A stretch of DNA of 64,000 bases from Ancylobacter novellus DSM 506 (GTDB lineage Bacteria > Pseudomonadota > Alphaproteobacteria > Rhizobiales > Xanthobacteraceae). Position numbers and translations under genes: made by a program. This document shows positions 1-64,000 of this stretch, one piece after another (position 1 is the first letter of the stretch; the number at the start of each line of letters is the position of its first letter). The notes below the pieces were generated by a model, which made no database searches, was not told the origin of the DNA, and was given only the letters and a program-made list of their open reading frames with translations. The stretch lies in contig NC_014217.1 of the NCBI RefSeq assembly GCF_000092925.1, forward strand, positions 2,480,001-2,544,000. The letters are read 5' to 3'.

Positions 1-735
1 GTAGTTGGGCTTCACCTGGCCGATGAAATGGACGATGCGGGCGTCCTTCCACACGGAGGGATCGCCCTTGTAGACGCCCTTCTCCAGCCGGCGGTGCATG
101 TTCCAGCTCTCGTCGAGCGGCAGCCAGTGGCCCTGCAGCGCGCCGTTCAGCGCGTCCTGGTCCATCATCGGCAGCGTGGCGCCGCGCGAGGCGATGAAGT
201 CGATGGTGCGCTCGGAGACACGCTCGCGCCGCCAGGTGTCGAGGTCGATCAGCAGCACGCCGCTGTTGAAGTAGCGCATCGCGTCCGGCAGGCCGATGTC
301 GCGGTTGCGCTTGGCGTGGCGCTCGGGGACCTGGTGGGCGATGTCGTCCACCGCCGCCAGCGGAAAGCCGTTCATCGACAGGTTCGCCAGCGGGGCGAGC
401 GGGGCGTTCACCAGCGTGTCGCAGTCGATGTAGAACAGCCGCCCGGTCGCCTCGGGCAGGGCGAGCGGCATGAGGATGCGCGCATAGGCGGTACGCGAGA
501 GGTGGTGATTGACCGGCCGCGCCGCGAAGTGCTGCGCCATGTCGTCGGTGAGGTCGACGAAGATGATGTTGGGCAGGCCGTAGCTGGCGGCGAGCCGCTT
601 CTTGTCGGCGTCGGACACGCCGTCGCAGAACACGTAGACCGCCTCGAAGTCGCCCGCCGCCTTGGCCGCGAGCGAGGCGAGCATCACCCCGGTCAGCTCG
701 ACATAGGCGGTGTCGGTCGCGGTGGCGACGATCAA
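1..735 (-). CDS. GT8 family glycosyltransferase, C-terminus cut by window edge
   Basis: The frame is open for 245 codons to base 1. GT8 enzymes transfer hexoses from nucleotide sugars, often to lipopolysaccharide or other glycans. Visible features are an N-terminal strand LIVATATD, a metal-binding DxD motif in YIDCDTLV at about residue 88, a later MMDQDALN segment, and HFIGQVKPNY at the cut end, which matches the family's conserved H-x-x-G-x-x-KP-W/Y region. The best start is a TTG at 735, preceded by GGAAGGGGA; this TTG overlaps the stop of the upstream regulator gene, so the two are probably co-transcribed. The acceptor cannot be told from the sequence. Confidence 0.85.
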   Translation of the reverse strand, partial: MIVATATDTAYVELTGVMLASLAAKAAGDFEAVYVFCDGVSDADKKRLAASYGLPNIIFVDLTDDMAQHFAARPVNHHLSRTAYARILMPLALPEATGRLFYIDCDTLVNAPLAPLANLSMNGFPLAAVDDIAHQVPERHAKRNRDIGLPDAMRYFNSGVLLIDLDTWRRERVSERTIDFIASRGATLPMMDQDALNGALQGHWLPLDESWNMHRRLEKGVYKGDPSVWKDARIVHFIGQVKPNY

Positions 736-1208
736 GGAGCGTCCCCTTCCATCGGCACGATCGCGGCGTCCTTGGTCTGCTTGAGCGTCAGCGCGGTCTT
801 CACGTTGCGCACGTTCGGCGCGCCGGTCAGCTCCAGCACGAAGTTCTGGAAGCTCCGCAGGTCCGGCGCCACGCAGAGCAGGATGAAGTCGGTCTCGCCC
901 GAGAGCATCCAGCAGGCGCGCACCAGCGGCCAGCGCTCGACCTGCGCGGCGAAGGCGGAGAGGTCCGCTTCCGCCTGGCTGACGAGATGCACCATGGCGA
1001 AGGCCATGAGGTCGAAGCCGAGCTTCTTCTCGTCGAGCAGGGCGCGGTAGCCCTTGATGATGCCCTCCTCCTCCAGCGTGCGCACGCGGCGCAGGCAGGG
1101 GGGCGCGGAGATGCCGACGCGCTGCGACAGCTCGACATTGGTGATGCGGCCGTCACCCTGAAGCTCGCGCAGTATGTTCCAGTCGATCGCGTCGATGCGG
1201 CGGGCCAC
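732..1208 (-). CDS. Lrp/AsnC family transcriptional regulator
   Basis: This is a small DNA-binding regulator of the leucine-responsive family. The N-terminal winged helix-turn-helix reads IDWNILRELQGDGRITNVEL and continues through the recognition helix with LRRVRTLEEEGII. The C-terminal half (DLMAFAMVHL, GETDFILLCVAPD) is the ligand-binding RAM/ACT-like domain. I chose the GTG at 1208 (158 residues, normal for the family, GGAGA upstream). The frame stays open to 1280, but a GATAAT promoter element at 1280-1285 would lie inside that longer version. It is divergent from trxB and overlaps the GT8 gene. The effector is unknown. Confidence 0.9.
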   Translation of the reverse strand: MARRIDAIDWNILRELQGDGRITNVELSQRVGISAPPCLRRVRTLEEEGIIKGYRALLDEKKLGFDLMAFAMVHLVSQAEADLSAFAAQVERWPLVRACWMLSGETDFILLCVAPDLRSFQNFVLELTGAPNVRNVKTALTLKQTKDAAIVPMEGDAP

Positions 1209-1279
1209 GCGGGCGTCTCCGGTTGCGGCGGCCGGAAGCGGCGCGCCTTCGGCCGCGCGAGTGGAGCGGCCGCAGAGCA

Positions 1280-1306
1280 ATTATCTTGCGCGCTGCTGCA
1301 GCGCAA
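1280..1306 (-). promoter_or_regulatory. Possible lrp promoter overlapped by an inverted repeat
   Basis: TTGCGC (1286-1291) and GCGCAA (1301-1306) form an inverted repeat with a 9-base spacer. Read on the minus strand the right arm also gives a TTGCGC -35-like element, with GATAAT 15 bases downstream. The site lies in the lrp-trxB divergent region, so autoregulation by the Lrp protein is plausible. The 15-base spacing is short, so this is tentative. Confidence 0.3.
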
Positions 1307-1485
1307 TCTTCCTTCTGGAAAACTAAGGGATAGCGGACGTCCTCCTTGCGGCAGGTGCTATGAGCCCCTACATTTTCGCATGGCTGACGCGGCTGCCCCT
1401 TGCGGTGCGCGCATGTGTCGCCATCCGGCCTGATTTTTCCGAACCGGCGCAGGGAGAGCCTCCGCCGCAACCAAGCGAGCCCTCC

Positions 1486-2463
1486 ATGTCGCCGGCCTCC
1501 CCGTCCCGCCACCACGTCAAGGTGCTGATCATCGGTTCCGGTCCCGCCGGCTACACCGCGGCGGTCTATGCCGCCCGCGCCATGCTGGAGCCGGTGCTGA
1601 TCCAGGGCATCCAGCCGGGCGGCCAGCTCACCATCACCACCGACGTCGAGAACTATCCCGGCTTCGCCGACCCGATCCAGGGCCCGTGGCTGATGGAGCA
1701 GATGCAGGCGCAGGCCGAGAAGATGGGCACGCGCATCGTCAGCGACCTCGTCACCTCGCTCGATTTGTCGAGCCGCCCGTTCCGGGCGAAGACGGACTCC
1801 GGCACCGAGTGGATCGCCGAGACCGTCATCCTCGCCACCGGCGCGCAGGCGCGCTGGCTCGACCTGCCCTCCGAGCAGGCGTTCCGCGGCTACGGCGTCT
1901 CCGCCTGCGCCACCTGCGATGGCTTCTTCTACCGCGGCCGCGAGGTGATCGTGGTCGGCGGCGGCAACACGGCGGTGGAGGAAGCGCTGTTCCTCACCAA
2001 CTTCGCCTCCAAGGTGACGGTGGTGCACCGCCGCGACGCCTTCCGCGCCGAGAAGATCCTGCAGGAGAGGCTCTTCGCCCATCCCAAGGTCGAGGTGGTG
2101 TGGAACGCCGCGCTGCATGAGGTGAAGGGCGAGGACAACCCGCCCAAGGTGACGAGCGTGACGCTGAAGGACACCGTCACCGGCGCCTTCCATGAGCGCC
2201 CGGCGGACGGCGTGTTCATCGCCATCGGCCATGCGCCGGCGACCGAACTGATCGCCGGCCAGCTAAAGCTCAAGCCTTCGGGCTATGTCTGGACCGAGCC
2301 GCATTCCACCCAGACCTCGGTGGAAGGCGTGTTTGCCGCGGGCGACGTCGCCGACGACGTGTTCCGCCAGGCGGTAACGGCCGCCGGTATGGGCTGCATG
2401 GCGGCGCTGGAGGCCGAGCGCTTCCTCGCCGCCCGCGAGCCCCTTGCCGACGCAGCTGAATGA
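1486..2463 (+). CDS. trxB: Thioredoxin-disulfide reductase
   Basis: This cytoplasmic flavoenzyme passes electrons from NADPH through FAD to thioredoxin. The 325-residue product has the FAD fingerprint GSGPAGYTAA near residue 18, the redox-active CATC at residues 141-144, the NADPH-binding GGGNTAVEEA, and the C-terminal FAD segment GDVADDVFRQAVTAAGMGC. The frame is open from 1360, but homology begins at MSPASPSRHHVKVLIIG, so the ATG at 1486 is the likely start. It is followed at once by a LysR gene, an arrangement I recall as common in this order, and faces the Lrp gene divergently. Confidence 0.97.
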   Translation: MSPASPSRHHVKVLIIGSGPAGYTAAVYAARAMLEPVLIQGIQPGGQLTITTDVENYPGFADPIQGPWLMEQMQAQAEKMGTRIVSDLVTSLDLSSRPFRAKTDSGTEWIAETVILATGAQARWLDLPSEQAFRGYGVSACATCDGFFYRGREVIVVGGGNTAVEEALFLTNFASKVTVVHRRDAFRAEKILQERLFAHPKVEVVWNAALHEVKGEDNPPKVTSVTLKDTVTGAFHERPADGVFIAIGHAPATELIAGQLKLKPSGYVWTEPHSTQTSVEGVFAAGDVADDVFRQAVTAAGMGCMAALEAERFLAAREPLADAAE

Positions 2464-2477
2464 GAGGCGACCGGGCG

Positions 2478-3401
2478 ATGGACAACAAGGCCAACCGTGC
2501 GCGGGACATGGACTGGGACAAGCTCAAGGTGTTCCACGTCGCCGCCGAGGCCGGCTCCTTCACCCATGCCGGCGAGGCCCTCGGGCTGTCGCAGTCGGCG
2601 GTGAGCCGGCAGGTCTCGGCGCTGGAGCAGGAACTCAACATCCCGCTGTTCCACCGCCATGCGCGCGGACTGATCCTGACCGAGCAGGGCGACCTGCTCT
2701 ACCGCACCGCGCACGAAGTCTTCATGAAGCTGGAGGCGGCGCGGGCCAAGCTGACCGATAGCCGCGAGAAGCCGAACGGCGAATTGCGTGTCACCACCAC
2801 CATGGGCCTCGGCACCCACTGGCTGACCGCCCGCATCGGCGAGTTCCTCGAGCTCTACCCCGACATCCGCATCACGCTGATCCTGACCGACGACGAGCTC
2901 GACCTCGCCATGCGCGAGGCCGACGTCGCCATCCGCCTGCGCCAGCCGGTGCAGCCGGACCTGATCCAGCGCAAGCTGTTCACCGTGCATTTCCACGCTT
3001 TCGCCTCGGCCGAATACCTCAAGCGCAACGGCCATCCGCGCACGCTGGAGGAACTCGACCAGCACCGCATCATCCTGCTCGGCGGGCCGATCCCCTCCTA
3101 TTTCCAGGACCTGAACTGGCTGGAGCGCGCGGGCGTCGAGGACGGGCAGGACGGGCGCGTGCCCTCGCTCTCGGTCAACAACGTGCTCGGCCTCAAGCGC
3201 GCGGTGGAGCGCGGCGTCGGCATCGGCATCGTGCCGGACTACCTCTTGGAGGATTCGGCGACGCTGGTGCAGCTCTTCCCCGAGCGCACCACGCCGACGC
3301 TGGAGGCCTATTTCGTCTATCCGCAGGAGATGCGCTCGGTGGCGCGCATCCAGGTGTTCCGCGACTTCCTCGTCGCCAAGGCGCAGCGCTGGAGCTTCTG
3401 A
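2478..3401 (+). CDS. LysR family transcriptional regulator
   Basis: The N-terminal helix-turn-helix is clear (DKLKVFHVAAEAGSFTHAGE, then LSQSAVSRQVSALEQEL and LFHRHARGLILTEQG). It is followed by a substrate-binding domain of about 220 residues starting at GELRVTTTMGLG. I placed the start at the ATG at 2478, with GAGAGG upstream; an ATG at 2460 overlapping the trxB stop is also possible. It probably shares a transcript with trxB. The target genes cannot be read from the sequence. The gene ends directly before a palindromic repeat that may also stop transcription. Confidence 0.93.
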   Translation: MDNKANRARDMDWDKLKVFHVAAEAGSFTHAGEALGLSQSAVSRQVSALEQELNIPLFHRHARGLILTEQGDLLYRTAHEVFMKLEAARAKLTDSREKPNGELRVTTTMGLGTHWLTARIGEFLELYPDIRITLILTDDELDLAMREADVAIRLRQPVQPDLIQRKLFTVHFHAFASAEYLKRNGHPRTLEELDQHRIILLGGPIPSYFQDLNWLERAGVEDGQDGRVPSLSVNNVLGLKRAVERGVGIGIVPDYLLEDSATLVQLFPERTTPTLEAYFVYPQEMRSVARIQVFRDFLVAKAQRWSF

Positions 3402-3405
3402 CGCG

Positions 3406-3520
3406 TAGAGCATTTCCCAATCAGATGGAATCATCTGATCGAAGAGGAATTGCTCCAGCTTATTGAATCTAGAGCACTTCCTGATCGTTCGGATGTTCCA
3501 TCCGAACGGGAAGGGCTCTA
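3406..3520. repeat. Palindromic intergenic repeat of the 'tagagcatttcc' type
   Basis: Two dyads lie between convergent genes. The first is TCAGATG-GAAT-CATCTGA at 3421-3438. The second is CGTTCGGAT-GTTCC-ATCCGAACG at 3486-3508, extended outward by TAGAGC/GCTCTA to span 3470-3520. Elements beginning TAGAGCATTT with these arms are, from memory, widely dispersed in Hyphomicrobiales genomes. The long second hairpin could stop transcription from both sides, although it has no T-tract. Confidence 0.75.
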
Positions 3521-4012
3521 GCGCACCGCCGCCGTCACTTCCCGCGCGACGAAATCGCCGGCGTGGCGCCAGCCCTCGTCATTGTCGCCGCGGAAGCTGA
3601 GCAGCCGCTCCATCACCAGCTTGCCCGAGGCGACGTCGAGCACCGCCACGCGCATGGACAGGACCAGCGTGCTCATCTTGTGCACGCTGCCGACTAGCAC
3701 GAAGGCAGCTCCCGCCTCGCGGGCGCGCTGGCGCAGCGCCTCCACCCCTTCCGCATCGAGCCGGCAGGCGCCCTCGCAGGCGAGCGCGAGGCTCTGCGCC
3801 GCGCCGTCCTTGCCGATGTCCGTCCTTATGCCCTCGGTGAGCGCCCTGCGCCGCGCCTCGTGCTCGGCGCCCTGGTCGCGCGCCTCGCCGGACGAATCGG
3901 TGAAGCCGATATCGGCGACGGCGATACGCGGCGAGGCCGCCAACGCCGGCGCTGCGGCAAGAAGGCACAGAGCAGCTGCGGACAGGAGCGGGACAAGGCG
4001 AGGCTTCAACAT
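3518..4012 (-). CDS. Exported DUF3280/DUF2380-like protein
   Basis: The 164-residue product starts with a signal peptide (MLKPRLVPLLSAAALCLLAA, cleavage near APALAA). The mature domain opens with SPRIAVADIGFTD, then has a two-cysteine stretch (ACEGACRLD), FVLVGSVHKMSTLVLSMRV and VASGKLVMERLLSFRGDND. This pattern resembles small periplasmic proteins of the DUF3280/DUF2380 kind; the assignment is by memory of motifs. The start at 4012 is supported by GGAGGATCGCCC upstream. Function is unknown, and the final bases abut the palindromic repeat. Confidence 0.75.
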   Translation of the reverse strand: MLKPRLVPLLSAAALCLLAAAPALAASPRIAVADIGFTDSSGEARDQGAEHEARRRALTEGIRTDIGKDGAAQSLALACEGACRLDAEGVEALRQRAREAGAAFVLVGSVHKMSTLVLSMRVAVLDVASGKLVMERLLSFRGDNDEGWRHAGDFVAREVTAAVR

Positions 4013-4164
4013 GGGCGATCCTCCGGACGATCCTCCGACACGGCCGCTGGCGGGCCTTACAGAAGAGTGTGCACCGGGAAGCAGCGTCCTCCAAGAACAT
4101 CCGCAGTGGTATTCGGCGCCCATTTCGCGGGCAGCGACAAACGTGCGACAGCGTCAATGCAATT

Positions 4165-4326
4165 ACGCATGCCTGCCATGCGGGCATAATTCATTGCAAG
4201 ATGCCCGATCTTTGACCATATCGGTGGTGACGCCGATGCGTTTTCGTTTCGGCTGTTCCCCTCTGGAAGGTTCGCCGCTTCGGCGGCGAGACTTAGCCGG
4301 GTCCTTTTGGACCCGGCTTTTTTCTT
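4165..4326 (+). ncRNA. Candidate structured small RNA ending in a strong terminator
   Basis: No protein-coding gene reads into this region on the plus strand, yet it ends in a strong intrinsic terminator. Three more hairpins precede it in series: CGGGCAT (4181-4187) with ATGCCCG (4201-4207); ATCGGTG-GTGA-CGCCGAT (4220-4237), which has a GNRA tetraloop; and TCGCCGC-TTCG-GCGGCGA (4272-4289), which has a C(UUCG)G tetraloop. Stable tetraloop hairpins in tandem before a terminator suggest an RNA gene of about 120-160 nt. Its architecture recalls rhizobial sRNAs such as the mmgR/alpha-r8 family, but I cannot show sequence identity. I found no convincing promoter, so the 5' end is a guess. Confidence 0.5.
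4295..4326 (+). terminator. Rho-independent terminator
   Basis: AGCCGGGTCC (4295-4304), loop TTTT, GGACCCGGCT (4309-4318) form a perfect 10-bp stem followed by a run of seven T. It works only on the plus strand. The nearest plus-strand gene upstream ends at 3401, so it most likely ends the candidate small RNA. Confidence 0.9.
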
Positions 4327-4356
4327 GCCCAGATCCCCGCCTATGCCACCGCAAAC

Positions 4357-4385
4357 GAAAAAGCCCGACGGCGAACCGTCGGGCC
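4357..4385 (-). terminator. Rho-independent terminator of the DUF992 gene
   Basis: On the minus strand GCCCGACGG-TTCG-CCGTCGGGC forms a 9-bp stem with a UUCG loop, followed by TTTTTC. It sits 56 bases past the stop of the DUF992 gene. Confidence 0.9.
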
Positions 4386-4440
4386 TGTTCTCATTGCAGC
4401 GACGCCGCGCGGCGCCACGGATCGCTCGGTCAGGAGCGGC

Positions 4441-4929
4441 TCAGTTGGAGACCAGCCGGAGGTCGCCCACGCCGAGCGCGAGGTTCACGCCGGTCTGGCC
4501 CTCGACGCTGACGGGCTGCAGGGCGATGGTCTTGTTGGAGCCGCCGACCAGCACGTTGCCGGCCGCGCCGATGCCGAGTGCCACGCTGCCAGACACGCCG
4601 ACATAGGTGCCGTCGAGGTCGGTCTTGCGGACGCCGCGCGAGGGCGCCAGCACGCTCCACACCAGCATGTTGCGGCCGGTCACGCCGAGGTCGACGCCCC
4701 AGCGGCGGATGCTGCCCTCATAGGTGAAGGTCTGGCCACGCGGGGTCTTGAAGGTGCAGCTCAGCAGGCGCTTGGAGCCGATGATGAAGCTCACGGACTT
4801 GGTGCCGCTGCAGGTCAGCACGCCGGCCTCGACGCGCTTGGTCTGGGCAGAGGCGGGCGCGGCGGCAAGGCCCACGCCGGCGGCGAGCGCAACGGCGAGA
4901 AGGCCGCGCGACAGGACAGTACGCATCAT
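4441..4929 (-). CDS. DUF992 domain-containing exported protein
   Basis: This 162-residue protein has a signal peptide (cleavage near APASAQT). The mature part matches DUF992, a small periplasmic family of alphaproteobacteria: VEAGVLTCSG, LLSCTFKTPRG, YEGSIRRWGVDLGVTG, LVWSVLAP, LDGTYVGVSGSVALGIGAAG, then VLVGGSNKTIALQPVSVEGQ and GVNLALGV. Two cysteines (in LTCSG and LLSCTF) are probably disulfide-linked. GGGAGA lies just upstream of the start. Its function is unknown. It lies downstream of the aminotransferase on the same strand but is separated from it by a long hairpin and has its own terminator. Confidence 0.93.
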   Translation of the reverse strand: MMRTVLSRGLLAVALAAGVGLAAAPASAQTKRVEAGVLTCSGTKSVSFIIGSKRLLSCTFKTPRGQTFTYEGSIRRWGVDLGVTGRNMLVWSVLAPSRGVRKTDLDGTYVGVSGSVALGIGAAGNVLVGGSNKTIALQPVSVEGQTGVNLALGVGDLRLVSN

Positions 4930-4997
4930 TCTTGTCTCCCTGAGAGAAGGCGCGCGACCGGCTTGGAACCGGCGCCGAGCCGCCGGGGGCGGCGGCC

Positions 4998-5027
4998 CTC
5001 CGGCCGGGGCGCGTCGCCCGGCCGGAG
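4998..5027. terminator. Long GC-rich hairpin between aspC and the DUF992 gene
   Basis: CTCCGGCCGGG (4998-5008) and CCCGGCCGGAG (5017-5027) form an 11-bp stem with an 8-base loop, 14 bases after the aminotransferase stop. There is no T-tract, so it may be an inefficient terminator or an mRNA 3'-end stabiliser. Confidence 0.4.
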
Positions 5028-5041
5028 ACCATTATTCTACC

Positions 5042-6280
<1,239 letters not shown>

Positions 6281-6386
6281 CTAGTCGAGCCCTTGCGCCC
6301 CGGCAAGCGATTCCCTACCTGCCGTCGGCCCCGGCCGTGCGTTATCGTGCCGCTGCAACCCTTTTCAGCATCCCGGAGACGGCCGC

Positions 6387-7028
6387 GTGCTCAGGATCTA
6401 CTCGATGCAGAGCTCCGGCAATGCCTACAAGGTGCGGCTGCTGCTGGCCAAGCTCGGGCATGAATTCCAGCTGGTCGACATCGACCTGCTGCGTGGCGAG
6501 AACCGCACGCCGGACTTCCTGATGAAGAACCCGGAAGGCCGCGTGCCGCTGCTGGAGCTGCCCGGCGGGCGCTTCCTGCCCGAATCCAACGCCATCCTGT
6601 TCTATCTCGCCGAGGGCACGCCGCTGCTGCCCGACGCCCCGCTGGCGCGCGCCGAGGTGCTGCGCTGGATGTTCTTCGAGCAGCACTCGCACGAGCCGGC
6701 CATCGCCGCCGCGCGCTTCTGGCTCAAGCTGGTGCGTGGCGGGCGCGAACTGCGCACCCACGACATCGACCGCTGGCTGGAGGAAGGCTACGCCGCGCTC
6801 GGCGTGATGGACCGCCACCTCCAGCGCCGGCCCTTCTTCATCGACGGGACGATGACCATCGCCGACATCGCGCTCTACGCCCATACCCATGTGGCGCATG
6901 AGGGCGACTTCGATCTGGCCGCATTTCCGGCGGTACGGGGGTGGCTCGCGCGGGTCGCCAACGAGCCCGGCCATGTCGACATGGACTGGCGCCCTCAGCT
7001 AGCCGGCCAAATGGTTAGCACCGTTTAA
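6387..7028 (+). CDS. Glutathione S-transferase family protein
   Basis: The 213-residue product has the two GST domains. The thioredoxin-like N-terminal domain contains SGNAYKVRLLLAKLG, NPEGRVPLLEL and LPESNAILFYLAEG (the ES-A-I glutathione-binding turn), and an all-helical C-terminal domain follows with MTIADIALYAHTH, the usual N-capping box. The start is a GTG at 6387 with GGAGA upstream. The substrate is unknown. It is divergent from aspC with a short shared upstream region. Confidence 0.92.
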   Translation: MLRIYSMQSSGNAYKVRLLLAKLGHEFQLVDIDLLRGENRTPDFLMKNPEGRVPLLELPGGRFLPESNAILFYLAEGTPLLPDAPLARAEVLRWMFFEQHSHEPAIAAARFWLKLVRGGRELRTHDIDRWLEEGYAALGVMDRHLQRRPFFIDGTMTIADIALYAHTHVAHEGDFDLAAFPAVRGWLARVANEPGHVDMDWRPQLAGQMVSTV

Positions 7029-7163
7029 CTATTTGCCCCGAAATGGCCTCGAAATGGCACCGGCTCGCGCAAAGTGGCGCCGAAGCCGGGCCGTCTTCGC
7101 CCTCGAAATTACCACCGTCGGCCAGCCGCCCCTTACCGCCGGCCGATCCGGAGGGATTTCGCC

Positions 7164-7505
7164 ATGTCGCGTCTCTTGTCGCGTCTATCGACGGAACAGA
7201 TGTCGCCGCGCGCCGCCGCCGGCCGCGGCACCCACACGGCCCGCCGGCGCCTCGTCAGGGCGCTGATGGAAGCGGGCGTGGTGCTCTCCCTCACCTTCGC
7301 CACCGTCGCCGTGCTGTGCCTGTTCGGCCTGCAGCGCGCCTCGGCGCTGGAGCTCGTCGCCGGCCCCGCCTCGGACGGACGGATGGCCGTGGGCGCAGTG
7401 CTGATCTCCGCCTTCGTCGGCCTGTGCGGGCTGACCAGCTTCATGCTGCGCAACACGCTGGAGCCGGCCTCCCGCGCCGAGGCTCCCCGCCGCCGCGAGG
7501 GGTGA
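7164..7505 (+). CDS. Small two-helix membrane protein, unknown function
   Basis: The start at 7164 has a clear GGAGGG eight bases upstream; the longer open frame from 7074 lacks one. The 113-residue product has a basic N-terminus, a first hydrophobic segment (AGVVLSLTFATVAVLCLFGL), a short periplasmic or loop segment, a second segment (MAVGAVLISAFVGLCGLTSF) and a charged tail. I recognise no family. The downstream gap holds a 13-base palindrome TGACGC-T-GCGTCA (7507-7519) that could be an operator for the next gene. Confidence 0.7.
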   Translation: MSRLLSRLSTEQMSPRAAAGRGTHTARRRLVRALMEAGVVLSLTFATVAVLCLFGLQRASALELVAGPASDGRMAVGAVLISAFVGLCGLTSFMLRNTLEPASRAEAPRRREG

Positions 7506-7608
7506 CTGACGCTGCGTCATTCACGTTCTTGTCAGTCTTGTCCGGTTGGCCGGACGGGGCCCGTGATCTAACCATGCGCTCCGGGTCGACGAAGCACGGA
7601 GCGCCGCC

Positions 7609-8766
7609 TTGAGAACCTTCCCCCGCCTTCTTGCCGTGGCCGCGCTGGCGGGTCTGATCACCAACACACCGGCATCGGCGCAGCAGCCGGCGCGCATCTC
7701 CTCCTCCGCCGGGCCGCTCAGCGTCGAGACCGTCGCCTCGGGGCTGGAGAACCCCTGGGGCCTCGCCTTCCTGCCCGACGGGCGCATGCTGGTGACCGAG
7801 CGCCCCGGCCGGCTGCGCATCGTCAGCCGCAGCGGCACCGTCTCCGCTCCCGTCGCCGGCCTGCCGCCGGTCTATGCCACCGGCCAGGGCGGGCTGCTCG
7901 ACGTGGCGCTGGCACCCGACTTCGCCAGCAGCGGCAAGATCTTCCTCTCCTATGCCGAACCGCGCGAGGGCGCCTCCGGCACCAGCGTCGCGCGGGCGCG
8001 CCTCGTCGAGGATGGCGGCGACGCCCGGCTCGACGGGCTCACTGTGATCTTCCGCCAGTCGCCGGCGGCGGGCGGCAGCAACCATTACGGCTCGCGCCTC
8101 GTCTTCGCCCGCGACGGCACGCTGTTCGTCACGCTGGGCGACCGCTATTCGCTGCGCGAGCAGGCGCAGGACCTCTCGGTCCATATTGGCAAGATCGTGC
8201 GCATCAATACCGACGGCTCGGTGCCGGAGGACAACCCCTTCCGCTCGCGCGCCGGCGCGCGGCCGGAGATCTGGAGCTACGGCCACCGCAACGTGCAGGG
8301 CGCGGCGCTCGATCCCGCCACCGGGCGGCTGTGGACCATCGAGCACGGCGCGCGCGGCGGCGACGAACTGAACCATCCCGAAGCCGGCAAGAACTATGGC
8401 TGGCCGGTCATCACCTATGGCCGCGACTACAGCGGCGCGCGCATCGGCGAGGGCACGGAGAGAGCCGGCATGGAGCAGCCGGTGAAGTACTGGGACCCGT
8501 CCTTCGCGCCGTCCGGCCTCGCCTTCTACACCGGCGACCTGATGCCGCGCTGGAAGGGCGACCTGTTCACCGGCGGGCTCGCCGGCACGCGGCTGGTACA
8601 CCTGAAGCTCGACCCCGCCCGCGAGCGGGTGATCGAGGAGGAGGTGCTGCTCACCGATCTCGGCGAGCGCATCCGCGACGTGCGGCAGGGGCCGGACGGC
8701 GCGCTTTGGCTGTTGACCGACGATCCCGGCGAGGGCCGCCTGCTGCGCCTCAGCCCGGACGATTGA
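7609..8766 (+). CDS. PQQ-dependent soluble sugar (aldose) dehydrogenase
   Basis: This is a secreted six-bladed beta-propeller that oxidises aldose sugars with PQQ in the periplasm. The 385-residue product starts with a signal peptide ending near ASAQQ. It then has NPWGLAFLPDGRMLVTERPG, GQGGLLDVALAPDF, NHYGSRLVFARDG (histidine of the PQQ site), EIWSYGHRNVQGAALDP, and EHGARGGDELN with KNYGWPVITYG. All are hallmarks of the Asd/GdhB-like family. The start is a TTG at 7609 with GGAG upstream; no ATG fits. No PQQ synthesis genes are in the window. Confidence 0.92.
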   Translation: MRTFPRLLAVAALAGLITNTPASAQQPARISSSAGPLSVETVASGLENPWGLAFLPDGRMLVTERPGRLRIVSRSGTVSAPVAGLPPVYATGQGGLLDVALAPDFASSGKIFLSYAEPREGASGTSVARARLVEDGGDARLDGLTVIFRQSPAAGGSNHYGSRLVFARDGTLFVTLGDRYSLREQAQDLSVHIGKIVRINTDGSVPEDNPFRSRAGARPEIWSYGHRNVQGAALDPATGRLWTIEHGARGGDELNHPEAGKNYGWPVITYGRDYSGARIGEGTERAGMEQPVKYWDPSFAPSGLAFYTGDLMPRWKGDLFTGGLAGTRLVHLKLDPARERVIEEEVLLTDLGERIRDVRQGPDGALWLLTDDPGEGRLLRLSPDD

Positions 8767-8806
8767 ACGCCACGGCTGAGCCGCCTCACCCTTAGCTTTC
8801 CCCTCC

Positions 8807-8891
8807 CCTCATCCCCGGGCTTGACCCGGGGACCCAGCCTTTCCGCCGGTACCCGGTCACTGGGTGGCCGGGTCGAGCCCGGCCATGAGGG
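8807..8891. repeat. REP-like palindromic element, family 1, copy A
   Basis: The element is bounded by CCCTCAT and ATGAGGG. It contains CCCCGGG-CTTGA-CCCGGGG (8813-8831), the complementary pair GACCCAG/CTGGGT, and GGCCGGG-TCGAG-CCCGGCC (8866-8884). A second, longer copy lies at 40324-40469 and a half copy near 38113-38138. It occupies the space between two convergent genes. Confidence 0.85.
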
Positions 8892-8968
8892 CGAGAGGGT
8901 GGTCATCGCCGGGCTAAATGGAATTGCGGGCCAGACGCTGAGCCTGGCGCTCGGGCTTTGCCGCCGCC

Positions 8969-9331
8969 TCACCACTTCTGGAAGATGAAGAACGCGCCCA
9001 CCGCGATGAAGGCGAAGCCGATCAGGTGGTTCCAGGCGAAGGGCTCCTTCAGCCACAGCACCGAGAAGCCGGCGAACACCACCAGGGTGATGACCTCCTG
9101 GATGGTCTTCAGCTCCACCGTCGAATAGACCGCCGAGCCGTAGCGGTTGGCCGGCACGGCGAGGCAGTACTCGAAGAAGGCGATGCCCCAGCTCGCGAGG
9201 ATCGCGATCATCAGCGGTGCCGATTTGTGCTTGAGGTGCCCGTACCAGGCGAACGTCATGAAGACGTTCGAGGCGAAGAGCAGCAGGATCGGCGTCAGCG
9301 AGGGCGGCAGCAGGGTCGACAGCGCGGGCAT
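8969..9331 (-). CDS. DMT family (DUF486) small membrane protein
   Basis: The 120-residue product has four hydrophobic helices and the DUF486 signature: LLFASNVFMTFAWYGHLK, APLMIAILASWGIAFFEYCL, VPANRYGS, TIQEVITLVVFAGFSVLW and AWNHLIGFAFIAVGAFFIF. The family resembles half-size drug/metabolite transporters, so it may act as a dimer, but no substrate is known. The frame is open to 9496, but homology and normal length support the ATG at 9331. Confidence 0.92.
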   Translation of the reverse strand: MPALSTLLPPSLTPILLLFASNVFMTFAWYGHLKHKSAPLMIAILASWGIAFFEYCLAVPANRYGSAVYSTVELKTIQEVITLVVFAGFSVLWLKEPFAWNHLIGFAFIAVGAFFIFQKW

Positions 9332-9410
9332 GGGGGAATCCGGTGACGTGACCGCCGAGCATCGCCGTCCGCCGGCATCCGTCAATGGCGGCACAAAGCC
9401 GCCCCGCCGC

Positions 9411-10094
9411 TCACAGCTCGGCCCAATGCCGCAGCAGGTTGTGATAGACGTTCGCCAGCGACAGCACCGCCGGATCGTCGTCCGGCAGGCGAGCACGGGT
9501 GCCCATGATGGCGCGGTCGAGATCGTAGAGCATGGAGCGCCGCTCCTGGTCCTTGATCATGGACTGCGACCAGAAGAACGAGCCCCAGCGGCTGCCGCGG
9601 GTGATCTCCTTGACGCTGTGCAGGCTGGAGGCCGGATAGACCACGGCATGGCCTGCCGGCAGCTTCACCTCATGGGCGCCATAGGTGTCCTCGATGACCA
9701 GCTCGCCGCCGTCATACTCCTCCGGCTCGGTCAGGAAGATGGTGGTCGACACGTCGGCGCGCATGCGCATGCCGGTGCCGGAAATGGCGCGGATCGAGCC
9801 GTCGACATGGGCGCCGAACTTCATGCCGACATCGTAGCGGTTGAACATCGGCGGCAGCACGCGCAGCGGCATCACCGCCGAGTTGAACAGCGGGTTGCGC
9901 CCGAGCGCGCGCAGGACGATGTCGCCGAGCTCGGCGGCTTCCTTCGAGTCGACCGGGATCTGCAGGTTGTTCTTGGTCAGCGCCGCCTGCTGGCCGGCGG
10001 TGACGCGCCCATCCACCCAGGGGGAAGCCTCCAGCACGCGCCGGCAATGGGCGACCTCGTCGCGCGTGAGGATGTCGGGGATCTGGATCAGCAT
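9411..10094 (-). CDS. piuC: Fe(II)/2-oxoglutarate PKHD-type dioxygenase, PiuC/YbiX family
   Basis: The 227-residue product belongs to the PKHD-type hydroxylases found beside siderophore receptors. The iron ligands are visible as H96 and D98 in GAHVDGS and H159 in SSLHSVKE, with R169 placed to bind 2-oxoglutarate. These are the same positions as in E. coli YbiX. The protein is cytoplasmic (no signal peptide). It lies 87 bases downstream of the TonB-dependent receptor on the same strand and is probably co-transcribed. The substrate is unknown; a role in handling a siderophore ligand is inferred. Confidence 0.95.
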
Positions 10095-10181
10095 GGTCTC
10101 GTCCGGAAATGAAAAAGAGGGGAAAGCCGGTGAACCGGCCTTCCCCAGATGCGACGGTCAGTCGGTTCGGGCGCAGGCCCG

Positions 10182-12515
10182 TCAGAAGGTGGCGCCGATG
10201 GTCAGGACGAAGGTACGTCCCGAGGCCGGCACCGCGCGGTTGCCCCAGCCGGCGGCGTAGTTCAGCTCGTCGGTGAGGTTGTAGCCGTTCAGCGCGATAC
10301 GGAAGTTCTCGTACTGGTAGGAGACGAGGGCATCGAGCGAGAAGGTCTCGGGGATGATCGCCGTGTTGGCGGTGTTGGTGTAGTAGCGGTCGGCATAGGT
10401 CACGCCGGCGCCGACCATCAGCTTGCCCGGGATGCTCGTCCAGAAGCTCTTGGTGAGCTCGTAGGTCGTCCACAGGGTGAAGTTGTTCGGCGAGACGAAG
10501 GGCACTTCGTTGCCGACATATTCATCCGTGGTCGAGGTCTGGATCTCGCTGTCGTAATAGGCATAGCCCGCCTGGATCACCCACGCATCGGTGATGTTGC
10601 CGGTCAGGCCGAGCTCGACGCCCTGCACGCGCTGGTTCTCGCCGGTCTCGACGCTGTCGCCGGTTACCGGGTCGATGTAGTAGGCGTTGCTCTTGTCGAC
10701 GCGGAACAGCGAGCCGGTGAAGCCGAGGCGGCCGTCCAGCAGCGCGATCTTGAAGCCGGCTTCGTAAGTCTCGTTCTCTTCCGGCTCGAGGTCGTCCTGG
10801 ACCGGGTTGACGACGGTGATGTCGTTGGTCGGGAACATGCCCTGCGGCGAGAAGGAGCGCGCCCAGGAGACGTAGTAGGTCTGGGTGTCGGTCGGTTCCC
10901 AGATGATGCTCGCCTTCGGGCTCCAGAAGTCGGTCTGGGCGTCGGCATTGGTCCAGCTACCGCTGCCGTTCTGGCACACGGTCGAGCCGGTCTCGACGCA
11001 CCAGGCGCTGTAGTCGGACGAGTAGTTGTCGTAGCGCACGCCGCCCAGGATCGAGATCTGGTCGGTGAACCAGACACGGTCGCTGATGAAGGCGCCGAAA
11101 TCGGTGGCGTTCGACTGACGCTGGCCGTTATTGCCCATCGGGTTGGGATAGAGGAAGTAGCCGGTCGTGTTCTCGTAGATCGGGTTCCAGATGGTCGAGG
11201 TGCCCTTGGTGCCGTCGACCGAGACCAGCGTGCGCTCGTCATTGACGAAGTACATGTCGATGCCGCCGACCAGCTCGTGGCGCAGGAAGCCGGTGTTGAA
11301 CTTCGCGATGGCGGTGGTGATGTTCTGGCCGCTCCAGCTCGTCTGCTCGAAGCCCGGATTGCCGCCGCCGAAGCTGATGTTCGGGTTGCCGCCGGCGAAG
11401 AACTGGCCGGTGCAGCTATCGGCATATTCCTCGGGCGTCGCGTCGGTGCCGCCGTTGGAGCAGCCCGGCACGGTGGTGGCGAAGTTGCGGGTGTAGTAGC
11501 CGATCCGCGAGTCGTTGGTGATGGTCAGCCAGTCGTTCACCTCGCGCTTGTAGTTGGCGGTGAACATGTTGGTGTCGGTGTCGTCGTGGTCCGTCACCTT
11601 GCCGTAGAAGGTAGAGCGGGGGACGCCGAACTCCGTCACCGGCTTGCCGAGCGGCCCGAGGCGCGCGGCGTCGCCATACAGCGGGGTGACGACCGGCACG
11701 CCGTAGTCCGGCGTGCGCTCGCCGCGCTGGTACAGGTAGTTCAGGTGCAGGGTCTGGTCGGTGCCGAGGCCGAAGCCGAGGTCGGCGAGGATGCCCCAGC
11801 GGTTCGACTCGACATGGTCGCGGTCTTCCACGTCCTGCTCGTTGACCATGCCGACGATGCGCATCGCCGTGGTCTGGTCGAGCTGCTTGTTGATGTCGAA
11901 CACGCCGCGATAGAGCGGGCCGGAGCCGAACTGGCCCTCGATGTCGTACTTGTCGCCGAGATGCGCCTTCTTCAGCGTCGAGTTGATGACGCCGCCGGTG
12001 GTGCCGGCGCCGAAGGTTTCGGACGAGGGACCCTTCAGCACCTCGACCGTCTCATAGGCGAAGCTGTCGCGGACATAGACGCCGAAGTCGCGCAGGCCGT
12101 TGATGTAGATGTCGCCCTTGGCCTGGAAGCCGCGGATGCGGAACTGGTCGCCGTTCATGCCGCCGCCGCCCTCGCCGATGCCGACGGTGACGCCCGGAAC
12201 GTTGCGCAGCGCCTGCTCGAGCGTGGTGACGCCCTGCTCCTGCATCGTCTCCTGGGTGATGACGGTGATGACCTGCGGCGTGTCCTGCACCGTGCCGGGA
12301 AGCCGCGAGAGACCCGTCGACGCTTCGAGCGTGTTGGCCGGCGAACCCTCGCCTTCGACCGTCACGGTCGGCAGTTCCTCGTCGGAGGCTGGCGGCGTGG
12401 TCGCCGCCTGCTGGGCCAGCGCGCCGAACATCGGAAATGCCGTCATCGTCATGGCAAGTCCGGCCGTCACTGCGGCGTTAGGCGCAGTATCTCTCAGCGT
12501 CTTCAATGTCTTCAT
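10182..12515 (-). CDS. TonB-dependent siderophore receptor (Fiu/PiuA type)
   Basis: This outer-membrane receptor of 777 residues takes up ferric siderophores with TonB energy. It has a signal peptide (ending near GALAQQ) and a TonB box-like LPTVTVEGEG. The plug domain carries TVQDTPQVITVITQETM, LEQALRNVPGVT and GDQFRIRGFQAKGDIYING, and a 22-strand barrel ends in a terminal phenylalanine. It lacks the N-terminal signalling extension seen in FecA-type transducers. I chose the ATG at 12515 (MKTLKTLRD); the frame is open to 12578. Pairing with piuC suggests a catecholate-type ligand. Confidence 0.94.
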   Translation of the reverse strand: MKTLKTLRDTAPNAAVTAGLAMTMTAFPMFGALAQQAATTPPASDEELPTVTVEGEGSPANTLEASTGLSRLPGTVQDTPQVITVITQETMQEQGVTTLEQALRNVPGVTVGIGEGGGGMNGDQFRIRGFQAKGDIYINGLRDFGVYVRDSFAYETVEVLKGPSSETFGAGTTGGVINSTLKKAHLGDKYDIEGQFGSGPLYRGVFDINKQLDQTTAMRIVGMVNEQDVEDRDHVESNRWGILADLGFGLGTDQTLHLNYLYQRGERTPDYGVPVVTPLYGDAARLGPLGKPVTEFGVPRSTFYGKVTDHDDTDTNMFTANYKREVNDWLTITNDSRIGYYTRNFATTVPGCSNGGTDATPEEYADSCTGQFFAGGNPNISFGGGNPGFEQTSWSGQNITTAIAKFNTGFLRHELVGGIDMYFVNDERTLVSVDGTKGTSTIWNPIYENTTGYFLYPNPMGNNGQRQSNATDFGAFISDRVWFTDQISILGGVRYDNYSSDYSAWCVETGSTVCQNGSGSWTNADAQTDFWSPKASIIWEPTDTQTYYVSWARSFSPQGMFPTNDITVVNPVQDDLEPEENETYEAGFKIALLDGRLGFTGSLFRVDKSNAYYIDPVTGDSVETGENQRVQGVELGLTGNITDAWVIQAGYAYYDSEIQTSTTDEYVGNEVPFVSPNNFTLWTTYELTKSFWTSIPGKLMVGAGVTYADRYYTNTANTAIIPETFSLDALVSYQYENFRIALNGYNLTDELNYAAGWGNRAVPASGRTFVLTIGATF

Positions 12516-12634
12516 CGGAACCCAACCCCTTATTGGTATCTTTTTGCGTCTATTAGAGACGATTCCACCCCCCTTCAAACATTATGTTTTTTATCTGTTC
12601 CAAGATCGACTTCTTACGACGATTCAAATATGCA

Positions 12635-12653
12635 GTTTTTAATTTTTAAAAAC
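12635..12653. promoter_or_regulatory. AT-rich palindrome in the receptor/Sel1 divergent region
   Basis: GTTTTTAA-TTT-TTAAAAAC is a perfect 8-bp inverted repeat in an unusually AT-rich stretch (about 12570-12660). It lies 120 bases before the receptor start and 121 bases before the Sel1 gene. An iron regulator (Fur, RirA or Irr type) could bind here, but the sequence is not a recognisable Fur box or ICE motif. Confidence 0.4.
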
Positions 12654-12773
12654 TAAAGAACGAGCAATCATCTTGCGAATAGACTCGACGAGACCTTATG
12701 TGACGCAAGGATGTAAGGCCCATGCCGGGCTTCGCGCGGAGCGGGCCGGCAGGCCGCGGAGGACGGCGAAAGC

Positions 12774-13781
12774 ATGCCCGAGGCGTGGATTTCCTTTACC
12801 GAGCTCAAGCGAATGGGTCCGGAGGTGTTGCGCGCGCGCATCAGTGAGCGGCCGCAGGAAGCCGCCCGCTGGGTGGAGGCGGCGGCGCTGAACGGGCTGG
12901 TCAACGCGCAGATCGCCTGGGGCCAGATGCTGGTCGACGGCCATGGGGTCGAGCGCGATCCCGAGGCGGGGCTGCGCTGGTTCACCGTCGCCGCCAGCGC
13001 CGGCAGCGCGGAAGGCACCAACATGGTCGGGCGCTGCCACGAACTTGGCTGGGGCGTGCCCGCCGACGCCGCCGAGGCGGCGCGGCACTACCGCAGGGCC
13101 GCCGCTGCCGGCCACGCCTGGGCGCAGTTCAACCTCGCCACGCTGCTGCTCGACGGACGCGGCGTGGCGGCCGAACGGCACGAGGCGCTCGTCTGGTACA
13201 TGCGCTCGGCCTCGGGCGGCAACGCCAAGGCGATGACCATGCTCGGCCGCTTCCTCGAATTCGGCTGGGACCGCCCTGCCCGTCCCGCGGCGGCGCTGCG
13301 CTGGTATCGGCGCGGAGCGGAAGGCGGCGACTATCGTGGCCAGTTCGACCATGCCCGCCTGCTGCTGGAGCTCGGCGGCCGGCTGGAGGAGGCCCTGCCC
13401 TGGTTCGCGCGCTCGATCGAGGCCGGCGTCCCCGCCTTCTGCCGCAATGTCGGGACCGGCCTGCGCACCGCACCGGAACCGATGCTGCGCTGGCTGGCGC
13501 TGCGCGCGCTGGAGCGCGCCTGCGCGAGCGGCGAGCCGCACGATTTGCGCGCCTATGCGGCGGCGCTGGCCGAAGGGCTCGGCGGCCTGCCCGATCCCGA
13601 GGGCGCGGCAGGCCAGTTCGAGCGCGCCCGCATGGCCGAAGCCGCGCTTCGCCGGCAGCCCGTCGCGCCGACGCGGGTCAAGCGCCCGGCATCGCGCAGC
13701 TTTCGCAAACGGTTCATCGCGCGTTTTCGGCGGATGGTCGGCCGCGTCGGCACCTTCCGCAGCGGATCACAATTGAGTTAA
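12774..13781 (+). CDS. Sel1-repeat (SLR/TPR-like) protein next to piuC
   Basis: The 335-residue protein carries tandem Sel1-like repeats between about residues 30 and 220, each of the form A-x-x-x-L-G-x-x-x-x-x-G-x-G-V-x-x-D-x-x-x-A-x-x-W. Visible examples are IAWGQMLVDGHGVERDPEAG, FNLATLLLDGRGVAAERHEA and MLGRFLEFGW. Such repeats make alpha-helical scaffolds for protein contacts. There is no signal peptide; the C-terminus is basic. It is divergent from the receptor-piuC pair, and from memory a Sel1 gene also accompanies piuA-piuC in Pseudomonas aeruginosa (PA4514-PA4516), so a shared role in iron uptake is likely. Confidence 0.88.
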   Translation: MPEAWISFTELKRMGPEVLRARISERPQEAARWVEAAALNGLVNAQIAWGQMLVDGHGVERDPEAGLRWFTVAASAGSAEGTNMVGRCHELGWGVPADAAEAARHYRRAAAAGHAWAQFNLATLLLDGRGVAAERHEALVWYMRSASGGNAKAMTMLGRFLEFGWDRPARPAAALRWYRRGAEGGDYRGQFDHARLLLELGGRLEEALPWFARSIEAGVPAFCRNVGTGLRTAPEPMLRWLALRALERACASGEPHDLRAYAAALAEGLGGLPDPEGAAGQFERARMAEAALRRQPVAPTRVKRPASRSFRKRFIARFRRMVGRVGTFRSGSQLS

Positions 13782-14003
13782 GAACTAAAACGCAGGGATA
13801 ACCGAAGCAAAGCTTCTTCATTACTATGCGACCTCTGGCACCTAACAAGATACCGAAGCGCCACCTGTCGCCTGACATTCTTCATATGGTCGACTTCGAC
13901 CCAGAGGTATTGGCTGAAACCCGTTACCACCGCCGCCGCTTCTTGCCTCGGCGCCGGGACAACAGATTGCACGCGGCGCCCCCTTCAACAGGAGAGCGCT
14001 GCA

Positions 14004-15557
14004 ATGTGGCAGGCAGAGAGAAAAGCACGAGGACTGGCCCTGGTCGGCACCGGCGCGCTCGCCGCGTGTCTCGTCATGGGAACGATGATTGAAGCCGAAG
14101 CGCAATCGCGCGGCGGCCTGGGCGGCGCGGCGGGGCGCGCCGGCGATGGAGCCGGGCGCGCCGCCTCCGGCCTTGGAAAGTCGCTCGGCGGCACCGTATC
14201 GGGCGTGACCGGCGCCGTGGGTGGCACCGTGTCGGGTGTGGGCGGCGCCGTGGGCGGCGCGCTCTCCGGCACGGGCACCAACGTCGGCAGCAGTGTCGGT
14301 AGCGCCGTCTCGGGCACCACCAATGCTGTAGGCGACGCCGTGTCGGGTATCGGCAGCAGCGTCGGCGGAGCGGTTTCCGGCGTCGGCGGCAGCGTCGGCG
14401 GCGCCACCTCCGGTCTCGGCGGCGGCCTGAGCGGTGGCGGCGGCCTTGGCGGCGGCCTCGGTTCGGTCGGCGGGGTCTCCGACGGCATGGGCAGCGGCTC
14501 CCGCGGCGACAGCACCACCTCGGTGACCGGACGCGCTCCCCTCTCGGCCAATCTGCTGGCGATCCAGCTCGAGCTGTTGCGGCGCGGCCAGGCGCCGGTG
14601 GCGGTCGTCCGCAGCAACAGCGGCAACATCGCCGACGCCAAGGTGAACCTGCTGGGCCGTCGCGGCGTCAACGCCAATGCGGCGGTCGGCACCTCGTCGA
14701 CGCGCGGCCTGGCCGTCGACGCCAAGGCGAACGCGCTCGGCGCGCGCGGCGTGACTGCCAATGCCGACGCCACGTTGGGCGATCGCCGCGCCCGGCGCGC
14801 GCCGACCAACGCCACTGTCGGGCTCACTGCGCTCGGCACCGGCGGCGTTGCCAATCGCACCACCGCAACCCTCGGCGGCCCCAGCTCGACGGCCAAAGTC
14901 GGCAGCCGGACGACGCTCGGCTCCCTGCGCGGCACGACCGCCACGGTCGATGCCACGGTCGGCGACCGCCGGCCGGCCACGCGCAGCCTGGCGAACGCCA
15001 ATGTCGGGCTGAACACGCTCGGCACGAACGGCGTGACCAACCGCACCAGCGCGACCCTGCTCGGCACCAACCCCACCGCCGACGTCAGCAGCACCACCAC
15101 GCTCGGCGGCAGCAGCGGCCTGACCAGCGGCACCCGCGCCACCATCGGCGGCACGGGCTCGACCGCGGCGGCCGGCACCACCGCGTCGCTCGGCGGCGCT
15201 GACGGCGTCGGCGCGAATGCGGGCGCCGCCATCGGCGGCGCCAGCACCGCGGCGGTCAATGTCGGCATCGGTATCGGCGGCGATGCGACCGGACCGGGTA
15301 CGGGCGGCCCCGGCACTGGCGGCCCCGGCGCGGGTCCCGGCACCGGCCCCGGTGGTCCCAGCGCCGGCGGCCCTGGTACGGGTGGTCCCAGCGTGGGTCG
15401 CCCCGGCCCGGGCGGTGGCACGGGCATCGGCGCCCGCAACACCAGCCGCGCTTCCGACATCGCGGAGAAGAAGACCCGCTGCACCGGCGTGCTGTCGGAC
15501 CCTCGCTCCTATGATTCCGGCCTCGTGGCGCTGTGTCGCGACCTGATCGGCGGCTGA
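14004..15557 (+). CDS. Gly/Ala/Thr-rich exported repeat protein, unknown function
   Basis: This 517-residue protein starts at an ATG with AGGAGAG eight bases upstream and a hydrophobic signal-like segment (LALVGTGALAACLVMGTMI). Residues 35-170 are a Gly-Ser-Val tract with GG(A/T)VSG units. Residues 180-430 hold degenerate repeats built around NA-ATVG, LTALGTGGVANRTTATLGG and LNTLGTNGVTNRTSATLLG. A Gly-Pro tract follows at about 430-475. The end is a compact Cys-containing tail (KKTRCTGVLSDPRSYDSG, LVALCRDLIGG) that looks like the most constrained part. The regular T/V-G spacing hints at a beta-solenoid or surface protein, but I recognise no family. Confidence 0.75.
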   Translation: MWQAERKARGLALVGTGALAACLVMGTMIEAEAQSRGGLGGAAGRAGDGAGRAASGLGKSLGGTVSGVTGAVGGTVSGVGGAVGGALSGTGTNVGSSVGSAVSGTTNAVGDAVSGIGSSVGGAVSGVGGSVGGATSGLGGGLSGGGGLGGGLGSVGGVSDGMGSGSRGDSTTSVTGRAPLSANLLAIQLELLRRGQAPVAVVRSNSGNIADAKVNLLGRRGVNANAAVGTSSTRGLAVDAKANALGARGVTANADATLGDRRARRAPTNATVGLTALGTGGVANRTTATLGGPSSTAKVGSRTTLGSLRGTTATVDATVGDRRPATRSLANANVGLNTLGTNGVTNRTSATLLGTNPTADVSSTTTLGGSSGLTSGTRATIGGTGSTAAAGTTASLGGADGVGANAGAAIGGASTAAVNVGIGIGGDATGPGTGGPGTGGPGAGPGTGPGGPSAGGPGTGGPSVGRPGPGGGTGIGARNTSRASDIAEKKTRCTGVLSDPRSYDSGLVALCRDLIGG

Positions 15558-15575
15558 CCGGCCGATCCGACCACC

Positions 15576-15608
15576 GGCCGTCCCGGCTTCCCGCCGGGGC
15601 GGCCTTTT
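15576..15608 (+). terminator. Rho-independent terminator
   Basis: GGCCGTCCCGGC (15576-15587), loop TTCCC, GCCGGGGCGGCC (15593-15604) form a 12-bp stem with one G-U pair, followed by TTTT. It closes the Gly-rich protein gene 19 bases after its stop. Confidence 0.8.
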
Positions 15609-15610
15609 CA

Positions 15611-16000
15611 TCAGCCGCGGCTATTGGCCCAGGCGCGGATCTCACCGACGAGATGGCGGAAATCCCAGAACGCGGCCCCAAGCAGCACCGCCGGCACCAG
15701 CGCCGCCAGCAAGGCCCAGCCCTCCGACCAGTCGACCGGCCCGCGGGCGAAATCATAGGCGGTGTAGGCGCCGAACAGCGTCACCACCACGGCGATGCCG
15801 AAATAGGCGATGCGGTCGAGCCTCGTGACAATAAGGGCGATCAAGGCTGCCACCACGACGCCGATCAGCGCCGCCCAGCCCCAGCCGAGCGAGAGCAGCG
15901 TCGCCGCCCAGCGCCCCGCGCTGGCGGAGACGAAGATGAGTGCCGCAAGCACCAGGAACCCCGCCCGCAGGCGCAGGATCGACACGCTCGCCGCCGCCAT
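15611..16000 (-). CDS. Small four-helix membrane protein, unknown function
   Basis: The 129-residue product is mostly hydrophobic with about four membrane segments: AGFLVLAALIFVSASA, TLLSLGWGWAALIGVVVAALIAL, IAYFGIAVVVTLFGAYTAYDF and GWALLAALVPAVLLGAAFW. A charged C-terminal helix (DFRHLVGEIRAW) follows. The ATG at 16000 is preceded by GGGGGAAGG; the frame extends to a GTG at 16033. I recognise no family. It is convergent with the Gly-rich protein gene. Confidence 0.7.
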   Translation of the reverse strand: MAAASVSILRLRAGFLVLAALIFVSASAGRWAATLLSLGWGWAALIGVVVAALIALIVTRLDRIAYFGIAVVVTLFGAYTAYDFARGPVDWSEGWALLAALVPAVLLGAAFWDFRHLVGEIRAWANSRG

Positions 16001-16158
16001 TCCGGCCTTCCCCCGCACTACCGCCGCACTCACGCGAATCTGTGCCGTATCGGCATCACGCGCGCAATACGCAACCTCGCGGCGGCAACACGCCTTCGCA
16101 GCGCCGCGGATTCGGCGAGAATGGCGTTAGGTTAAATCCCCCCGATTCCGGATCCTCC

Positions 16159-17055
16159 ATGCACCACGTCCTGGTCCTGCTCAACGCCAATGCCGGCACG
16201 CTGCTCGACCGCAATGCGGAGGAAGTGCGCGACCTCGTCGAGCAGGGCCTCGGCGACGGCGACCTTCAGGTCGAGGTGCATCTGCTGCGCGGCAAGAACC
16301 TGGTACGCGCCATTCGAGAATCAGGACGCGGGCCGCACGACACCGTCATCGTCGGCGGCGGCGACGGCAGCGCCAGCCTCGCGGCGAAGAGCCTCGACGG
16401 CTCGGGCAAGGTGCTCGGCATATTGCCGCTCGGCACGCTGAACCTGCTGGCGCGCGACATCGGCATGCCGACCGATCTTCCCGAAGCCCTCGCCGCGCTG
16501 GCCGCGGCGCAGGTGCGCGAGGTCGATTTCGGCACGCTGAACGGGCGCCCCTTCCACACCATCTCCGGCATGGGCTTCTTCAGCCAGATGGCGCGCGCCC
16601 GCGAGACGGCGCGGCAGTGGAAGCTCTGGCGTTTCCTCGCCGTGATCATCGCTGCCATGCTCGCGCTGCGCCGCACCGGCCGCTTCGACCTCGAGGTGAC
16701 GGTCGACGGCACGCCGCACAGCTTCCGCGCCTTCGCCGCCCTCGTCTCGGTCAACCGCTTCAGCGGGCCCGGCTGGCGGCGCGCGCATCTCGACGAGGGC
16801 GTGCTGGAGCTTCACATCGCCGAGGACCGCGGCGCCCTCGCCTTGCTCAAGGCCGGCGCCGACATGGTCGCCGACACCTGGCGCAGCAATCCCGGCATCG
16901 TCAGCCTGACGGGAAAGCGGATCACCCTGCGGCGGCCGAACCGCGACCGCTCCTGGGTCTCGACCGATGGCGAGCTGGCGCGCGAGAAGATGCCGCTCGA
17001 CTACCGCGTCATGCCGCGCGGGCTGAAGCTGCTGATCCCGCCGAAGGGGGAGTGA
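16159..17055 (+). CDS. Diacylglycerol kinase/YegS-like lipid kinase
   Basis: The 298-residue product shows the DAGK catalytic domain: LLNANAGT near the start (a variant of the family N-x-x-G), the ATP-binding VIVGGGDGSASLAAKSL near residue 65, LGILPLGTLNLLARDIGMP (family PxGTxN), and SGMGFFSQM. The C-terminal half has the beta-sandwich features (LVSVNRFSGPGWRRAHLDEG, STDGELAREKMPL) of YegS/DgkB-type kinases. It phosphorylates lipid or sphingoid acceptors, and no membrane segment beyond short hydrophobic stretches is seen. Homology supports the ATG at 16159. Confidence 0.92.
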   Translation: MHHVLVLLNANAGTLLDRNAEEVRDLVEQGLGDGDLQVEVHLLRGKNLVRAIRESGRGPHDTVIVGGGDGSASLAAKSLDGSGKVLGILPLGTLNLLARDIGMPTDLPEALAALAAAQVREVDFGTLNGRPFHTISGMGFFSQMARARETARQWKLWRFLAVIIAAMLALRRTGRFDLEVTVDGTPHSFRAFAALVSVNRFSGPGWRRAHLDEGVLELHIAEDRGALALLKAGADMVADTWRSNPGIVSLTGKRITLRRPNRDRSWVSTDGELAREKMPLDYRVMPRGLKLLIPPKGE

Positions 17056-17116
17056 GGGTCGGGCGGCGGCGGACGTCTCGGGATCCGACCCAAAACTCCA
17101 GCTCCGACAGGACCAA

Positions 17117-17224
17117 CCTCATCCTGAGATGCCCGGCCAACGGCCGGGCCTCGAAGGATGCACGTCCGGGTGCGCTGTAACGAGCATCCTTCGAGGCTCG
17201 CTACGCTCGCACCTCAGGATGAGG
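17117..17224. repeat. Palindromic intergenic element, family 2, copy A
   Basis: The ends are CCTCATCCTGAG and CTCAGGATGAGG, and inside lie GCCCGGCC-AA-GGCCGGGC, CTCGAAGGATG and its complement CATCCTTCGAG. A second copy, largely in the opposite orientation, is at 40485-40594. It separates the convergent lipid kinase and SIMPL genes. Elements of this wording are, from memory, common in Bradyrhizobium and its relatives. Confidence 0.85.
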
Positions 17225-17252
17225 ACGCTGTTTCGGGCCTTGGGATGCCCCC

Positions 17253-17975
17253 TCAGCGCGGCTCGATCTCGTAGGTGATGGTCACGCCGGCGCGCAGCTC
17301 GGTCTCGCCCGCTTCGACCGGCACGGCATCGGCCTTCATCATCGCCGGCGCCGCCATCATGCGCGGCATCGGGCGCGGGCCGCCCTCGCCGGAAATGGAG
17401 AGCACCCTCACCAGGCGCACGCCGCTCGCCTCGGCGATCAGCCCGGCCTGGTGGCGCGCATCCTTCACCGCGGCGACGCGGGCGGCGTCCTCCAGCGCGG
17501 CGGGATCGGCGATGTCGAAGGCGATGCCGCCGATCTGGTTGGCGCCCTTGCTCACCATCTCGTCGAGCAGCGTACCGAGCTTGCCGAGGTCGCGCACCCG
17601 CACGGTGACGTTGTTGCTCACCTGATAGCCGGCAATGCGCGGGGCCTCGTTGCTGTCCTTCTTCGGCGGGGCGTATTGCGGTTGCACCGAGAAGCCGGAG
17701 GTGGCGATATCGCGCGGCTCGATGCCGGCGGCCTTGATCGCCTCGATCAGCTGGGCGACGGCAGAGGAATTGGCTTCGAGCGCCTCGCGCGCGGTCTTGC
17801 CCTCGCTCACCACGCCGGAAGTGAGGCTCGCCATGTCCGGCACCGCGCTGGCCTTGCCCTCGCCGGTCACGGTGAGGGTCGAGCGCCGCGGGCCGGAGGA
17901 GATGTCCTGCGCGGCGAGCGGCGAGAGCCCCGCGAGCAGCACGGCGACGCAGAAGGAGGCGCGGATGAGCTTCAT
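17253..17975 (-). CDS. SIMPL domain (DUF541) exported protein
   Basis: The 240-residue product has a signal peptide (cleavage near SPLAAQD). The SIMPL/DUF541 pattern follows: STLTVTGEGKASAVPDMASL, REALEANSSAVAQLIEAIKA, GIEPRDIATSGFSVQPQY, YQVSNNVTVRVRDLGKLGTL, and a C-terminal VTITYEI strand. Members such as E. coli YggE are periplasmic or outer-membrane proteins tied to oxidative-stress tolerance; the biochemical role is unsettled. GAGGAAG precedes the ATG at 17975, while the open frame to 18338 is not homologous. Confidence 0.93.
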   Translation of the reverse strand: MKLIRASFCVAVLLAGLSPLAAQDISSGPRRSTLTVTGEGKASAVPDMASLTSGVVSEGKTAREALEANSSAVAQLIEAIKAAGIEPRDIATSGFSVQPQYAPPKKDSNEAPRIAGYQVSNNVTVRVRDLGKLGTLLDEMVSKGANQIGGIAFDIADPAALEDAARVAAVKDARHQAGLIAEASGVRLVRVLSISGEGGPRPMPRMMAAPAMMKADAVPVEAGETELRAGVTITYEIEPR

Positions 17976-18058
17976 GTCTGACTTCCTCGAACCAGCCGAA
18001 TGACGAAACGGCAGCGAGAGCACTGCTGCCCGAAGGCGGCGGCATTGGGGCGGGCGGT

Positions 18059-18103
18059 GCGGATGGGGACGGCGTGGATGGGGATGGTGCGGATGGGGAT
18101 GGC
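18059..18103. repeat. 15-bp tandem repeat, three copies
   Basis: Three direct copies of a 15-base unit, close to GCGGATGGGGATGGC, lie at 18059-18073, 18074-18088 and 18089-18103, with two or three changes between copies. They sit upstream of the SIMPL gene and before the tRNA promoter. No dyad symmetry is present. The rest of 18104-18257 shows nothing I can assign. Confidence 0.8.
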
Positions 18104-18257
18104 GCGCGGTGAACTCAGGTGCGAGGCGCGTGGGGTACTCTCCTCCTCGGCCGGCTGCGGCGGCCGCGAAGCCGCGTGGGGATGTGTGCCACCCGCCCTC
18201 CCCTCGCCGGCCGGCGAGCGTCGGCGAGACGGAAGGTGGACAGCGCCAGCGCCCCGG

Positions 18258-18286
18258 TTGGCGCGCGCACGGTCCTTTGCTAGTTT
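18258..18286 (+). promoter_or_regulatory. Probable sigma-70 promoter of the tRNA gene
   Basis: TTGGCG (18258-18263) and TAGTTT (18281-18286) are spaced by 17 bases. Transcription would begin near 18293, about 30 bases before the tRNA. Confidence 0.5.
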
Positions 18287-18323
18287 CCGCCCGCCCCACC
18301 GGCGCCTTTGCGCGCCCCGGCAA

Positions 18324-18399
18324 GGGCCTGTAGCTCAATGGTTAGAGCCGGCCGCTCATAACGGTCTGGTTGCAGGTTCGAGTCCTGCCGGGCCCACCA
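18324..18399 (+). tRNA. tRNA with CAT anticodon, probably tRNA-Ile2
   Basis: All cloverleaf parts are present. The acceptor is GGGCCTG/CGGGCCC with CCA encoded, the D arm is GCTC-AATGGTTA-GAGC, the anticodon arm is GGCCG-CTCATAA-CGGTC and the T arm is GCAGG-TTCGAGT-CCTGC. The anticodon is CAT. Acceptor pairs C4-G69 and C5-G68 are those used by TilS to recognise tRNA-Ile2 (CAU modified to lysidine-AU), which reads AUA. An elongator Met tRNA is the alternative. No T-rich terminator follows. Confidence 0.93.
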
Positions 18400-18413
18400 A
18401 CCCCTCCCCCACC

Positions 18414-18441
18414 TTGCATGACGCCCACAGCCCGCTAATTT
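18414..18441 (+). promoter_or_regulatory. Possible promoter of the NitT/TauT-type ABC operon
   Basis: TTGCAT (18414-18419) and TAATTT (18436-18441) are separated by 16 bases. They lie 45 bases upstream of the ATPase start, in the only AT-richer patch of that gap. Confidence 0.35.
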
Positions 18442-18485
18442 GCCCGCGAACGAAAGCCCCGCGGAAGGGGCTGGCGGGAGGAGTG

Positions 18486-19403
18486 ATGGATGTGGTCGAA
18501 GCCCGGGCGGCCGCCCCGGGCGCCTCGCACAATGCTTCGCAGGATGACGCGCAAAACGGCACACAGGGCCTGGCGGTCGAGCTCGCCGGGGTGCGGGTGG
18601 CCTTCCCCGCGCCGGACCGGCGCGACGGCACCTTCGTCGCCGTGGACAAGGCGGACCTTTCCGTCGCCGACGGTGAGTTCGTTGCCATCGTCGGGCCGAC
18701 CGGCTGCGGCAAGTCCACGCTCCTCAACGCCGCCGCCGGCCTGCTCGTCCCCGCCGCCGGCCGCGTCAGCATCTATGGCGAGCCGCTCGCCGGGCTGAAC
18801 CGCAAGGCCGGCTATCTCTTCCAGGCCGAGGCGCTGTTCCCGTGGAAGACGGCGCTGGAGAACGTCGCCATCGGGCTGGAGGTCGCCGGCGCGCCCACGG
18901 TCGAGGCCGAGGCGAAGGCCCAGCGCTGGCTTTCCCGCGTCGGCCTGTCCGCCTTCGCCGGGCGCTACCCGCACATGCTCTCGGGCGGCCAGCGCAAGCG
19001 CGTCGGCCTCGCCCAGGTGCTGATCCGCGATCCGCGCATCCTGCTGATGGACGAGCCCTTCGGCCCGCTCGACGCGCAGACGCGGCAGATCATGGGCAAT
19101 TTGCTGCTGGAGCTGTGGAGCGCCGACCGCAAGGCGGTGATGTTCGTCACCCATGACCTCGAAGAAGCCATCGCGCTCGCCGACCGCGTCGTCATCATGA
19201 GCGCCGGCCCGGCCTCGCGCATCATCGGCGAGTGGAAGGTCGCCCTGCCGCGCCCGCGCGACATCGCCGAGATCCGCCTCGATCCCGCCTTCCACGCGCT
19301 GCACCGGGAGATCTGGTCGAAGCTGCGCGACGAGGTGGCCAAGGGCTACGCCCAGACCGAAGGCGTCCAGACCGAAGGCGTGCAGACGGAGGGCGCGGCG
19401 TGA
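18486..19403 (+). CDS. ABC transporter ATP-binding protein, NitT/TauT family
   Basis: The 305-residue ATPase powers a nitrate/sulfonate/taurine-type importer. It has Walker A GPTGCGKSTLLN near residue 76, the Q-loop in YLFQAEALFPWKTALENV, the signature LSGGQRKRVGLAQ, Walker B ILLMDEPFGPLDAQ and the switch VTHDLEEA. The start has GGGAGGAGTG immediately upstream; the open frame from 18000 is not coding. The C-terminus carries three near-identical five-residue copies (QTEGV, QTEGV, QTEGA) made by a 15-bp DNA duplication. The stop overlaps the permease start. Confidence 0.95.
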   Translation: MDVVEARAAAPGASHNASQDDAQNGTQGLAVELAGVRVAFPAPDRRDGTFVAVDKADLSVADGEFVAIVGPTGCGKSTLLNAAAGLLVPAAGRVSIYGEPLAGLNRKAGYLFQAEALFPWKTALENVAIGLEVAGAPTVEAEAKAQRWLSRVGLSAFAGRYPHMLSGGQRKRVGLAQVLIRDPRILLMDEPFGPLDAQTRQIMGNLLLELWSADRKAVMFVTHDLEEAIALADRVVIMSAGPASRIIGEWKVALPRPRDIAEIRLDPAFHALHREIWSKLRDEVAKGYAQTEGVQTEGVQTEGAA

Positions 19404-20209
19404 GGCGGGTCCGGCTTCTTTTCCTGCAGGTTCTCGTCGCCGTGGTGCTGATGGCCATCTGGCATGTCGGCTCGACCTACCGCATCCCCGCCGGCGTTTT
19501 CGGGGCGAAGGCGTTCTATCCGCTCGACCCGTTCTTCTTCTCCACGCCAATCGACGTGTTCCAGCGCACCTGGCGCGACTTCTACACCGGGGTGATCTGG
19601 TATCATCTCGGCATCACGCTCTTGGAGACCCTGCTCGCCTTCGCCATCGGCGCGCTGGGCGGGGTGCTGGTCGGCTTCTGGTTCGCCCGCAAGCAGCTCG
19701 TGGCCGCGGTGTTCGACCCCTATGTGAAGATGGCGAACGCCCTGCCCCGCGTGGTGCTGGCGCCGATCTTCGCATTGTGGCTCGGGCTCGGCATCTGGTC
19801 CAAGGTGGCGCTCGGCGTCACGCTGGTGTTCTTCATCGTCTTCTTCAACGTCTATCAGGGCGTGCGCGAGGTGAGCCCCACCGTGCTCGCCAATGCCCGC
19901 ATGCTCGGCATGAACGAGCGCCAGCTGATGCGCAACGTCTACTGGCCCTCGGCGCTGACCTGGATGTTCTCCTCGCTGCACACGGCGGTCGGCTTCGCGC
20001 TGGTCGGCGCTGTGGTCGGCGAATATCTCGGCTCGGCGGCAGGCCTGGGCTACCGCATCCATCAGGCGGAAGGCGTGTTCGACGTCACCGGCGTGTTCTC
20101 GGGGATGCTGGTGCTCGCCATCTTCGTCATCATCATCGACACGCTCGTCAGCGCCATCGAGAACCGGCTTCTGGTCTGGCGCCCGACCGCCGCGACCGGC
20201 CTGAAATAA
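19400..20209 (+). CDS. ABC transporter permease, NitT/TauT family
   Basis: This inner-membrane channel protein has 269 residues and about six membrane segments. The EAA-type coupling loop reads EVSPTVLANARMLGMNERQL followed by YWPSALTWMFSSLHTAVG. The N-terminal region has VLMAIWHVGSTYRIP, typical of the SsuC/TauC group. It starts with GTG at 19400, overlapping the ATPase stop by four bases, which implies translational coupling. It should work with the ATPase before it and the binding protein after it. Confidence 0.95.
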   Translation: MRRVRLLFLQVLVAVVLMAIWHVGSTYRIPAGVFGAKAFYPLDPFFFSTPIDVFQRTWRDFYTGVIWYHLGITLLETLLAFAIGALGGVLVGFWFARKQLVAAVFDPYVKMANALPRVVLAPIFALWLGLGIWSKVALGVTLVFFIVFFNVYQGVREVSPTVLANARMLGMNERQLMRNVYWPSALTWMFSSLHTAVGFALVGAVVGEYLGSAAGLGYRIHQAEGVFDVTGVFSGMLVLAIFVIIIDTLVSAIENRLLVWRPTAATGLK

Positions 20210-20223
20210 TGGGAGGAAACGCC

Positions 20224-21249
20224 ATGAAATCCGTTCTGACCGCCGCCGCGCTCGCCATCGCCGGCGCGCTCGCCTTTGCGGCTCCGGCCGCAGCGCAGGC
20301 GCCGGAGAAGCCGAGCCTGACGCTTGGCGTCGGCGGCAAGCCGCTGCTCTATTACCTCCCGCTGACCATCGCCGAGCGCAAGGGCTTCTTCAAGGAAGAG
20401 GGCCTCGACGTCACCATCAACGACTTCGGCGGCGGCTCCAAGTCGCTGCAGGCGCTGATCAGCGGCTCGCTGGAGGCGGTCACCGGCGCCTATGAGCACA
20501 CCATCCGCATGCAGGCCAAGGGCCAGGACATCGTCTCGGTGATCGAGCTCGGCCGCTTCCCCGGCATCGTGCTGGTGGCGCAGAAGGACAAGGCCGACAC
20601 CATCAAGTCCATCAAGGACCTGAAGGGCGCCAAGATCGGCGTCACCGCGCCGGGCTCCTCGACCAATTTCTTCGTCAACTTCCTGCTCGCCAAGAACGGC
20701 CTGTCGCCCGACGACGTCTCCTATATCGGGGTGGGCGGCGGCGCCTCGGCGGTGGCGCAGTTCAAGCGCGGCGGGATCGACGCCATGGCCAATCTCGATC
20801 CGGTCATCACCAAGGTGGAGAGCGACGGCGACGCCTTCATCCTCGCCGACAGCCGCTCCGAGGCCGGCAACGACGCCATCTTCGGCGGCACCAACCCGGC
20901 GGCGGTGCTCTATCTCAAGCGCGACTTCGTCGACGCCAATCCGGTCACCGTGCAGAAGCTCACCAACGCCTTCTACAAGTCGCTGAAGTGGCTTCACACG
21001 GCCACCCCGGAGGAGATCGCCGACGTGGTGCCGGAGGAATATCTGCTCGGCGACCGCTCGCTCTACATCGCCGCGGTGAAGGCCTCGAAGCCGATCTATT
21101 CGCTCACCGGCGTGATCCCGGAGAGCGGCATGAAGAACGCGCTGAACATGCTGGTGGAGTTCGATCCGGAGCTGAAGGGCGCCAAGATCGACCTTCCCAA
21201 GACCTTCGACGGCCGCTTCGTCGCCAAGGCGGCGGAGACCGTCAAGTAA
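20224..21249 (+). CDS. ABC transporter substrate-binding protein, SsuA/THI5-like
   Basis: The 341-residue periplasmic protein has a signal peptide (cleavage near APAAAQA). The NMT1/THI5-like fold follows: YYLPLTIAERKGFFKEEGLD, GGGSKSLQALISGSLEAVTG, DLKGAKIGVTAPGSSTNFFV and GGGASAVAQFKRGGIDAMAN. The ATG at 20224 has a strong GGGAGGAAAC upstream. Ligands of this family include sulfonates, thiamine precursors, nitrate and aromatic acids. The homocysteine-methyltransferase-like gene that follows points toward a sulfur or methylated compound, but this is inference. Confidence 0.93.
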   Translation: MKSVLTAAALAIAGALAFAAPAAAQAPEKPSLTLGVGGKPLLYYLPLTIAERKGFFKEEGLDVTINDFGGGSKSLQALISGSLEAVTGAYEHTIRMQAKGQDIVSVIELGRFPGIVLVAQKDKADTIKSIKDLKGAKIGVTAPGSSTNFFVNFLLAKNGLSPDDVSYIGVGGGASAVAQFKRGGIDAMANLDPVITKVESDGDAFILADSRSEAGNDAIFGGTNPAAVLYLKRDFVDANPVTVQKLTNAFYKSLKWLHTATPEEIADVVPEEYLLGDRSLYIAAVKASKPIYSLTGVIPESGMKNALNMLVEFDPELKGAKIDLPKTFDGRFVAKAAETVK

Positions 21250-22190
21250 TGCCCTCGACAGCCGCGATCCTCGAAGGCGCCCCCGTCATCCTCGCCGACG
21301 GGGCCATCGAGACGCGGCTGATCTACGAGTTCGGGCTGCCGACGCCGGACTTCTCCTCCTTCGTGCACCTGTTCACCAGGGAGGGCCGCGCGGCGCTCGA
21401 CGCCATCTATCGCGGCTATATGCAGGTGGCAGGCGAGAGCCGCCTGCCGATGCAGGTCGGCACGCCGACCTGGCGGGCGCACCCGGAAGGGCTGGTCCGC
21501 CAGGGATTTTCCGCGCCGGACGATCTTCGGCGGGTGAATGAGGAAGCCTTCCGCTTCCTCGCCGGGATGCGCGACGCGCTCGGCGTCGGCGACCTCGTGA
21601 TGATCGCCGGTGTCCTCGGCCCGCGCCGCGACGGCTACGATCCCGCCGTTGCGCCCGATGCGGCGGAGGCGCAGGCCTATCACCGCCCGCAGGCGCGGGT
21701 GCTGGCCGATCTCGGCGTCGACCTGCTCTACGCCCCGACCTTCGCGAGCGCGCAGGAGCTTCTCGGCGTCGCCCGCGCCATGGCGGCGACCGGCCTGCCC
21801 TATGCGCTGGCGCCGGTGATCGACGACGACGCCCGGCTGATCGACGGCACGCCGCTCGACGCCGCCGTCGCGGCGATAGACGAAGCCGCCTCCCCGCCGC
21901 CGGGCAATTATTTGATCGGCTGCACCCATGCGATCCATGTCACGCGGGCGCAAGGCTCCGTGCATTGGCCGGCGAACGGCCGGGTGACCGGCCTCAAGGC
22001 CAACGCCTCTCCGCTGCCACCGTCCGAACTCGATAAGCTCGACCATCTGAAGCAGGACGATCCCGAAACCTTCGCCGCGGGCCTCGCCCGGCTCCATGCC
22101 GGCGGCATGCGCGTGCTCGGCGGCTGCTGCGGCACCAGCGAGGCGCATATCCGGGCGCTCGCCCGGCGTTTCGTCGCCGAGCCGGCCTGA
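21249..22190 (+). CDS. Homocysteine S-methyltransferase family protein
   Basis: The 313-residue enzyme has the Zn-dependent S-methyltransferase barrel: ILADGAIETRLIYEFG at the N-terminus (family DGGLxTxL), VMIAGVLGPRRDGYDP, and the three zinc cysteines C225 (LIGCTH) and C293-C294 (VLGGCCGTSEAHI). Family members move a methyl group from S-methylmethionine or betaine to homocysteine. The ATG overlaps the stop of the binding-protein gene, so it is the fourth gene of the ABC operon. The N-terminal motif is diverged, so the methyl donor and acceptor may differ from the classic enzyme. Confidence 0.9.
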   Translation: MPSTAAILEGAPVILADGAIETRLIYEFGLPTPDFSSFVHLFTREGRAALDAIYRGYMQVAGESRLPMQVGTPTWRAHPEGLVRQGFSAPDDLRRVNEEAFRFLAGMRDALGVGDLVMIAGVLGPRRDGYDPAVAPDAAEAQAYHRPQARVLADLGVDLLYAPTFASAQELLGVARAMAATGLPYALAPVIDDDARLIDGTPLDAAVAAIDEAASPPPGNYLIGCTHAIHVTRAQGSVHWPANGRVTGLKANASPLPPSELDKLDHLKQDDPETFAAGLARLHAGGMRVLGGCCGTSEAHIRALARRFVAEPA

Positions 22191-22280
22191 CCTCTCCTAT
22201 TCCTGAACGGACGCTCCCTGTTCCCGTGCCGGCATCGGCCTAGAATGGAAGCCGTTATCGGCGATGCGCGAGGCAGACCC

Positions 22281-22565
22281 ATGCGCCCCCTTCTTCTCAC
22301 CCTGCCCCTGCTGTTCATGGCGCCGGCCCTGGCGCAGGCGCTGCCGGATTCGCTCAGGATGAGCTGCGCCAGCGCGCGGGCGCTGGTCCAGCAGCAGGGC
22401 GCGGTGGTGATCGGCACCGGCCCGAACATCTATGAGCGCTTCGTCACCAATCCCGGCTATTGCCCCACGCAGCGCGCCGAGCCGGCCTGGATACGCACCG
22501 CCGACCAGCAGCAATGCCTCGTCGGCAAGCGCTGCCGCGACCGGCGGCTGCAGATAAGGCGCTGA
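22281..22565 (+). CDS. Small secreted cysteine-containing protein, unknown function
   Basis: The start at 22281 gives a 94-residue protein with a short signal peptide (MRPLLLTLPLLFMAPALAQA). The mature part of about 75 residues has four cysteines (MSCASA, GYCPTQ, QQCLVGKRCRD), probably two disulfides. It also has the segment VVIGTGPNIYERFV. Similar small proteins are, as I recall, conserved in Hyphomicrobiales, but I know no function. The frame begins at 22245, without a better start. Confidence 0.75.
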   Translation: MRPLLLTLPLLFMAPALAQALPDSLRMSCASARALVQQQGAVVIGTGPNIYERFVTNPGYCPTQRAEPAWIRTADQQQCLVGKRCRDRRLQIRR

Positions 22566-22636
22566 ACAGGCGACGCCTCGACAGCGGCCGCGCGCTGCTT
22601 TATCCGGCGGTAGCCATCTCCCGCCGCGAGCCGCCG

Positions 22637-23095
22637 ATGAGCCTCGAATCCGTCCGCGCCTTCTTCGCCGCGCATGCCCCCGACATCGCCGTCGTCGAGA
22701 CCGAGCAGAGCTCGGCCACCGTCGAGCTCGCCGCCGCCGCCCATGGCGTGGCGCCGGCGCAGATCGCCAAGACCATCTGCCTGCGCATCGGCGAGGCGGT
22801 GCTGCTGGTGGTGACGAGCGGCACGCGACGGCTCGACAACCGCAAGGCCAAGGACGTGCTCGGCGGCAAGCCGCGCATGCTCGGGCCGGAGGAGGTGGTC
22901 GCCGCCACCAGCCATCCGGTCGGCGGCGTCTGCCCCTTCGGCCTGCCCTCGCCGCTGACCGTCTATCTCGACGTCTCACTGAAAGGTTTTGCCGAGGTGG
23001 TGCCGGCCGCCGGCGCCACCAATGCGGCGCTGCGCATCGCGCCGGAGCGGATGGCCGAACTCGTCGGCGGCCGCTGGGTCGACGTCTGCGGGTGA
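22637..23095 (+). CDS. YbaK/EbsC family aminoacyl-tRNA deacylase
   Basis: The 152-residue protein matches the YbaK/ProX editing fold. It carries VVETEQSSATVELAAAAHGVAPAQ, IAKTICLRIGEAVLLVVTSG, the family lysine in AKDVLGGKPRMLGPEEV and GGVCPFGLPSPLTVYLD. Such free-standing enzymes hydrolyse mischarged tRNA, for example Cys- or Ala-tRNA-Pro. Homology supports the ATG at 22637. The open frame upstream (from 22460) belongs to no protein. Confidence 0.92.
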   Translation: MSLESVRAFFAAHAPDIAVVETEQSSATVELAAAAHGVAPAQIAKTICLRIGEAVLLVVTSGTRRLDNRKAKDVLGGKPRMLGPEEVVAATSHPVGGVCPFGLPSPLTVYLDVSLKGFAEVVPAAGATNAALRIAPERMAELVGGRWVDVCG

Positions 23096-23189
23096 CGGCG
23101 GCCGATGTCCCGCCATGGCCGTGACACGCGCGGCGCCCTATAACACCGCAACGGCGCCATGAACCGGCGCAGAGCATGGGGCCTTGCAC

Positions 23190-23801
23190 ATGTCGAACGC
23201 TCTCCTCCTCGCCCGCCGCGGCTTCGCCGCCCTGTTCCTCGTGGTACTGGGGCTCGGCCTCGCCGGCTGCGGCGTCAACAACATCCCGACCAATGAGGAG
23301 AAGGCCAAGGCGGCGTGGAGCGAAGTGCTCAACCAGTACCAGCGCCGGGCCGAGCTGATCCCCAACCTCGTCGAGACGGTGAAGGGTTATGCGCAGCAGG
23401 AGAAGGACGTCCTCACTCAGGTGACCGAGGCCCGCGCCAAGGCCACCTCGATCCAGGTCGACGCCTCGACCGTCACCGACCCGGAGAAGTTCCAGCAGTT
23501 CCAGAACGCGCAGGCGCAGCTCTCCAGCGCGCTCGGCCGTCTGATCGCGGTGTCCGAGGCCTATCCCGACCTCAAGTCCAACCAGAACTTCCTCGCGTTG
23601 CAGTCGCAGATCGAGGGCACCGAGAACCGCATCGCCGTGGCGCGGCGCGACTACATCGAGGCGGTGCGCGTCTACAACACCGAACTGCGCACCTTCCCGG
23701 GCGTGCTCTGGGCGATGACGCTCTACCGCAACAACCAGCCCATGCAGACCTTCACCATCCCCGAGGAGCAGATGAAGGTGCCGCAGGTGAAGTTCAACTG
23801 A
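23190..23801 (+). CDS. lemA: LemA family lipoprotein
   Basis: The 203-residue product has a lipoprotein signal with lipobox LAGC (Cys27). A long helical LemA domain follows: AAWSEVLNQYQRRAELIPNL, ETVKGYAQQEKDVLTQVTEA, QAQLSSALGRLIAVSEAYPDL and NQNFLALQSQIEGTENRIAV. The outer part of the protein would face the periplasm. It starts a three-gene set with two TPM-domain genes, a pairing seen in many bacteria. The role is unknown; envelope maintenance is often suggested. A TTG six bases upstream is an alternative start. Confidence 0.95.
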   Translation: MSNALLLARRGFAALFLVVLGLGLAGCGVNNIPTNEEKAKAAWSEVLNQYQRRAELIPNLVETVKGYAQQEKDVLTQVTEARAKATSIQVDASTVTDPEKFQQFQNAQAQLSSALGRLIAVSEAYPDLKSNQNFLALQSQIEGTENRIAVARRDYIEAVRVYNTELRTFPGVLWAMTLYRNNQPMQTFTIPEEQMKVPQVKFN

Positions 23802-23824
23802 GCCGGCGCCTGCGCGAGCACGCC

Positions 23825-24616
23825 ATGTCCCATCCACTCCGCCTCGCGAGCCTCGCACTGGCGCTGCTGCTCTGCGCCTTCGCCGGTGCCGCGTGGGCGG
23901 AGTTCACCTTTCCCGCGCTCACCGGCCGGGTGGTCGACGCGGCGAACATACTGGACGCCGGCCAGCGCGCGGCGCTGGAGCAGAAGCTGGCGGCGCAGGA
24001 GGCGAAGACCACCGACCAGTTCGTCGTCGCCACCGTGCCCTCGCTCGAAGGCACCGACATCGCCGATTACGGCAACCGGCTATTCCGCCACTGGCAGCTC
24101 GGCCAGAAGGACAAGGACAACGGCGCGCTGCTGCTGGTGGCGCCGAACGAGAAGCAGGTGCGCATCGAGGTCGGCTACGGGCTGGAGGGCGTGCTCACCG
24201 ACGCGGTGGCGAGCACCATCATCCGCACCGCCATCCTTCCCGCCTTCCGCAATGGCGACTTCGCCGGCGGCATCGACAAGGGCGCCGACGCGGTCATCGA
24301 GATCCTCAATCTCGACCCCGCCGAGGCGGAGCTGCGCGCCCGGCAGGCCGAAGAACCGGCGATGACCGCCGACGACTGGATCTCCCTGCTGTTCTTCGCG
24401 GCGATGTTCCTCTTCTGGGCCTATGTGTTCTATCGACAGGTCCGCTATGGCCGCTCCTCCCGCTCGATGCGGCGCGGGGCGGCAGCCGGCGGCGTCTCGA
24501 GCTGGGAATGGGGCCGGGGCTCCTCCGGCGGTGGCGGTGGCTGGTCGAGCGGCGGCGGCGGCTTCTCCGGCGGGGGAGGCTCGTCGGGTGGCGGCGGCGC
24601 CTCGGGGAGCTGGTGA
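23825..24616 (+). CDS. TPM domain membrane protein (YgcG-like)
   Basis: The 263-residue product has a signal peptide (cleavage near AAWAEF). A TPM domain follows: TGRVVDAANILDAGQRAAL, TDQFVVATVPSLEG, QLGQKDKDNGALLLVAPNEK, VRIEVGYGLEGVLTDA and PAFRNGDFAGGIDKG. One membrane segment (WISLLFFAAMFLFWAYVFY) comes next, then a Gly/Ser-rich tail with many GGGG blocks ending in SGSW. The domain faces the periplasm. It follows lemA by 23 bases and overlaps the next gene by one base, so all three are one operon. Confidence 0.93.
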   Translation: MSHPLRLASLALALLLCAFAGAAWAEFTFPALTGRVVDAANILDAGQRAALEQKLAAQEAKTTDQFVVATVPSLEGTDIADYGNRLFRHWQLGQKDKDNGALLLVAPNEKQVRIEVGYGLEGVLTDAVASTIIRTAILPAFRNGDFAGGIDKGADAVIEILNLDPAEAELRARQAEEPAMTADDWISLLFFAAMFLFWAYVFYRQVRYGRSSRSMRRGAAAGGVSSWEWGRGSSGGGGGWSSGGGGFSGGGGSSGGGGASGSW

Positions 24617-25245
24617 TGGCGCGCGACGACATCGTCCTCACCGACGCCGAACGGGCCCGCCTCGCCGAGGCCGTCCGCCGCGCCGAAGCCGGTACGGCGG
24701 GCGAGATCGGCGTCGTCATCTCCACCCGGCCGCTGGTGCCGCACGCCAATCACGCGCTGCTCTGGGCGGCGGTGATCGCGCTCGCCTTGCCGTGGCCCGT
24801 CGCGCTGCTGACGCCCATCGACGTGCCGCAGCTTCTGGCATTGCAGGCGGCGGCCTTCGTCCTGCTCGGCGCGCTGCTCGCCTTCGCCCCGCTTGGCGCG
24901 CATTGCGTGCCGCAGGCAGTGAAGCACGCCGCCGCCCGCAATGCCGCGCTCGACCATTTCCTCGGCCTCAGTATCCACCGGACGAGCGGGCGCACCGGCA
25001 TCCTCATCTTCGTCGCCCTGCCCGAGCATCGGGTGGAGGTGGTGGCGGACGAGGCGATCCACGCCAAGGTCGGCTCCGGCGCCTGGGCCGAGCTCTGCGC
25101 CCGCGTTCTCGTCGGCGCCCGCGAGGATCGCCTCACCGAGGGGCTGGAGGCCGGCATCGCCGAGGCCGGCCGCCTCCTCGCCCGGCACGCGCCGCGCCGC
25201 GAAGGCGATGTCGACGAGCTGCCGAACCGCATCGTGCTGCTGTGA
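24616..25245 (+). CDS. TPM domain protein, second copy (membrane-anchored, cytoplasmic type)
   Basis: The 209-residue product begins with a short helical part (LTDAERARLAEAVRRAEAGT) and AGEIGVVISTRPL. Two membrane segments follow (ALLWAAVIALALPWPVALL; LLALQAAAFVLLGALLAFAP), and the TPM-like half contains RTSGRTGILIFVALPEHRVE and VVADEAIHAKVGSGAWAEL. Its ATG shares the A of the preceding TGA. It has no signal peptide. Paired TPM proteins downstream of LemA probably form one envelope complex, an inference from gene order. Confidence 0.9.
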   Translation: MARDDIVLTDAERARLAEAVRRAEAGTAGEIGVVISTRPLVPHANHALLWAAVIALALPWPVALLTPIDVPQLLALQAAAFVLLGALLAFAPLGAHCVPQAVKHAAARNAALDHFLGLSIHRTSGRTGILIFVALPEHRVEVVADEAIHAKVGSGAWAELCARVLVGAREDRLTEGLEAGIAEAGRLLARHAPRREGDVDELPNRIVLL

Positions 25246-25320
25246 ACCTCCGGCGACGGTAAGAGGTTGCGCCGACTGGCCGCCAGGCGCATAAGCGGCT
25301 CCGAAGATTGGAGGAATTCC

Positions 25321-27153
25321 ATGCCCGCCTATCGTTCCCGCACCACCACCCACGGCCGCAACATGGCCGGCGCGCGCGGCCTGTGGCGCGCCACCGGCAT
25401 GAAGGATGGCGACTTCGGCAAGCCGATCATCGCCGTGGTGAACTCCTTCACCCAGTTCGTGCCGGGCCATGTCCACCTGAAGGACCTCGGCCAGCTGGTG
25501 GCGCGCGAGATCGAGGCGGCGGGGGGCGTCGCCAAGGAATTCAACACCATCGCGGTCGATGACGGCATCGCCATGGGCCATGACGGCATGCTCTATTCGC
25601 TGCCCTCGCGCGAGCTCATCGCCGACAGCGTCGAGTACATGGTCAACGCGCACTGCGCCGACGCCATGGTCTGCATCTCCAATTGCGACAAGATCACCCC
25701 CGGCATGCTGATGGCGTCGCTGCGCCTCAACATCCCGACCATCTTCGTCTCCGGCGGCCCGATGGAAGCCGGCAAGGTGGTGCTGGGCGGCAAGACCAAG
25801 GCGCTCGACCTCGTCGACGCCATGGTCGCCGCGGCCGACGATCGCGTGTCGGAAGAGGACGTGCAGGCGATCGAGCGCGCGGCCTGCCCGACCTGCGGCT
25901 CCTGCTCGGGCATGTTCACCGCCAATTCGATGAACTGCCTCACCGAGGCGCTCGGCCTCGCCCTCCCCGGCAACGGGTCGACGCTGGCGACCCATTCCGA
26001 CCGCAAGCGGCTCTTCGTCGAGGCCGGCCACACCGTCGTCGACCTCGCCCGCCGCTATTACGAGCAGGACGATTCCAGCGTGCTGCCGCGCTCCATCGCC
26101 AGCTTCGCCGCCTTCGAGAACGCGATGACGCTGGACATCGCCATGGGCGGCTCGACCAACACGGTCCTGCACCTGCTCGCCGCCGCGCATGAGGGCGAGG
26201 TGCCCTTCACCATGGCCGACATCGACCGGCTGTCGCGCCGCGTGCCGGTGCTGTGCAAGGTCGCGCCGGCCGTCGCCGACGTGCATGTCGAGGACGTCCA
26301 CCATGCCGGCGGCATCATGGGCATCCTCGGCGAGCTCGACCGCGCCGGCCTGCTCGACACCTCCGTCGGCAGCATCCATGCGCCCTCGCTCGCCGTCGCG
26401 CTGGAGCATTGGGACGTGAAGCGCAATTCCAGCGAGGCGGTGCACGAATTCTACCGCGCCGCACCGGGCGGCGTGCCGACCCAGGTCGCGTTCAGCCAGT
26501 CCGCCCGCTACGACGACGTCGACCTCGACCGCGAGAAGGGCGTCATCCGCGACTACGAGCACGCCTTCTCCAAGGATGGCGGCCTCGCCGTGCTCTACGG
26601 CAACCTCGCCGAGGACGGCTGCATCGTGAAGACGGCGGGCGTGGACGAGAGCATCCTCAAGTTCACCGGCACCGCCGTGGTGTTCGAGAGCCAGGACGAC
26701 GCCGTCTCCGGCATCCTCGGCAACCGGGTGAAGCCGGGCCAGATCGTGCTCATCCGCTATGAGGGGCCGCGCGGCGGCCCGGGCATGCAGGAGATGCTCT
26801 ACCCGACGAGCTACCTGAAGTCGAAAGGGCTCGGAAAGGCGTGCGCGCTGATCACCGACGGGCGCTTCTCCGGCGGCTCCTCGGGCCTCTCCATCGGCCA
26901 TGTCTCGCCGGAAGCGGCCGAAGGCGGCACGATCGGTCTCGTGCGCGAGGGCGATGTGATCGAGATCGACATCCCCAACCGGCGCATCCATCTCGCGGTA
27001 GACGACGCCGTGCTCGCGGCCCGCCGCGAGGAGCAGGAAGCGCACGGCTGGAAGCCGGCCGAGCCGCGCAAGCGCAACGTGACCACCGCGCTCAAGGCCT
27101 ATGCCGCGCTCGCCACCAGCGCCGCCAAGGGCGCGGTCCGGCAGGTGCCCTGA
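25321..27153 (+). CDS. ilvD: Dihydroxy-acid dehydratase
   Basis: This cytoplasmic iron-sulfur enzyme dehydrates 2,3-dihydroxy-isovalerate and its homologue in branched-chain amino acid synthesis. The 610-residue length is that of the E. coli-type enzyme. Visible are [13 protein letters not shown], cluster and metal motifs [10 protein letters not shown] near residue 120 and [19 protein letters not shown] near residue 189, [17 protein letters not shown], and the C-terminal [20 protein letters not shown]. The ATG at 25321 has GGAGGAATTCC upstream. It is followed by phnA after 33 bases. Confidence 0.97.
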
Positions 27154-27186
27154 GGCCGCGCGAAAGCTTACCGACAGGAGGCCGCG

Positions 27187-27489
27187 ATGGCCGATGAAGA
27201 CGACGCCTATGTCTATGACGAAGCCACCGGCGAGTGGCGCCCGGCCTCGGAGATGAAGGCCGCGGCCGCCGCCGCGCTGGAGGTGCGCGATGCCTCCGGC
27301 AATGTGCTGGCGGACGGCGATTCCGTGGTCCTGATCAAGGACCTGAAGGTGAAGGGCGCCGGCCAGACGCTGAAGCAGGGCACGGTGATCAAATCGATCC
27401 GCCTCACGGACAATCCGGAGGAGATCGACTGCCGGCACGAGGCGATCAAGGGCCTCGTCCTGCGCACGGAGTTCGTGCGCAAGCGCTGA
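27187..27489 (+). CDS. phnA: PhnA domain protein (YjdM family)
   Basis: The 100-residue protein holds the PhnA C-terminal domain: VRDASGNVLADGDSVVLIKD, LKVKGAGQTLKQGTVIKSIR and KGLVLRTEFVRKR. The N-terminal zinc ribbon present in longer PhnA proteins is replaced by an acidic segment (DEDDAYVYDEATGEWRPAS). The name is historical; the YjdM family has no proven role in phosphonate use. A GACAGGAGG motif precedes the start. It probably shares the ilvD transcript. Confidence 0.9.
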   Translation: MADEDDAYVYDEATGEWRPASEMKAAAAAALEVRDASGNVLADGDSVVLIKDLKVKGAGQTLKQGTVIKSIRLTDNPEEIDCRHEAIKGLVLRTEFVRKR

Positions 27490-27623
27490 GGCGCGCCGAT
27501 CTTCCGTCCAGGCGGCTCACGCGCTCGGCCCCCCGCCTATCTGCTCGTGCAATAGCGGCCCCGCCCCGCCTGCGGCACCTTCCTCGCTATCCGCGGAAGG
27601 TCCGCGGCGCAGGCGGAGCCGGC

Positions 27624-27749
27624 ATGAACACGCTTTTCTCCGAGATCGTCGACGCGCATGGCGGCATGGACCGCTGGAATGGCTTCATCCGCAAAACCCG
27701 ATTGCCGAACATGAGAGAGACATGTAATATGTCAGATGTCGGTAGTTGA
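27624..27749 (+). pseudogene. Truncated gene fragment (N-terminus only)
   Basis: An ATG at 27624 opens with MNTLFSEIVDAHGGMDRWNG. It reads like the intact N-terminus of a larger family beginning EI-DAHGG-DRWN, as I recall from rhizobial proteins. After about residue 23 the frame changes character (basic and cysteine-containing, then stop at 27749), and it runs into the operator-like GACAT-N5-ATGTC. I read this as the stump left by a deletion or insertion whose junction is near 27690. The missing part is not in the window. Confidence 0.5.
27719..27735. promoter_or_regulatory. Candidate GntR operator, site 1
   Basis: GACAT-GTAAT-ATGTC (27719-27733) is a perfect inverted repeat. Its right side with two more bases reads CTGACATAT on the minus strand, the same nine bases found at sites 2 and 3. 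It lies 27 bases before the DUF6166 start, at the head of the operon that encodes the GntR protein. Confidence 0.55.
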
Positions 27750-27761
27750 TGGATGAAGATC

Positions 27762-28058
27762 ATGAAGACATATCGTGGGGACAGGACCATCGATGGCGTG
27801 GCGGTGACGGTGGACGGTGCGCCGCTGCCGGAGCGCACCGACATCAAGGAGATCAGCCGCGACGGATTCGAGTGGAGCTACGAGGGCGTCGCCCCGGCCC
27901 AACTCGCCCTGGCGATCCTTGCCGATCATTTCGGCTCCGCCGCGCTTGCCCTGCAGAACTACGACCGCTTCATGCGCGATGTGGTCGCCAATTTCGGCAA
28001 TGAGTGGGAATTCACCACGGCCGATATCGAGGCCGTCCTTACCGCCCGCGCGGCCTGA
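27762..28058 (+). CDS. DUF6166 family protein
   Basis: The 98-residue product reads MKTYRGDRTIDGVAVTVDG, then DIKEISRDGFEWSYEGVAPA, QLALAILADHFGSAALALQN and a C-terminal EFTTADIEAVL. I recognise this as DUF6166, a small cytoplasmic family of unknown function. The ATG at 27762 matches the conserved start; another ATG lies at 27753. It is nine bases ahead of the hydrolase gene and just behind operator site 1, so it leads the hydrolase-GntR operon. Confidence 0.85.
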   Translation: MKTYRGDRTIDGVAVTVDGAPLPERTDIKEISRDGFEWSYEGVAPAQLALAILADHFGSAALALQNYDRFMRDVVANFGNEWEFTTADIEAVLTARAA

Positions 28059-28067
28059 GCCTTCTCC

Positions 28068-28850
28068 ATGGCGTCGTTCGTCTCGCAGTTCGTCGCGGCG
28101 CCTGCCGGCGCGGTGGAGTGCTTCGTCGCCCATGGTCAGGCGGATCCCGCCAATGGTTCCTTCGTGCTGGTCCACGGCATTCAGGGAACGGCGGCCGCGT
28201 GGGCGGGGATCGCGCCGCGACTCGATAGCGGGCGCGCCGTTCTCATGCCAAACCTGCGCGGACGCGGGCGTTCGCCAAGCCCGGACGATACCGCCGCCTA
28301 TACCCTCGGTCATTTCGCCGATGACCTTGCCGCGGTGATCGCCTCCGCCCCGGGCCCGGTGACGCTGGTCGGCTGGAGCATGGGCGTGCTGGTGACGCTG
28401 ACCTACATCGCGCGCTTCGGCTCGGCGAAGCTTGACGGGCTGTTATTGGCCAGCGGCACCGCGCATCCCGGCAACGAGGCGGTGTGGTTTCATGCCGAGA
28501 CGACCGAAGGCGTCGCGCAGGAGGCGCGCGCGCGGGCGGCCCGGCTCGGCCTCACCGCCTATGCCACGTCAACCGCCGTTGCCGGCGCCTGGGCCTCGGT
28601 ACGCGCAGCGGATCTGCGTCCCGTGCTCACGCAGATCGAGCTGCCTACTCGAGTGCTGCACTGCGAACTGGACGACCAGTGCCCGCTCGATCATGGCCGG
28701 CTCATCGCCGCCAGTATCCCAAATGCGTCGCTGGAGGTCTGGCCGGGCGCCGGCCACAATCTCATGGCTGAGGATCCCGCCCGTTTCGCGCAGAGCGTGT
28801 TGCGCCTTTATGCCGCCGCGCGCTCTGATAGGCTGAAGACGACTCAGTGA
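28068..28850 (+). CDS. Alpha/beta-hydrolase fold enzyme
   Basis: The 260-residue hydrolase has an oxyanion turn SFVLVHGIQGTAAAW and the nucleophile elbow GWSMG with Ser104. The acid is probably in HCELDDQCPLDHGR and the catalytic His230 is in WPGAGHNLMAEDP. PNLRGRGRSPSPDD also fits esterases and enol-lactonases of the 3-oxoadipate enol-lactonase group. It is soluble (no signal peptide). Lying between DUF6166 and the GntR gene, it is probably a catabolic step for the substrate sensed by that regulator. Confidence 0.92.
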   Translation: MASFVSQFVAAPAGAVECFVAHGQADPANGSFVLVHGIQGTAAAWAGIAPRLDSGRAVLMPNLRGRGRSPSPDDTAAYTLGHFADDLAAVIASAPGPVTLVGWSMGVLVTLTYIARFGSAKLDGLLLASGTAHPGNEAVWFHAETTEGVAQEARARAARLGLTAYATSTAVAGAWASVRAADLRPVLTQIELPTRVLHCELDDQCPLDHGRLIAASIPNASLEVWPGAGHNLMAEDPARFAQSVLRLYAAARSDRLKTTQ

Positions 28851-28914
28851 TATCTCAGCATCGGCCACACCTTCCGCCGGCTTCCCCGGCGGCCCGTTGC
28901 ACCCGGAGTTCCCC

Positions 28915-29655
28915 ATGCCGCCAGCAGGCACCAAGCGCGCCCCCAATGTGCGCAAGACCGACGGTCGGAAGACCGGCGGCGGGCGCGGCCGGCGTAACGA
29001 GGCGAGTCTCGAGGCCGAGGATCTCACGCTCACCGACCGCGCCTATCGCCAGCTCGAGGAGCTGATCTCGACGCTCCAGCTTCCGCCCGGCACGGTGCTG
29101 TCCGAGCTGACCTTGGCGCAGCGGCTGAATATCGGCCGCACCCCGATCCGCGAGGCGCTGCAGCGGCTCGCCCGCGATGGGCTGGTGGTGGTGCTGCCCC
29201 GCCGCGGCGTGCTGGTCTCCGAGATCAATCTGCGCACCCAGCTTCGCCTGCTGGAGACCCGCCGCGTGCTGGAGCGGCTGATGGCCGAACTCGCCGCCGA
29301 ACGCGCCAGCGACGAGGAATGCGAGCAGTTCGCTCAGATCGCCAAGGGCATGCAGGATGCCGCCGCGCGCTCGGATGGCATCGAGTTCATGCGGCTTGAC
29401 CGCACGCTGAACACGCTGGTCTCCGATGCCGCGCGCAACGAATTCGCCAGCCGCTCCATGGGGCTGATGCACGCGCTCTCCCGCCGCTTCTGGTACCAGC
29501 ACTACAAGCGCGTGGCGGACCTGCCGCTGGCCGCGCAGCTCCACGCCGAACTCGCCGCCGCGATTGCGGAACGTGACGGCGAGAAAGCCGCCGCCGCCTC
29601 CGACAAGCTGATCGACTACATCGAATCCTTCGCCCGCAAGACGCTGGACGATTGA
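28915..29655 (+). CDS. GntR family (FCD/FadR-type) transcriptional regulator
   Basis: The 246-residue regulator has an extended basic N-terminus and a winged HTH: TDRAYRQLEELISTLQLPPG, LSELTLAQRLNIGRTPIREA and LQRLARDGLVVVLPRRGVLV. An all-helical effector domain of FCD type follows (TRRVLERLMAELAAERASDE; HAELAAAIAERDGEKAAAAS). The ATG at 28915 has GGAG six bases upstream. It is convergent with livF. I propose that it controls its own operon and the neighbouring liv, ABM, alcohol dehydrogenase and hydroxylase genes through the CTGACATAT sites. Confidence 0.93.
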   Translation: MPPAGTKRAPNVRKTDGRKTGGGRGRRNEASLEAEDLTLTDRAYRQLEELISTLQLPPGTVLSELTLAQRLNIGRTPIREALQRLARDGLVVVLPRRGVLVSEINLRTQLRLLETRRVLERLMAELAAERASDEECEQFAQIAKGMQDAAARSDGIEFMRLDRTLNTLVSDAARNEFASRSMGLMHALSRRFWYQHYKRVADLPLAAQLHAELAAAIAERDGEKAAAASDKLIDYIESFARKTLDD

Positions 29656-29668
29656 AGATACAAGAATT

Positions 29669-29691
29669 GAGCACGCGCCTTACGCGTGCTC
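29669..29691. terminator. Hairpin between convergent GntR and livF genes
   Basis: GAGCACGCG-CCTTA-CGCGTGCTC forms a 9-bp stem that includes the livF stop codon. Neither strand has a proper T-run, so it may be a weak two-way terminator. Confidence 0.4.
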
Positions 29692-30402
29692 CATCTCCAC
29701 TTCGCCGGCGATGACGCGCATCACCGCGCGGTCGGCATGGGCCTGCGCCAGCGTACCCTCGAAGATCATCTCGCCACGCTCGACCACATAGAGCCGGTCG
29801 ACATAATCCGGCAGGTGATGGACGTTGGACTCGGCCATCAGCACCGCCTCGCCCATGGCGCGGATCGAGGCAATGCCCTCCGAGATCATCGGGATGATCG
29901 CCGGCGACAGCCCCTCGAACGGCTCGTCGAGCAGGAGGAGGCTCGGGTCCAGCGCCAGCGCGCGGGCGACGGAGACCATCTTGCGCTCGCCGCCGGAGAG
30001 CTGCTGGCCGCCGCGCGCCAGATATTGCCGCAGCTTGGGGAACACCTTCAGCGAACGCTCCACCCGCTCCTCCTCCGAGAGAGGAGAAGGTCGGGTCCAT
30101 GTCGGCAGCGCGATGTTCTCTGCGACGGTGAGATCGGCATAGACGTCGGATTCCTCCGGCGAATAGCCGATGCCGAGCTGCGCGATCTTGTAAGTGGGCA
30201 TCCCGACGAGGTCCTGCCCCTTGAAGCTGATCGCGCCGGCGACCGGCGCGCGATGACCCATGATGGTGCGGAAGGTCGTGGTCTTGCCGGCGCCGTTGCG
30301 CCCGATCAGGCAGACCAGCTCGCCCGGCTCCACCGTGAGGTCGAGGCCGTTGAGGATGCGGCTGCCGGCAATATCGACCTTGAGGCCGGAGATCTTCAGC
30401 AT
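29680..30402 (-). CDS. livF: LIV-type ABC transporter ATP-binding protein
   Basis: The 240-residue ATPase matches LivF: Walker A CLIGRNGAGKTTTFRTIMG near residue 35, GIGYSPEESDVYADLTVAEN with the Q/E-loop, the signature LSGGERKMVSVARAL, Walker B LLLLDEPFEGLSPAI and the C-terminal ERGEMIFEGT. The start at 30402 has GGAGCCTCC upstream. It is the last gene of the liv set (binding protein, two permeases, two ATPases, all minus strand and tightly packed). Members of this family import branched-chain amino acids, amides, urea or aromatic acids. Confidence 0.94.
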   Translation of the reverse strand: MLKISGLKVDIAGSRILNGLDLTVEPGELVCLIGRNGAGKTTTFRTIMGHRAPVAGAISFKGQDLVGMPTYKIAQLGIGYSPEESDVYADLTVAENIALPTWTRPSPLSEEERVERSLKVFPKLRQYLARGGQQLSGGERKMVSVARALALDPSLLLLDEPFEGLSPAIIPMISEGIASIRAMGEAVLMAESNVHHLPDYVDRLYVVERGEMIFEGTLAQAHADRAVMRVIAGEVEMEHA

Positions 30403-30412
30403 AGGAGGCTCC

Positions 30413-31228
30413 TCAATGACTGGTCGCGGAAGCGAAGCTGGCAGCCGCATTCGAGGCCTTGTGCTTCATCTGCGGCGGGCGGGTGCCGACCACCGCGGCG
30501 ATCAGCGCCGGATCCTTGAAGAAGGTTTCCGGCTTCTCATTGGCCAGCACACGCCCGGCCTGAAGCGCGACGATGCGGTCGGAGTAGCGGGCGACGAGAT
30601 CCATGTCGTGCTCGACCTGGATGATCGCCCGTACCCCCGCCTTGCGGCAGGCGGCGATCAAGAGCTCCATGATGGCGTGCTTGTCGCCGGTGGAGACCCC
30701 GGAGGTCGGCTCGTCGATCAGGATCAGCTCCGGCTTCAGCGCGAAGGCGCTGGCGACATCGAGCAGCTTCTTCTCGCCCTGAGAGAGGGCGCGGGCGCGC
30801 TGGTCGAGCCGGTGGCGCAGGTTGAAGATATCCGCCACCTCCTCCACGGCATCATGCACCTCGCGGTCGCGGATCAGGCTGCGCAGCGGATTGATGGTGC
30901 GTTTCAGCCGCGAGGAGGCGGCGACGCACAGCGTCTCGCGCACGGTGAGCTCGGGGAAGATGTTCACCAGTTGAAAGCCGCGCGCCATGCCGCGCCGCGC
31001 CAGTTCCACCGGGCCGATGCCGCCAATGTCGCTGCCGCGGAAAGAAACCTGTCCCGAGGTCGGCTTGAGCAGGCCGGTGAGCACATTCACCAGCGTGCTC
31101 TTGCCCGCGCCATTCGGCCCGACGATGGAGATGAACTCGCCGTCATTGATCGAGATCGAGACATCGGTCAGGGCGTGGAAATCGCCGTAGCTCTTGCAGA
31201 CGGTGTTGGCTTCGAGAAGCGCCGTCAT
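30413..31228 (-). CDS. livG: LIV-type ABC transporter ATP-binding protein
   Basis: The 271-residue ATPase matches LivG: SIVGPNGAGKSTLVNVLTGL near residue 35, GMARGFQLVNIFPELTVRET, the signature ALSQGEKKLLDVASAFAL, Walker B LILIDEPTSGVSTGDKH and the H-loop in VEHDMDLVARYSDRIVAL. The signature LSQGEKK is a variant of LSGGQ shared by a subgroup of LivG proteins. Three bases separate it from livM and ten from livF. Confidence 0.94.
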   Translation of the reverse strand: MTALLEANTVCKSYGDFHALTDVSISINDGEFISIVGPNGAGKSTLVNVLTGLLKPTSGQVSFRGSDIGGIGPVELARRGMARGFQLVNIFPELTVRETLCVAASSRLKRTINPLRSLIRDREVHDAVEEVADIFNLRHRLDQRARALSQGEKKLLDVASAFALKPELILIDEPTSGVSTGDKHAIMELLIAACRKAGVRAIIQVEHDMDLVARYSDRIVALQAGRVLANEKPETFFKDPALIAAVVGTRPPQMKHKASNAAASFASATSH

Positions 31229-31231
31229 GGT

Positions 31232-32248
31232 TCAGCTCCCGCGCTTGAAGCGGTGGAGGAGGCTTCCCGCGATGCCGGACAGGCCGCCGGGGAAGAACAC
31301 GACAAGAAGGATCAGCACCGCGCCCATCACGAAACGCCAGTACTGGGTGATCGACATCACCGTGTCCTGCAGCAGGACGAAGGCGAGCGAGCCGACCACC
31401 GGACCGATGAAGGCCCCGGAACCGCCGAGCACCGCCATGAAGACGAGGTTGCCGGACTGGGTCCAGTAGACGATCTCCGGATCCGCAAGGCCGATGGTGA
31501 TGGCGAGGATCGCTCCGCCAATGGCGCCGTAAAGGCCTGAGATGACATAGGCGGCGAGGCGCATGCGGGTGACCTGGACACCGAGATAGGCCGCCTTCTG
31601 CGCGTTCTCGCGGATCGCCTGGAGATGCAGGCCGAAGGGCGAGCGCACGATGCGCCACATGATGAGGCCGAGAGCCCCGAGCAGGCCGAGGGCGTAATAG
31701 TAGAACGGCCCGGTAAGGAAGGCGGTCTTGCCGCCCTCGAACTCCATGCCGAACAGCAGCGGGCGCAGCACCCGCATGCCCTGGTCGCCGCCGGTGAGGC
31801 CGTAGAACTTGTACAGCACCGAGTGGAACAGCATGCCGAAAGCCAGCGTCAGCATGCCGAAGAAGATGCGGGTGTAGCGCACGCACAGGAAGCCGACCGG
31901 GATGGCGATGATCACCGAGACGAGGATCGAGACCAGCAGGATCAGCTCGAAGGACTGCACGCCGAGCTTCGAGGTCATCACCGCCGCGGTATAGGCGCCG
32001 ATGCCCAGGAACATGGCGTGGCCGAAGGAGAGCAGTCCGGTGTAGCCGAACAACAGGTTGAAGCCGAGCAAGGCGATGGCGAGCGCGAAGAATGGCACCA
32101 TCAGGGTCAGCGTGTAGGTGGAGGCGAAGAACGGCAGGGCCGCCATCGCCGCGAGGATCACCAGGAGAGCCCAGAGGCCGGAGGCCCTCGTCGCTTTCGA
32201 AGGCGAGCGCGCCAACCGCGTGCTCTCGACGATATGGGGAGCACTCAT
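31232..32248 (-). CDS. livM: LIV-type ABC transporter permease
   Basis: This 338-residue inner-membrane permease has about nine to ten hydrophobic segments. LivM landmarks are NLLFGYTGLLSFGHAMFLGI near residue 65, SPFGLHLQAIRENAQKAAYL, AYVISGLYGAIGGAILAI and VFMAVLGGSGAFIGPVVGSL. Its start overlaps the livH stop by four bases. The product should pair with LivH to form the channel. Confidence 0.94.
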   Translation of the reverse strand: MSAPHIVESTRLARSPSKATRASGLWALLVILAAMAALPFFASTYTLTLMVPFFALAIALLGFNLLFGYTGLLSFGHAMFLGIGAYTAAVMTSKLGVQSFELILLVSILVSVIIAIPVGFLCVRYTRIFFGMLTLAFGMLFHSVLYKFYGLTGGDQGMRVLRPLLFGMEFEGGKTAFLTGPFYYYALGLLGALGLIMWRIVRSPFGLHLQAIRENAQKAAYLGVQVTRMRLAAYVISGLYGAIGGAILAITIGLADPEIVYWTQSGNLVFMAVLGGSGAFIGPVVGSLAFVLLQDTVMSITQYWRFVMGAVLILLVVFFPGGLSGIAGSLLHRFKRGS

Positions 32249-33126
32249 GCCATCGCCTTTCCGAACAGGCCGGCCGGGCGCAGGATCAGCACCGCGATGA
32301 CGACCACGTAGATCGAGAGGATTTCCGCCTCCGGCAGCACCATGATCGCGACGGCGCGGATCAGGCCGACGATCAGCGCGCCGGCCATCGCCCCGCGCAT
32401 AGAGCCGAGCCCGCCGATGACCACCACGGCGAAGGCCTCGACCACGAGTTCGACCGACATTTCCAGCGAGGCGGCCGAGGCCGGCACCACCAGCGCGCCG
32501 CCCACCGTGCCGAGCATGCAGCCCACCGTGAACACCGCCGCGAAGATGCGCTTGGAGTTGACGCCGAGGCCCTCCGACATTTCGCGGTTCTCGGCCGTGG
32601 CGCGGATGATGCGCCCGGTGCGGGTGCGCTGGAGGAACCAGCCCAGCCCGCCGGCAATGGCGATCGAGGCGGCGATGACCAGGAGATTATAGGTCGGCAC
32701 CCGGATGCCCGCGATCTCGGCGGTGCCATAGGCGAGATAGGCGTTGTCCAGCGTGAGCGGCGTCGGCCCCCACAGGAACCGCATCATGTCCTGGAACACC
32801 AGCAGCAGGCCGAAGGTCAGCAGCAGCTGGTGGCTCTCGTCGCGCTCGTAGACGGTGCGCAGCAGCCGCTCGACCGGCAGGCCGATCAGCCCGATGGCAA
32901 GACCGGCGAGGATCAGCACCGGCAGCACGACGATACCGGGAAGCCCCATCGCCGCGGCCGCCGCGACGGCGGTGATGCCGAAATAGGCCCCGAGCGCGTA
33001 GAACGAGCCGCAGGCGAGGTTGACGATCTTCTGCACGCCGAACACCAGCTGGAGGCCGGCAGCGACGAGGAAGACCACGGCGGCGTGGAAAACGCCGCCG
33101 AGGATCATGTCGATAAGGATTGCCAT
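32245..33126 (-). CDS. livH: LIV-type ABC transporter permease
   Basis: The 293-residue permease has eight or so membrane segments and LivH landmarks: VFGVQKIVNLACGSFYALGA, FLQRTRTGRIIRATAENREM, GCMLGTVGGALVVPASAASL, and VEAFAVVVIGGLGSMRGAMA near the C-terminus. It begins nine bases after the binding-protein gene ends. Gene order K-H-M-G-F is the classic one. Confidence 0.94.
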   Translation of the reverse strand: MAILIDMILGGVFHAAVVFLVAAGLQLVFGVQKIVNLACGSFYALGAYFGITAVAAAAAMGLPGIVVLPVLILAGLAIGLIGLPVERLLRTVYERDESHQLLLTFGLLLVFQDMMRFLWGPTPLTLDNAYLAYGTAEIAGIRVPTYNLLVIAASIAIAGGLGWFLQRTRTGRIIRATAENREMSEGLGVNSKRIFAAVFTVGCMLGTVGGALVVPASAASLEMSVELVVEAFAVVVIGGLGSMRGAMAGALIVGLIRAVAIMVLPEAEILSIYVVVIAVLILRPAGLFGKAMA

Positions 33127-33135
33127 GTCGCTCCC

Positions 33136-34410
33136 TCAGGCCGGCAGCTTGGCGGTCTTGAGCCACTCCCAGAAGTCCATTCCCGGCGGCTTCTGGAGCT
33201 GGTCGGCGGTGTAGGCGTTCACGGTCTTCAGCGTCGGGAAGTCGTAATTGTTCTCGTTGGTCGACAGGCCCTGATAGAACACCTGCTCGGCGATCTTGTC
33301 GGCGCGGAAGCGCCCCGGTCCGCCGAGGCTATGCACTTCCTGTTTCGGGATTGAATCGATGATCTCGTCGAGCTTCGGCCAGCGGCCCGTCGCCTTGGCC
33401 GCCGCCTCGGTGCCGGCCTTGTAGGCGGCGAGCGCGAAATAGGCGCGGTCGGCCTCCCAGTGCGGGGCCTCCTTGTAGCGGTCCATATAGTCCGCGACGA
33501 AGGCCTTCTGCAGCGGCGAGGCGTCGGGCAGCGCGAAATAGAGCGTGTTGTGCCCGAAGATAATGTTCTCCGGCATGAAGCTCTTCTTGAGCTGGTTGAG
33601 CTGCCAGCCGGCGGCGGGAAGCGCGAGGTTCACGCCCTCGAACAGCCCGGCGGCGCTGCCCTGCTTCATGAACACCGGCAGATCGGCGAACAGCATGGAC
33701 GAGAAGATGAAGTCGGGCTTGGCCGCCTTCAGCGCCGCGATGTGCGAGGTGAGGTCCATGGTGCCGACCTTGGGCCACTGCTCGGCCACCACCTCGTATT
33801 GCACGCCCGCGCGGGTGAGGATCTGCCGGAACGCCTCCCAGTTGTTGCGCCCGTAGGAGTAGTCGGGATTGATGCCGGCGACACGCTTGATCTTGTTGCC
33901 GAAATACTTGACCGACAGCAGCGAGGACATGACCGCCTCGCACTCATTGTCGGTGGAGCGGAACACGTAGCGCGCCTTGGGCATCGCCTCCTTCACGCCG
34001 TCCTGGGTGGTTCCGTCCCACATGATGAGCAGCGCCTGCTCTTCCTCGGCGACCGGGGCGACGCCCATGGAAACGCCGGTGGAGATCAGGCCCTGCACGC
34101 AGTCCACCTTCTCCTGAAGCACCAGGCGGCGGAAGCGCTCGATCGTGTCCTTCGGGGAAGTCTCCTCCTCGAAGACCAGCTCGACCGGGCGGCCGGCGAT
34201 GCCGCCGTCCTTGTTCATGCGCTCGGCGGCCCACTGCACCGCGCGGATGCCGCATTCGCCGACCGTACCCATGGCGCCGGAGCGCGGGGCGAGAATGCCG
34301 ATGCGGACAGGTTTGGATTGGGCGATAGCCGGAGCGAAGACACCCGGCACGGAAGCGGCAAGACCGGCAGCACCGATCCCCCGCAGCACGGAGCGGCGGT
34401 TGAGATTCAT
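33136..34410 (-). CDS. LIV-type ABC transporter substrate-binding protein with Tat-like signal
   Basis: The 424-residue periplasmic protein begins MNLNRRSVLRGIGAAGLAAS, a twin-arginine-like signal with cleavage near APAIAQS. The binding fold follows: PVRIGILAPRSGAMGTVGEC, NKDGGIAGRPVELVFEEETS and PKDTIERFRRLVLQEKVDCV. This fold is larger than typical LivK (about 370) and resembles amide/aromatic-type receptors. It leads the liv operon, and operator site 2 lies 41 bases before its start. The neighbouring alcohol dehydrogenase and hydrolase argue for an organic substrate other than an amino acid. Confidence 0.92.
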   Translation of the reverse strand: MNLNRRSVLRGIGAAGLAASVPGVFAPAIAQSKPVRIGILAPRSGAMGTVGECGIRAVQWAAERMNKDGGIAGRPVELVFEEETSPKDTIERFRRLVLQEKVDCVQGLISTGVSMGVAPVAEEEQALLIMWDGTTQDGVKEAMPKARYVFRSTDNECEAVMSSLLSVKYFGNKIKRVAGINPDYSYGRNNWEAFRQILTRAGVQYEVVAEQWPKVGTMDLTSHIAALKAAKPDFIFSSMLFADLPVFMKQGSAAGLFEGVNLALPAAGWQLNQLKKSFMPENIIFGHNTLYFALPDASPLQKAFVADYMDRYKEAPHWEADRAYFALAAYKAGTEAAAKATGRWPKLDEIIDSIPKQEVHSLGGPGRFRADKIAEQVFYQGLSTNENNYDFPTLKTVNAYTADQLQKPPGMDFWEWLKTAKLPA

Positions 34411-34450
34411 TGATTTCCTCCCCTCGCGGGTCTTATGCCCGCCGTAGGTC

Positions 34451-34470
34451 CTGACATATCATAAATATGC
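34451..34470. promoter_or_regulatory. Candidate GntR operator, site 2 (liv operon)
   Basis: CTGACATAT (34451-34459) starts an imperfect dyad: CTG-A-CATAT, spacer CATAA, ATATG-CAG. It sits 41 bases before the binding-protein start, on the opposite strand from that gene, where repressor binding would block transcription. Confidence 0.5.
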
Positions 34471-34616
34471 AGACTGAATGTCTGGCAAGGAATAATTTTG
34501 ACTTAGATCAATTTGTGATCGCTCGACGACGCCTGCGTTCGCTCGCAAAGCGATGCTGCGCCTGGGTTTTGCGACGCCGACGGGTGAACCCGGCTACCGC
34601 GTCGGAAACAATCGAA

Positions 34617-34640
34617 CTGACATATCTTCAGGATATTTCA
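34617..34640. promoter_or_regulatory. Candidate GntR operator, site 3 (ABM gene)
   Basis: TGACATATC (34618-34626), spacer TTCAG, GATATTTCA (34632-34640) is an inverted repeat with one mismatch; with the preceding C it contains CTGACATAT. It is 94 bases before the ABM gene. The remaining divergent gap (34411-34733) shows no open gene. Confidence 0.5.
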
Positions 34641-34733
34641 CGCCGCCGGAGCTTTACACGACGCCCGGCGCGGCAGCAGGATGACCGGCAATACCAACCG
34701 CGAAAGCGAGAAATGAGGGAAGGGAGCCCCGCC

Positions 34734-35096
34734 ATGATCGCCGTGATTTTCGAGGTCTGGCCCGCCGAGGGCGAGCGCCAGCACTATCTCGACATCGCCG
34801 CCGCGCTGCGCGCCGACCTCGCCGAGGTCGACGGCTTCATCTCGGTCGAGCGCTTCCAGAGCCTCACCGACCCGGAAAAGATGCTCTCGCTGTCGATCTG
34901 GCGCGACGAGGAAGCGGTCCGCCAATGGCGCAACCGCGCCAATCACCGAAAGGCGCAGGCCGAGGGGCGCCACGGCGTGTTCCGCGACTACCGGCTGCGC
35001 ATTGCCGAGGTGTCGCGCGACTACGGCCTGAGCGACCGCGCGCAGGCGCCGAACGACAGCCGGCAGGCCCATGCACCCGTGAGCATCGCTATATAG
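34734..35096 (+). CDS. Antibiotic biosynthesis monooxygenase (ABM) domain protein
   Basis: The 120-residue product has the ABM ferredoxin-like fold pattern: MIAVIFEVWPAEGERQHYLD, ALRADLAEVDGFISVERFQS, PEKMLSLSIWRDEEAVRQWR, NRANHRKAQAEGRHGVFRDY and RLRIAEVSRDYGL. Such cofactor-free proteins act on quinones, aldehydes or other reactive intermediates, or as heme-degrading relatives. GGGAG lies eight bases before the ATG at 34734. It is divergent from the liv operon and convergent with the alcohol dehydrogenase. Confidence 0.9.
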   Translation: MIAVIFEVWPAEGERQHYLDIAAALRADLAEVDGFISVERFQSLTDPEKMLSLSIWRDEEAVRQWRNRANHRKAQAEGRHGVFRDYRLRIAEVSRDYGLSDRAQAPNDSRQAHAPVSIAI

Positions 35097-35100
35097 CCGG

Positions 35101-36213
35101 CTAATCGAACATGATGACGCTGCGGATCGCCTCGCCGCGCTTCAACGCGGCGAAGCCGTCATTGATCTCGTCGAGCGCGATGCGGGCGGTGATGAGTTCG
35201 TCAAGCTTCAGCCGCCCGTCGAGATAGCCCTTTGCCAACAGCGGGAAATCCCGTTCCGGTCGTGCGCCGCCATAGGAGGAGCGGCGGATGCGCTTCTCGC
35301 CCATCAGCGAGCCCCAGCGGAAGGCGACGTCCTTCGCCACATCGATCTTGCCGAGCCAGATCACCTCGCCGCCGGGCCGCACCGCCTCGGCACTGGTGCG
35401 GAAAGCGGCGGGACTTCCCGCCGATTCCAGCACCACATCGGCGCCGCGCCCCTTCGTGGCCGCCCGCGCGACGTCCGTCGCGTCTCCGCGGGTGGCATTG
35501 ACCAGCCGGGTTGCGCCCATGACGGCGGCAAGGTCGAGCTTGTCGTCGCTGAGGTCGACCGCGATGATCTCGCCGGCGCCGGCCAGCCGCGCGCCCTGCA
35601 CCGCCGCCAGCCCTACCGCGCCGCAGCCCAGCACCATCACGGTGTCGCCGGGTGATATCGAGGCGATGTTCATCGCCGCCCCTGCCCCGGTCATCACCCC
35701 GCAGCCGATCAGACAGGCGCGATCGAACGGGATCTCGCGCGGCACCGGAATCGCCTGCTGGTCCGGCACGATGCAGTACTCGCCGAAGGCGCCGAGGAAC
35801 ATCAGTTGGCGCAGTTCGCGGCCGTCGGCGAGCCTTGCCCGCGGCGCGCCGTCGAAGGCCAGCGCCTTCGGCCCCTCGCTGAGATAGCCCTCGCACAGGA
35901 TCGGCAGCGAGCGGTCGCAGTAGAAGCAGCCGCCGCAATGCGGGTTCCAGGACAGCACCACATGGTCGCCCGGCTTCACCCCGCGCGCGTCCGGCCCGAC
36001 CTCCTCTACGATGCCTGCCGCCTCATGGCCGAGCACGATCGGCATGGGGTAGCGCAGACCGCCCTCGATCACCTCGAGATCGGTGTGGCACAGCCCCGCC
36101 GCTTTGATGCGCACCAGCACGTCGGAGGCGCGAAGCGGTTCGGCGATCACGGTCTCGATGGTGAGCGGCGCGTGCGCCTCGTGCAGCACCGCGGCCCGGT
36201 AGCTCAGGCTCAT
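35101..36213 (-). CDS. Zinc-dependent alcohol dehydrogenase (class III/aryl-alcohol type)
   Basis: The 370-residue enzyme has catalytic zinc ligands C42 (GLCHTD) and H63 (GHEAAG) and four structural-zinc cysteines C93, C96, C99 and C107 (HCGGCFYC, then ILC). GCGVMTGAGAAMNIASISPG precedes the NAD-binding GCGAVGLAAVQGARLAGAGE. This layout is that of glutathione-dependent formaldehyde and aryl-alcohol dehydrogenases. The lower conservation around the substrate loop argues against FrmA itself. GGGAGAG lies upstream of the ATG at 36213. Operator site 4 is in its promoter gap. Confidence 0.93.
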   Translation of the reverse strand: MSLSYRAAVLHEAHAPLTIETVIAEPLRASDVLVRIKAAGLCHTDLEVIEGGLRYPMPIVLGHEAAGIVEEVGPDARGVKPGDHVVLSWNPHCGGCFYCDRSLPILCEGYLSEGPKALAFDGAPRARLADGRELRQLMFLGAFGEYCIVPDQQAIPVPREIPFDRACLIGCGVMTGAGAAMNIASISPGDTVMVLGCGAVGLAAVQGARLAGAGEIIAVDLSDDKLDLAAVMGATRLVNATRGDATDVARAATKGRGADVVLESAGSPAAFRTSAEAVRPGGEVIWLGKIDVAKDVAFRWGSLMGEKRIRRSSYGGARPERDFPLLAKGYLDGRLKLDELITARIALDEINDGFAALKRGEAIRSVIMFD

Positions 36214-36327
36214 CTTTCTCTCCCGGAAGCGTGTTCTCCAGCGCCGCGGGACGGCGCCGCGATGGCGCAACCGACCGGAACACTGCCATTTTCCCGATCT
36301 TCAGGGGCGGGCGATCAAGCGGCTTGC

Positions 36328-36356
36328 CATCTAATGTAACACTGATATGTTAGATG
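36328..36356. promoter_or_regulatory. Candidate GntR operator, site 4
   Basis: CATCTAA (36328-36334) and TTAGATG (36350-36356) are perfect arms of a 29-bp imperfect dyad. Its right part reads CTAACATAT on the minus strand, one base different from the CTGACATAT of sites 1-3. It lies between the alcohol dehydrogenase (115 bases to the start) and the hydroxylase gene (84 bases). Confidence 0.5.
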
Positions 36357-36439
36357 CATTCTTGTCGTAGGGCAACAGCGCGGATAGCGCGCGGCCCAGA
36401 CGCTCACGCCTTCAGAAAATGCCCGCCAAGGAGGACGAC

Positions 36440-37249
36440 ATGGAACTCGCCGTCAGCTCGATGACCGAGCGCCAGAGGAAATACCGCGCCACCTACCGCG
36501 AGCGCGTCGCCGGCTGGTACAATGGCTGGCTGCACATCGCGGTGATCTACACGATCGGCTTCACCGCCCTTTACGTGTACGTCTCGAACATCGCGAATGT
36601 GGCGTGGTGGGAGTGGCTCACCGTCCCGGTGGTGTTCCTGTTCTGCAATTTCTTTGAATGGGCGCTGCACCGCTACGTGATGCACCGGCCCTCGCGCATC
36701 CCGCTGCTGCGCGCGGTCTATAACCGCCACACGCTGATGCACCATCAGTTCTTCACCGAGGAGGAGATGCGCTTCGCCGATCATCACGACTGGCGCGTCA
36801 CCTTCTTCCCGCCCTATGCGCTGGTGACCTTCACGCTGATGTCGATCCCCGGCGCCGTGGTGCTGTCCTGGCTGGTCTCGCCCAATGTCGGCTGGCTGTT
36901 CATCACCACCACGACCTCGGTGTACCTGCTCTACGAGTTCATGCACTTCACCACGCATATCGACGAGAACTGGTTCGTGCGGAACATGCCGTTCATCAAC
37001 ACGAACCGGCGCCACCATGCCGCGCACCACAACCAGTCGATCATGATGGAGAGGAACATGAACCTCACCTTCCCGATCATGGACTGGGCGTTCGGCACCT
37101 CGGATCTCGATCGCGGCTTCCTCGGCCATCTCTTCAACGGCTACGACACCCGCTACATCAAGCGGGACATGCGCAAGACCTCGCGCACGCCGCGGCCCGC
37201 CGGAGCCGATGCCGCAGCCGGTTCCATGACCCGGCAGCCCGCCGAATAG
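36440..37249 (+). CDS. Fatty acid hydroxylase/sterol desaturase family membrane enzyme
   Basis: The 269-residue di-iron membrane enzyme has about four membrane segments and the histidine clusters of the family: EWALHRYVMH, NRHTLMHHQFF, ADHHDWRVTF, FMHFTTHIDENW and RRHHAAHHNQSIMM. It would hydroxylate or desaturate a lipid-like or terpenoid C-H bond using oxygen. AGGAGG is six bases before the ATG at 36440. It heads a plus-strand group with two small membrane proteins and ends in a terminator. Whether it shares the substrate of the neighbouring liv system is unknown. Confidence 0.92.
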   Translation: MELAVSSMTERQRKYRATYRERVAGWYNGWLHIAVIYTIGFTALYVYVSNIANVAWWEWLTVPVVFLFCNFFEWALHRYVMHRPSRIPLLRAVYNRHTLMHHQFFTEEEMRFADHHDWRVTFFPPYALVTFTLMSIPGAVVLSWLVSPNVGWLFITTTTSVYLLYEFMHFTTHIDENWFVRNMPFINTNRRHHAAHHNQSIMMERNMNLTFPIMDWAFGTSDLDRGFLGHLFNGYDTRYIKRDMRKTSRTPRPAGADAAAGSMTRQPAE

Positions 37250-37287
37250 CGCGCGGCCTTCCTGCTCACAGCCTCAAGGAGACCGTC

Positions 37288-37683
37288 ATGGCCGCACTCG
37301 AGCCGAACGTGATCGCGCTTGCCTGGTTCGCCCTGTTCTCGACGCTGTGCTGCGTCGGCTTCCTCATCCTCTCGGGCTCGTTCCCGCTCAGCGCCGCGAA
37401 GGAGCGCGGGCAGGCCTCCAGTCCCGCCCTCGCGCTCCTCAACGGCGCGCTGATGCTGGTGCTGGTGGGGTTCACCCTCGCCTTCGGCCTGATCGAGCTG
37501 CGCGTCACCAGCGTCATCGTGGTGGCGGGCCTCGCCTTCCTGTTCGCGCCGGCCTCGTTCGAGATCTGGCCGGAGCGCTGGAAGGATGGCCGCGCCGTCC
37601 TCGCCATCATGGCGCTCGCCCAGATGGGCGCCCTTGCCGCGCTCTACCAGGTCGGCGGCGAAGTTCTCGCGCCCCTGGTGTGA
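37288..37683 (+). CDS. Small four-helix membrane protein, unknown function
   Basis: The 131-residue product has four hydrophobic helices: VIALAWFALFSTLCCVGFLIL, ALLNGALMLVLVGFTLAFGL, VTSVIVVAGLAFLFAPASF and [29 protein letters not shown] precedes the ATG. It follows the hydroxylase by 38 bases and is likely in the same transcript, so it may be a partner subunit or redox anchor; no cofactor motif is visible. I do not recognise a family. Confidence 0.75.
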   Translation: MAALEPNVIALAWFALFSTLCCVGFLILSGSFPLSAAKERGQASSPALALLNGALMLVLVGFTLAFGLIELRVTSVIVVAGLAFLFAPASFEIWPERWKDGRAVLAIMALAQMGALAALYQVGGEVLAPLV

Positions 37684-37745
37684 ACACGGGAGAGGAAACG
37701 CCATGAACCAACACCACCCGTCACGCCCGGAAAACGGAGCCAGCC

Positions 37746-37928
37746 ATGCCCACAATTGTGAAGCTCACCATCTCGCTGATCGTGATCCTTGTCGCGGCTG
37801 CGGGCTATGCCCTGCAGGCGCATCTCGGTCAGGTCGGCCCGAAATACGCGGTGCTGTTCCTCGGAGCCTTCATGGTGATCGCCATGTGGCTGTTCCCGGA
37901 GGTCAGCCGTAAGGAGATCCGCAAATAG
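37746..37928 (+). CDS. Single-/two-helix 60-residue membrane protein
   Basis: The product has two hydrophobic stretches (VKLTISLIVILVAAAGYAL; YAVLFLGAFMVIAMWLF) and a basic tail RKEIRK. CGGAG is seven bases upstream of the ATG. It is the third gene after the hydroxylase and ends 36 bases before a good terminator. Its function is unknown. An overlapping short frame from an ATG at 37702, which has an even stronger GGAGAGG upstream, is noted under findings. Confidence 0.6.
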   Translation: MPTIVKLTISLIVILVAAAGYALQAHLGQVGPKYAVLFLGAFMVIAMWLFPEVSRKEIRK

Positions 37929-37964
37929 CGCAACGCCGCTGACACCGCCTTCCAGACGCAATAG

Positions 37965-37995
37965 CCCGGCCCGATCCACAGGCCGGGTTTCTTTT
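37965..37995 (+). terminator. Rho-independent terminator of the hydroxylase operon
   Basis: CCCGGCC (37965-37971), loop CGATCCACA, GGCCGGG (37981-37987), then TTTCTTTT. It closes the three-gene group. Confidence 0.85.
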
Positions 37996-38112
37996 GTGAG
38001 ACTCCGGTGGCAGCGGCGGTTTTGATGAAAGTCGGAACGACGTCTTCACCGCTAGCTGGCGATAACCAGCTCGGTTCCGGCGGCGACCAGTGCCTTCAAC
38101 ACCCGAAGACGT

Positions 38113-38138
38113 GGATGGCCGGGTCAAGCCCGGCCATG
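38113..38138. repeat. Half copy of REP-like family 1
   Basis: GGATGGCCGGG-TCAAG-CCCGGCCATG matches the right end of the element at 8807-8891. The surrounding gap (37996-38238) holds this and a small dyad AGCTGG/CCAGCT near 38054-38071, with no gene. Confidence 0.7.
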
Positions 38139-38238
38139 ACGGTGCTTGAAACCGCCACGCCGCGTCCCCCCGGTTGCGAACAAAACGGGAAACGTGTTTG
38201 CCTGCCCGCTGCCCTCTCCGACAGCGATTCGTGCCCCG

Positions 38239-40311
38239 ATGCAGCCTGCCGCCTATCTCGACAAGCTGAACCCGCAGCAGCGGCGGGCGGTCGAGCACGG
38301 CATCGCCGGTCCCGGCGACGTCACCGGCGGGCCGCTGCTGGTCATCGCCGGCGCAGGCTCGGGCAAGACCAACACGCTCGCCCACCGCGTCGCCCATCTC
38401 ATCGTCAACGGCGCCGACCCGCGCCGCATCATGCTGCTGACCTTCTCGCGCCGCGCCGCGGCCGAGATGACGCGCCGCGTCGAGCGCATCGCCGCCCATG
38501 TGCTCGGCCCGAATGCGGCCGTGCTCACCGAGGGGCTGACCTTTGCCGGCACCTTCCACGGCGTCGGCGCGCGGCTGCTGCGCGACTATGCGGTGCAGAT
38601 CGGCCTCGACCCGAACTTCACCATCCATGACCGCGAGGACAGCGCCGACCTCATCAACCTCGTGCGCCACGAGCTCGGCTTCTCCAGAACCGAGAAGCGC
38701 TTCCCCGCCAAGGGCACGCTGATCGCCATCTATTCCCGTGCGGTGAATGCCGAGCAGCCGCTCGAAGAGGTGATCGGCCGCGCCTTCCCCTGGTGTGCCG
38801 GCTGGAACGCCGAGCTGAAGGCGCTGTTCGCCGCCTATGTCGAGGCCAAGCAGCGCCAAAACGTGCTCGATTACGACGATCTGCTGCTCTACTGGGCGCA
38901 GATGGTCGGCGAGCCCTCGATCGCCGCCGACCTCGCCGGGCGCTTCGACCATGTGCTGATCGACGAATATCAGGACACCAACCGGCTGCAGGCCTCCATC
39001 CTGCTCGGGCTGAAGCCGGACGGGCGCGGCCTCACCGTGGTCGGCGACGATGCGCAGTCGATCTATTCCTTCCGCGCCGCCACGGTGCGCAACATCCTCG
39101 ACTTTCCCGGGCACTTCTCGCCCCGCGCGGACACCGTCATGCTGGAGCAGAACTACCGCTCGAGCCAGCCGATCCTCGCCGCCGCCAATGCGGTGATCGA
39201 CTTCGCCGCCGAGCGCTACGCCAAGAACCTCTGGTCCGACCGCGCCTCCACCGAGCGGCCGATCCTGGTCAGCGTGCGCGACGAGATCGAGCAGGCGAAC
39301 TTCGTCGCCACCCGCATCCTGGAGAACCGCGAGGACGGCATCGCGCTGAAGTCGCAGGCGGTGCTGTTCCGTGCCGCCCATCATTCGGGGCCGCTGGAAG
39401 TCGAGCTCACCCGCCGCAACATTCCCTTCGTGAAGTTCGGCGGACTGAAATTCCTCGATTCCGCCCATGTGAAGGACGTGCTGGCGGCGCTGCGCTTCGT
39501 CGAGAACCCGCGCGACCGCGTCGCTGGCTTCCGCGTGCTGCGGCTGCTCGACGGCCTCGGCCCCGCCACCGCCGGGCGCATCCTCGACGAGGTGGCCACC
39601 TCCGATGCGCTGGTGCCGGCGCTGGAAGGCTTCGCGCCCCCGGCCCGCACGGCACAGGACTGGCCGGCCTTCCTCGCCATGATCAGCGAATTGAAGGGCA
39701 AGGCCGCCGGCTGGCCGGGCGAGCTCGACCTCGTGTGGCAATGGTACGAGCCGCTGCTGGAGCGCCTGCACGAGGACGCCGCAAGCCGTCAGGCCGATCT
39801 CGTGCAGCTGGCGCAGATCGCCGGCGGCTATGCCTCGCGCGAGCGCTTCCTCACCGAGCTGACGCTGGACCCGCCCGACGCCACCAGCGCCGAGGCCGGC
39901 CCGCCGCATCTCGACGAGGACTATGTCATCCTCTCCACCATCCATTCCGCTAAGGGGCAGGAATGGAAGAAGGTCTTCGTGCTCAACGTGGTCGACGGCT
40001 GCATCCCCATCGATCTCGGCGTCGGCACCAAGGACGAGATCGAGGAGGAACGGCGCCTGCTCTATGTCGCCATGACGCGGGCTAAGGACAGCCTGCACCT
40101 GATGGTGCCGCAGCGCTTCTTCACCCACGGTCAGGCCGCGCGCGGCGACCGGCACGTCTATGCCGCGCGCACCCGCTTCATCCCGCCGACCATACTGAAC
40201 CGCTTCGCCGCCACCTCCTGGCCGCCGGCAGCTCCCGCGGAGCCGGGCCAGCGACCGGTGGACACCCCGCGCATCGACATCGGCGCCCGCATGCGCGCCA
40301 TGTGGAAGTAG
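38239..40311 (+). CDS. UvrD/Rep family ATP-dependent DNA helicase (superfamily 1)
   Basis: The 690-residue helicase has the SF1 motifs: LNPQQRRAVEHG (Q motif), Walker A VIAGAGSGKTNTLAHRVA near residue 35, LTFSRRAAAEMTRRV (Ia), Walker B with HVLIDEYQDTNRLQ near residue 240, VGDDAQSIYSFRAAT (III), EQNYRSSQPIL (IV), ILSTIHSAKGQEWKKVF (V) and LLYVAMTRAKDSLHL (VI) near residue 610. It moves 3' to 5' on single-stranded DNA in repair or replication restart. It is shorter than UvrD II or AddA and is a stand-alone gene. Homology supports the ATG at 38239. Confidence 0.95.
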   Translation: MQPAAYLDKLNPQQRRAVEHGIAGPGDVTGGPLLVIAGAGSGKTNTLAHRVAHLIVNGADPRRIMLLTFSRRAAAEMTRRVERIAAHVLGPNAAVLTEGLTFAGTFHGVGARLLRDYAVQIGLDPNFTIHDREDSADLINLVRHELGFSRTEKRFPAKGTLIAIYSRAVNAEQPLEEVIGRAFPWCAGWNAELKALFAAYVEAKQRQNVLDYDDLLLYWAQMVGEPSIAADLAGRFDHVLIDEYQDTNRLQASILLGLKPDGRGLTVVGDDAQSIYSFRAATVRNILDFPGHFSPRADTVMLEQNYRSSQPILAAANAVIDFAAERYAKNLWSDRASTERPILVSVRDEIEQANFVATRILENREDGIALKSQAVLFRAAHHSGPLEVELTRRNIPFVKFGGLKFLDSAHVKDVLAALRFVENPRDRVAGFRVLRLLDGLGPATAGRILDEVATSDALVPALEGFAPPARTAQDWPAFLAMISELKGKAAGWPGELDLVWQWYEPLLERLHEDAASRQADLVQLAQIAGGYASRERFLTELTLDPPDATSAEAGPPHLDEDYVILSTIHSAKGQEWKKVFVLNVVDGCIPIDLGVGTKDEIEEERRLLYVAMTRAKDSLHLMVPQRFFTHGQAARGDRHVYAARTRFIPPTILNRFAATSWPPAAPAEPGQRPVDTPRIDIGARMRAMWK

Positions 40312-40323
40312 CCCTGTCCCCTT

Positions 40324-40469
40324 CCCTCATCCCCGGGCTGGACCCGGGGACCCAGACTTTCTTGCTGCGCCCGGACACTGGGTGGCCAGAACTCGGGCTT
40401 GCCCGAGTTCTGTATTGGGAAGACCGAAGTCGGCAATTGCCGACTTCGGGTCAGGCCCGGCCATGAGGG
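40324..40469. repeat. REP-like family 1, copy B with two inserted hairpins
   Basis: The ends CCCTCAT and ATGAGGG and the first hairpin CCCCGGG/CCCGGGG match copy A. The middle is expanded by about 60 bases holding two extra perfect palindromes: AGAACTCGGGC-TT-GCCCGAGTTCT (40388-40411) and a 26-bp one beginning CCGAAGTCGG (40424-40449). It lies after the helicase stop. Confidence 0.85.
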
Positions 40470-40484
40470 CAAGAGGATGATCCA

Positions 40485-40594
40485 CCCTCATCCGGAGGTG
40501 CTCGCGCAGCGAGCCTCGAAGGATGATCGCTTCAGCGCACCCCGACGAGCATCCTTCGAGGCCCAGCCATTGGCCGGGCACCTCAGGACGAGGT
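40485..40594. repeat. Palindromic intergenic element, family 2, copy B
   Basis: The element runs from CCCTCATCCGGAGGTGC to GGGCACCTCAGGACGAGG and carries CTCGAAGGATG and CATCCTTCGAG. It is a near-reversed version of the 17117-17224 element and sits 15 bases after the family 1 copy. Confidence 0.85.
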
Positions 40595-40642
40595 TCATCA
40601 GGGAGAAATCGTACGGCCCTGGTCGAGAGGAGCAGGACCAGA

Positions 40643-40870
40643 TCACCGGATGCGCACGCCCGGTCCGTACTCTCCGGGCGGCAGCAGCATGACGCCGGCA
40701 TCCTCGAAGGTACGGATGAGCAGGGTTTCGGTGCCGCGATGCAGCACGTGGCGGTGGCATTCGAAGTCGCGGACCGTGCTGCGCGAGACGCCGGCGCGTT
40801 CGGCCAGGTGCTCCTGCGTCCAGTTGAGCAGCCCGCGTGCGGCGCGGCATTGTTCGGGCGCCAATTCCAT
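40643..40870 (-). CDS. Small XRE-type helix-turn-helix regulator
   Basis: The 75-residue protein is almost only a HTH: MELAPEQCRAARGLLNWTQE, HLAERAGVSRSTVRDFECHR, then a short tail with LIRTFEDAGVMLLP. This resembles the one-domain HTH_3 regulators often annotated as helix-turn-helix proteins in this order. It is divergent from the Mrp operon, so it might regulate it; I see no operator to prove that. Confidence 0.85.
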   Translation of the reverse strand: MELAPEQCRAARGLLNWTQEHLAERAGVSRSTVRDFECHRHVLHRGTETLLIRTFEDAGVMLLPPGEYGPGVRIR

Positions 40871-40880
40871 CGTTTCTGCC

Positions 40881-40910
40881 TTGCGCTAGGTCACCCAAAT
40901 CAACCATAAT
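40881..40910 (+). promoter_or_regulatory. Possible promoter of the Mrp antiporter operon
   Basis: TTGCGC (40881-40886) and CATAAT (40905-40910) are spaced by 18 bases, 57 bases before the mrpA start and inside the divergent gap with the XRE gene. Confidence 0.4.
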
Positions 40911-40966
40911 GGGCGAAATCACGCAAGGCACCGAGGAATCCGCCCGAAGGGAGGCACCCGCTACCT

Positions 40967-43882
40967 ATGTCCCACGAGACGCTCCTCCTCGTCGCGCTGA
41001 TCCTGCCCTTCGCAGGCAGCCTGCTGGCGGGGTTTCTGCCGACCCACGCGCGCAACGCCGCGGCGGTCCTGGCCGGGAGCGTGTCGGTGGCGGGCAGCGC
41101 CATCGTGGTGTGGCTCTACGCGAGCGTGGCGGATGACGGCCCGGTCCGGCTGTGGATCGACTGGCTGCCGACCCTGGGCCTCGACTTCACCCTGCGGCTC
41201 GACGGGCTGGCCTGGCTCTTCGCCATCCTGATCTTCGGCATCGGCGCGCTCGTCGTGCTCTATGCGCGCTACTACATGTCGCGCGAAGACCCGGTGCCGC
41301 GCTTCTTCTCCTTCCTGCTCGCCTTCATGGGCTCGATGGTCGGCATCGTGGTGTCCGGCAATCTGGTGCAGATGGTCTTCTTCTGGGAGCTGACCAGCCT
41401 CTTCTCCTTCCTGCTCATCGGCTACTGGCACCACACCGCGGCGGCGCGCGACGGCGCGCGCATGGCGCTCACCGTCACCGCCACCGGCGGGCTGTGCCTC
41501 CTTGTCGGCGTGCTGCTGATCGGACGCATCGTCGGCAGCTACGACGTCGACCAGATCCTCGCCTCCGGCGAATTGCTGCGCGACAGCGACCTCTATGTGC
41601 CGGCGCTGGTGCTGGTGCTGGTGCTGCTCGGCGCCTTCACCAAGAGCGCGCAGTTCCCGTTCCATTTCTGGTTGCCGCACGCCATGGCGGCGCCGACGCC
41701 GGTCTCGGCCTATCTGCACTCGGCCACCATGGTGAAGGCCGGCATCTTCCTGATGATGCGGCTCTGGCCGGTCATGGCCGGCACCGACGCCTGGTTCTAC
41801 ACCGTCGTGCCGGCCGGACTGGTGACGCTGCTGCTCGGCGCCTTCGCCGCCATCTACCAGCAGGACCTGAAGGGGCTGCTCGCCTATTCCACCATCAGCC
41901 ATCTCGGGCTGATTACCCTTCTGCTCGGCCTCGGCAGCCCGCTGGCGGCGGTGGCGGCGATCTTCCACACGCTCAACCACGCCATCTTCAAGGCGTCGCT
42001 GTTCATGGCGGCGGGCATCATCGACCACGAGACCGGCACGCGCGATCTGCGCAAGCTCTCCGGCCTCTACCGCTACATGCCCTTCACCGCCTCGCTCGCC
42101 ATGGTCGCCGCCGCCGCCATGGCCGGCGTGCCGCTGCTCAACGGCTTCATCTCCAAGGAGATGTTCTTCGCCGAAGCGGTGGCCGACCATACCGGCTCGC
42201 TGCTCGACGACAGCCTGCCCTATTGGGCGACGCTGGCGGGCGTGTTCAGCGTCACCTATTCCCTGCGCTTCATCTTCGGCGTGTTCTTCGGCCCGCCGCC
42301 GGTCGGGCTCGCCCACCGCCCGCACGAGCCGGCGCACTGGATGCGCTTCCCCATCGAGCTGCTGGTGCTGATCTGCCTGATGATCGGCATCGCGCCGGGC
42401 GTCACCGTCGGCCCCTTCCTCGCCACCGCGGTGAAGGGCACGCTCGACGGCACCGTCCCCTATTACAGCCTCGCGGTCTGGCACGGCTTCACCCTGCCGC
42501 TCTTGATGAGCTTCATCGCGCTCGCCGGCGGCGTGGTGCTCTATCTCCTCCTGCGCCGCTATCTCGACAGCGGCATCGAGGGCCCGCCGCTGCTGCGCGA
42601 GCTCAAGGGCCAGCGCATCTTCGAGAAGGTGCTGGTCACGCTGTCCTGGCAATGGGCGCGGGCGGCGGAAGCCACGCTCGGCACGCGGCGCTTGCAGGCG
42701 CAGATGCGCATCGTGGTGGCGCTGGCGGTGGTGGCGGCGCTCTCGCCCTTCATCGTCGGCGGGGCGGTCGGCACCGGCGGCCTGCCGGGCACGCGGGTGG
42801 CGCCGGGCTTCGCCATTCTCTGGGCGATCGGCATCGCCTGCGCACTCAGCGCCGCCTACCAGGCCAAGTATCATCGCTTCGCCGCGCTGGTGCTGGTCGG
42901 CGGCGCCGGCCTCGTCACCTGCGTCACCTTCGTCTGGCTCTCGGCGCCGGACCTGGCGGTGACGCAGCTCCTCGTCGAGATCGTCACCACCGTGCTGCTG
43001 CTGCTCGGCCTGCGCTGGCTGCCCAAGCGGATCGAGGACGTCTACCCGACCCGCCCGCCGCTGCCGGTGCTGCTGCGCCGCTACGTCGATTTCGCCATCG
43101 CCTGCGGGCTCGGCGGGCTGATGGCCTTCCTGTCCTATTGCCTGATGACCCGCCCGCTGCCGCAGAGCGTCTCCCGCTTCTTCGTCCAGAACGCCTATAC
43201 GGAGGGCGGCGGCAGCAACATCGTCAACGTCATCCTCGTCGACTTCCGCGCCTTCGACACCATGGGCGAGATCGTGGTGCTGTGCCTCGCCGGCCTCACC
43301 GTCTTCGCCCTGCTGCGTCGCTTCCGCCCGGCGCCGGAAAGCATAGAGAGCCCGGAACAGCAGCGCATCCAGGACGCCTATGACGAGGCGGCGCCCGACC
43401 GCACGCCCGGCGACACGGTGACCGACTACATGCTCATCCCGCGCCTCATCATGAACTGGCTGTTCCCGGTGATCGCGGTGATGGCGGTCTATCTGTTCAT
43501 GCGCGGCCACGACCTGCCGGGCGGCGGCTTCGCCGCCGGCGTCACCCTCTCCATCGCCTTCATCGTGCAGTACATGGCGAGCGGCACACGCTGGGTGGAG
43601 GACCATTTGCGCGTGCTGCCGCTGCGCTGGATGGGGGCGGGCCTGCTCATCTCGGCGGGCACGGGAGCCGGCTCCCTCTGGTTCGGCTATCCCTTCCTGA
43701 CCTCGTATTTCCAGTATCTGGACGTCCCCTTCATCGGCAAGGTGCCGGCGGCGAGCGCGCTGCTGTTCGACCTCGGCGTGTTCGCCCTGGTGGTCGGCGC
43801 CACGGTGCTGGTGCTCATCGCCCTCGCCCACCAGTCGCTGCGCTCCAATCGCGCGTCCCAGGCAGCGGAAGGGGCCGACTGA
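40967..43882 (+). CDS. mrpA: Mrp/Pha cation:proton antiporter subunit A fused to B (MrpAB)
   Basis: The 971-residue membrane protein is the largest subunit of the multi-subunit Na+ or K+/H+ antiporter. It has a ND5-like proton-pump domain (YYMSREDPVPRFFSFLLAFM; GAFTKSAQFPFHFWLPHAMA; PTPVSAYLHSATMVKAGIFL with its key lysine; LAYSTISHLGLITLLLGLGS), the MrpA extension, and a C-terminal MrpB-like domain (PVIAVMAVYLFMRGHDLPGG; FAAGVTLSIAFIVQYMASG). Fusion of A and B is normal for alphaproteobacterial PhaA. It starts the A/B-C-D-E-F-G operon. Confidence 0.96.
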   Translation: MSHETLLLVALILPFAGSLLAGFLPTHARNAAAVLAGSVSVAGSAIVVWLYASVADDGPVRLWIDWLPTLGLDFTLRLDGLAWLFAILIFGIGALVVLYARYYMSREDPVPRFFSFLLAFMGSMVGIVVSGNLVQMVFFWELTSLFSFLLIGYWHHTAAARDGARMALTVTATGGLCLLVGVLLIGRIVGSYDVDQILASGELLRDSDLYVPALVLVLVLLGAFTKSAQFPFHFWLPHAMAAPTPVSAYLHSATMVKAGIFLMMRLWPVMAGTDAWFYTVVPAGLVTLLLGAFAAIYQQDLKGLLAYSTISHLGLITLLLGLGSPLAAVAAIFHTLNHAIFKASLFMAAGIIDHETGTRDLRKLSGLYRYMPFTASLAMVAAAAMAGVPLLNGFISKEMFFAEAVADHTGSLLDDSLPYWATLAGVFSVTYSLRFIFGVFFGPPPVGLAHRPHEPAHWMRFPIELLVLICLMIGIAPGVTVGPFLATAVKGTLDGTVPYYSLAVWHGFTLPLLMSFIALAGGVVLYLLLRRYLDSGIEGPPLLRELKGQRIFEKVLVTLSWQWARAAEATLGTRRLQAQMRIVVALAVVAALSPFIVGGAVGTGGLPGTRVAPGFAILWAIGIACALSAAYQAKYHRFAALVLVGGAGLVTCVTFVWLSAPDLAVTQLLVEIVTTVLLLLGLRWLPKRIEDVYPTRPPLPVLLRRYVDFAIACGLGGLMAFLSYCLMTRPLPQSVSRFFVQNAYTEGGGSNIVNVILVDFRAFDTMGEIVVLCLAGLTVFALLRRFRPAPESIESPEQQRIQDAYDEAAPDRTPGDTVTDYMLIPRLIMNWLFPVIAVMAVYLFMRGHDLPGGGFAAGVTLSIAFIVQYMASGTRWVEDHLRVLPLRWMGAGLLISAGTGAGSLWFGYPFLTSYFQYLDVPFIGKVPAASALLFDLGVFALVVGATVLVLIALAHQSLRSNRASQAAEGAD

Positions 43883-43895
43883 TGGAGATGATGCG

Positions 43896-44240
43896 ATGGA
43901 GATGATCCTTGCGATCGGCATCGGCGTCTTCGCCGCCTCGGGCGTGTGGCTGATCCTGCGCCCGCGCACCTATCAGGTGATCATCGGCCTGTCGCTGATC
44001 TCCTATGCGGTGAACCTGTTCATCTTCAGCATGGGCCGGGTGCGCATCGACGTGCCGCCGGTGCTCAAGTCGGGCGCACCGGGCGATCCGGCGACGCTCG
44101 CCGACCCGATGCCGCAGGCGCTGGTGCTCACCGCCATCGTCATCGGCTTCGCCATGACGGCGCTGTTCCTCGTCGTGCTGCTCGCCGCGCGCGGGCGCAC
44201 CGGCACCGACCATGTCGACGGACGGGAGCCGGACAGATGA
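43896..44240 (+). CDS. mrpC: Mrp antiporter subunit C (NuoK-like)
   Basis: The 114-residue product has three membrane helices and matches MrpC/PhaC, homologous to NuoK: AIGIGVFAASGVWLILRPRT, YQVIIGLSLISYAVNLFIFS and QALVLTAIVIGFAMTALFLV. The family's buried glutamate seen in NuoK is not at the usual place. GGAGATG precedes the ATG at 43896. Its stop overlaps the mrpD start. Confidence 0.95.
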   Translation: MEMILAIGIGVFAASGVWLILRPRTYQVIIGLSLISYAVNLFIFSMGRVRIDVPPVLKSGAPGDPATLADPMPQALVLTAIVIGFAMTALFLVVLLAARGRTGTDHVDGREPDR

Positions 44241-45901
44241 TCCCCGTCATCGAGCACCTCGCCGTCCTGCCGATCCTGCTGCCGCTGGCGGTCGGCGCCT
44301 TCATGCTGCTGTTCGACGAGCGCCGGCGCCTGTTCAAGATGGTGGTGAGCCTCGCCACCGTCGCGACGCTGCTGGCCATCGCGCTGACCCTGGTGGCGCT
44401 GGTCGACATGCCGACCGGCGACCGCTGGTCGACCATCATCGTCTATCCGCTCGGCAACTGGCCGCCGCCCTTCGGCATCGTTCTGGTGGTCGACCGGCTC
44501 GCCGCGCTCATGCTGCTGGTCACCGCCCTGCTCGCCGGCGCCACGCTGCTCTTCGCCATGGCGCGCTGGCACAAGGCGGGGCCGCGCTTCTACACGCTGT
44601 TCCTGCTGCTGCTGACCGGCCTCAACGGCGCCTTTCTCACCGGCGACCTGTTCAACCTGTTCGTCTTCTTCGAGATCCTGCTCGCCGCCTCCTACGGGCT
44701 GGTGCTGCACGGCTCGGGCACGGCGCGGGTGCGCGCGGGGTTGCACTACATCCCGATCAACCTCGTCGCCTCCTCGCTCTTCCTCATAGGCGTCAGCCTG
44801 ATCTACGGCGTCACCGGCACGCTCAACATGGCCGACCTCAGCCGGATGATGCCGACGCTGGAGCCGCAGTCGCGCATGCTGATGGAGGCGGGCGCGGCCG
44901 TGCTCGGCATCGCTTTCCTGGTGAAAGCCGGCATGTGGCCGCTGAGCTTCTGGCTTCCGACCACCTATGCCGCCGCCTGCGCGCCCATCGCCGCCATGTT
45001 CGCCATCATGACCAAGGTCGGCATCTATGTGATCCTGCGCCTGTTCCTGCTGTGCTTCGGCGACGAGGCCGGCGCCTCGGCCGATTTCGGCGCGCTCTGG
45101 CTCTATTATGGCGGGCTCGCCACCATCGTCTTCGGCGGCATCGGCGTGCTCGCCTCGCAGTCCATGCAGCGGCTCGGCGGCTATGCGGTGCTGGTCTCCT
45201 CCGGCACGCTGCTCGCCGCCATCGGCACCGGCAACAGCGCGGTGATCTCCGGCGCGCTGTTCTATCTCGTCACCTCCACCTTTGCCATCGGCGCCTATTT
45301 CCTGCTGGTCGAGCTGATCGAGCGCGGCCAGGCGGCCGGCGCCGACGTGCTCGCCGTCACGCTGGAGATCTTCGGCGACCCGGAGGAGGACATCGAGGAC
45401 GAGGACGAGGAGGTCGGCGTCGCCATTCCGGCGACCATCGCCATACTGGGCGGCGCCTTCGTCGCCTGCACGGCGCTGCTCGCCGGCCTGCCGCCGCTGT
45501 CGGGCTTCATCGCCAAGTTCGCCATGCTCTCGGCGCTGATGAACGAGGCCGGCGATATCCCGGTCTCGCACTGGGTCTTCGTCTTCGTGCTCATGGCCTC
45601 GGGCCTCGCCACGCTGATCGCCATGAGCCGCAACGGCATACGCACGCTGTGGGTGCCGACGGAGACCGAGATCCCGCGCGTGCGCGCCATCGAGGCGATC
45701 CCGGTCGGGGCGCTGCTGTTCCTCTGCGTGGCGCTCACCGTGATGGGCGGTCCGGCCATGCGCTACATGGAGGCGACGGCGCAGATCCTCTACTGGCCCA
45801 GCGAATATTCGCGCGACGTGCTCGGCTCCGCGTCGGCCGGCACGATCTCCGGCGCGCCCATCACGCCGGTGCCGGCGTCCTCCCAGGGAGGCGCGCCATG
45901 A
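44237..45901 (+). CDS. mrpD: Mrp antiporter subunit D (NuoM/N-like)
   Basis: The 554-residue polytopic subunit matches MrpD/PhaD: FYTLFLLLLTGLNGAFLTGD, LFNLFVFFEILLAASYGLVL (with the conserved glutamate), FLVKAGMWPLSFWLPTTYAA (with the key lysine) and PLSGFIAKFAMLSALMNEAG. A strongly acidic loop (FGDPEEDIEDEDEEVGVAIP) lies near residue 385, possibly for cation binding. Its start overlaps mrpC by four bases and its stop overlaps mrpE, which shows tight coupling. Confidence 0.95.
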   Translation: MIPVIEHLAVLPILLPLAVGAFMLLFDERRRLFKMVVSLATVATLLAIALTLVALVDMPTGDRWSTIIVYPLGNWPPPFGIVLVVDRLAALMLLVTALLAGATLLFAMARWHKAGPRFYTLFLLLLTGLNGAFLTGDLFNLFVFFEILLAASYGLVLHGSGTARVRAGLHYIPINLVASSLFLIGVSLIYGVTGTLNMADLSRMMPTLEPQSRMLMEAGAAVLGIAFLVKAGMWPLSFWLPTTYAAACAPIAAMFAIMTKVGIYVILRLFLLCFGDEAGASADFGALWLYYGGLATIVFGGIGVLASQSMQRLGGYAVLVSSGTLLAAIGTGNSAVISGALFYLVTSTFAIGAYFLLVELIERGQAAGADVLAVTLEIFGDPEEDIEDEDEEVGVAIPATIAILGGAFVACTALLAGLPPLSGFIAKFAMLSALMNEAGDIPVSHWVFVFVLMASGLATLIAMSRNGIRTLWVPTETEIPRVRAIEAIPVGALLFLCVALTVMGGPAMRYMEATAQILYWPSEYSRDVLGSASAGTISGAPITPVPASSQGGAP

Positions 45902-46395
45902 CCCTGCTCCGGCGGGTGCTGCCGCATCCCTTCCTGTTCCTCGCCTTGCTCGGCATGTGGCTGCTGATGACGCAGAGCCTGTCGACCGGGCAGATCCTGC
46001 TCGGCGCGCTGGTCGCCTTCGGCGGCTGCTGGGCCATGGTGGCGCTCGATCCCGAGCCGGCACGCATCGGCCGCCCCCTCGCCATCGCCCGGCTGGCGGG
46101 CCGCGTCTTCGTCGACGTCTTCCGCTCGAATGTCGCGGTCGGCCGCATCATCCTCGGCGACGAGGAGAAGCGCACCCATTCCGGCTTCATGAGCCTGAAG
46201 CTCGATCTCACCGACCGCTACGGCCTCGCCGTTCTCGCCATCGTGCTGACCTGCACGCCCGGTACGCAGTGGGTACACTACGATCCCACGCGCGGCGTCC
46301 TCACCCTGCATGTGCTCGACCTGGTCGACGAGAAGCATTGGGTGCGCACGATCAAGCAGCGCTACGAGACCCTGCTGATGGAGATCTTCGAATGA
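45898..46395 (+). CDS. mrpE: Mrp antiporter subunit E
   Basis: The 165-residue subunit matches MrpE: PFLFLALLGMWLLMTQSLST, GQILLGALVAFGGCWAMVAL, RVFVDVFRSNVAVGRIIL, then FMSLKLDLTDRYGLAVLAIV, LTCTPGTQWVHYDPTRGVL and TIKQRYETLLMEIFE. The PGT segment after LTCT is a family hallmark. It overlaps both neighbours by four bases. Confidence 0.95.
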   Translation: MTLLRRVLPHPFLFLALLGMWLLMTQSLSTGQILLGALVAFGGCWAMVALDPEPARIGRPLAIARLAGRVFVDVFRSNVAVGRIILGDEEKRTHSGFMSLKLDLTDRYGLAVLAIVLTCTPGTQWVHYDPTRGVLTLHVLDLVDEKHWVRTIKQRYETLLMEIFE

Positions 46396-46673
46396 GCGCG
46401 ATGATCCTCGGCTGGTCGATCACGGCGGCGCAGGTGCTGCTGGGCTTCGCCATGGCCTGCGCGGCGCTGCGCTTCATCCGCGGGCCGCGCGCGCAGGACC
46501 GCATCATCGGCCTCGACACCTTCTATGTGAACGCCATGCTGATGCTTATCACCATCGGCATACGCAGCGGCGCGACGCTGTATTTCGAGGCGGCGCTGAT
46601 CATCGGCCTGCTCGGCTTCGTCGGCACGGTGGCGCTCGCCAAGTTCCTCATGCGCGGCGAGGTGATCGAATGA
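46392..46673 (+). CDS. mrpF: Mrp antiporter subunit F
   Basis: The 93-residue subunit has three membrane helices: WSITAAQVLLGFAMACAALR, FIRGPRAQDRIIGLDTFYVN (with the conserved RGP-x-x-DR-x-x-x-LD) and EAALIIGLLGFVGTVALAKF. Overlap with mrpE and mrpG by four bases each implies translational coupling. Confidence 0.95.
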   Translation: MSAMILGWSITAAQVLLGFAMACAALRFIRGPRAQDRIIGLDTFYVNAMLMLITIGIRSGATLYFEAALIIGLLGFVGTVALAKFLMRGEVIE

Positions 46674-47032
46674 GCGCGGCTCCCGACCTGCCGCTGTGGG
46701 CGGCGCTGCTGGTCTCCGTCCTCATCGTCGGTGGCGCGCTGGTGACGCTGATCGGCTCGATCGGCCTGTGGCGGCTGCCGGACTTCTATGCCCGGCTGCA
46801 CGCGCCCTCGCTCGGCGCCACCCTCGGCACCGGCGCCATCCTCATCGGGTCGATGATCTGCTTCTCCGTGCTGCGCAGCCGGCCGCTGGTGCACGAGGTG
46901 CTGATCGCCGTCTTCGTCACCATCACCACGCCGGTGACGCTGATGCTGCTCTCCCGCGCCTCGCTCTACCGCGACCGGGTGGAGGGCCGCACCGACGTGC
47001 CGGCCGAAGACCCCGAACCTACCGAGCCGTGA
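46670..47032 (+). CDS. mrpG: Mrp antiporter subunit G
   Basis: The 120-residue subunit has three helices and the family motif IGSIGLWRLPDFYARLHAPS followed by GATLGTGAILIGSMICFSVL, with VLIAVFVTITTPVTLMLLSR. It is the last gene of the operon. Only six bases separate its stop from the convergent kinase gene, and no terminator is visible. Confidence 0.95.
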   Translation: MSAAPDLPLWAALLVSVLIVGGALVTLIGSIGLWRLPDFYARLHAPSLGATLGTGAILIGSMICFSVLRSRPLVHEVLIAVFVTITTPVTLMLLSRASLYRDRVEGRTDVPAEDPEPTEP

Positions 47033-47038
47033 CGTTCC

Positions 47039-49366
47039 CTACAGCACTTCCTTCAGCTTGGCGGCGAGGCCGCCGAGGGTGAACGGCTTGATCAGCAGGT
47101 GCACGCCGTGGTCGAGCACGCCATTGTGGATGATGGCGTTGCGCGTATAGCCGGTGGTGAAGATCACCTTGAGGTCCGGCCGCAGGGCGAGCGCCGCATT
47201 GGCGAGCTGGCGCCCGTTCATGGTCGGCATCACCACGTCGGTCAGCAGCACGCGGATCTCGGGATGGGCCTCGAGCTCGTGCAGCGCCGCCGCGCCGCTG
47301 TCGGCCTCGATCACGCGGTAGCCGAGCTCGTCGAGCATGGTCCGGCTCATCGCCCGCACCTGCGCGTCGTCCTCGACCAGCAGCACGATCTCGGCATTGC
47401 CGCCGCCGGCCACCTCGCCGGCCGCCGCCGGTTCGGCCGGCATCTCGCCGGTGTAGCGCGGGAAGTAGAGCTTCACCGTCGTGCCGTGGCCGACCTCGGA
47501 ATAGATCTTCACATGCCCGCCCGACTGCTTGACGAAGCCGTGCACCTGGCTGAGGCCGAGCCCGGTGCCCTGCCCCGGCGGCTTGGTGGTGAAGAAGGGA
47601 TCGAACGCCTTCTCCATCACCGGCTCGGCCATGCCCGAGCCGTTGTCGGTGACGGCGATCAGCACATATTGCCCGGGCGTCACCTCGGGCTGCTGGGTGG
47701 CATAGGATTCGTCCAGGAAGGCGTTGGTGGTCTCGATGGTGAGCTTGCCGCCGTCCGGCATGGCGTCGCGCGCGTTCACCGCGAGGTTGAGCAGCACGTT
47801 CTCGAACTGGTTCTGGTCGACATTGATGCGCCAGAGCCCGCCGCCATGCACGATTTCGATCTCGATGGTCTCCGGCAGCGAGCCGCGCAAGAGGCCGGAC
47901 ATGCCGCTGACCAGCTTGTTGACGTCGCTCGGCGTCGGCGAGAGCGCCTGACGGCGCGAGAAGGCGAGCAGCCGGCCGGTGAGCTGCACCGCGCGGTCGC
48001 CGCCGTCGATGGCGGCGTCGATCAGCGGCTCGAGCTTGCCCTCGCCGCGCTGGAGCCGCCGCTTGACCAGATGCAGGCCGCTGAGGATCACCGCCAGCAT
48101 GTTGTTGAAGTCGTGGGCGATGCCGCCGGTGAGCTGGCCGATCGCCTCCATCTTCTGCAATTGGCGGATCTTGGCCTCGTTCTCCTCGCTGCGCTGCATC
48201 TCGCCGACGAGCTGGCGGTTGGCCGCCTGAAGCTCCTGCGTGCGCAGCGCCACCTGCTTCTCCAGCGTGGTGTTGAGCTTGGCGAGCTCCTCCAGCGCCG
48301 CGTCGCGCTCGCGGATGCGCTCGCGTATGGCGTTGCCGCTGGTCTCCAGCACGTCGGCGACCTGCCTGAGCTCGGCGACGTCGGGGCCGACGGGCTCCAG
48401 CCGCTCGCCATGGCTGAGCCGCTCGGCATTGCGGGCCAGCGCCCGGATGGGGTTGCTGAAGCGCCGGCTCACCGCCCAGGCGGCGATGAGCGACAGCGCG
48501 GCGAGGCCGAGGCCGAGCGCGACCAGCAGCAGCAGCGAGCGCTGCAGCGGACGCTCCAGCGCCGCCTGCGGCACCGCGACCGCGAGTGTCCAGTCCGAAA
48601 CCGCCGAGCGCCGGTAGAAGATGGTGGAGAGCTCGTCGTCGATCGTCGCGTTACGCTCTATGCCCGGCGTTGGGCCTTCGCCCGGAATGCCCAGCTGCTT
48701 CATGTCCTGGCCCACCGACGGATCGCCGGAGCCGGAGCGCGCCACCAGCGCCTGCTTGCCGTCGAGCACCAGCGCCGTCTGGCCCGGCTCGAGGGAGAGG
48801 CGGGCGAGGATGCTGCCGATGAGGGTGGTGGGGACGCTGAGGCTGAGATAGGCCGCCACCCGCCCCTCCCGCAGGACGGGCGCGACGACGGCGAAGAGCG
48901 GGCGCCGGACGATGAGCCCATGCACGACGGCGGAGACCACTGGCTGGCCGGTCGCCGCCACCTGCAGGTCGGCCTCGCGCAGCGACGTCGCCTCCGGCAG
49001 CGGCGTGCCCCACGGCACCGCCGAATTGACCAGCTGCTGGCTGTCGAGGTCGCGCAGCGCGAAGGTGGCCTGCCGCCACCGGGCGACTTCCACCGCATAG
49101 CTGTGGAAGTCCCGCAGGTTGTCCATCTTGAGCGAAGGCGACACCGACATCGCCCGCAGGGTGAATTCGAGCCCGATCAGCTCGGCGTCCACCGCCGTGG
49201 CGAGCGCGTGGACGGTATCGCGCCCGTCCTGCTCCATGCGGCTGCGCTCGGCATTGGCGAGATTGACCAGCAATATGCCGGAGAACAGCAGCGTGGGCGC
49301 CAGCAGCACCACGATCAGCAGGGCGATATGCGTGCGGATCGATGCGGAACTGATGTTGAACGGCAT
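47039..49366 (-). CDS. Membrane hybrid sensor histidine kinase with receiver domain
   Basis: The 775-residue protein has an N-terminal helix ([19 protein letters not shown]) and an extracytoplasmic sensor of Cache type to about residue 275. A second helix ([21 protein letters not shown]), HAMP-like and coiled-coil segments follow. The kinase core has the phospho-acceptor histidine in [20 protein letters not shown] near 412, then [20 protein letters not shown] and [12 protein letters not shown]. The C-terminal receiver has its aspartate in [13 protein letters not shown] near 710. No response-regulator gene is adjacent, so its target is unknown. It converges on mrpG. Confidence 0.93.
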
Positions 49367-49549
49367 CGCCCTTCCCGGCCCTTCGCGGCTGCTTCGGGCA
49401 CTCTACAGTGGGGGGAAGGCGTGTCGAGCCTCTTGCGCGGCGGCTCGCGTTAAGCAGCTGATTCCGCCGCGAATTTTCGCCGCCGTCGCAAACGCGGCAC
49501 ACGGCAATGGGTTACCGTGCCGGCGCAGGCGGGAAGGAGCGGCCGCGCC

Positions 49550-49807
49550 TCAGCGGCGCGGATCGTCGGGCTTGAACGGCGTGCCCTCCGGCGAGCCGTC
49601 GACCGTGCGCCGCGTCTTCGGCTCCAGCCGTCCGGCCGTACGCGACGCGGGCTTGCCGTCGGCCGGATGGTTGTCGTTGTCGACCTCGTCGAGCGGCGGC
49701 GCCAGCGGATCGGACACCGCCGTCGTGCGGTCGTCGAGCACGGCGTCGACATTGGCGGGATCGACGACGACCGGGTTCTGGTCGAGACGGCGCGGATCGC
49801 GGACCAT
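49550..49807 (-). CDS. Small acidic/proline-rich protein, unknown function
   Basis: The ATG at 49807 has GGAGG seven bases upstream and gives 85 residues, MVRDPRRLDQNPVVVDPANV followed by DAVLDDRTTAVSDPLAPPLD and a tail of charged residues. It is rich in Asp and Pro and probably disordered. I recognise no family; it may be a real small protein because of the good ribosome site and composition. It lies between the kinase and the AcoR-like gene. Bases 49367-49549 hold no gene. Confidence 0.5.
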   Translation of the reverse strand: MVRDPRRLDQNPVVVDPANVDAVLDDRTTAVSDPLAPPLDEVDNDNHPADGKPASRTAGRLEPKTRRTVDGSPEGTPFKPDDPRR

Positions 49808-49870
49808 GAGCATGCCTCCATGTTTCCTGTCATGGGGGCAACGGGCCGGGGACGCGCCGGGTTCCGTCGC

Positions 49871-51721
49871 TCAGGCGTGGAACAGCCGCCGGTAGAGCGT
49901 CGAGCGGTTGATGCCGAGCCGGCGCGCCGCCAGCGAGACATTGCCGCCGCAGGCCTCCAGCGTGCGCCGCATCGCCTCGACCGTGAGCGCGTCCAGAGTG
50001 GTGTCCGACGCCGAAGGCGACGCGGAGACCGGCGCCGTGCCGATCTCCGGCGGCAGCATTGCCTCCTCCACCGGCCGGTAGGGTTCGGCGAGCGCGGCCA
50101 GCGCGCGCAGCGTGCCGGCGAGCTGGCGGAAATTGCCGGGCCAGCCATGGCCGGCGAGCCGGGCCGCGCAGCCTTCCGTCAGAGTGAGGCGCTCATCGTC
50201 GACGAGCTGCCGCCACAGTTCGCGCACGATGCCGGCGCGGTCGGGCAGCGCCCGCAGCGGCGGCAGCGCCACCGTGTAATGGGCGATGCGGAAATAGAGG
50301 TCCTGACGGAAGCTGCCCGCCTCCACCAGCGCGGTGAGGTCGCGATGGGTGGCGCAGAGCAGCGCGAAGTCCACCTTCACCGGCCGGCCGCCGCCGAGCG
50401 GGGCGACCTCGCGGTCCTGCAGCACGCGCAGCAGCCGCGATTGCAGCGAGAGCGGCATGTCGCCGATCTCGTCGAGGAACAGCACGCCGCCCTGCGCCTC
50501 GCGCAAGAGGCCCTTGCGGCCATGGCGGCGGGCGCCGGTGAAGGCGCCTTCCTCATAGCCGAACAGTTCGGATTCGATCAGCGTCTCCGGCACCGCGGCG
50601 CAGTTCACCGCGACGAAGGGGCCGCCCGCGCGCGTGCTCAGGCGATGGATCTCGCGCGCCGCCAGCTCCTTGCCGGTGCCGGTCTCGCCACGGATCAGCA
50701 CCGGCACGTCCGCCTCCACCATGCGCACCGCGCGGGCGATCGCCTCGCGCTCGGTGGGCGCGAAGAGCGGCCCCTGCTCGCGCCGCGCCGGGGGCGCGAG
50801 CACGCCGATCATGCGCGAAGGCGGCGGGCCGTCGAGGCGGCAGAACAGCGGGCGGCCGGCGCCGTCACGCAGCGCATGGGTCTGGCCATCCGCGCGCGGC
50901 AGCCGTTCCAGGAGTTCATCCGCGCGCGCCGCGCCCAGCGCCGACCAGTCGGCACCGACGAGGCCGAGGCCGGCGCGGTTCGCCGCCACCAGCCGGTCCT
51001 CCTCGAACACCAGCACGCCCTCGCGCGCCGTGCCGAGCAGCGCCCGGTCGGCCTGCAGCCGCAGGATGCGGCGCCCGGCGAAATCCTCGTCGAAGAAGCG
51101 GTGCTCGATCTGCGCCACCGCGAGCCGCACCAGCCCGAGCGCATGGCGGTGGTCCACCGCCGCCGGCCCGGACAGGTCGAGCGCCCCGACGGTCTGACCG
51201 TAGGGGTCGAGGATCGGCGCCGCCGAGCAGGAAAGGATGCCGTGCGGGTCGTAATAATGCTCGCCGCCATGAACGGCGATGGGCCGGCCCTCCACCAGCG
51301 CGGTGCCGACCGCATTGGTGCCGGTCGAGCTCTCTCCCCACATCACGCCGGGGCGCAGCGCCACCTGCGCGGCACGGGCGGCGAAGTCGGCATTGCCGAG
51401 CGCGTCGAGGATCAGTCCGTCCGCATCGGTGAGGATGACCACGCAGCCGGTCTGCATGGCGTCGGCATAGAGGCTCTCGATCTCCGGCCGGCACAGGCGG
51501 CGCAGCCTCTCGTGCCGCTCGGTGATGGCGCTGAGCTCATGCGCGGTCAGCGGCTCGAGGCGCGGCAGGGCGGCGTTGTCGAGGCCGCGCGCGGCACAGC
51601 GCTGCCAGGAGCGCAGGATCGGCTCGGGGACCAGCCCGTCCAGCGGCCTGTCCGGCCGCCCGTGCTGGAAGAACTGCTTGCGCGCGGCGAGCACGCTGCG
51701 CGGCGAGGCGTCCGGACGCAT
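49871..51721 (-). CDS. Sigma-54-dependent activator, AcoR type (GAF-AAA-Fis)
   Basis: The 616-residue activator has the AcoR order: an N-terminal segment with [12 protein letters not shown], a GAF sensor ([38 protein letters not shown]), and an AAA+ domain with Walker [17 protein letters not shown] near residue 342 and the sigma-54 contact loop GAFTGA near 392. A Fis-type HTH closes it ([20 protein letters not shown]). Relatives control acetoin, aldehyde or alcohol dehydrogenase genes. GGGAGGATCGC precedes the ATG at 51721. It is divergent from the aldehyde dehydrogenase it probably activates. Confidence 0.95.
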
Positions 51722-51734
51722 GCGATCCTCCCGA

Positions 51735-51753
51735 GTGTTGCAAAATGCCACAC
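51735..51753. promoter_or_regulatory. Candidate activator-binding dyad (UAS)
   Basis: GTGTTGC-AAAAT-GCCACAC is an inverted repeat with six of seven arm bases paired. It sits about 160 bases upstream of the -24/-12 promoter and 14 bases from the activator start, fitting both enhancer binding and autoregulation. Confidence 0.5.
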
Positions 51754-51912
51754 ATGTCGCAGGTCTTGTCGTTCTTTCCGACAGTTTCTAGCAAGTTTTC
51801 ACCCGCCGTCCATCGGCTTCTTCTTCAATCCCCGGCGAGTACTTCGCCAATCCCAACGGAATCAATATTTTCCCGTGCTGCAATGACGATTTTGTGCACT
51901 GCCGCATCGCGC

Positions 51913-51928
51913 TGGCACGGGCGCTGCA
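51913..51928 (+). promoter_or_regulatory. Sigma-54 (-24/-12) promoter of the aldehyde dehydrogenase gene
   Basis: TGGCACG-GGCG-CTGCA closely matches the consensus TGGCACG-N4-TTGCA. The GG (51914-51915) and GC (51926-51927) are separated by exactly ten bases. The gene starts 32 bases further on, and a sigma-54 activator is encoded beside it. Confidence 0.8.
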
Positions 51929-51959
51929 ATCTTCGCGTTCCCAGCCTGGGAGGATACCA

Positions 51960-53477
<1,518 letters not shown>

Positions 53478-53492
53478 GCCCGTCAGGTCCGG

Positions 53493-53513
53493 CCGGCGGC
53501 GTGAAGCCGCCGG
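53493..53513 (+). terminator. Hairpin between aldehyde dehydrogenase and DUF779 genes
   Basis: CCGGCGGC-GTGAA-GCCGCCGG is an 8-bp stem followed by TTTCC, 15 bases after the stop. It could be a weak terminator or an mRNA processing barrier within the operon. Confidence 0.4.
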
Positions 53514-53587
53514 TTTCCGAGACCGTCACCTCGGCGCCGCCCGGCCCCTTCCCCGGCGCGGCGCCGCCTTTCGCCGGAGGCCCCCCA

Positions 53588-54037
53588 ATGGACACGGCAA
53601 CCGACACGGCACTGCAGGCGGCAAGCGACGCCGCCGCCAATCGTCCGGACCAATCAGGAATTGTACCGCGCGTGCTCGCCACGCCGGCGGCGCTGGAGCT
53701 GATCGCCGCGCTCAGGGCCGATCACGGGGCGCTGCTGTTCCACCAGTCGGGCGGCTGCTGCGACGGTTCCTCGCCCATGTGCTACCCGGTCGGCGACTTC
53801 ATCGTCGGCGACCGCGACGTGCATATGGGCGAGATCGGCGGCGCGCCCTTCTATATGAGCCCGTCGCAGTTCGACTATTGGAAGCACACCCAGCTCATCA
53901 TCGACGTGGTGCCGGGCCGCGGCGGCATGTTCAGCCTGGAGAATGGGCGGGACGTGCGCTTCCTCACCCGCTCGCGCCTGTTCGCCGACGAGGAGCTCGA
54001 CCGGCTGGCGCCGGTCGGCGAAGGCCCGGCAACCTGA
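53588..54037 (+). CDS. DUF779 family protein
   Basis: The 149-residue product matches DUF779, almost always found beside aldehyde dehydrogenase genes: ALELIAALRADHGALLFHQS, then GGCCDGSSPMCYPVGDFIVG, SPSQFDYWKHTQLIIDVVPG and GGMFSLENGRDVRFLTRSRL. The three cysteines (C-C and M-C) may bind a metal. GGAGG is upstream of the ATG. Function is unknown; gene order suggests assistance to the aldehyde dehydrogenase. Confidence 0.93.
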   Translation: MDTATDTALQAASDAAANRPDQSGIVPRVLATPAALELIAALRADHGALLFHQSGGCCDGSSPMCYPVGDFIVGDRDVHMGEIGGAPFYMSPSQFDYWKHTQLIIDVVPGRGGMFSLENGRDVRFLTRSRLFADEELDRLAPVGEGPAT

Positions 54038-54136
54038 GATTGCAGCTCCCGCCAGCAAAAAGCCGCCTCCCGCAGGGCGGATGGCGGCCCAGGCAGTCTC
54101 GCGCCCGCTCGCCGGCAGTCGCCGGCGGCGTGGGTC

Positions 54137-54466
54137 TCACTGGCAGAGCAGGATGTCCTGCTCGCGCACCATCTTGTAGTTGTCCGCCAGCTTGGCAACG
54201 AAGCGCACGTCGCCGCTGCTGTTGAAGCAGTAGTCGACGAGGCGCCCGTCGCCCCAGCTGATGCGGACGGCACGCGGGTTGTAGCAGAGGTTCTGCAGCT
54301 CGATCCGGCCCGCCGAGGCACTGATCTCGACGATGCAGATGCGTTCCACCGCACCCTGCAAATCACTGCCCGCCCAGCGCGGCTGCGCCAGGGCCGACCC
54401 ACCGAATGCCATCGCGCCCGCCATCAGGCCGGCACAGCTCACTGCAACCAATTTGCGCATCGTCAT
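54137..54466 (-). CDS. Small exported cysteine-containing protein, unknown function
   Basis: The 109-residue product has a signal peptide (cleavage near SALAQP) and a mature domain of about 80 residues with cysteines in ERICIVEIS, LQNLCYNPR, VDYCFNSS and ILLCQ, probably two disulfides. The pattern VERICIVEISASAG, IELQNLCYNPRAVRI and WGDGRLVDYCFNSSG does not match a family I know. GGGGGGAACG precedes the ATG at 54466. The upstream gap to 54692 shows AT-rich promoter-like sequence but no gene. Confidence 0.75.
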   Translation of the reverse strand: MTMRKLVAVSCAGLMAGAMAFGGSALAQPRWAGSDLQGAVERICIVEISASAGRIELQNLCYNPRAVRISWGDGRLVDYCFNSSGDVRFVAKLADNYKMVREQDILLCQ

Positions 54467-54692
54467 AACGTTCCCCCCGTTCTGACGCGGATTGGCCGGC
54501 GAATTTACACCTCGTTACCCTTAACGCAACAAATTTGAAGCTTTTTTGCTGGCGAATTGAGCAAAATTTCGTAACGACGCCCGTTTGTGTACAAATCGTC
54601 GGCAGGTCGCGCACAACCCGTCACAGGCAAAAAGGCGCGCGGCGGCGCGGTCACGAGACCGTCACTGCCGGTATAACCTTTTGAGATAGCGT

Positions 54693-55614
54693 CTATTTTT
54701 TGGTGAGCGCAGTCACCGCCAGGGCCGTCGCGGCGGCCCGGTTCTCGACGCCGATCTTGGCGTAGATCTGTTCGAGGTGCTTATTTACCGTGCGGGGCGA
54801 CAGGCCGAGAATCTCGCCTATGTCGCGATTCGCCTTGCCGCGGGCGAGCCACATCAGCACCTCGGCCTCGCGGACGGTGAGATTGAGCTTGGCCCTGAGC
54901 ACCTGTTCGGGCGGCAGGCGGTCATCCTCGACGATGCGCAGCAGCAGCTCCTCCGGCCCGATCTGGCCGACATAGGACAGCCGGAGCCGGCGCGCGGAGC
55001 CCTCGACCGGCAGATCGATGGCGTCCGGCTCGGCCGCGGCCGCCTCGCCCTTGCGGCCCTCCAGCCAGCGGCGCACCGGCTCGGGCAGCATCAGGCTGTC
55101 GCCGGGCGGCGAGACGGTGATCGAGGTGAGCAGCGCGGTCGCCTGCGGCGTCGACCACAGCACCCTGCCCTCCCGCGTCGCCGAGAGCAGATAGCGCCCC
55201 GCCGCGTCCAGCGCCGCGCGGGCGCTGTGGGTCTGGCGGGCATTGGCGAGATGCACGCGGATGCGAGCGATCAGCTCGTCCGGCGAGATCGGCTTGGTGA
55301 CATAGTCGACCCCGCCCGCCTCCAGCCCCTTCACGATCTGCTCGGTCTCCGACAGGCCCGTCATGAAGATCACCGGCACATGGGCGACCGACTTGTTGCG
55401 CTTCAGGCGCCGGCAGGTCTCGAAGCCGTCCATGCCGGGCATCACCGCGTCCATCAGGATGACGTCGGGGGTGATGCGCTCGATGAGCGCGAGCGCATTG
55501 GCGCCCTCCACCGCCACCAGCACGGTGGCGCCGGCGGCCTCCAGCGCGTCGGTGAGCAGGCTCAGGGTCTCGGGGGAATCGTCCACCACCAAGACGATGT
55601 CGCGGCGTTCCACG

Positions 55615-55625
<11 letters not shown>
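54693..55625 (-). CDS. LuxR/NarL-family response regulator
   Basis: The 310-residue protein has an N-terminal receiver (DIVLVVDDSPETLSLLTDAL; phospho-acceptor aspartate in DVILMDAVMPGMDGFETC; VIFMTGLSE; DYVTKPISPDELIAR). A middle segment of about 100 residues follows, then a C-terminal LuxR HTH (LTVREAEVLMWLARGKANRD; EILGLSPRTVNKHLEQIYAK). Its start overlaps the 3' end of the hybrid kinase gene, so they are co-transcribed and form a cognate pair. The linker is longer than in NarL and may be another sensing domain. Confidence 0.95.
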
Positions 55626-59004
<3,379 letters not shown>

Positions 59005-59381
59005 AGGGTTTTGCCTCGCCGTGCCGACGCCAGACATTCTTCTGCGCTCACCCTCCCCTGGGCATTTTGTGGTTTGTTACCTTGTAATGCTGCACTGCAC
59101 ACGCCGCCGACTGCTCGCCCCGCCCGACCAACCAAGCACAAATCGTTCCAGTTAAGTCGACTTGAGCCCCTGCGGCCGAATGTCCTGCAACAGTCAGCGT
59201 ATTTACCTGCCGATCGATGAAAATATGCCCAACTGAATGCAATTGAGGCATGTCGTTTCGATCACTGAATTACCCACCCCCGAAGAATTCGCGTCCGCGC
59301 GCGCGTGAAAACGACGAGGCGGAGCGTGCACACACGCCCCAGCCTGCCACGCCACTGTGTGGGAGCGGCCCCAAATCCCCT

Positions 59382-59399
59382 ATACGTCAATCGACGTAT
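59382..59399. promoter_or_regulatory. Candidate LuxR-regulator operator upstream of urtA
   Basis: ATACGTC-AATC-GACGTAT is a perfect 7-bp inverted repeat, 92 bases before the urtA start in the long divergent gap (59005-59491). LuxR/NarL-type regulators bind 16-20 bp dyads of this kind. The rest of the gap shows no open gene and an AT-richer stretch near 59190-59240. Confidence 0.55.
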
Positions 59400-59491
59400 T
59401 GCTGCATCGCGTCATCGCCCTCCACCATCCTGACAATGCAAGCACATCGCTAAGCTTGTTGAGGCCACGTCAAACCCGTGGAGGGGATCGC

Positions 59492-60775
59492 ATGTCTTCG
59501 AATAACGATAAGTCTTCCAAGTTTTCGGCCACGCGCCGCAAGCTTCTGATGGGCATGGCGGCGCTGCCTGCTGCGCCTCTTCTGTCGCAGGCCGGGCTTT
59601 TTTCCACGCCGGCCTTCGCCCAGGCCCCCGCGACGTCGGCGGTCAACACGACCGGCCTCGCGGTGACCGACACCGAAGTCACGGTCGGCATCCTGCACTC
59701 CGTCACCGGCACCATGGCGATCTCGGAGACCGGCTCGGTGCAGGCCGAGAAGCTCGCCATCGAGCAGATCAACGCCATGGGCGGCGTGCTCGGCCGCAAG
59801 ATCAAGTTCATCCAGGAGGACGGCGCCTCCGACTGGCCGACCTTCGCCGAGAAGGCCAAGAAGCTCCTCGTCAACGACAAGGTCGCGGCCATCATGGGCT
59901 GCTGGACCTCGGCCTCGCGCAAGGCGGTGCTGCCGGTGGTCGAGCAGTATAACGGCATGCTCTACTACCCGACCTTCTATGAAGGCCTCGAGCAGTCGAA
60001 GAACGTCATCTACACCGGCCAGGAAGCCACGCAGCAGATCCTCGCCGGTCTCGACTGGGTGCAGAAGACCAAGGCCGGCAAGACCTTCTACCTCATCGGC
60101 TCGGACTACATCTGGCCGCGCACCTCGATGAAGATCGCCCGCAAGCACATCGAGGGGCACCTTAAGGACTCCTCGGTCGTCGGCGAAGAGTACTTCCCGC
60201 TCGGTCACACCCAGTTCAACTCGGTGATCAACAAGATCAAGCTGAAGAAGCCGGACGTGATCTACGCCGCGGTCGTCGGCGGCTCCAACGTCGCCTTCTA
60301 CAAGCAGCTCAAGGCCGCCGGCATCGACCTCTCCAAGCAGACGCTGCTCACCATCTCGGTGACCGAGGACGAGATCGACGGCATCGGCGGCGAGAACTTC
60401 GCCGGCGCCTATAGCTGCATGAAGTACTTCCAGTCGCTCGACAACCCGAACAACAAGGACTTCGTCGCCGCCTTCAAGAAGATGTGGGGCGAGAAGACCG
60501 TGATCGGCGACGTCACCCAGGCCGCCTATCTCGGCCCCTGGCTGTGGAAGATGACGGTCGAGAAGGCCGGCTCCTTCGACGTCGACAAGATCGCCGCAGC
60601 CTCCGCCGGCATCGAGTTCAGCAAGGCGCCGGAAGGCTATGTGAAGATCCACCCGAACCACCATTTGTGGTCGAAGACCCGCGTCGGCCAGGCGCAGCTC
60701 GACGGCCAGTTCAAGGTGGTGTTCGAGACCCCGGACCTGATCGAGCCCGATCCGTTCCCGAAGGGCTACCAGTGA
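59492..60775 (+). CDS. urtA: Urea ABC transporter substrate-binding protein
   Basis: The 427-residue periplasmic receptor has a twin-arginine-like leader (SATRRKLLMGMAALPAAPLL) and the UrtA fold: VTVGILHSVTGTMAISETGS, NAMGGVLGRKIKFIQEDGAS, DWPTFAEKAKKLLVNDKVAA, AIMGCWTSASRKAVLPVVEQ, NGMLYYPTFYEGLEQSKNVI. These match urea and short-chain-amide receptors (UrtA/FmdD). GGAGGGG lies just before the ATG at 59492. It leads a five-gene operon whose last gene runs off the window. Urease genes are not visible. Confidence 0.94.
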   Translation: MSSNNDKSSKFSATRRKLLMGMAALPAAPLLSQAGLFSTPAFAQAPATSAVNTTGLAVTDTEVTVGILHSVTGTMAISETGSVQAEKLAIEQINAMGGVLGRKIKFIQEDGASDWPTFAEKAKKLLVNDKVAAIMGCWTSASRKAVLPVVEQYNGMLYYPTFYEGLEQSKNVIYTGQEATQQILAGLDWVQKTKAGKTFYLIGSDYIWPRTSMKIARKHIEGHLKDSSVVGEEYFPLGHTQFNSVINKIKLKKPDVIYAAVVGGSNVAFYKQLKAAGIDLSKQTLLTISVTEDEIDGIGGENFAGAYSCMKYFQSLDNPNNKDFVAAFKKMWGEKTVIGDVTQAAYLGPWLWKMTVEKAGSFDVDKIAAASAGIEFSKAPEGYVKIHPNHHLWSKTRVGQAQLDGQFKVVFETPDLIEPDPFPKGYQ

Positions 60776-60791
60776 TCGCCTGAAGCTGCCG

Positions 60792-60817
60792 CCCGGAGAG
60801 GGTCGCCCCTCTCCGGG
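60792..60817 (+). other. Intercistronic hairpin between urtA and urtB
   Basis: CCCGGAGAGGG (60792-60802), loop TCGC, CCCTCTCCGGG (60807-60817) make an 11-bp perfect stem 16 bases after the urtA stop, with no T-run. Such hairpins often stabilise the binding-protein part of the mRNA and lower expression of the permease genes. Confidence 0.7.
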
Positions 60818-60869
60818 CCGTTCCGGTTGAACGCAGGCGCGCCGCCCGGCGCACGCGGGGGAATTCGCG

Positions 60870-61796
60870 ATGTTCTCTGACTATTCGCTGGCCGAGCTCG
60901 GCTCGATCTTCGTGATGCAAGGCTTCGCCGGCCTAATCCTGTTCTCGGTCTTCGTGCTCATGGCACTGGGCCTTGCCATCATCTTCGGCCAGATGGGCGT
61001 CATCAACATGGCGCATGGCGAGTTCATGATTCTCGGCGCCTATGTCACCTATTTCACCTCGCAATTCTTCCTGAATCATCTGCCTGCGCTGTTCACCGCC
61101 TATTTCTTCGTGGCGATGATACTGGCGTTCATCGCCTCCGGCGCGCTCGGCATGTTCATCGAATGGGCGATGATCCGCCGGCTCTACAAGCGCCCGCTCG
61201 ACACGCTGCTCGCCACCTGGGGCCTCAGCCTCATCCTCCAGCAGGTCTACCGCTCGGTCTTCGGCCCGCGCGAGGTCGGCGTCGAGCTGCCGGAATGGAT
61301 GATGGGCTCGCTGCCGCTCACCGACACCATCGAGGTGCAGATCAACGGCCTGTTCGTCATGGGCCTGACCATCGCCATCACCATCGTCGTCGCCGTGCTC
61401 ATGTACAAGTCGAGCTGGGGCAAGCAGGTGCGCGCGGTGGTGCAGAACCGCGTCATGGCCGGCGCGGTGGGCATCAACACCGAGAAGGTCGACCGCTACA
61501 CCTTCGGCCTCGGCTGCGGCATCGCCGGCGTCGCCGGCTCGGCCTTCACCATGATCGGTTCCACCGGCCCGACCTCCGGCCAGCTCTACATCGTCGACAC
61601 CTTCCTGGTCGTCGTGTTCGGCGGCGCGCAGAGCCTGCTCGGCACCATCGCCTCCGCCTTCACCATCTCGCAGGCCCAGTCGACCCTGGAGTTCTTCCTC
61701 TCCGGCTCGATGGCCAAGGTCCTCACGCTGCTCGGCGTGGTCATCATCCTGATGCTGCGGCCGCAGGGCCTGTTCGTCATCAAGGTCCGTCGCTGA
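60870..61796 (+). CDS. urtB: Urea ABC transporter permease
   Basis: The 308-residue inner-membrane protein has about eight membrane segments and LivH-type landmarks: GLAIIFGQMGVINMAHGEFM, WAMIRRLYKRPLDTLLATWG, LSLILQQVYRSVFGPREVGV, QVRAVVQNRVMAGAVGINTE, and VVFGGAQSLLGTIASAFTIS. UrtB often carries a longer N-terminal extension in other bacteria; this is the short form. The hairpin lies between it and urtA. Confidence 0.94.
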   Translation: MFSDYSLAELGSIFVMQGFAGLILFSVFVLMALGLAIIFGQMGVINMAHGEFMILGAYVTYFTSQFFLNHLPALFTAYFFVAMILAFIASGALGMFIEWAMIRRLYKRPLDTLLATWGLSLILQQVYRSVFGPREVGVELPEWMMGSLPLTDTIEVQINGLFVMGLTIAITIVVAVLMYKSSWGKQVRAVVQNRVMAGAVGINTEKVDRYTFGLGCGIAGVAGSAFTMIGSTGPTSGQLYIVDTFLVVVFGGAQSLLGTIASAFTISQAQSTLEFFLSGSMAKVLTLLGVVIILMLRPQGLFVIKVRR

Positions 61797-61806
61797 GGAG
61801 GCCGCC

Positions 61807-62979
61807 ATGACCGCACCCGTCAAATCCGGACGCACCTTCTTCCTCCGCCCGCAGGACATGATCGGGATCGTCATCCTCGCGATCCTCCTGCTGGTCGTCC
61901 TGCCGCTGACGCTGGACAATTTCCGCCTGCAATTCGTCGGCAAGTACCTGACCTACGCCTTCGTCGCGCTCGGCCTGGTGCTGTGCTGGGGCTATGCCGG
62001 CATCCTCTCGCTCGGCCAGGGCGTGTTCTTCGGCCTGGGCGGCTACTGCATGGCGATGTTCCTCAAGCTGGAAGCCTCCAGCGTCGAGAACACCAAGATC
62101 CAGACCACGCCCGGCATCCCCGACTTCATGGACTGGAACCAGATCACCGCCCTGCCCTGGTTCTGGGAGCCCTTCCGGAGCTTCGGCTTCACCACCATTG
62201 CCGTGGTGCTGGTGCCCGCCTTCTTCGCGCTGCTCGTCGGCTACGCCCTGTTCAAGCGGCGCGTCGGCGGCGTGTACTTCGCCATCATCACCCAGGCGCT
62301 CGCCGCGATCATGACCATCCTGATCATCGGCCAGCAGGGCTATACCGGCGGCATCAACGGCATCACGGATCTTCGCACCCTGCACGGCTGGGACATCCGC
62401 ACCGACAGTGCCAAGACCGTGCTCTACTTCGTCTGCGTGGCGCTGCTCATCGGCTGCATCCTGCTCGCCTATTACGTGAAGTCGTCGAAGCTCGGCCGCA
62501 TCCTCGTCGCCATGCGCGACAAGGAGGACCGCGTCCGCTTCTCCGGCTACGACGTCTCCTCGTTCAAGATCTTCGTCTTCTGCCTGGCGGCCTCGCTCTC
62601 GGCCATTGGCGGGGCGATGTTCACCCTGCAGGTGGGCTTCATGTCGCCCTCCTTCGTCGGCATCGTGCCCTCGATCGAGATGGTCATCTACACCGCGGTC
62701 GGCGGGCGCCTCTCCATCCTCGGCGCCATCTACGGCACGCTGCTGGTGAACTGGGCCAAGACCTCCTTCTCGGAGAGCTTCCCCGAGCTCTGGCTCTTCG
62801 GTCTCGGCGGCATGTTCATCGCCGTGGTGCTCATCTTCCCGAACGGCATCGCCGGCCTCTACCAGGTCTATGTCGCCCCGCATCTCGGCCCGCTCTTCGG
62901 CGGCGCCAAGCGCCGGGCGACGCCTCCCGCCGCCACGCCGCCGGCCGCCGGCTCGGCCGCCCCCGCAGCCGCCGAATAG
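61807..62979 (+). CDS. urtC: Urea ABC transporter permease
   Basis: The 390-residue permease has about ten membrane segments and LivM-type landmarks: VLCWGYAGILSLGQGVFFGL, YFAIITQALAAIMTILIIGQ, QGYTGGINGITDLRTLHGW, GRILVAMRDKEDRVRFSGYD, SLSAIGGAMFTLQVGFMSPS. The C-terminal tail is Ala/Pro-rich. It begins ten bases after the urtB stop and has GGAGG upstream. Confidence 0.94.
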   Translation: MTAPVKSGRTFFLRPQDMIGIVILAILLLVVLPLTLDNFRLQFVGKYLTYAFVALGLVLCWGYAGILSLGQGVFFGLGGYCMAMFLKLEASSVENTKIQTTPGIPDFMDWNQITALPWFWEPFRSFGFTTIAVVLVPAFFALLVGYALFKRRVGGVYFAIITQALAAIMTILIIGQQGYTGGINGITDLRTLHGWDIRTDSAKTVLYFVCVALLIGCILLAYYVKSSKLGRILVAMRDKEDRVRFSGYDVSSFKIFVFCLAASLSAIGGAMFTLQVGFMSPSFVGIVPSIEMVIYTAVGGRLSILGAIYGTLLVNWAKTSFSESFPELWLFGLGGMFIAVVLIFPNGIAGLYQVYVAPHLGPLFGGAKRRATPPAATPPAAGSAAPAAAE

Positions 62980-62990
62980 GAGCCGGAGCC

Positions 62991-63761
62991 ATGAACGCGC
63001 AACCCGTCATCACCGACTCCATGAACAAGGACTTCGTCCTCGCGGTGGAGGGGCTCACCGTCTCCTTCGACGGCTTCAAGGCGGTCAACGACCTGTCCTT
63101 CTACGTCGACGAGAACGAGATCCGCGTCATCATCGGCCCCAACGGCGCCGGCAAGACGACGGTGCTCGACCTCATCTGCGGGCGCACCAAGGCGACCGCC
63201 GGCTCGATCAAGTTCAAGGACCGCGAGCTGACGCGGATGAAGGAGCACGAGATCGTGCGTGCCGGCATCGGCCGCAAGTTCCAGAACCCGTCGATCTACG
63301 AGGACCTCACCGTCTTCGAGAACCTCGAGATCTCCTATCCCAAGGGCCGCTCGGTGGCGGGGGCGCTCGCCTTCCGCCGCGACACGGCCGTCAAGGAGCG
63401 GGTGCATGAGATCGCCGAGACCATCTTCCTCGCCGACCAGCTCGACCAGCGCGCCGAATATCTCTCGCACGGCCAGAAGCAGTGGCTGGAGATCGGCATG
63501 CTGCTGATCCAGGACCCGGAGCTCCTGATGCTCGACGAGCCGGTCGCCGGCATGAGCGTCTCCGAGCGCAAGAAGACCGCCGAGCTGCTCAACACCATCA
63601 TCAAGAACCGCTCGGTGATCGTGATCGAGCACGACATGAAGTTCGTCGAGGACATCGCCCACAAGGTGACGGTGCTGCACCAGGGCAAGATCCTGTCGGA
63701 AGGCCCGATGGCCAAGGTCCAGGCGGACCCGAAGGTCATTGAGGTCTATCTGGGCCATTGA
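62991..63761 (+). CDS. urtD: Urea ABC transporter ATP-binding protein
   Basis: The 256-residue ATPase matches UrtD: Walker A IIGPNGAGKTTVLDLICGRT near residue 48, GRKFQNPSIYEDLTVFENLE, the signature LSHGQKQWLEIGMLL, Walker B ELLMLDEPVAGMSVSERKKT and VIVIEHDMKFVEDIAHKVTV. The LSHGQKQWLEIGM signature is characteristic of UrtD among LivG-type ATPases. The ATG at 62991 has GGAGCC upstream. Confidence 0.95.
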   Translation: MNAQPVITDSMNKDFVLAVEGLTVSFDGFKAVNDLSFYVDENEIRVIIGPNGAGKTTVLDLICGRTKATAGSIKFKDRELTRMKEHEIVRAGIGRKFQNPSIYEDLTVFENLEISYPKGRSVAGALAFRRDTAVKERVHEIAETIFLADQLDQRAEYLSHGQKQWLEIGMLLIQDPELLMLDEPVAGMSVSERKKTAELLNTIIKNRSVIVIEHDMKFVEDIAHKVTVLHQGKILSEGPMAKVQADPKVIEVYLGH

Positions 63762-63771
63762 GGAGGCAGGC

Positions 63772-64000
63772 ATGCTGAACGTCTCGAACCTGCACGTCTC
63801 CTACGGCGAGAGCGAGGTGCTGCACGGCCTCGACTTCAAGGTCGCGCCGAGTGAGATCGTCGCCATCATGGGCCGCAACGGCATGGGCAAGACCACGCTC
63901 ATGAAGTCGCTCATGGGCATCGTGCCGACCAAGAGCGGCAGCGTCTCGGTCGGCGAGACCGACATCACGAAGCTCAAGAGCTACGAGCGCGTCGCCAACG
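63772..64000 (+). CDS. urtE: Urea ABC transporter ATP-binding protein, 5' part only
   Basis: The gene starts with MLNVSNLHVSYGESEVLHGL and Walker A IMGRNGMGKTTLMKSLMGIV, then VGETDITKLKSYERVAN, where the window ends (about 76 codons). This is the LivF/UrtE-type second ATPase. GGAGGCAGGC precedes the ATG, ten bases after urtD. Confidence 0.93.
   Translation, partial: MLNVSNLHVSYGESEVLHGLDFKVAPSEIVAIMGRNGMGKTTLMKSLMGIVPTKSGSVSVGETDITKLKSYERVAN

Follow-up and report, generated by a model that had tools for sequence, protein, structure and literature searches.

Do the genes around an FCD-type GntR regulator of Ancylobacter novellus DSM 506 form a single regulon, and on what kind of compound does it act? 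The question was addressed in a window of 64,000 nucleotides (NC_014217.1, 2,480,001-2,544,000) of the 4.77-Mb genome, in which the cluster spans approximately positions 27,713-37,683. The first operon, on the plus strand, encodes a DUF6166 protein (27762..28058, start possibly 27753; PF19663, 110.8 bits), an accessory alpha/beta hydrolase (28068..28850; PF12697/PF00561) and the regulator (28915..29655), whose N-terminal GntR winged helix-turn-helix (PF00392, 63.2 bits) and C-terminal FCD domain (PF07729, 75.1 bits), both above cut-off, place it in the FCD (FadR) subfamily of the GntR family. On the minus strand, domain matches indicate a complete LIV (HAAT) ABC transporter set in one operon, comprising LivF-type (29680..30405) and LivG-type (30413..31228) ATPases (both PF00005), LivM-type (31232..32248) and LivH-type (32245..33126) permeases (both PF02653, BPD_transp_2) and a periplasmic substrate-binding protein (SBP) of the HAAT/LIV family (33136..34410; PF13458, 199.8 bits). 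The cluster continues with an accessory ABM-family protein (34734..35096, plus strand; PF03992, 66.7 bits), a zinc alcohol dehydrogenase (ADH) resembling class III/NDMA-ADH (35101..36210, minus strand; PF08240/PF00107; TIGR03989 at 308.4 bits, below the cut-off of 440), a membrane enzyme of the FA_hydroxylase superfamily (sterol desaturase family; 36440..37249, plus strand; PF04116, 34.4 bits, cut-off 31) and, after it, a 131-residue protein, M131 (37288..37683, plus strand), which is hydrophobic by eye and has no family match in Pfam-type and NCBIfam profile scans. No ring-cleavage or other lower-pathway genes were seen in the gene list and family matches of this cluster.

A preliminary description had drawn attention to a nine-base string, CTGACATAT, at 27727-27735 (minus strand), 34451-34459 and 34617-34625 (both plus strand), and to a one-base variant, CTAACATAT, at 36345-36353 (minus strand). 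All four were found at these positions, in intergenic gaps preceding the DUF6166-hydrolase-GntR operon, the liv binding protein, the ABM gene and the divergent ADH/hydroxylase pair, respectively. Each had been described as part of an inverted repeat of varying quality; the dyad is real, but the repeats are not separate ones. The motif proper is a single palindrome of 12 bp, CTGAYATATCAG, with ATAT at its centre and frequently a half-site approximately 11 bp downstream, and CTGACATAT is its local version. The set of four stands, with the qualifications that a fifth candidate operator, before gntR, had been missed and that the ABM site at 34617 is weak.

Candidate operator 4 (36330..36358, minus strand), between the divergent ADH and hydroxylase genes, is the genome's top match (16.6 bits) and falls in a block of 40 alignment columns, 36 of which are invariant across the window and four relatives. 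Candidate operator 1 (27713..27742, minus strand; core CTGACATATTAC at 27724-27735), upstream of the DUF6166-hydrolase-GntR operon, scores 13.6 bits against a profile free of the genus and is recognisable in all four close relatives aligned, with the core altered in one of them (L032). Candidate operator 2 (34451..34468, plus strand), upstream of the SBP-liv operon, scores 11.3 bits in the window scan and is missing from the genome-wide profile matches at E<=10; its CTGACATATCATAAATATGCA is invariant in the alignment of the window with the four relatives. Candidate operator 3 (34614..34628, plus strand), upstream of ABM, is degenerate (7.2 bits, with E 0.39 when the window is scanned by itself), and it has drifted yet is recognisable at the same position in three of four relatives aligned. 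Candidate operator 5, which lies directly before gntR (28844..28860, minus strand; core CTGAGATATCAC at 28847-28858), overlaps the hydrolase stop codon and scores about 5 bits, with E 1.9-2.6 when only the window is searched; its GTGATATC is invariant in the window and four relatives, part of it possibly retained as coding sequence.

With at most one mismatch, CTGACATAT matches the whole window six times against 3.43 expected, a count that is unremarkable by itself because 13 of 100 shuffles reach it. Genome-wide there are eight exact copies, compared with three of the reversed control, and three of the eight lie inside 6.9 kb (Poisson P 2.6e-7, for a span picked post hoc). The five copies outside the cluster were treated as chance: two fall within ORFs, a third precedes a LysE-family ORF by 12 bp, a fourth precedes a GntR/UTRA gene by approximately 100 bp, and the fifth has no clear gene around it. 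Since the 12-mer CTGAYATATCAG with up to two mismatches fails to discriminate within a single genome (it matches 85 times on the forward and 94 times on the reverse strand, and the reversed control 84 and 89 times), a profile built without Ancylobacter was used for the genome search. It returned two matches at E<=10, operators 1 and 4, both inside the cluster; many random occurrences of the motif did not appear.

The deciding evidence for the motif is its conservation in other genomes, not the window counts. Eighty-two loci (1.47 Mb in total) were gathered by protein homology and never by motif. In these, 91 of 94 motif matches lie at most 300 bp upstream of cluster genes and three lie elsewhere, whereas 100 column-permuted patterns run on the same loci gave a mean of 0.11 and a maximum of 3. 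The motif was found upstream of the hydroxylase gene in 63 of 73 loci, of the SBP gene in 19 of 20 and of an MFS transporter gene in 22 of 36, and within 300 bp upstream of gntR in 10/78, DUF6166 in 7/71, ADH in 8/35, a PanB paralog in 4/31 and DctP in 0/7. The pattern search gave no site in 10 of the 82 loci, four of which are contigs below 7 kb; L057 and L063 are longer stretches that contain a hydroxylase gene and still gave no match to this pattern. The palindrome-bearing module is common to Ancylobacter, Xanthobacter, Bradyrhizobium, Afipia, Methylobacterium and Rhodospirillales, and its sites are conserved upstream of orthologous genes in these other genomes.

The regulator gene accompanies the hydroxylase gene in 17 of 18 hydroxylase-bearing relatives. 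Across the class, a GntR match at E<=1e-40 was obtained for 13 of 16 genomes with the hydroxylase, three having the hydroxylase without GntR, versus 15 of 369 genomes without it. The palindrome also precedes the GntR gene itself in L023, L024 and L026, where GntR is 40-46% identical and the genome has no hydroxylase match; in nine of 12 more distant GntR relatives (L019-L030) no palindrome was found. Thus, the earlier proposal of one GntR-linked regulon is borne out by the sites upstream of orthologous genes, by the 91 of 94 matches at cluster genes and by GntR co-occurrence, and a single regulon with a palindrome tied to this GntR clade is supported.

The explanation that we regard, as a whole, as probable is that GntR acts locally as the dedicated repressor of a conserved module for uptake and hydroxylation. 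Computation shows the motif, where it lies and that it is conserved, its association with the GntR clade, the joint occurrence of regulator and hydroxylase genes, and the replacement of one gene by another among loci; we infer GntR binding at the sites, repression of the module, the inducer, the substrate and the order of reactions. A GntR dimer would bind CTGAYATATCAG upstream of the operon that encodes it, of the transporter operon and of the divergently transcribed ADH and hydroxylase genes, with weaker binding at the ABM gene; further subunits would probably occupy the half-site 11 bp away. Without substrate, GntR would stay on the DNA and the module would be off; the imported compound or its first product would bind the FCD domain, upon which the repressor would leave and the transporter and membrane hydroxylase would be made. 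The hydroxylase would most likely convert a C-H, plausibly of a methyl group, in a small organic, perhaps aromatic, acid to an alcohol; in this genome the zinc ADH would go on to oxidise that carbon, and in other lineages the PanB paralog would remove it.

What does the module consist of elsewhere? Its usual core is GntR, DUF6166 and the membrane di-iron-type hydroxylase. DUF6166 was detected in 52 of 67 loci by clustering and in 71 of 82 by tblastn, and is not named in any paper in the literature searched. Its AlphaFold model (pLDDT 89.5) has no PDB match at E<=0.001 in Foldseek; the best sequence match, MukF (E 0.018), was rejected as not structurally meaningful. M131 is present in 45 of 67 loci (clustering), the ABM gene in 11 of 82 and the alpha/beta hydrolase in 8 of 82. 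The hydroxylase belongs to the FA_hydroxylase superfamily by profile, histidine motifs and predicted fold, its histidines being invariant among aligned homologues and its model (mean pLDDT 69.7) resembling the hydroxylase domain of Scs7p (Foldseek probability 1.00, E 0.008, TM 0.40). In NCBIfam it matches a TrhA companion domain weakly, at 46 bits against a cut-off of 200. Among the 120 of 2389 relatives listed, those named in their source are called 'hypothetical protein', 'sterol desaturase' or 'fatty acid hydroxylase'. The module hydroxylase stands apart from that superfamily in its association with a GntR regulator and with importers of small solutes. The importer type varies among loci (LIV, MFS or TRAP); one was found in 60 of 73 hydroxylase loci, and in the other 13 none was present in the sequence stretch examined.

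These counts bear on the kind of compound involved. It is unlikely that a real regulon here yields a modified membrane lipid or envelope compound, the transporter bringing in a precursor without any catabolism: such a product would suit an enzyme of the fatty-acid/sphingolipid hydroxylase superfamily with Scs7p as its closest predicted fold, the weak TrhA match and the 13 loci without a visible importer, but importers in 60 and an ADH or PanB paralog in 64 of the 73 loci argue against it. The alcohol, ester or aldehyde-forming inducer that had been suggested found no support, because the hydrolase is rare and the ADH replaceable (by the PanB paralog in 28 of 73 loci), the commonest parts being GntR, the hydroxylase and DUF6166, accompanied by an importer in 60 of 73 loci. 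The closest solved relative of the SBP (33136-34410) is 3i45, with 4ey3 and 4evq further down the list, all of which we take to be binders of aromatic acids such as nicotinate, vanillate and hydroxybenzoate; in this the module resembles the HAAT/LIV aromatic-acid transporters. The importer families suggest that the substrate is an organic, perhaps aromatic, acid.

The swap of ADH for the PanB paralog, which is absent from the window, was counted by tblastn over the 82 loci (ORF clustering had found ADH in 28 and PanB in 23 of 67 loci). Either gene occurs in 64 of 73 hydroxylase loci, the paralog without ADH in 28 and both together in none. This exclusivity is weak evidence, since two changes suffice for the swap on the hydroxylase tree, which was built quickly and leaves 28 of its 70 inner branches open; a Fisher value for it was set aside on the same ground. 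The paralog aligns with PanB (ketopantoate hydroxymethyltransferase, KPHMT) over its whole length (321.8 bits in Pfam, above the TIGR00222 equivalog cut-off) and is a second copy beside canonical panB in six of six genomes tested, in G031 only as a fragment. The Asp of DLP/DMP and the Glu of K.EGG are metal-site residues of canonical PanB. Both differ in the paralog, with Cys (GCMPYQSY) and Gln (KPQGG) in their places in all 28 full-length sequences aligned, compared with 10 canonical copies.

A module for (keto)pantoate-like or branched 2-oxo acids, with a hydroxymethyl group oxidised by ADH or removed by the paralog, would account for the lack of joint occurrence and for the canonical panB kept in all six genomes. 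It would also match the chemistry of E. coli KPHMT, which joins 2-oxo acids to formaldehyde and to which EDTA was added against retro-aldolysis in the procedure given in PMC10127515. An ApbA (ketopantoate-reductase family) gene in the flank of eight Bradyrhizobium loci, one of the eight scanned, points the same way. Given the weak exclusivity, the two residues altered in all 28 paralogs and ApbA in only 8 of 67 loci, this reading is quite unlikely.

Is GntR itself the protein that reads the palindrome? The metal-ligand pattern of FCD domains is D-x3-H plus two further His; relative to this pattern, the orthologs have D-x3-N (Asn in 75 of 75, Asp in 74, a later His in 74). The module resembles the FadR/FCD regulons of Suvorova et al. 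(2015; PMC4494728) in its winged-helix GntR protein with FCD domain, in a transporter and enzymes that would be locally controlled, and in a palindrome with an extra half-site, such half-sites being reported there at 7-12 nt from the centre of GntR operators. It differs in that the operator TGAYATATCA, from the consensus CTGAYATATCAG, is without the TKGT/ACMA boxes given there as typical of the FadR subfamily, to which there are known exceptions such as NanR and BioR. This departure from the consensus (PMC4494728), the predicted nature of GntR binding and the nine of 12 distant relatives without a palindrome would fit another regulator using the site, with the GntR gene as bystander or partner. 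That is very unlikely, given that GntR is the only regulator among the 12 protein families in at least 10 of 67 loci (rarer neighbours being partly scanned), that the same palindrome precedes the GntR gene in L023, L024 and L026, which have no hydroxylase, and that the motif is nearly confined to cluster promoters in these loci. It is highly improbable that the motif is no operator but AT-rich sequence or a conserved, TTGACA-like element of the core promoter: TTGACATAT variants resemble a -35 box, but at many sites in the collected loci the palindrome is perfect, CTGATATATCAG, and a half-site follows 11 bp downstream, and only 3 of 94 matches lie outside cluster promoters in 1.47 Mb.

With GntR as local repressor, the module appears to be a set of uptake-and-modification genes under one regulator, via a short DNA signal that is retained ahead of these genes across numerous distantly related bacteria. 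No paper on it was found in the literature searched, judged by titles and abstract starts; the motif strings occurred in no paper text alongside GntR, the other papers being unrelated by title among the matches listed. A more far-reaching reading, tentative and rather doubtful, is an undescribed pathway widespread in Alphaproteobacteria, in which a membrane di-iron hydroxylase would convert a small imported, perhaps aromatic or heteroaromatic, acid to a hydroxymethyl compound. The hydroxymethyl group would then be oxidised by zinc ADH or split off as one carbon by a PanB paralog that has taken on a new role and whose metal site has been rebuilt, with an FCD-GntR operator that departs from the consensus governing the whole pathway. 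Overall, a string match in one genome has become a testable regulon with defined candidate operators, common to several genera, and DUF6166, the sterol-desaturase-like enzyme and the PanB paralog are now tied to what would be one substrate. A ligand screen of a single binding protein or repressor could reveal the pathway in all these bacteria.

The 4.77-Mb genome, whose nearest named relatives are Ancylobacter and Xanthobacter, carries in the window a gene cluster with DUF6166, alpha/beta hydrolase and FCD-type GntR (28915-29655) genes on the plus strand, livF-G-M-H with a binding protein (33136-34410) on the minus strand, then an ABM gene, a minus-strand zinc ADH gene, and the gene for a membrane enzyme of the FA_hydroxylase family (36440-37249, plus strand), which is followed by the gene for a 131-residue protein, M131 (37288-37683, plus strand). 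M131 has no family match and is conserved close to the hydroxylase in 45 of the 67 loci clustered. The preliminary description proposed three intergenic copies of a nine-base string and a one-base variant of it as GntR sites, and all four were found in the window where it had placed them. The one-mismatch count in the window alone is unremarkable (6 versus 3.43 expected). In the whole genome, the exact string occurs 8 times, against 3 for the reversed control; 3 of the 8 lie in the cluster and 5 outside it. This clustering is a post hoc measure, and other genomes were therefore used for the test. Elsewhere in the genome, a GntR/UTRA (HutC-type) gene has an exact CTGACATAT (L147:1317-1325) some 100 bp ahead of it, and CTGACATATCTG (L145:1256-1264) precedes a LysE-family transporter ORF by 12 bp; both may be due to chance.

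Loci were gathered through protein matches, without any use of the motif: 67 named loci via GntR and 14 stretches from related genomes around GntR or hydroxylase matches, giving with the window slice 82 loci (1.47 Mb) from Hyphomicrobiales, Rhodospirillales and others. CTRAYATATYA was found to match 94 times, and 91 of these matches fall in the 300-bp stretches that precede cluster genes (70 kb in total). Such a match is present in 68 of the 82 loci, which are not independent draws because many are close relatives. With 100 column-permuted control patterns, upstream matches averaged 0.11, with a maximum of 3. The wider YTRAYATATYA, counted per gene with genes starting <150 bases from a contig end left out, was observed upstream of the hydroxylase (63/73), binding protein (19/20), MFS (22/36), ADH (8/35), ABM (5/11), GntR (10/78), DUF6166 (7/71), PanB paralog (4/31) and PhyH (1/8) genes, but not of the hydrolase (0/8), M131 (0/53), LivFGMH (0/21 each), DctP (0/7) or DctM (0/7) genes; 10 of the 82 loci have none. 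When the window was aligned with four close relatives, the sites stood out from four mostly diverged intergenic regions: the ADH-hydroxylase site has 36 of 40 columns invariant, and the ABM site is the weakest.

The consensus of the sites is CTGAYATATCAG; a second box, YAYATCA, follows 11 bp downstream. For GntR operators, PMC4494728 describes extra half-sites at 7-12 nt. The usual TKGT/ACMA boxes described there are missing from the putative operator core here. At E<=10, a profile built from 56 sites outside the window's genus gave only two matches genome-wide, 36330-36358 and 27713-27742, both in the cluster; this search uses a first-look filter and may miss weak sites, and the 34451 site itself is not among its matches. 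Next in rank in a window scan were 34451 (11.3 bits) and 34614 (7.2 bits). A candidate fifth operator, CTGAGATATCAC (28847-28858), overlaps the hydrolase stop codon within a block conserved upstream of gntR in the window and four relatives; it scored about 5 bits (at 28844) and suggests separate autoregulation inside the operon.

Twelve protein families occur in 10 or more of the 67 loci clustered, and GntR is the only regulator among them. The hydroxylase (E<=1e-20) was detected in 18 of 151 relatives, 17 of which have a GntR ortholog of at least 57% identity; the remaining genome, G076, is 79% complete. At these thresholds, 8 of 30 genomes of the genus contain both proteins and none contains one alone, although others have GntR matches at 29-49%. 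Among 385 class genomes, the hydroxylase occurs in 16, GntR (E<=1e-40) in 28, and both in 13. The palindrome was also found upstream of the GntR gene itself in four loci from genomes without a hydroxylase match, namely L023, L024 and L026 (40-46% identity) and L017 (48%, as TTGATATATCAA), and was not found there in the other nine of L019-L030. These FCD-GntR genes are more distant; the putative operator type is that of a wider GntR clade. The GntR FCD domain has Asn for the His of the D-x3-H of metal-binding FCD domains in 75 of 75 sequences.

The 73 hydroxylase loci contain GntR in 71, DUF6166 in 71 and a LIV, MFS or TRAP importer in 60, importer type requiring at least six changes on the hydroxylase tree. 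The MFS importer is aromatic-acid/H+ symporter-like (TIGR00895, 279.7 bits, below the cut-off of 418.55). ADH is present in 36 of these loci, a ketopantoate hydroxymethyltransferase-like PanB paralog, absent from the window cluster, in 28, neither in 9 and both in none; this exclusivity is suggestive only, since the tree requires just 2 changes. A ketopantoate-reductase-family (ApbA) gene (L042:4889-5950) flanks 8 Bradyrhizobium clusters and may be a mere genomic neighbour.

The paralog subfamily adjoins GntR/hydroxylase clusters. Canonical panB is also present in 6 of 6 tested genomes with the paralog (one paralog being a fragment and one on a different contig from the cluster), and a single panB in G015, G053, G074 and the window genome. 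All 28 full-length paralogs (e.g. L050:5158-6057) have Cys and Gln versus the metal-binding Asp and Glu of the 10 canonical copies, with the motifs GCMPYQSY and KPQGG versus D(L/M)PFGS and K.EGG. E. coli KPHMT can join formaldehyde and 2-oxo acids, with EDTA included to prevent retro-aldolysis (PMC10127515); one-carbon removal by the paralog would thus be chemically possible. Passages of PMC7073904 had no bearing on such a role.

With a mean pLDDT of 69.7, the hydroxylase model is of moderate quality; its predicted fold best matches Scs7p structures (E 0.008-0.02, TM about 0.4). The nearest solved entry to the binding protein is 3i45; the ligands of 3i45, 4ey3 and 4evq are aromatic. These relatives and the MFS type point to an organic, perhaps aromatic, acid as the substrate; the inducer and the reaction order are likewise matters of inference. 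A search of one open-access library gave no description of the regulon, which is thus apparently undescribed. Judged from sequence comparison, the predicted regulon is real and conserved, and of a known kind.
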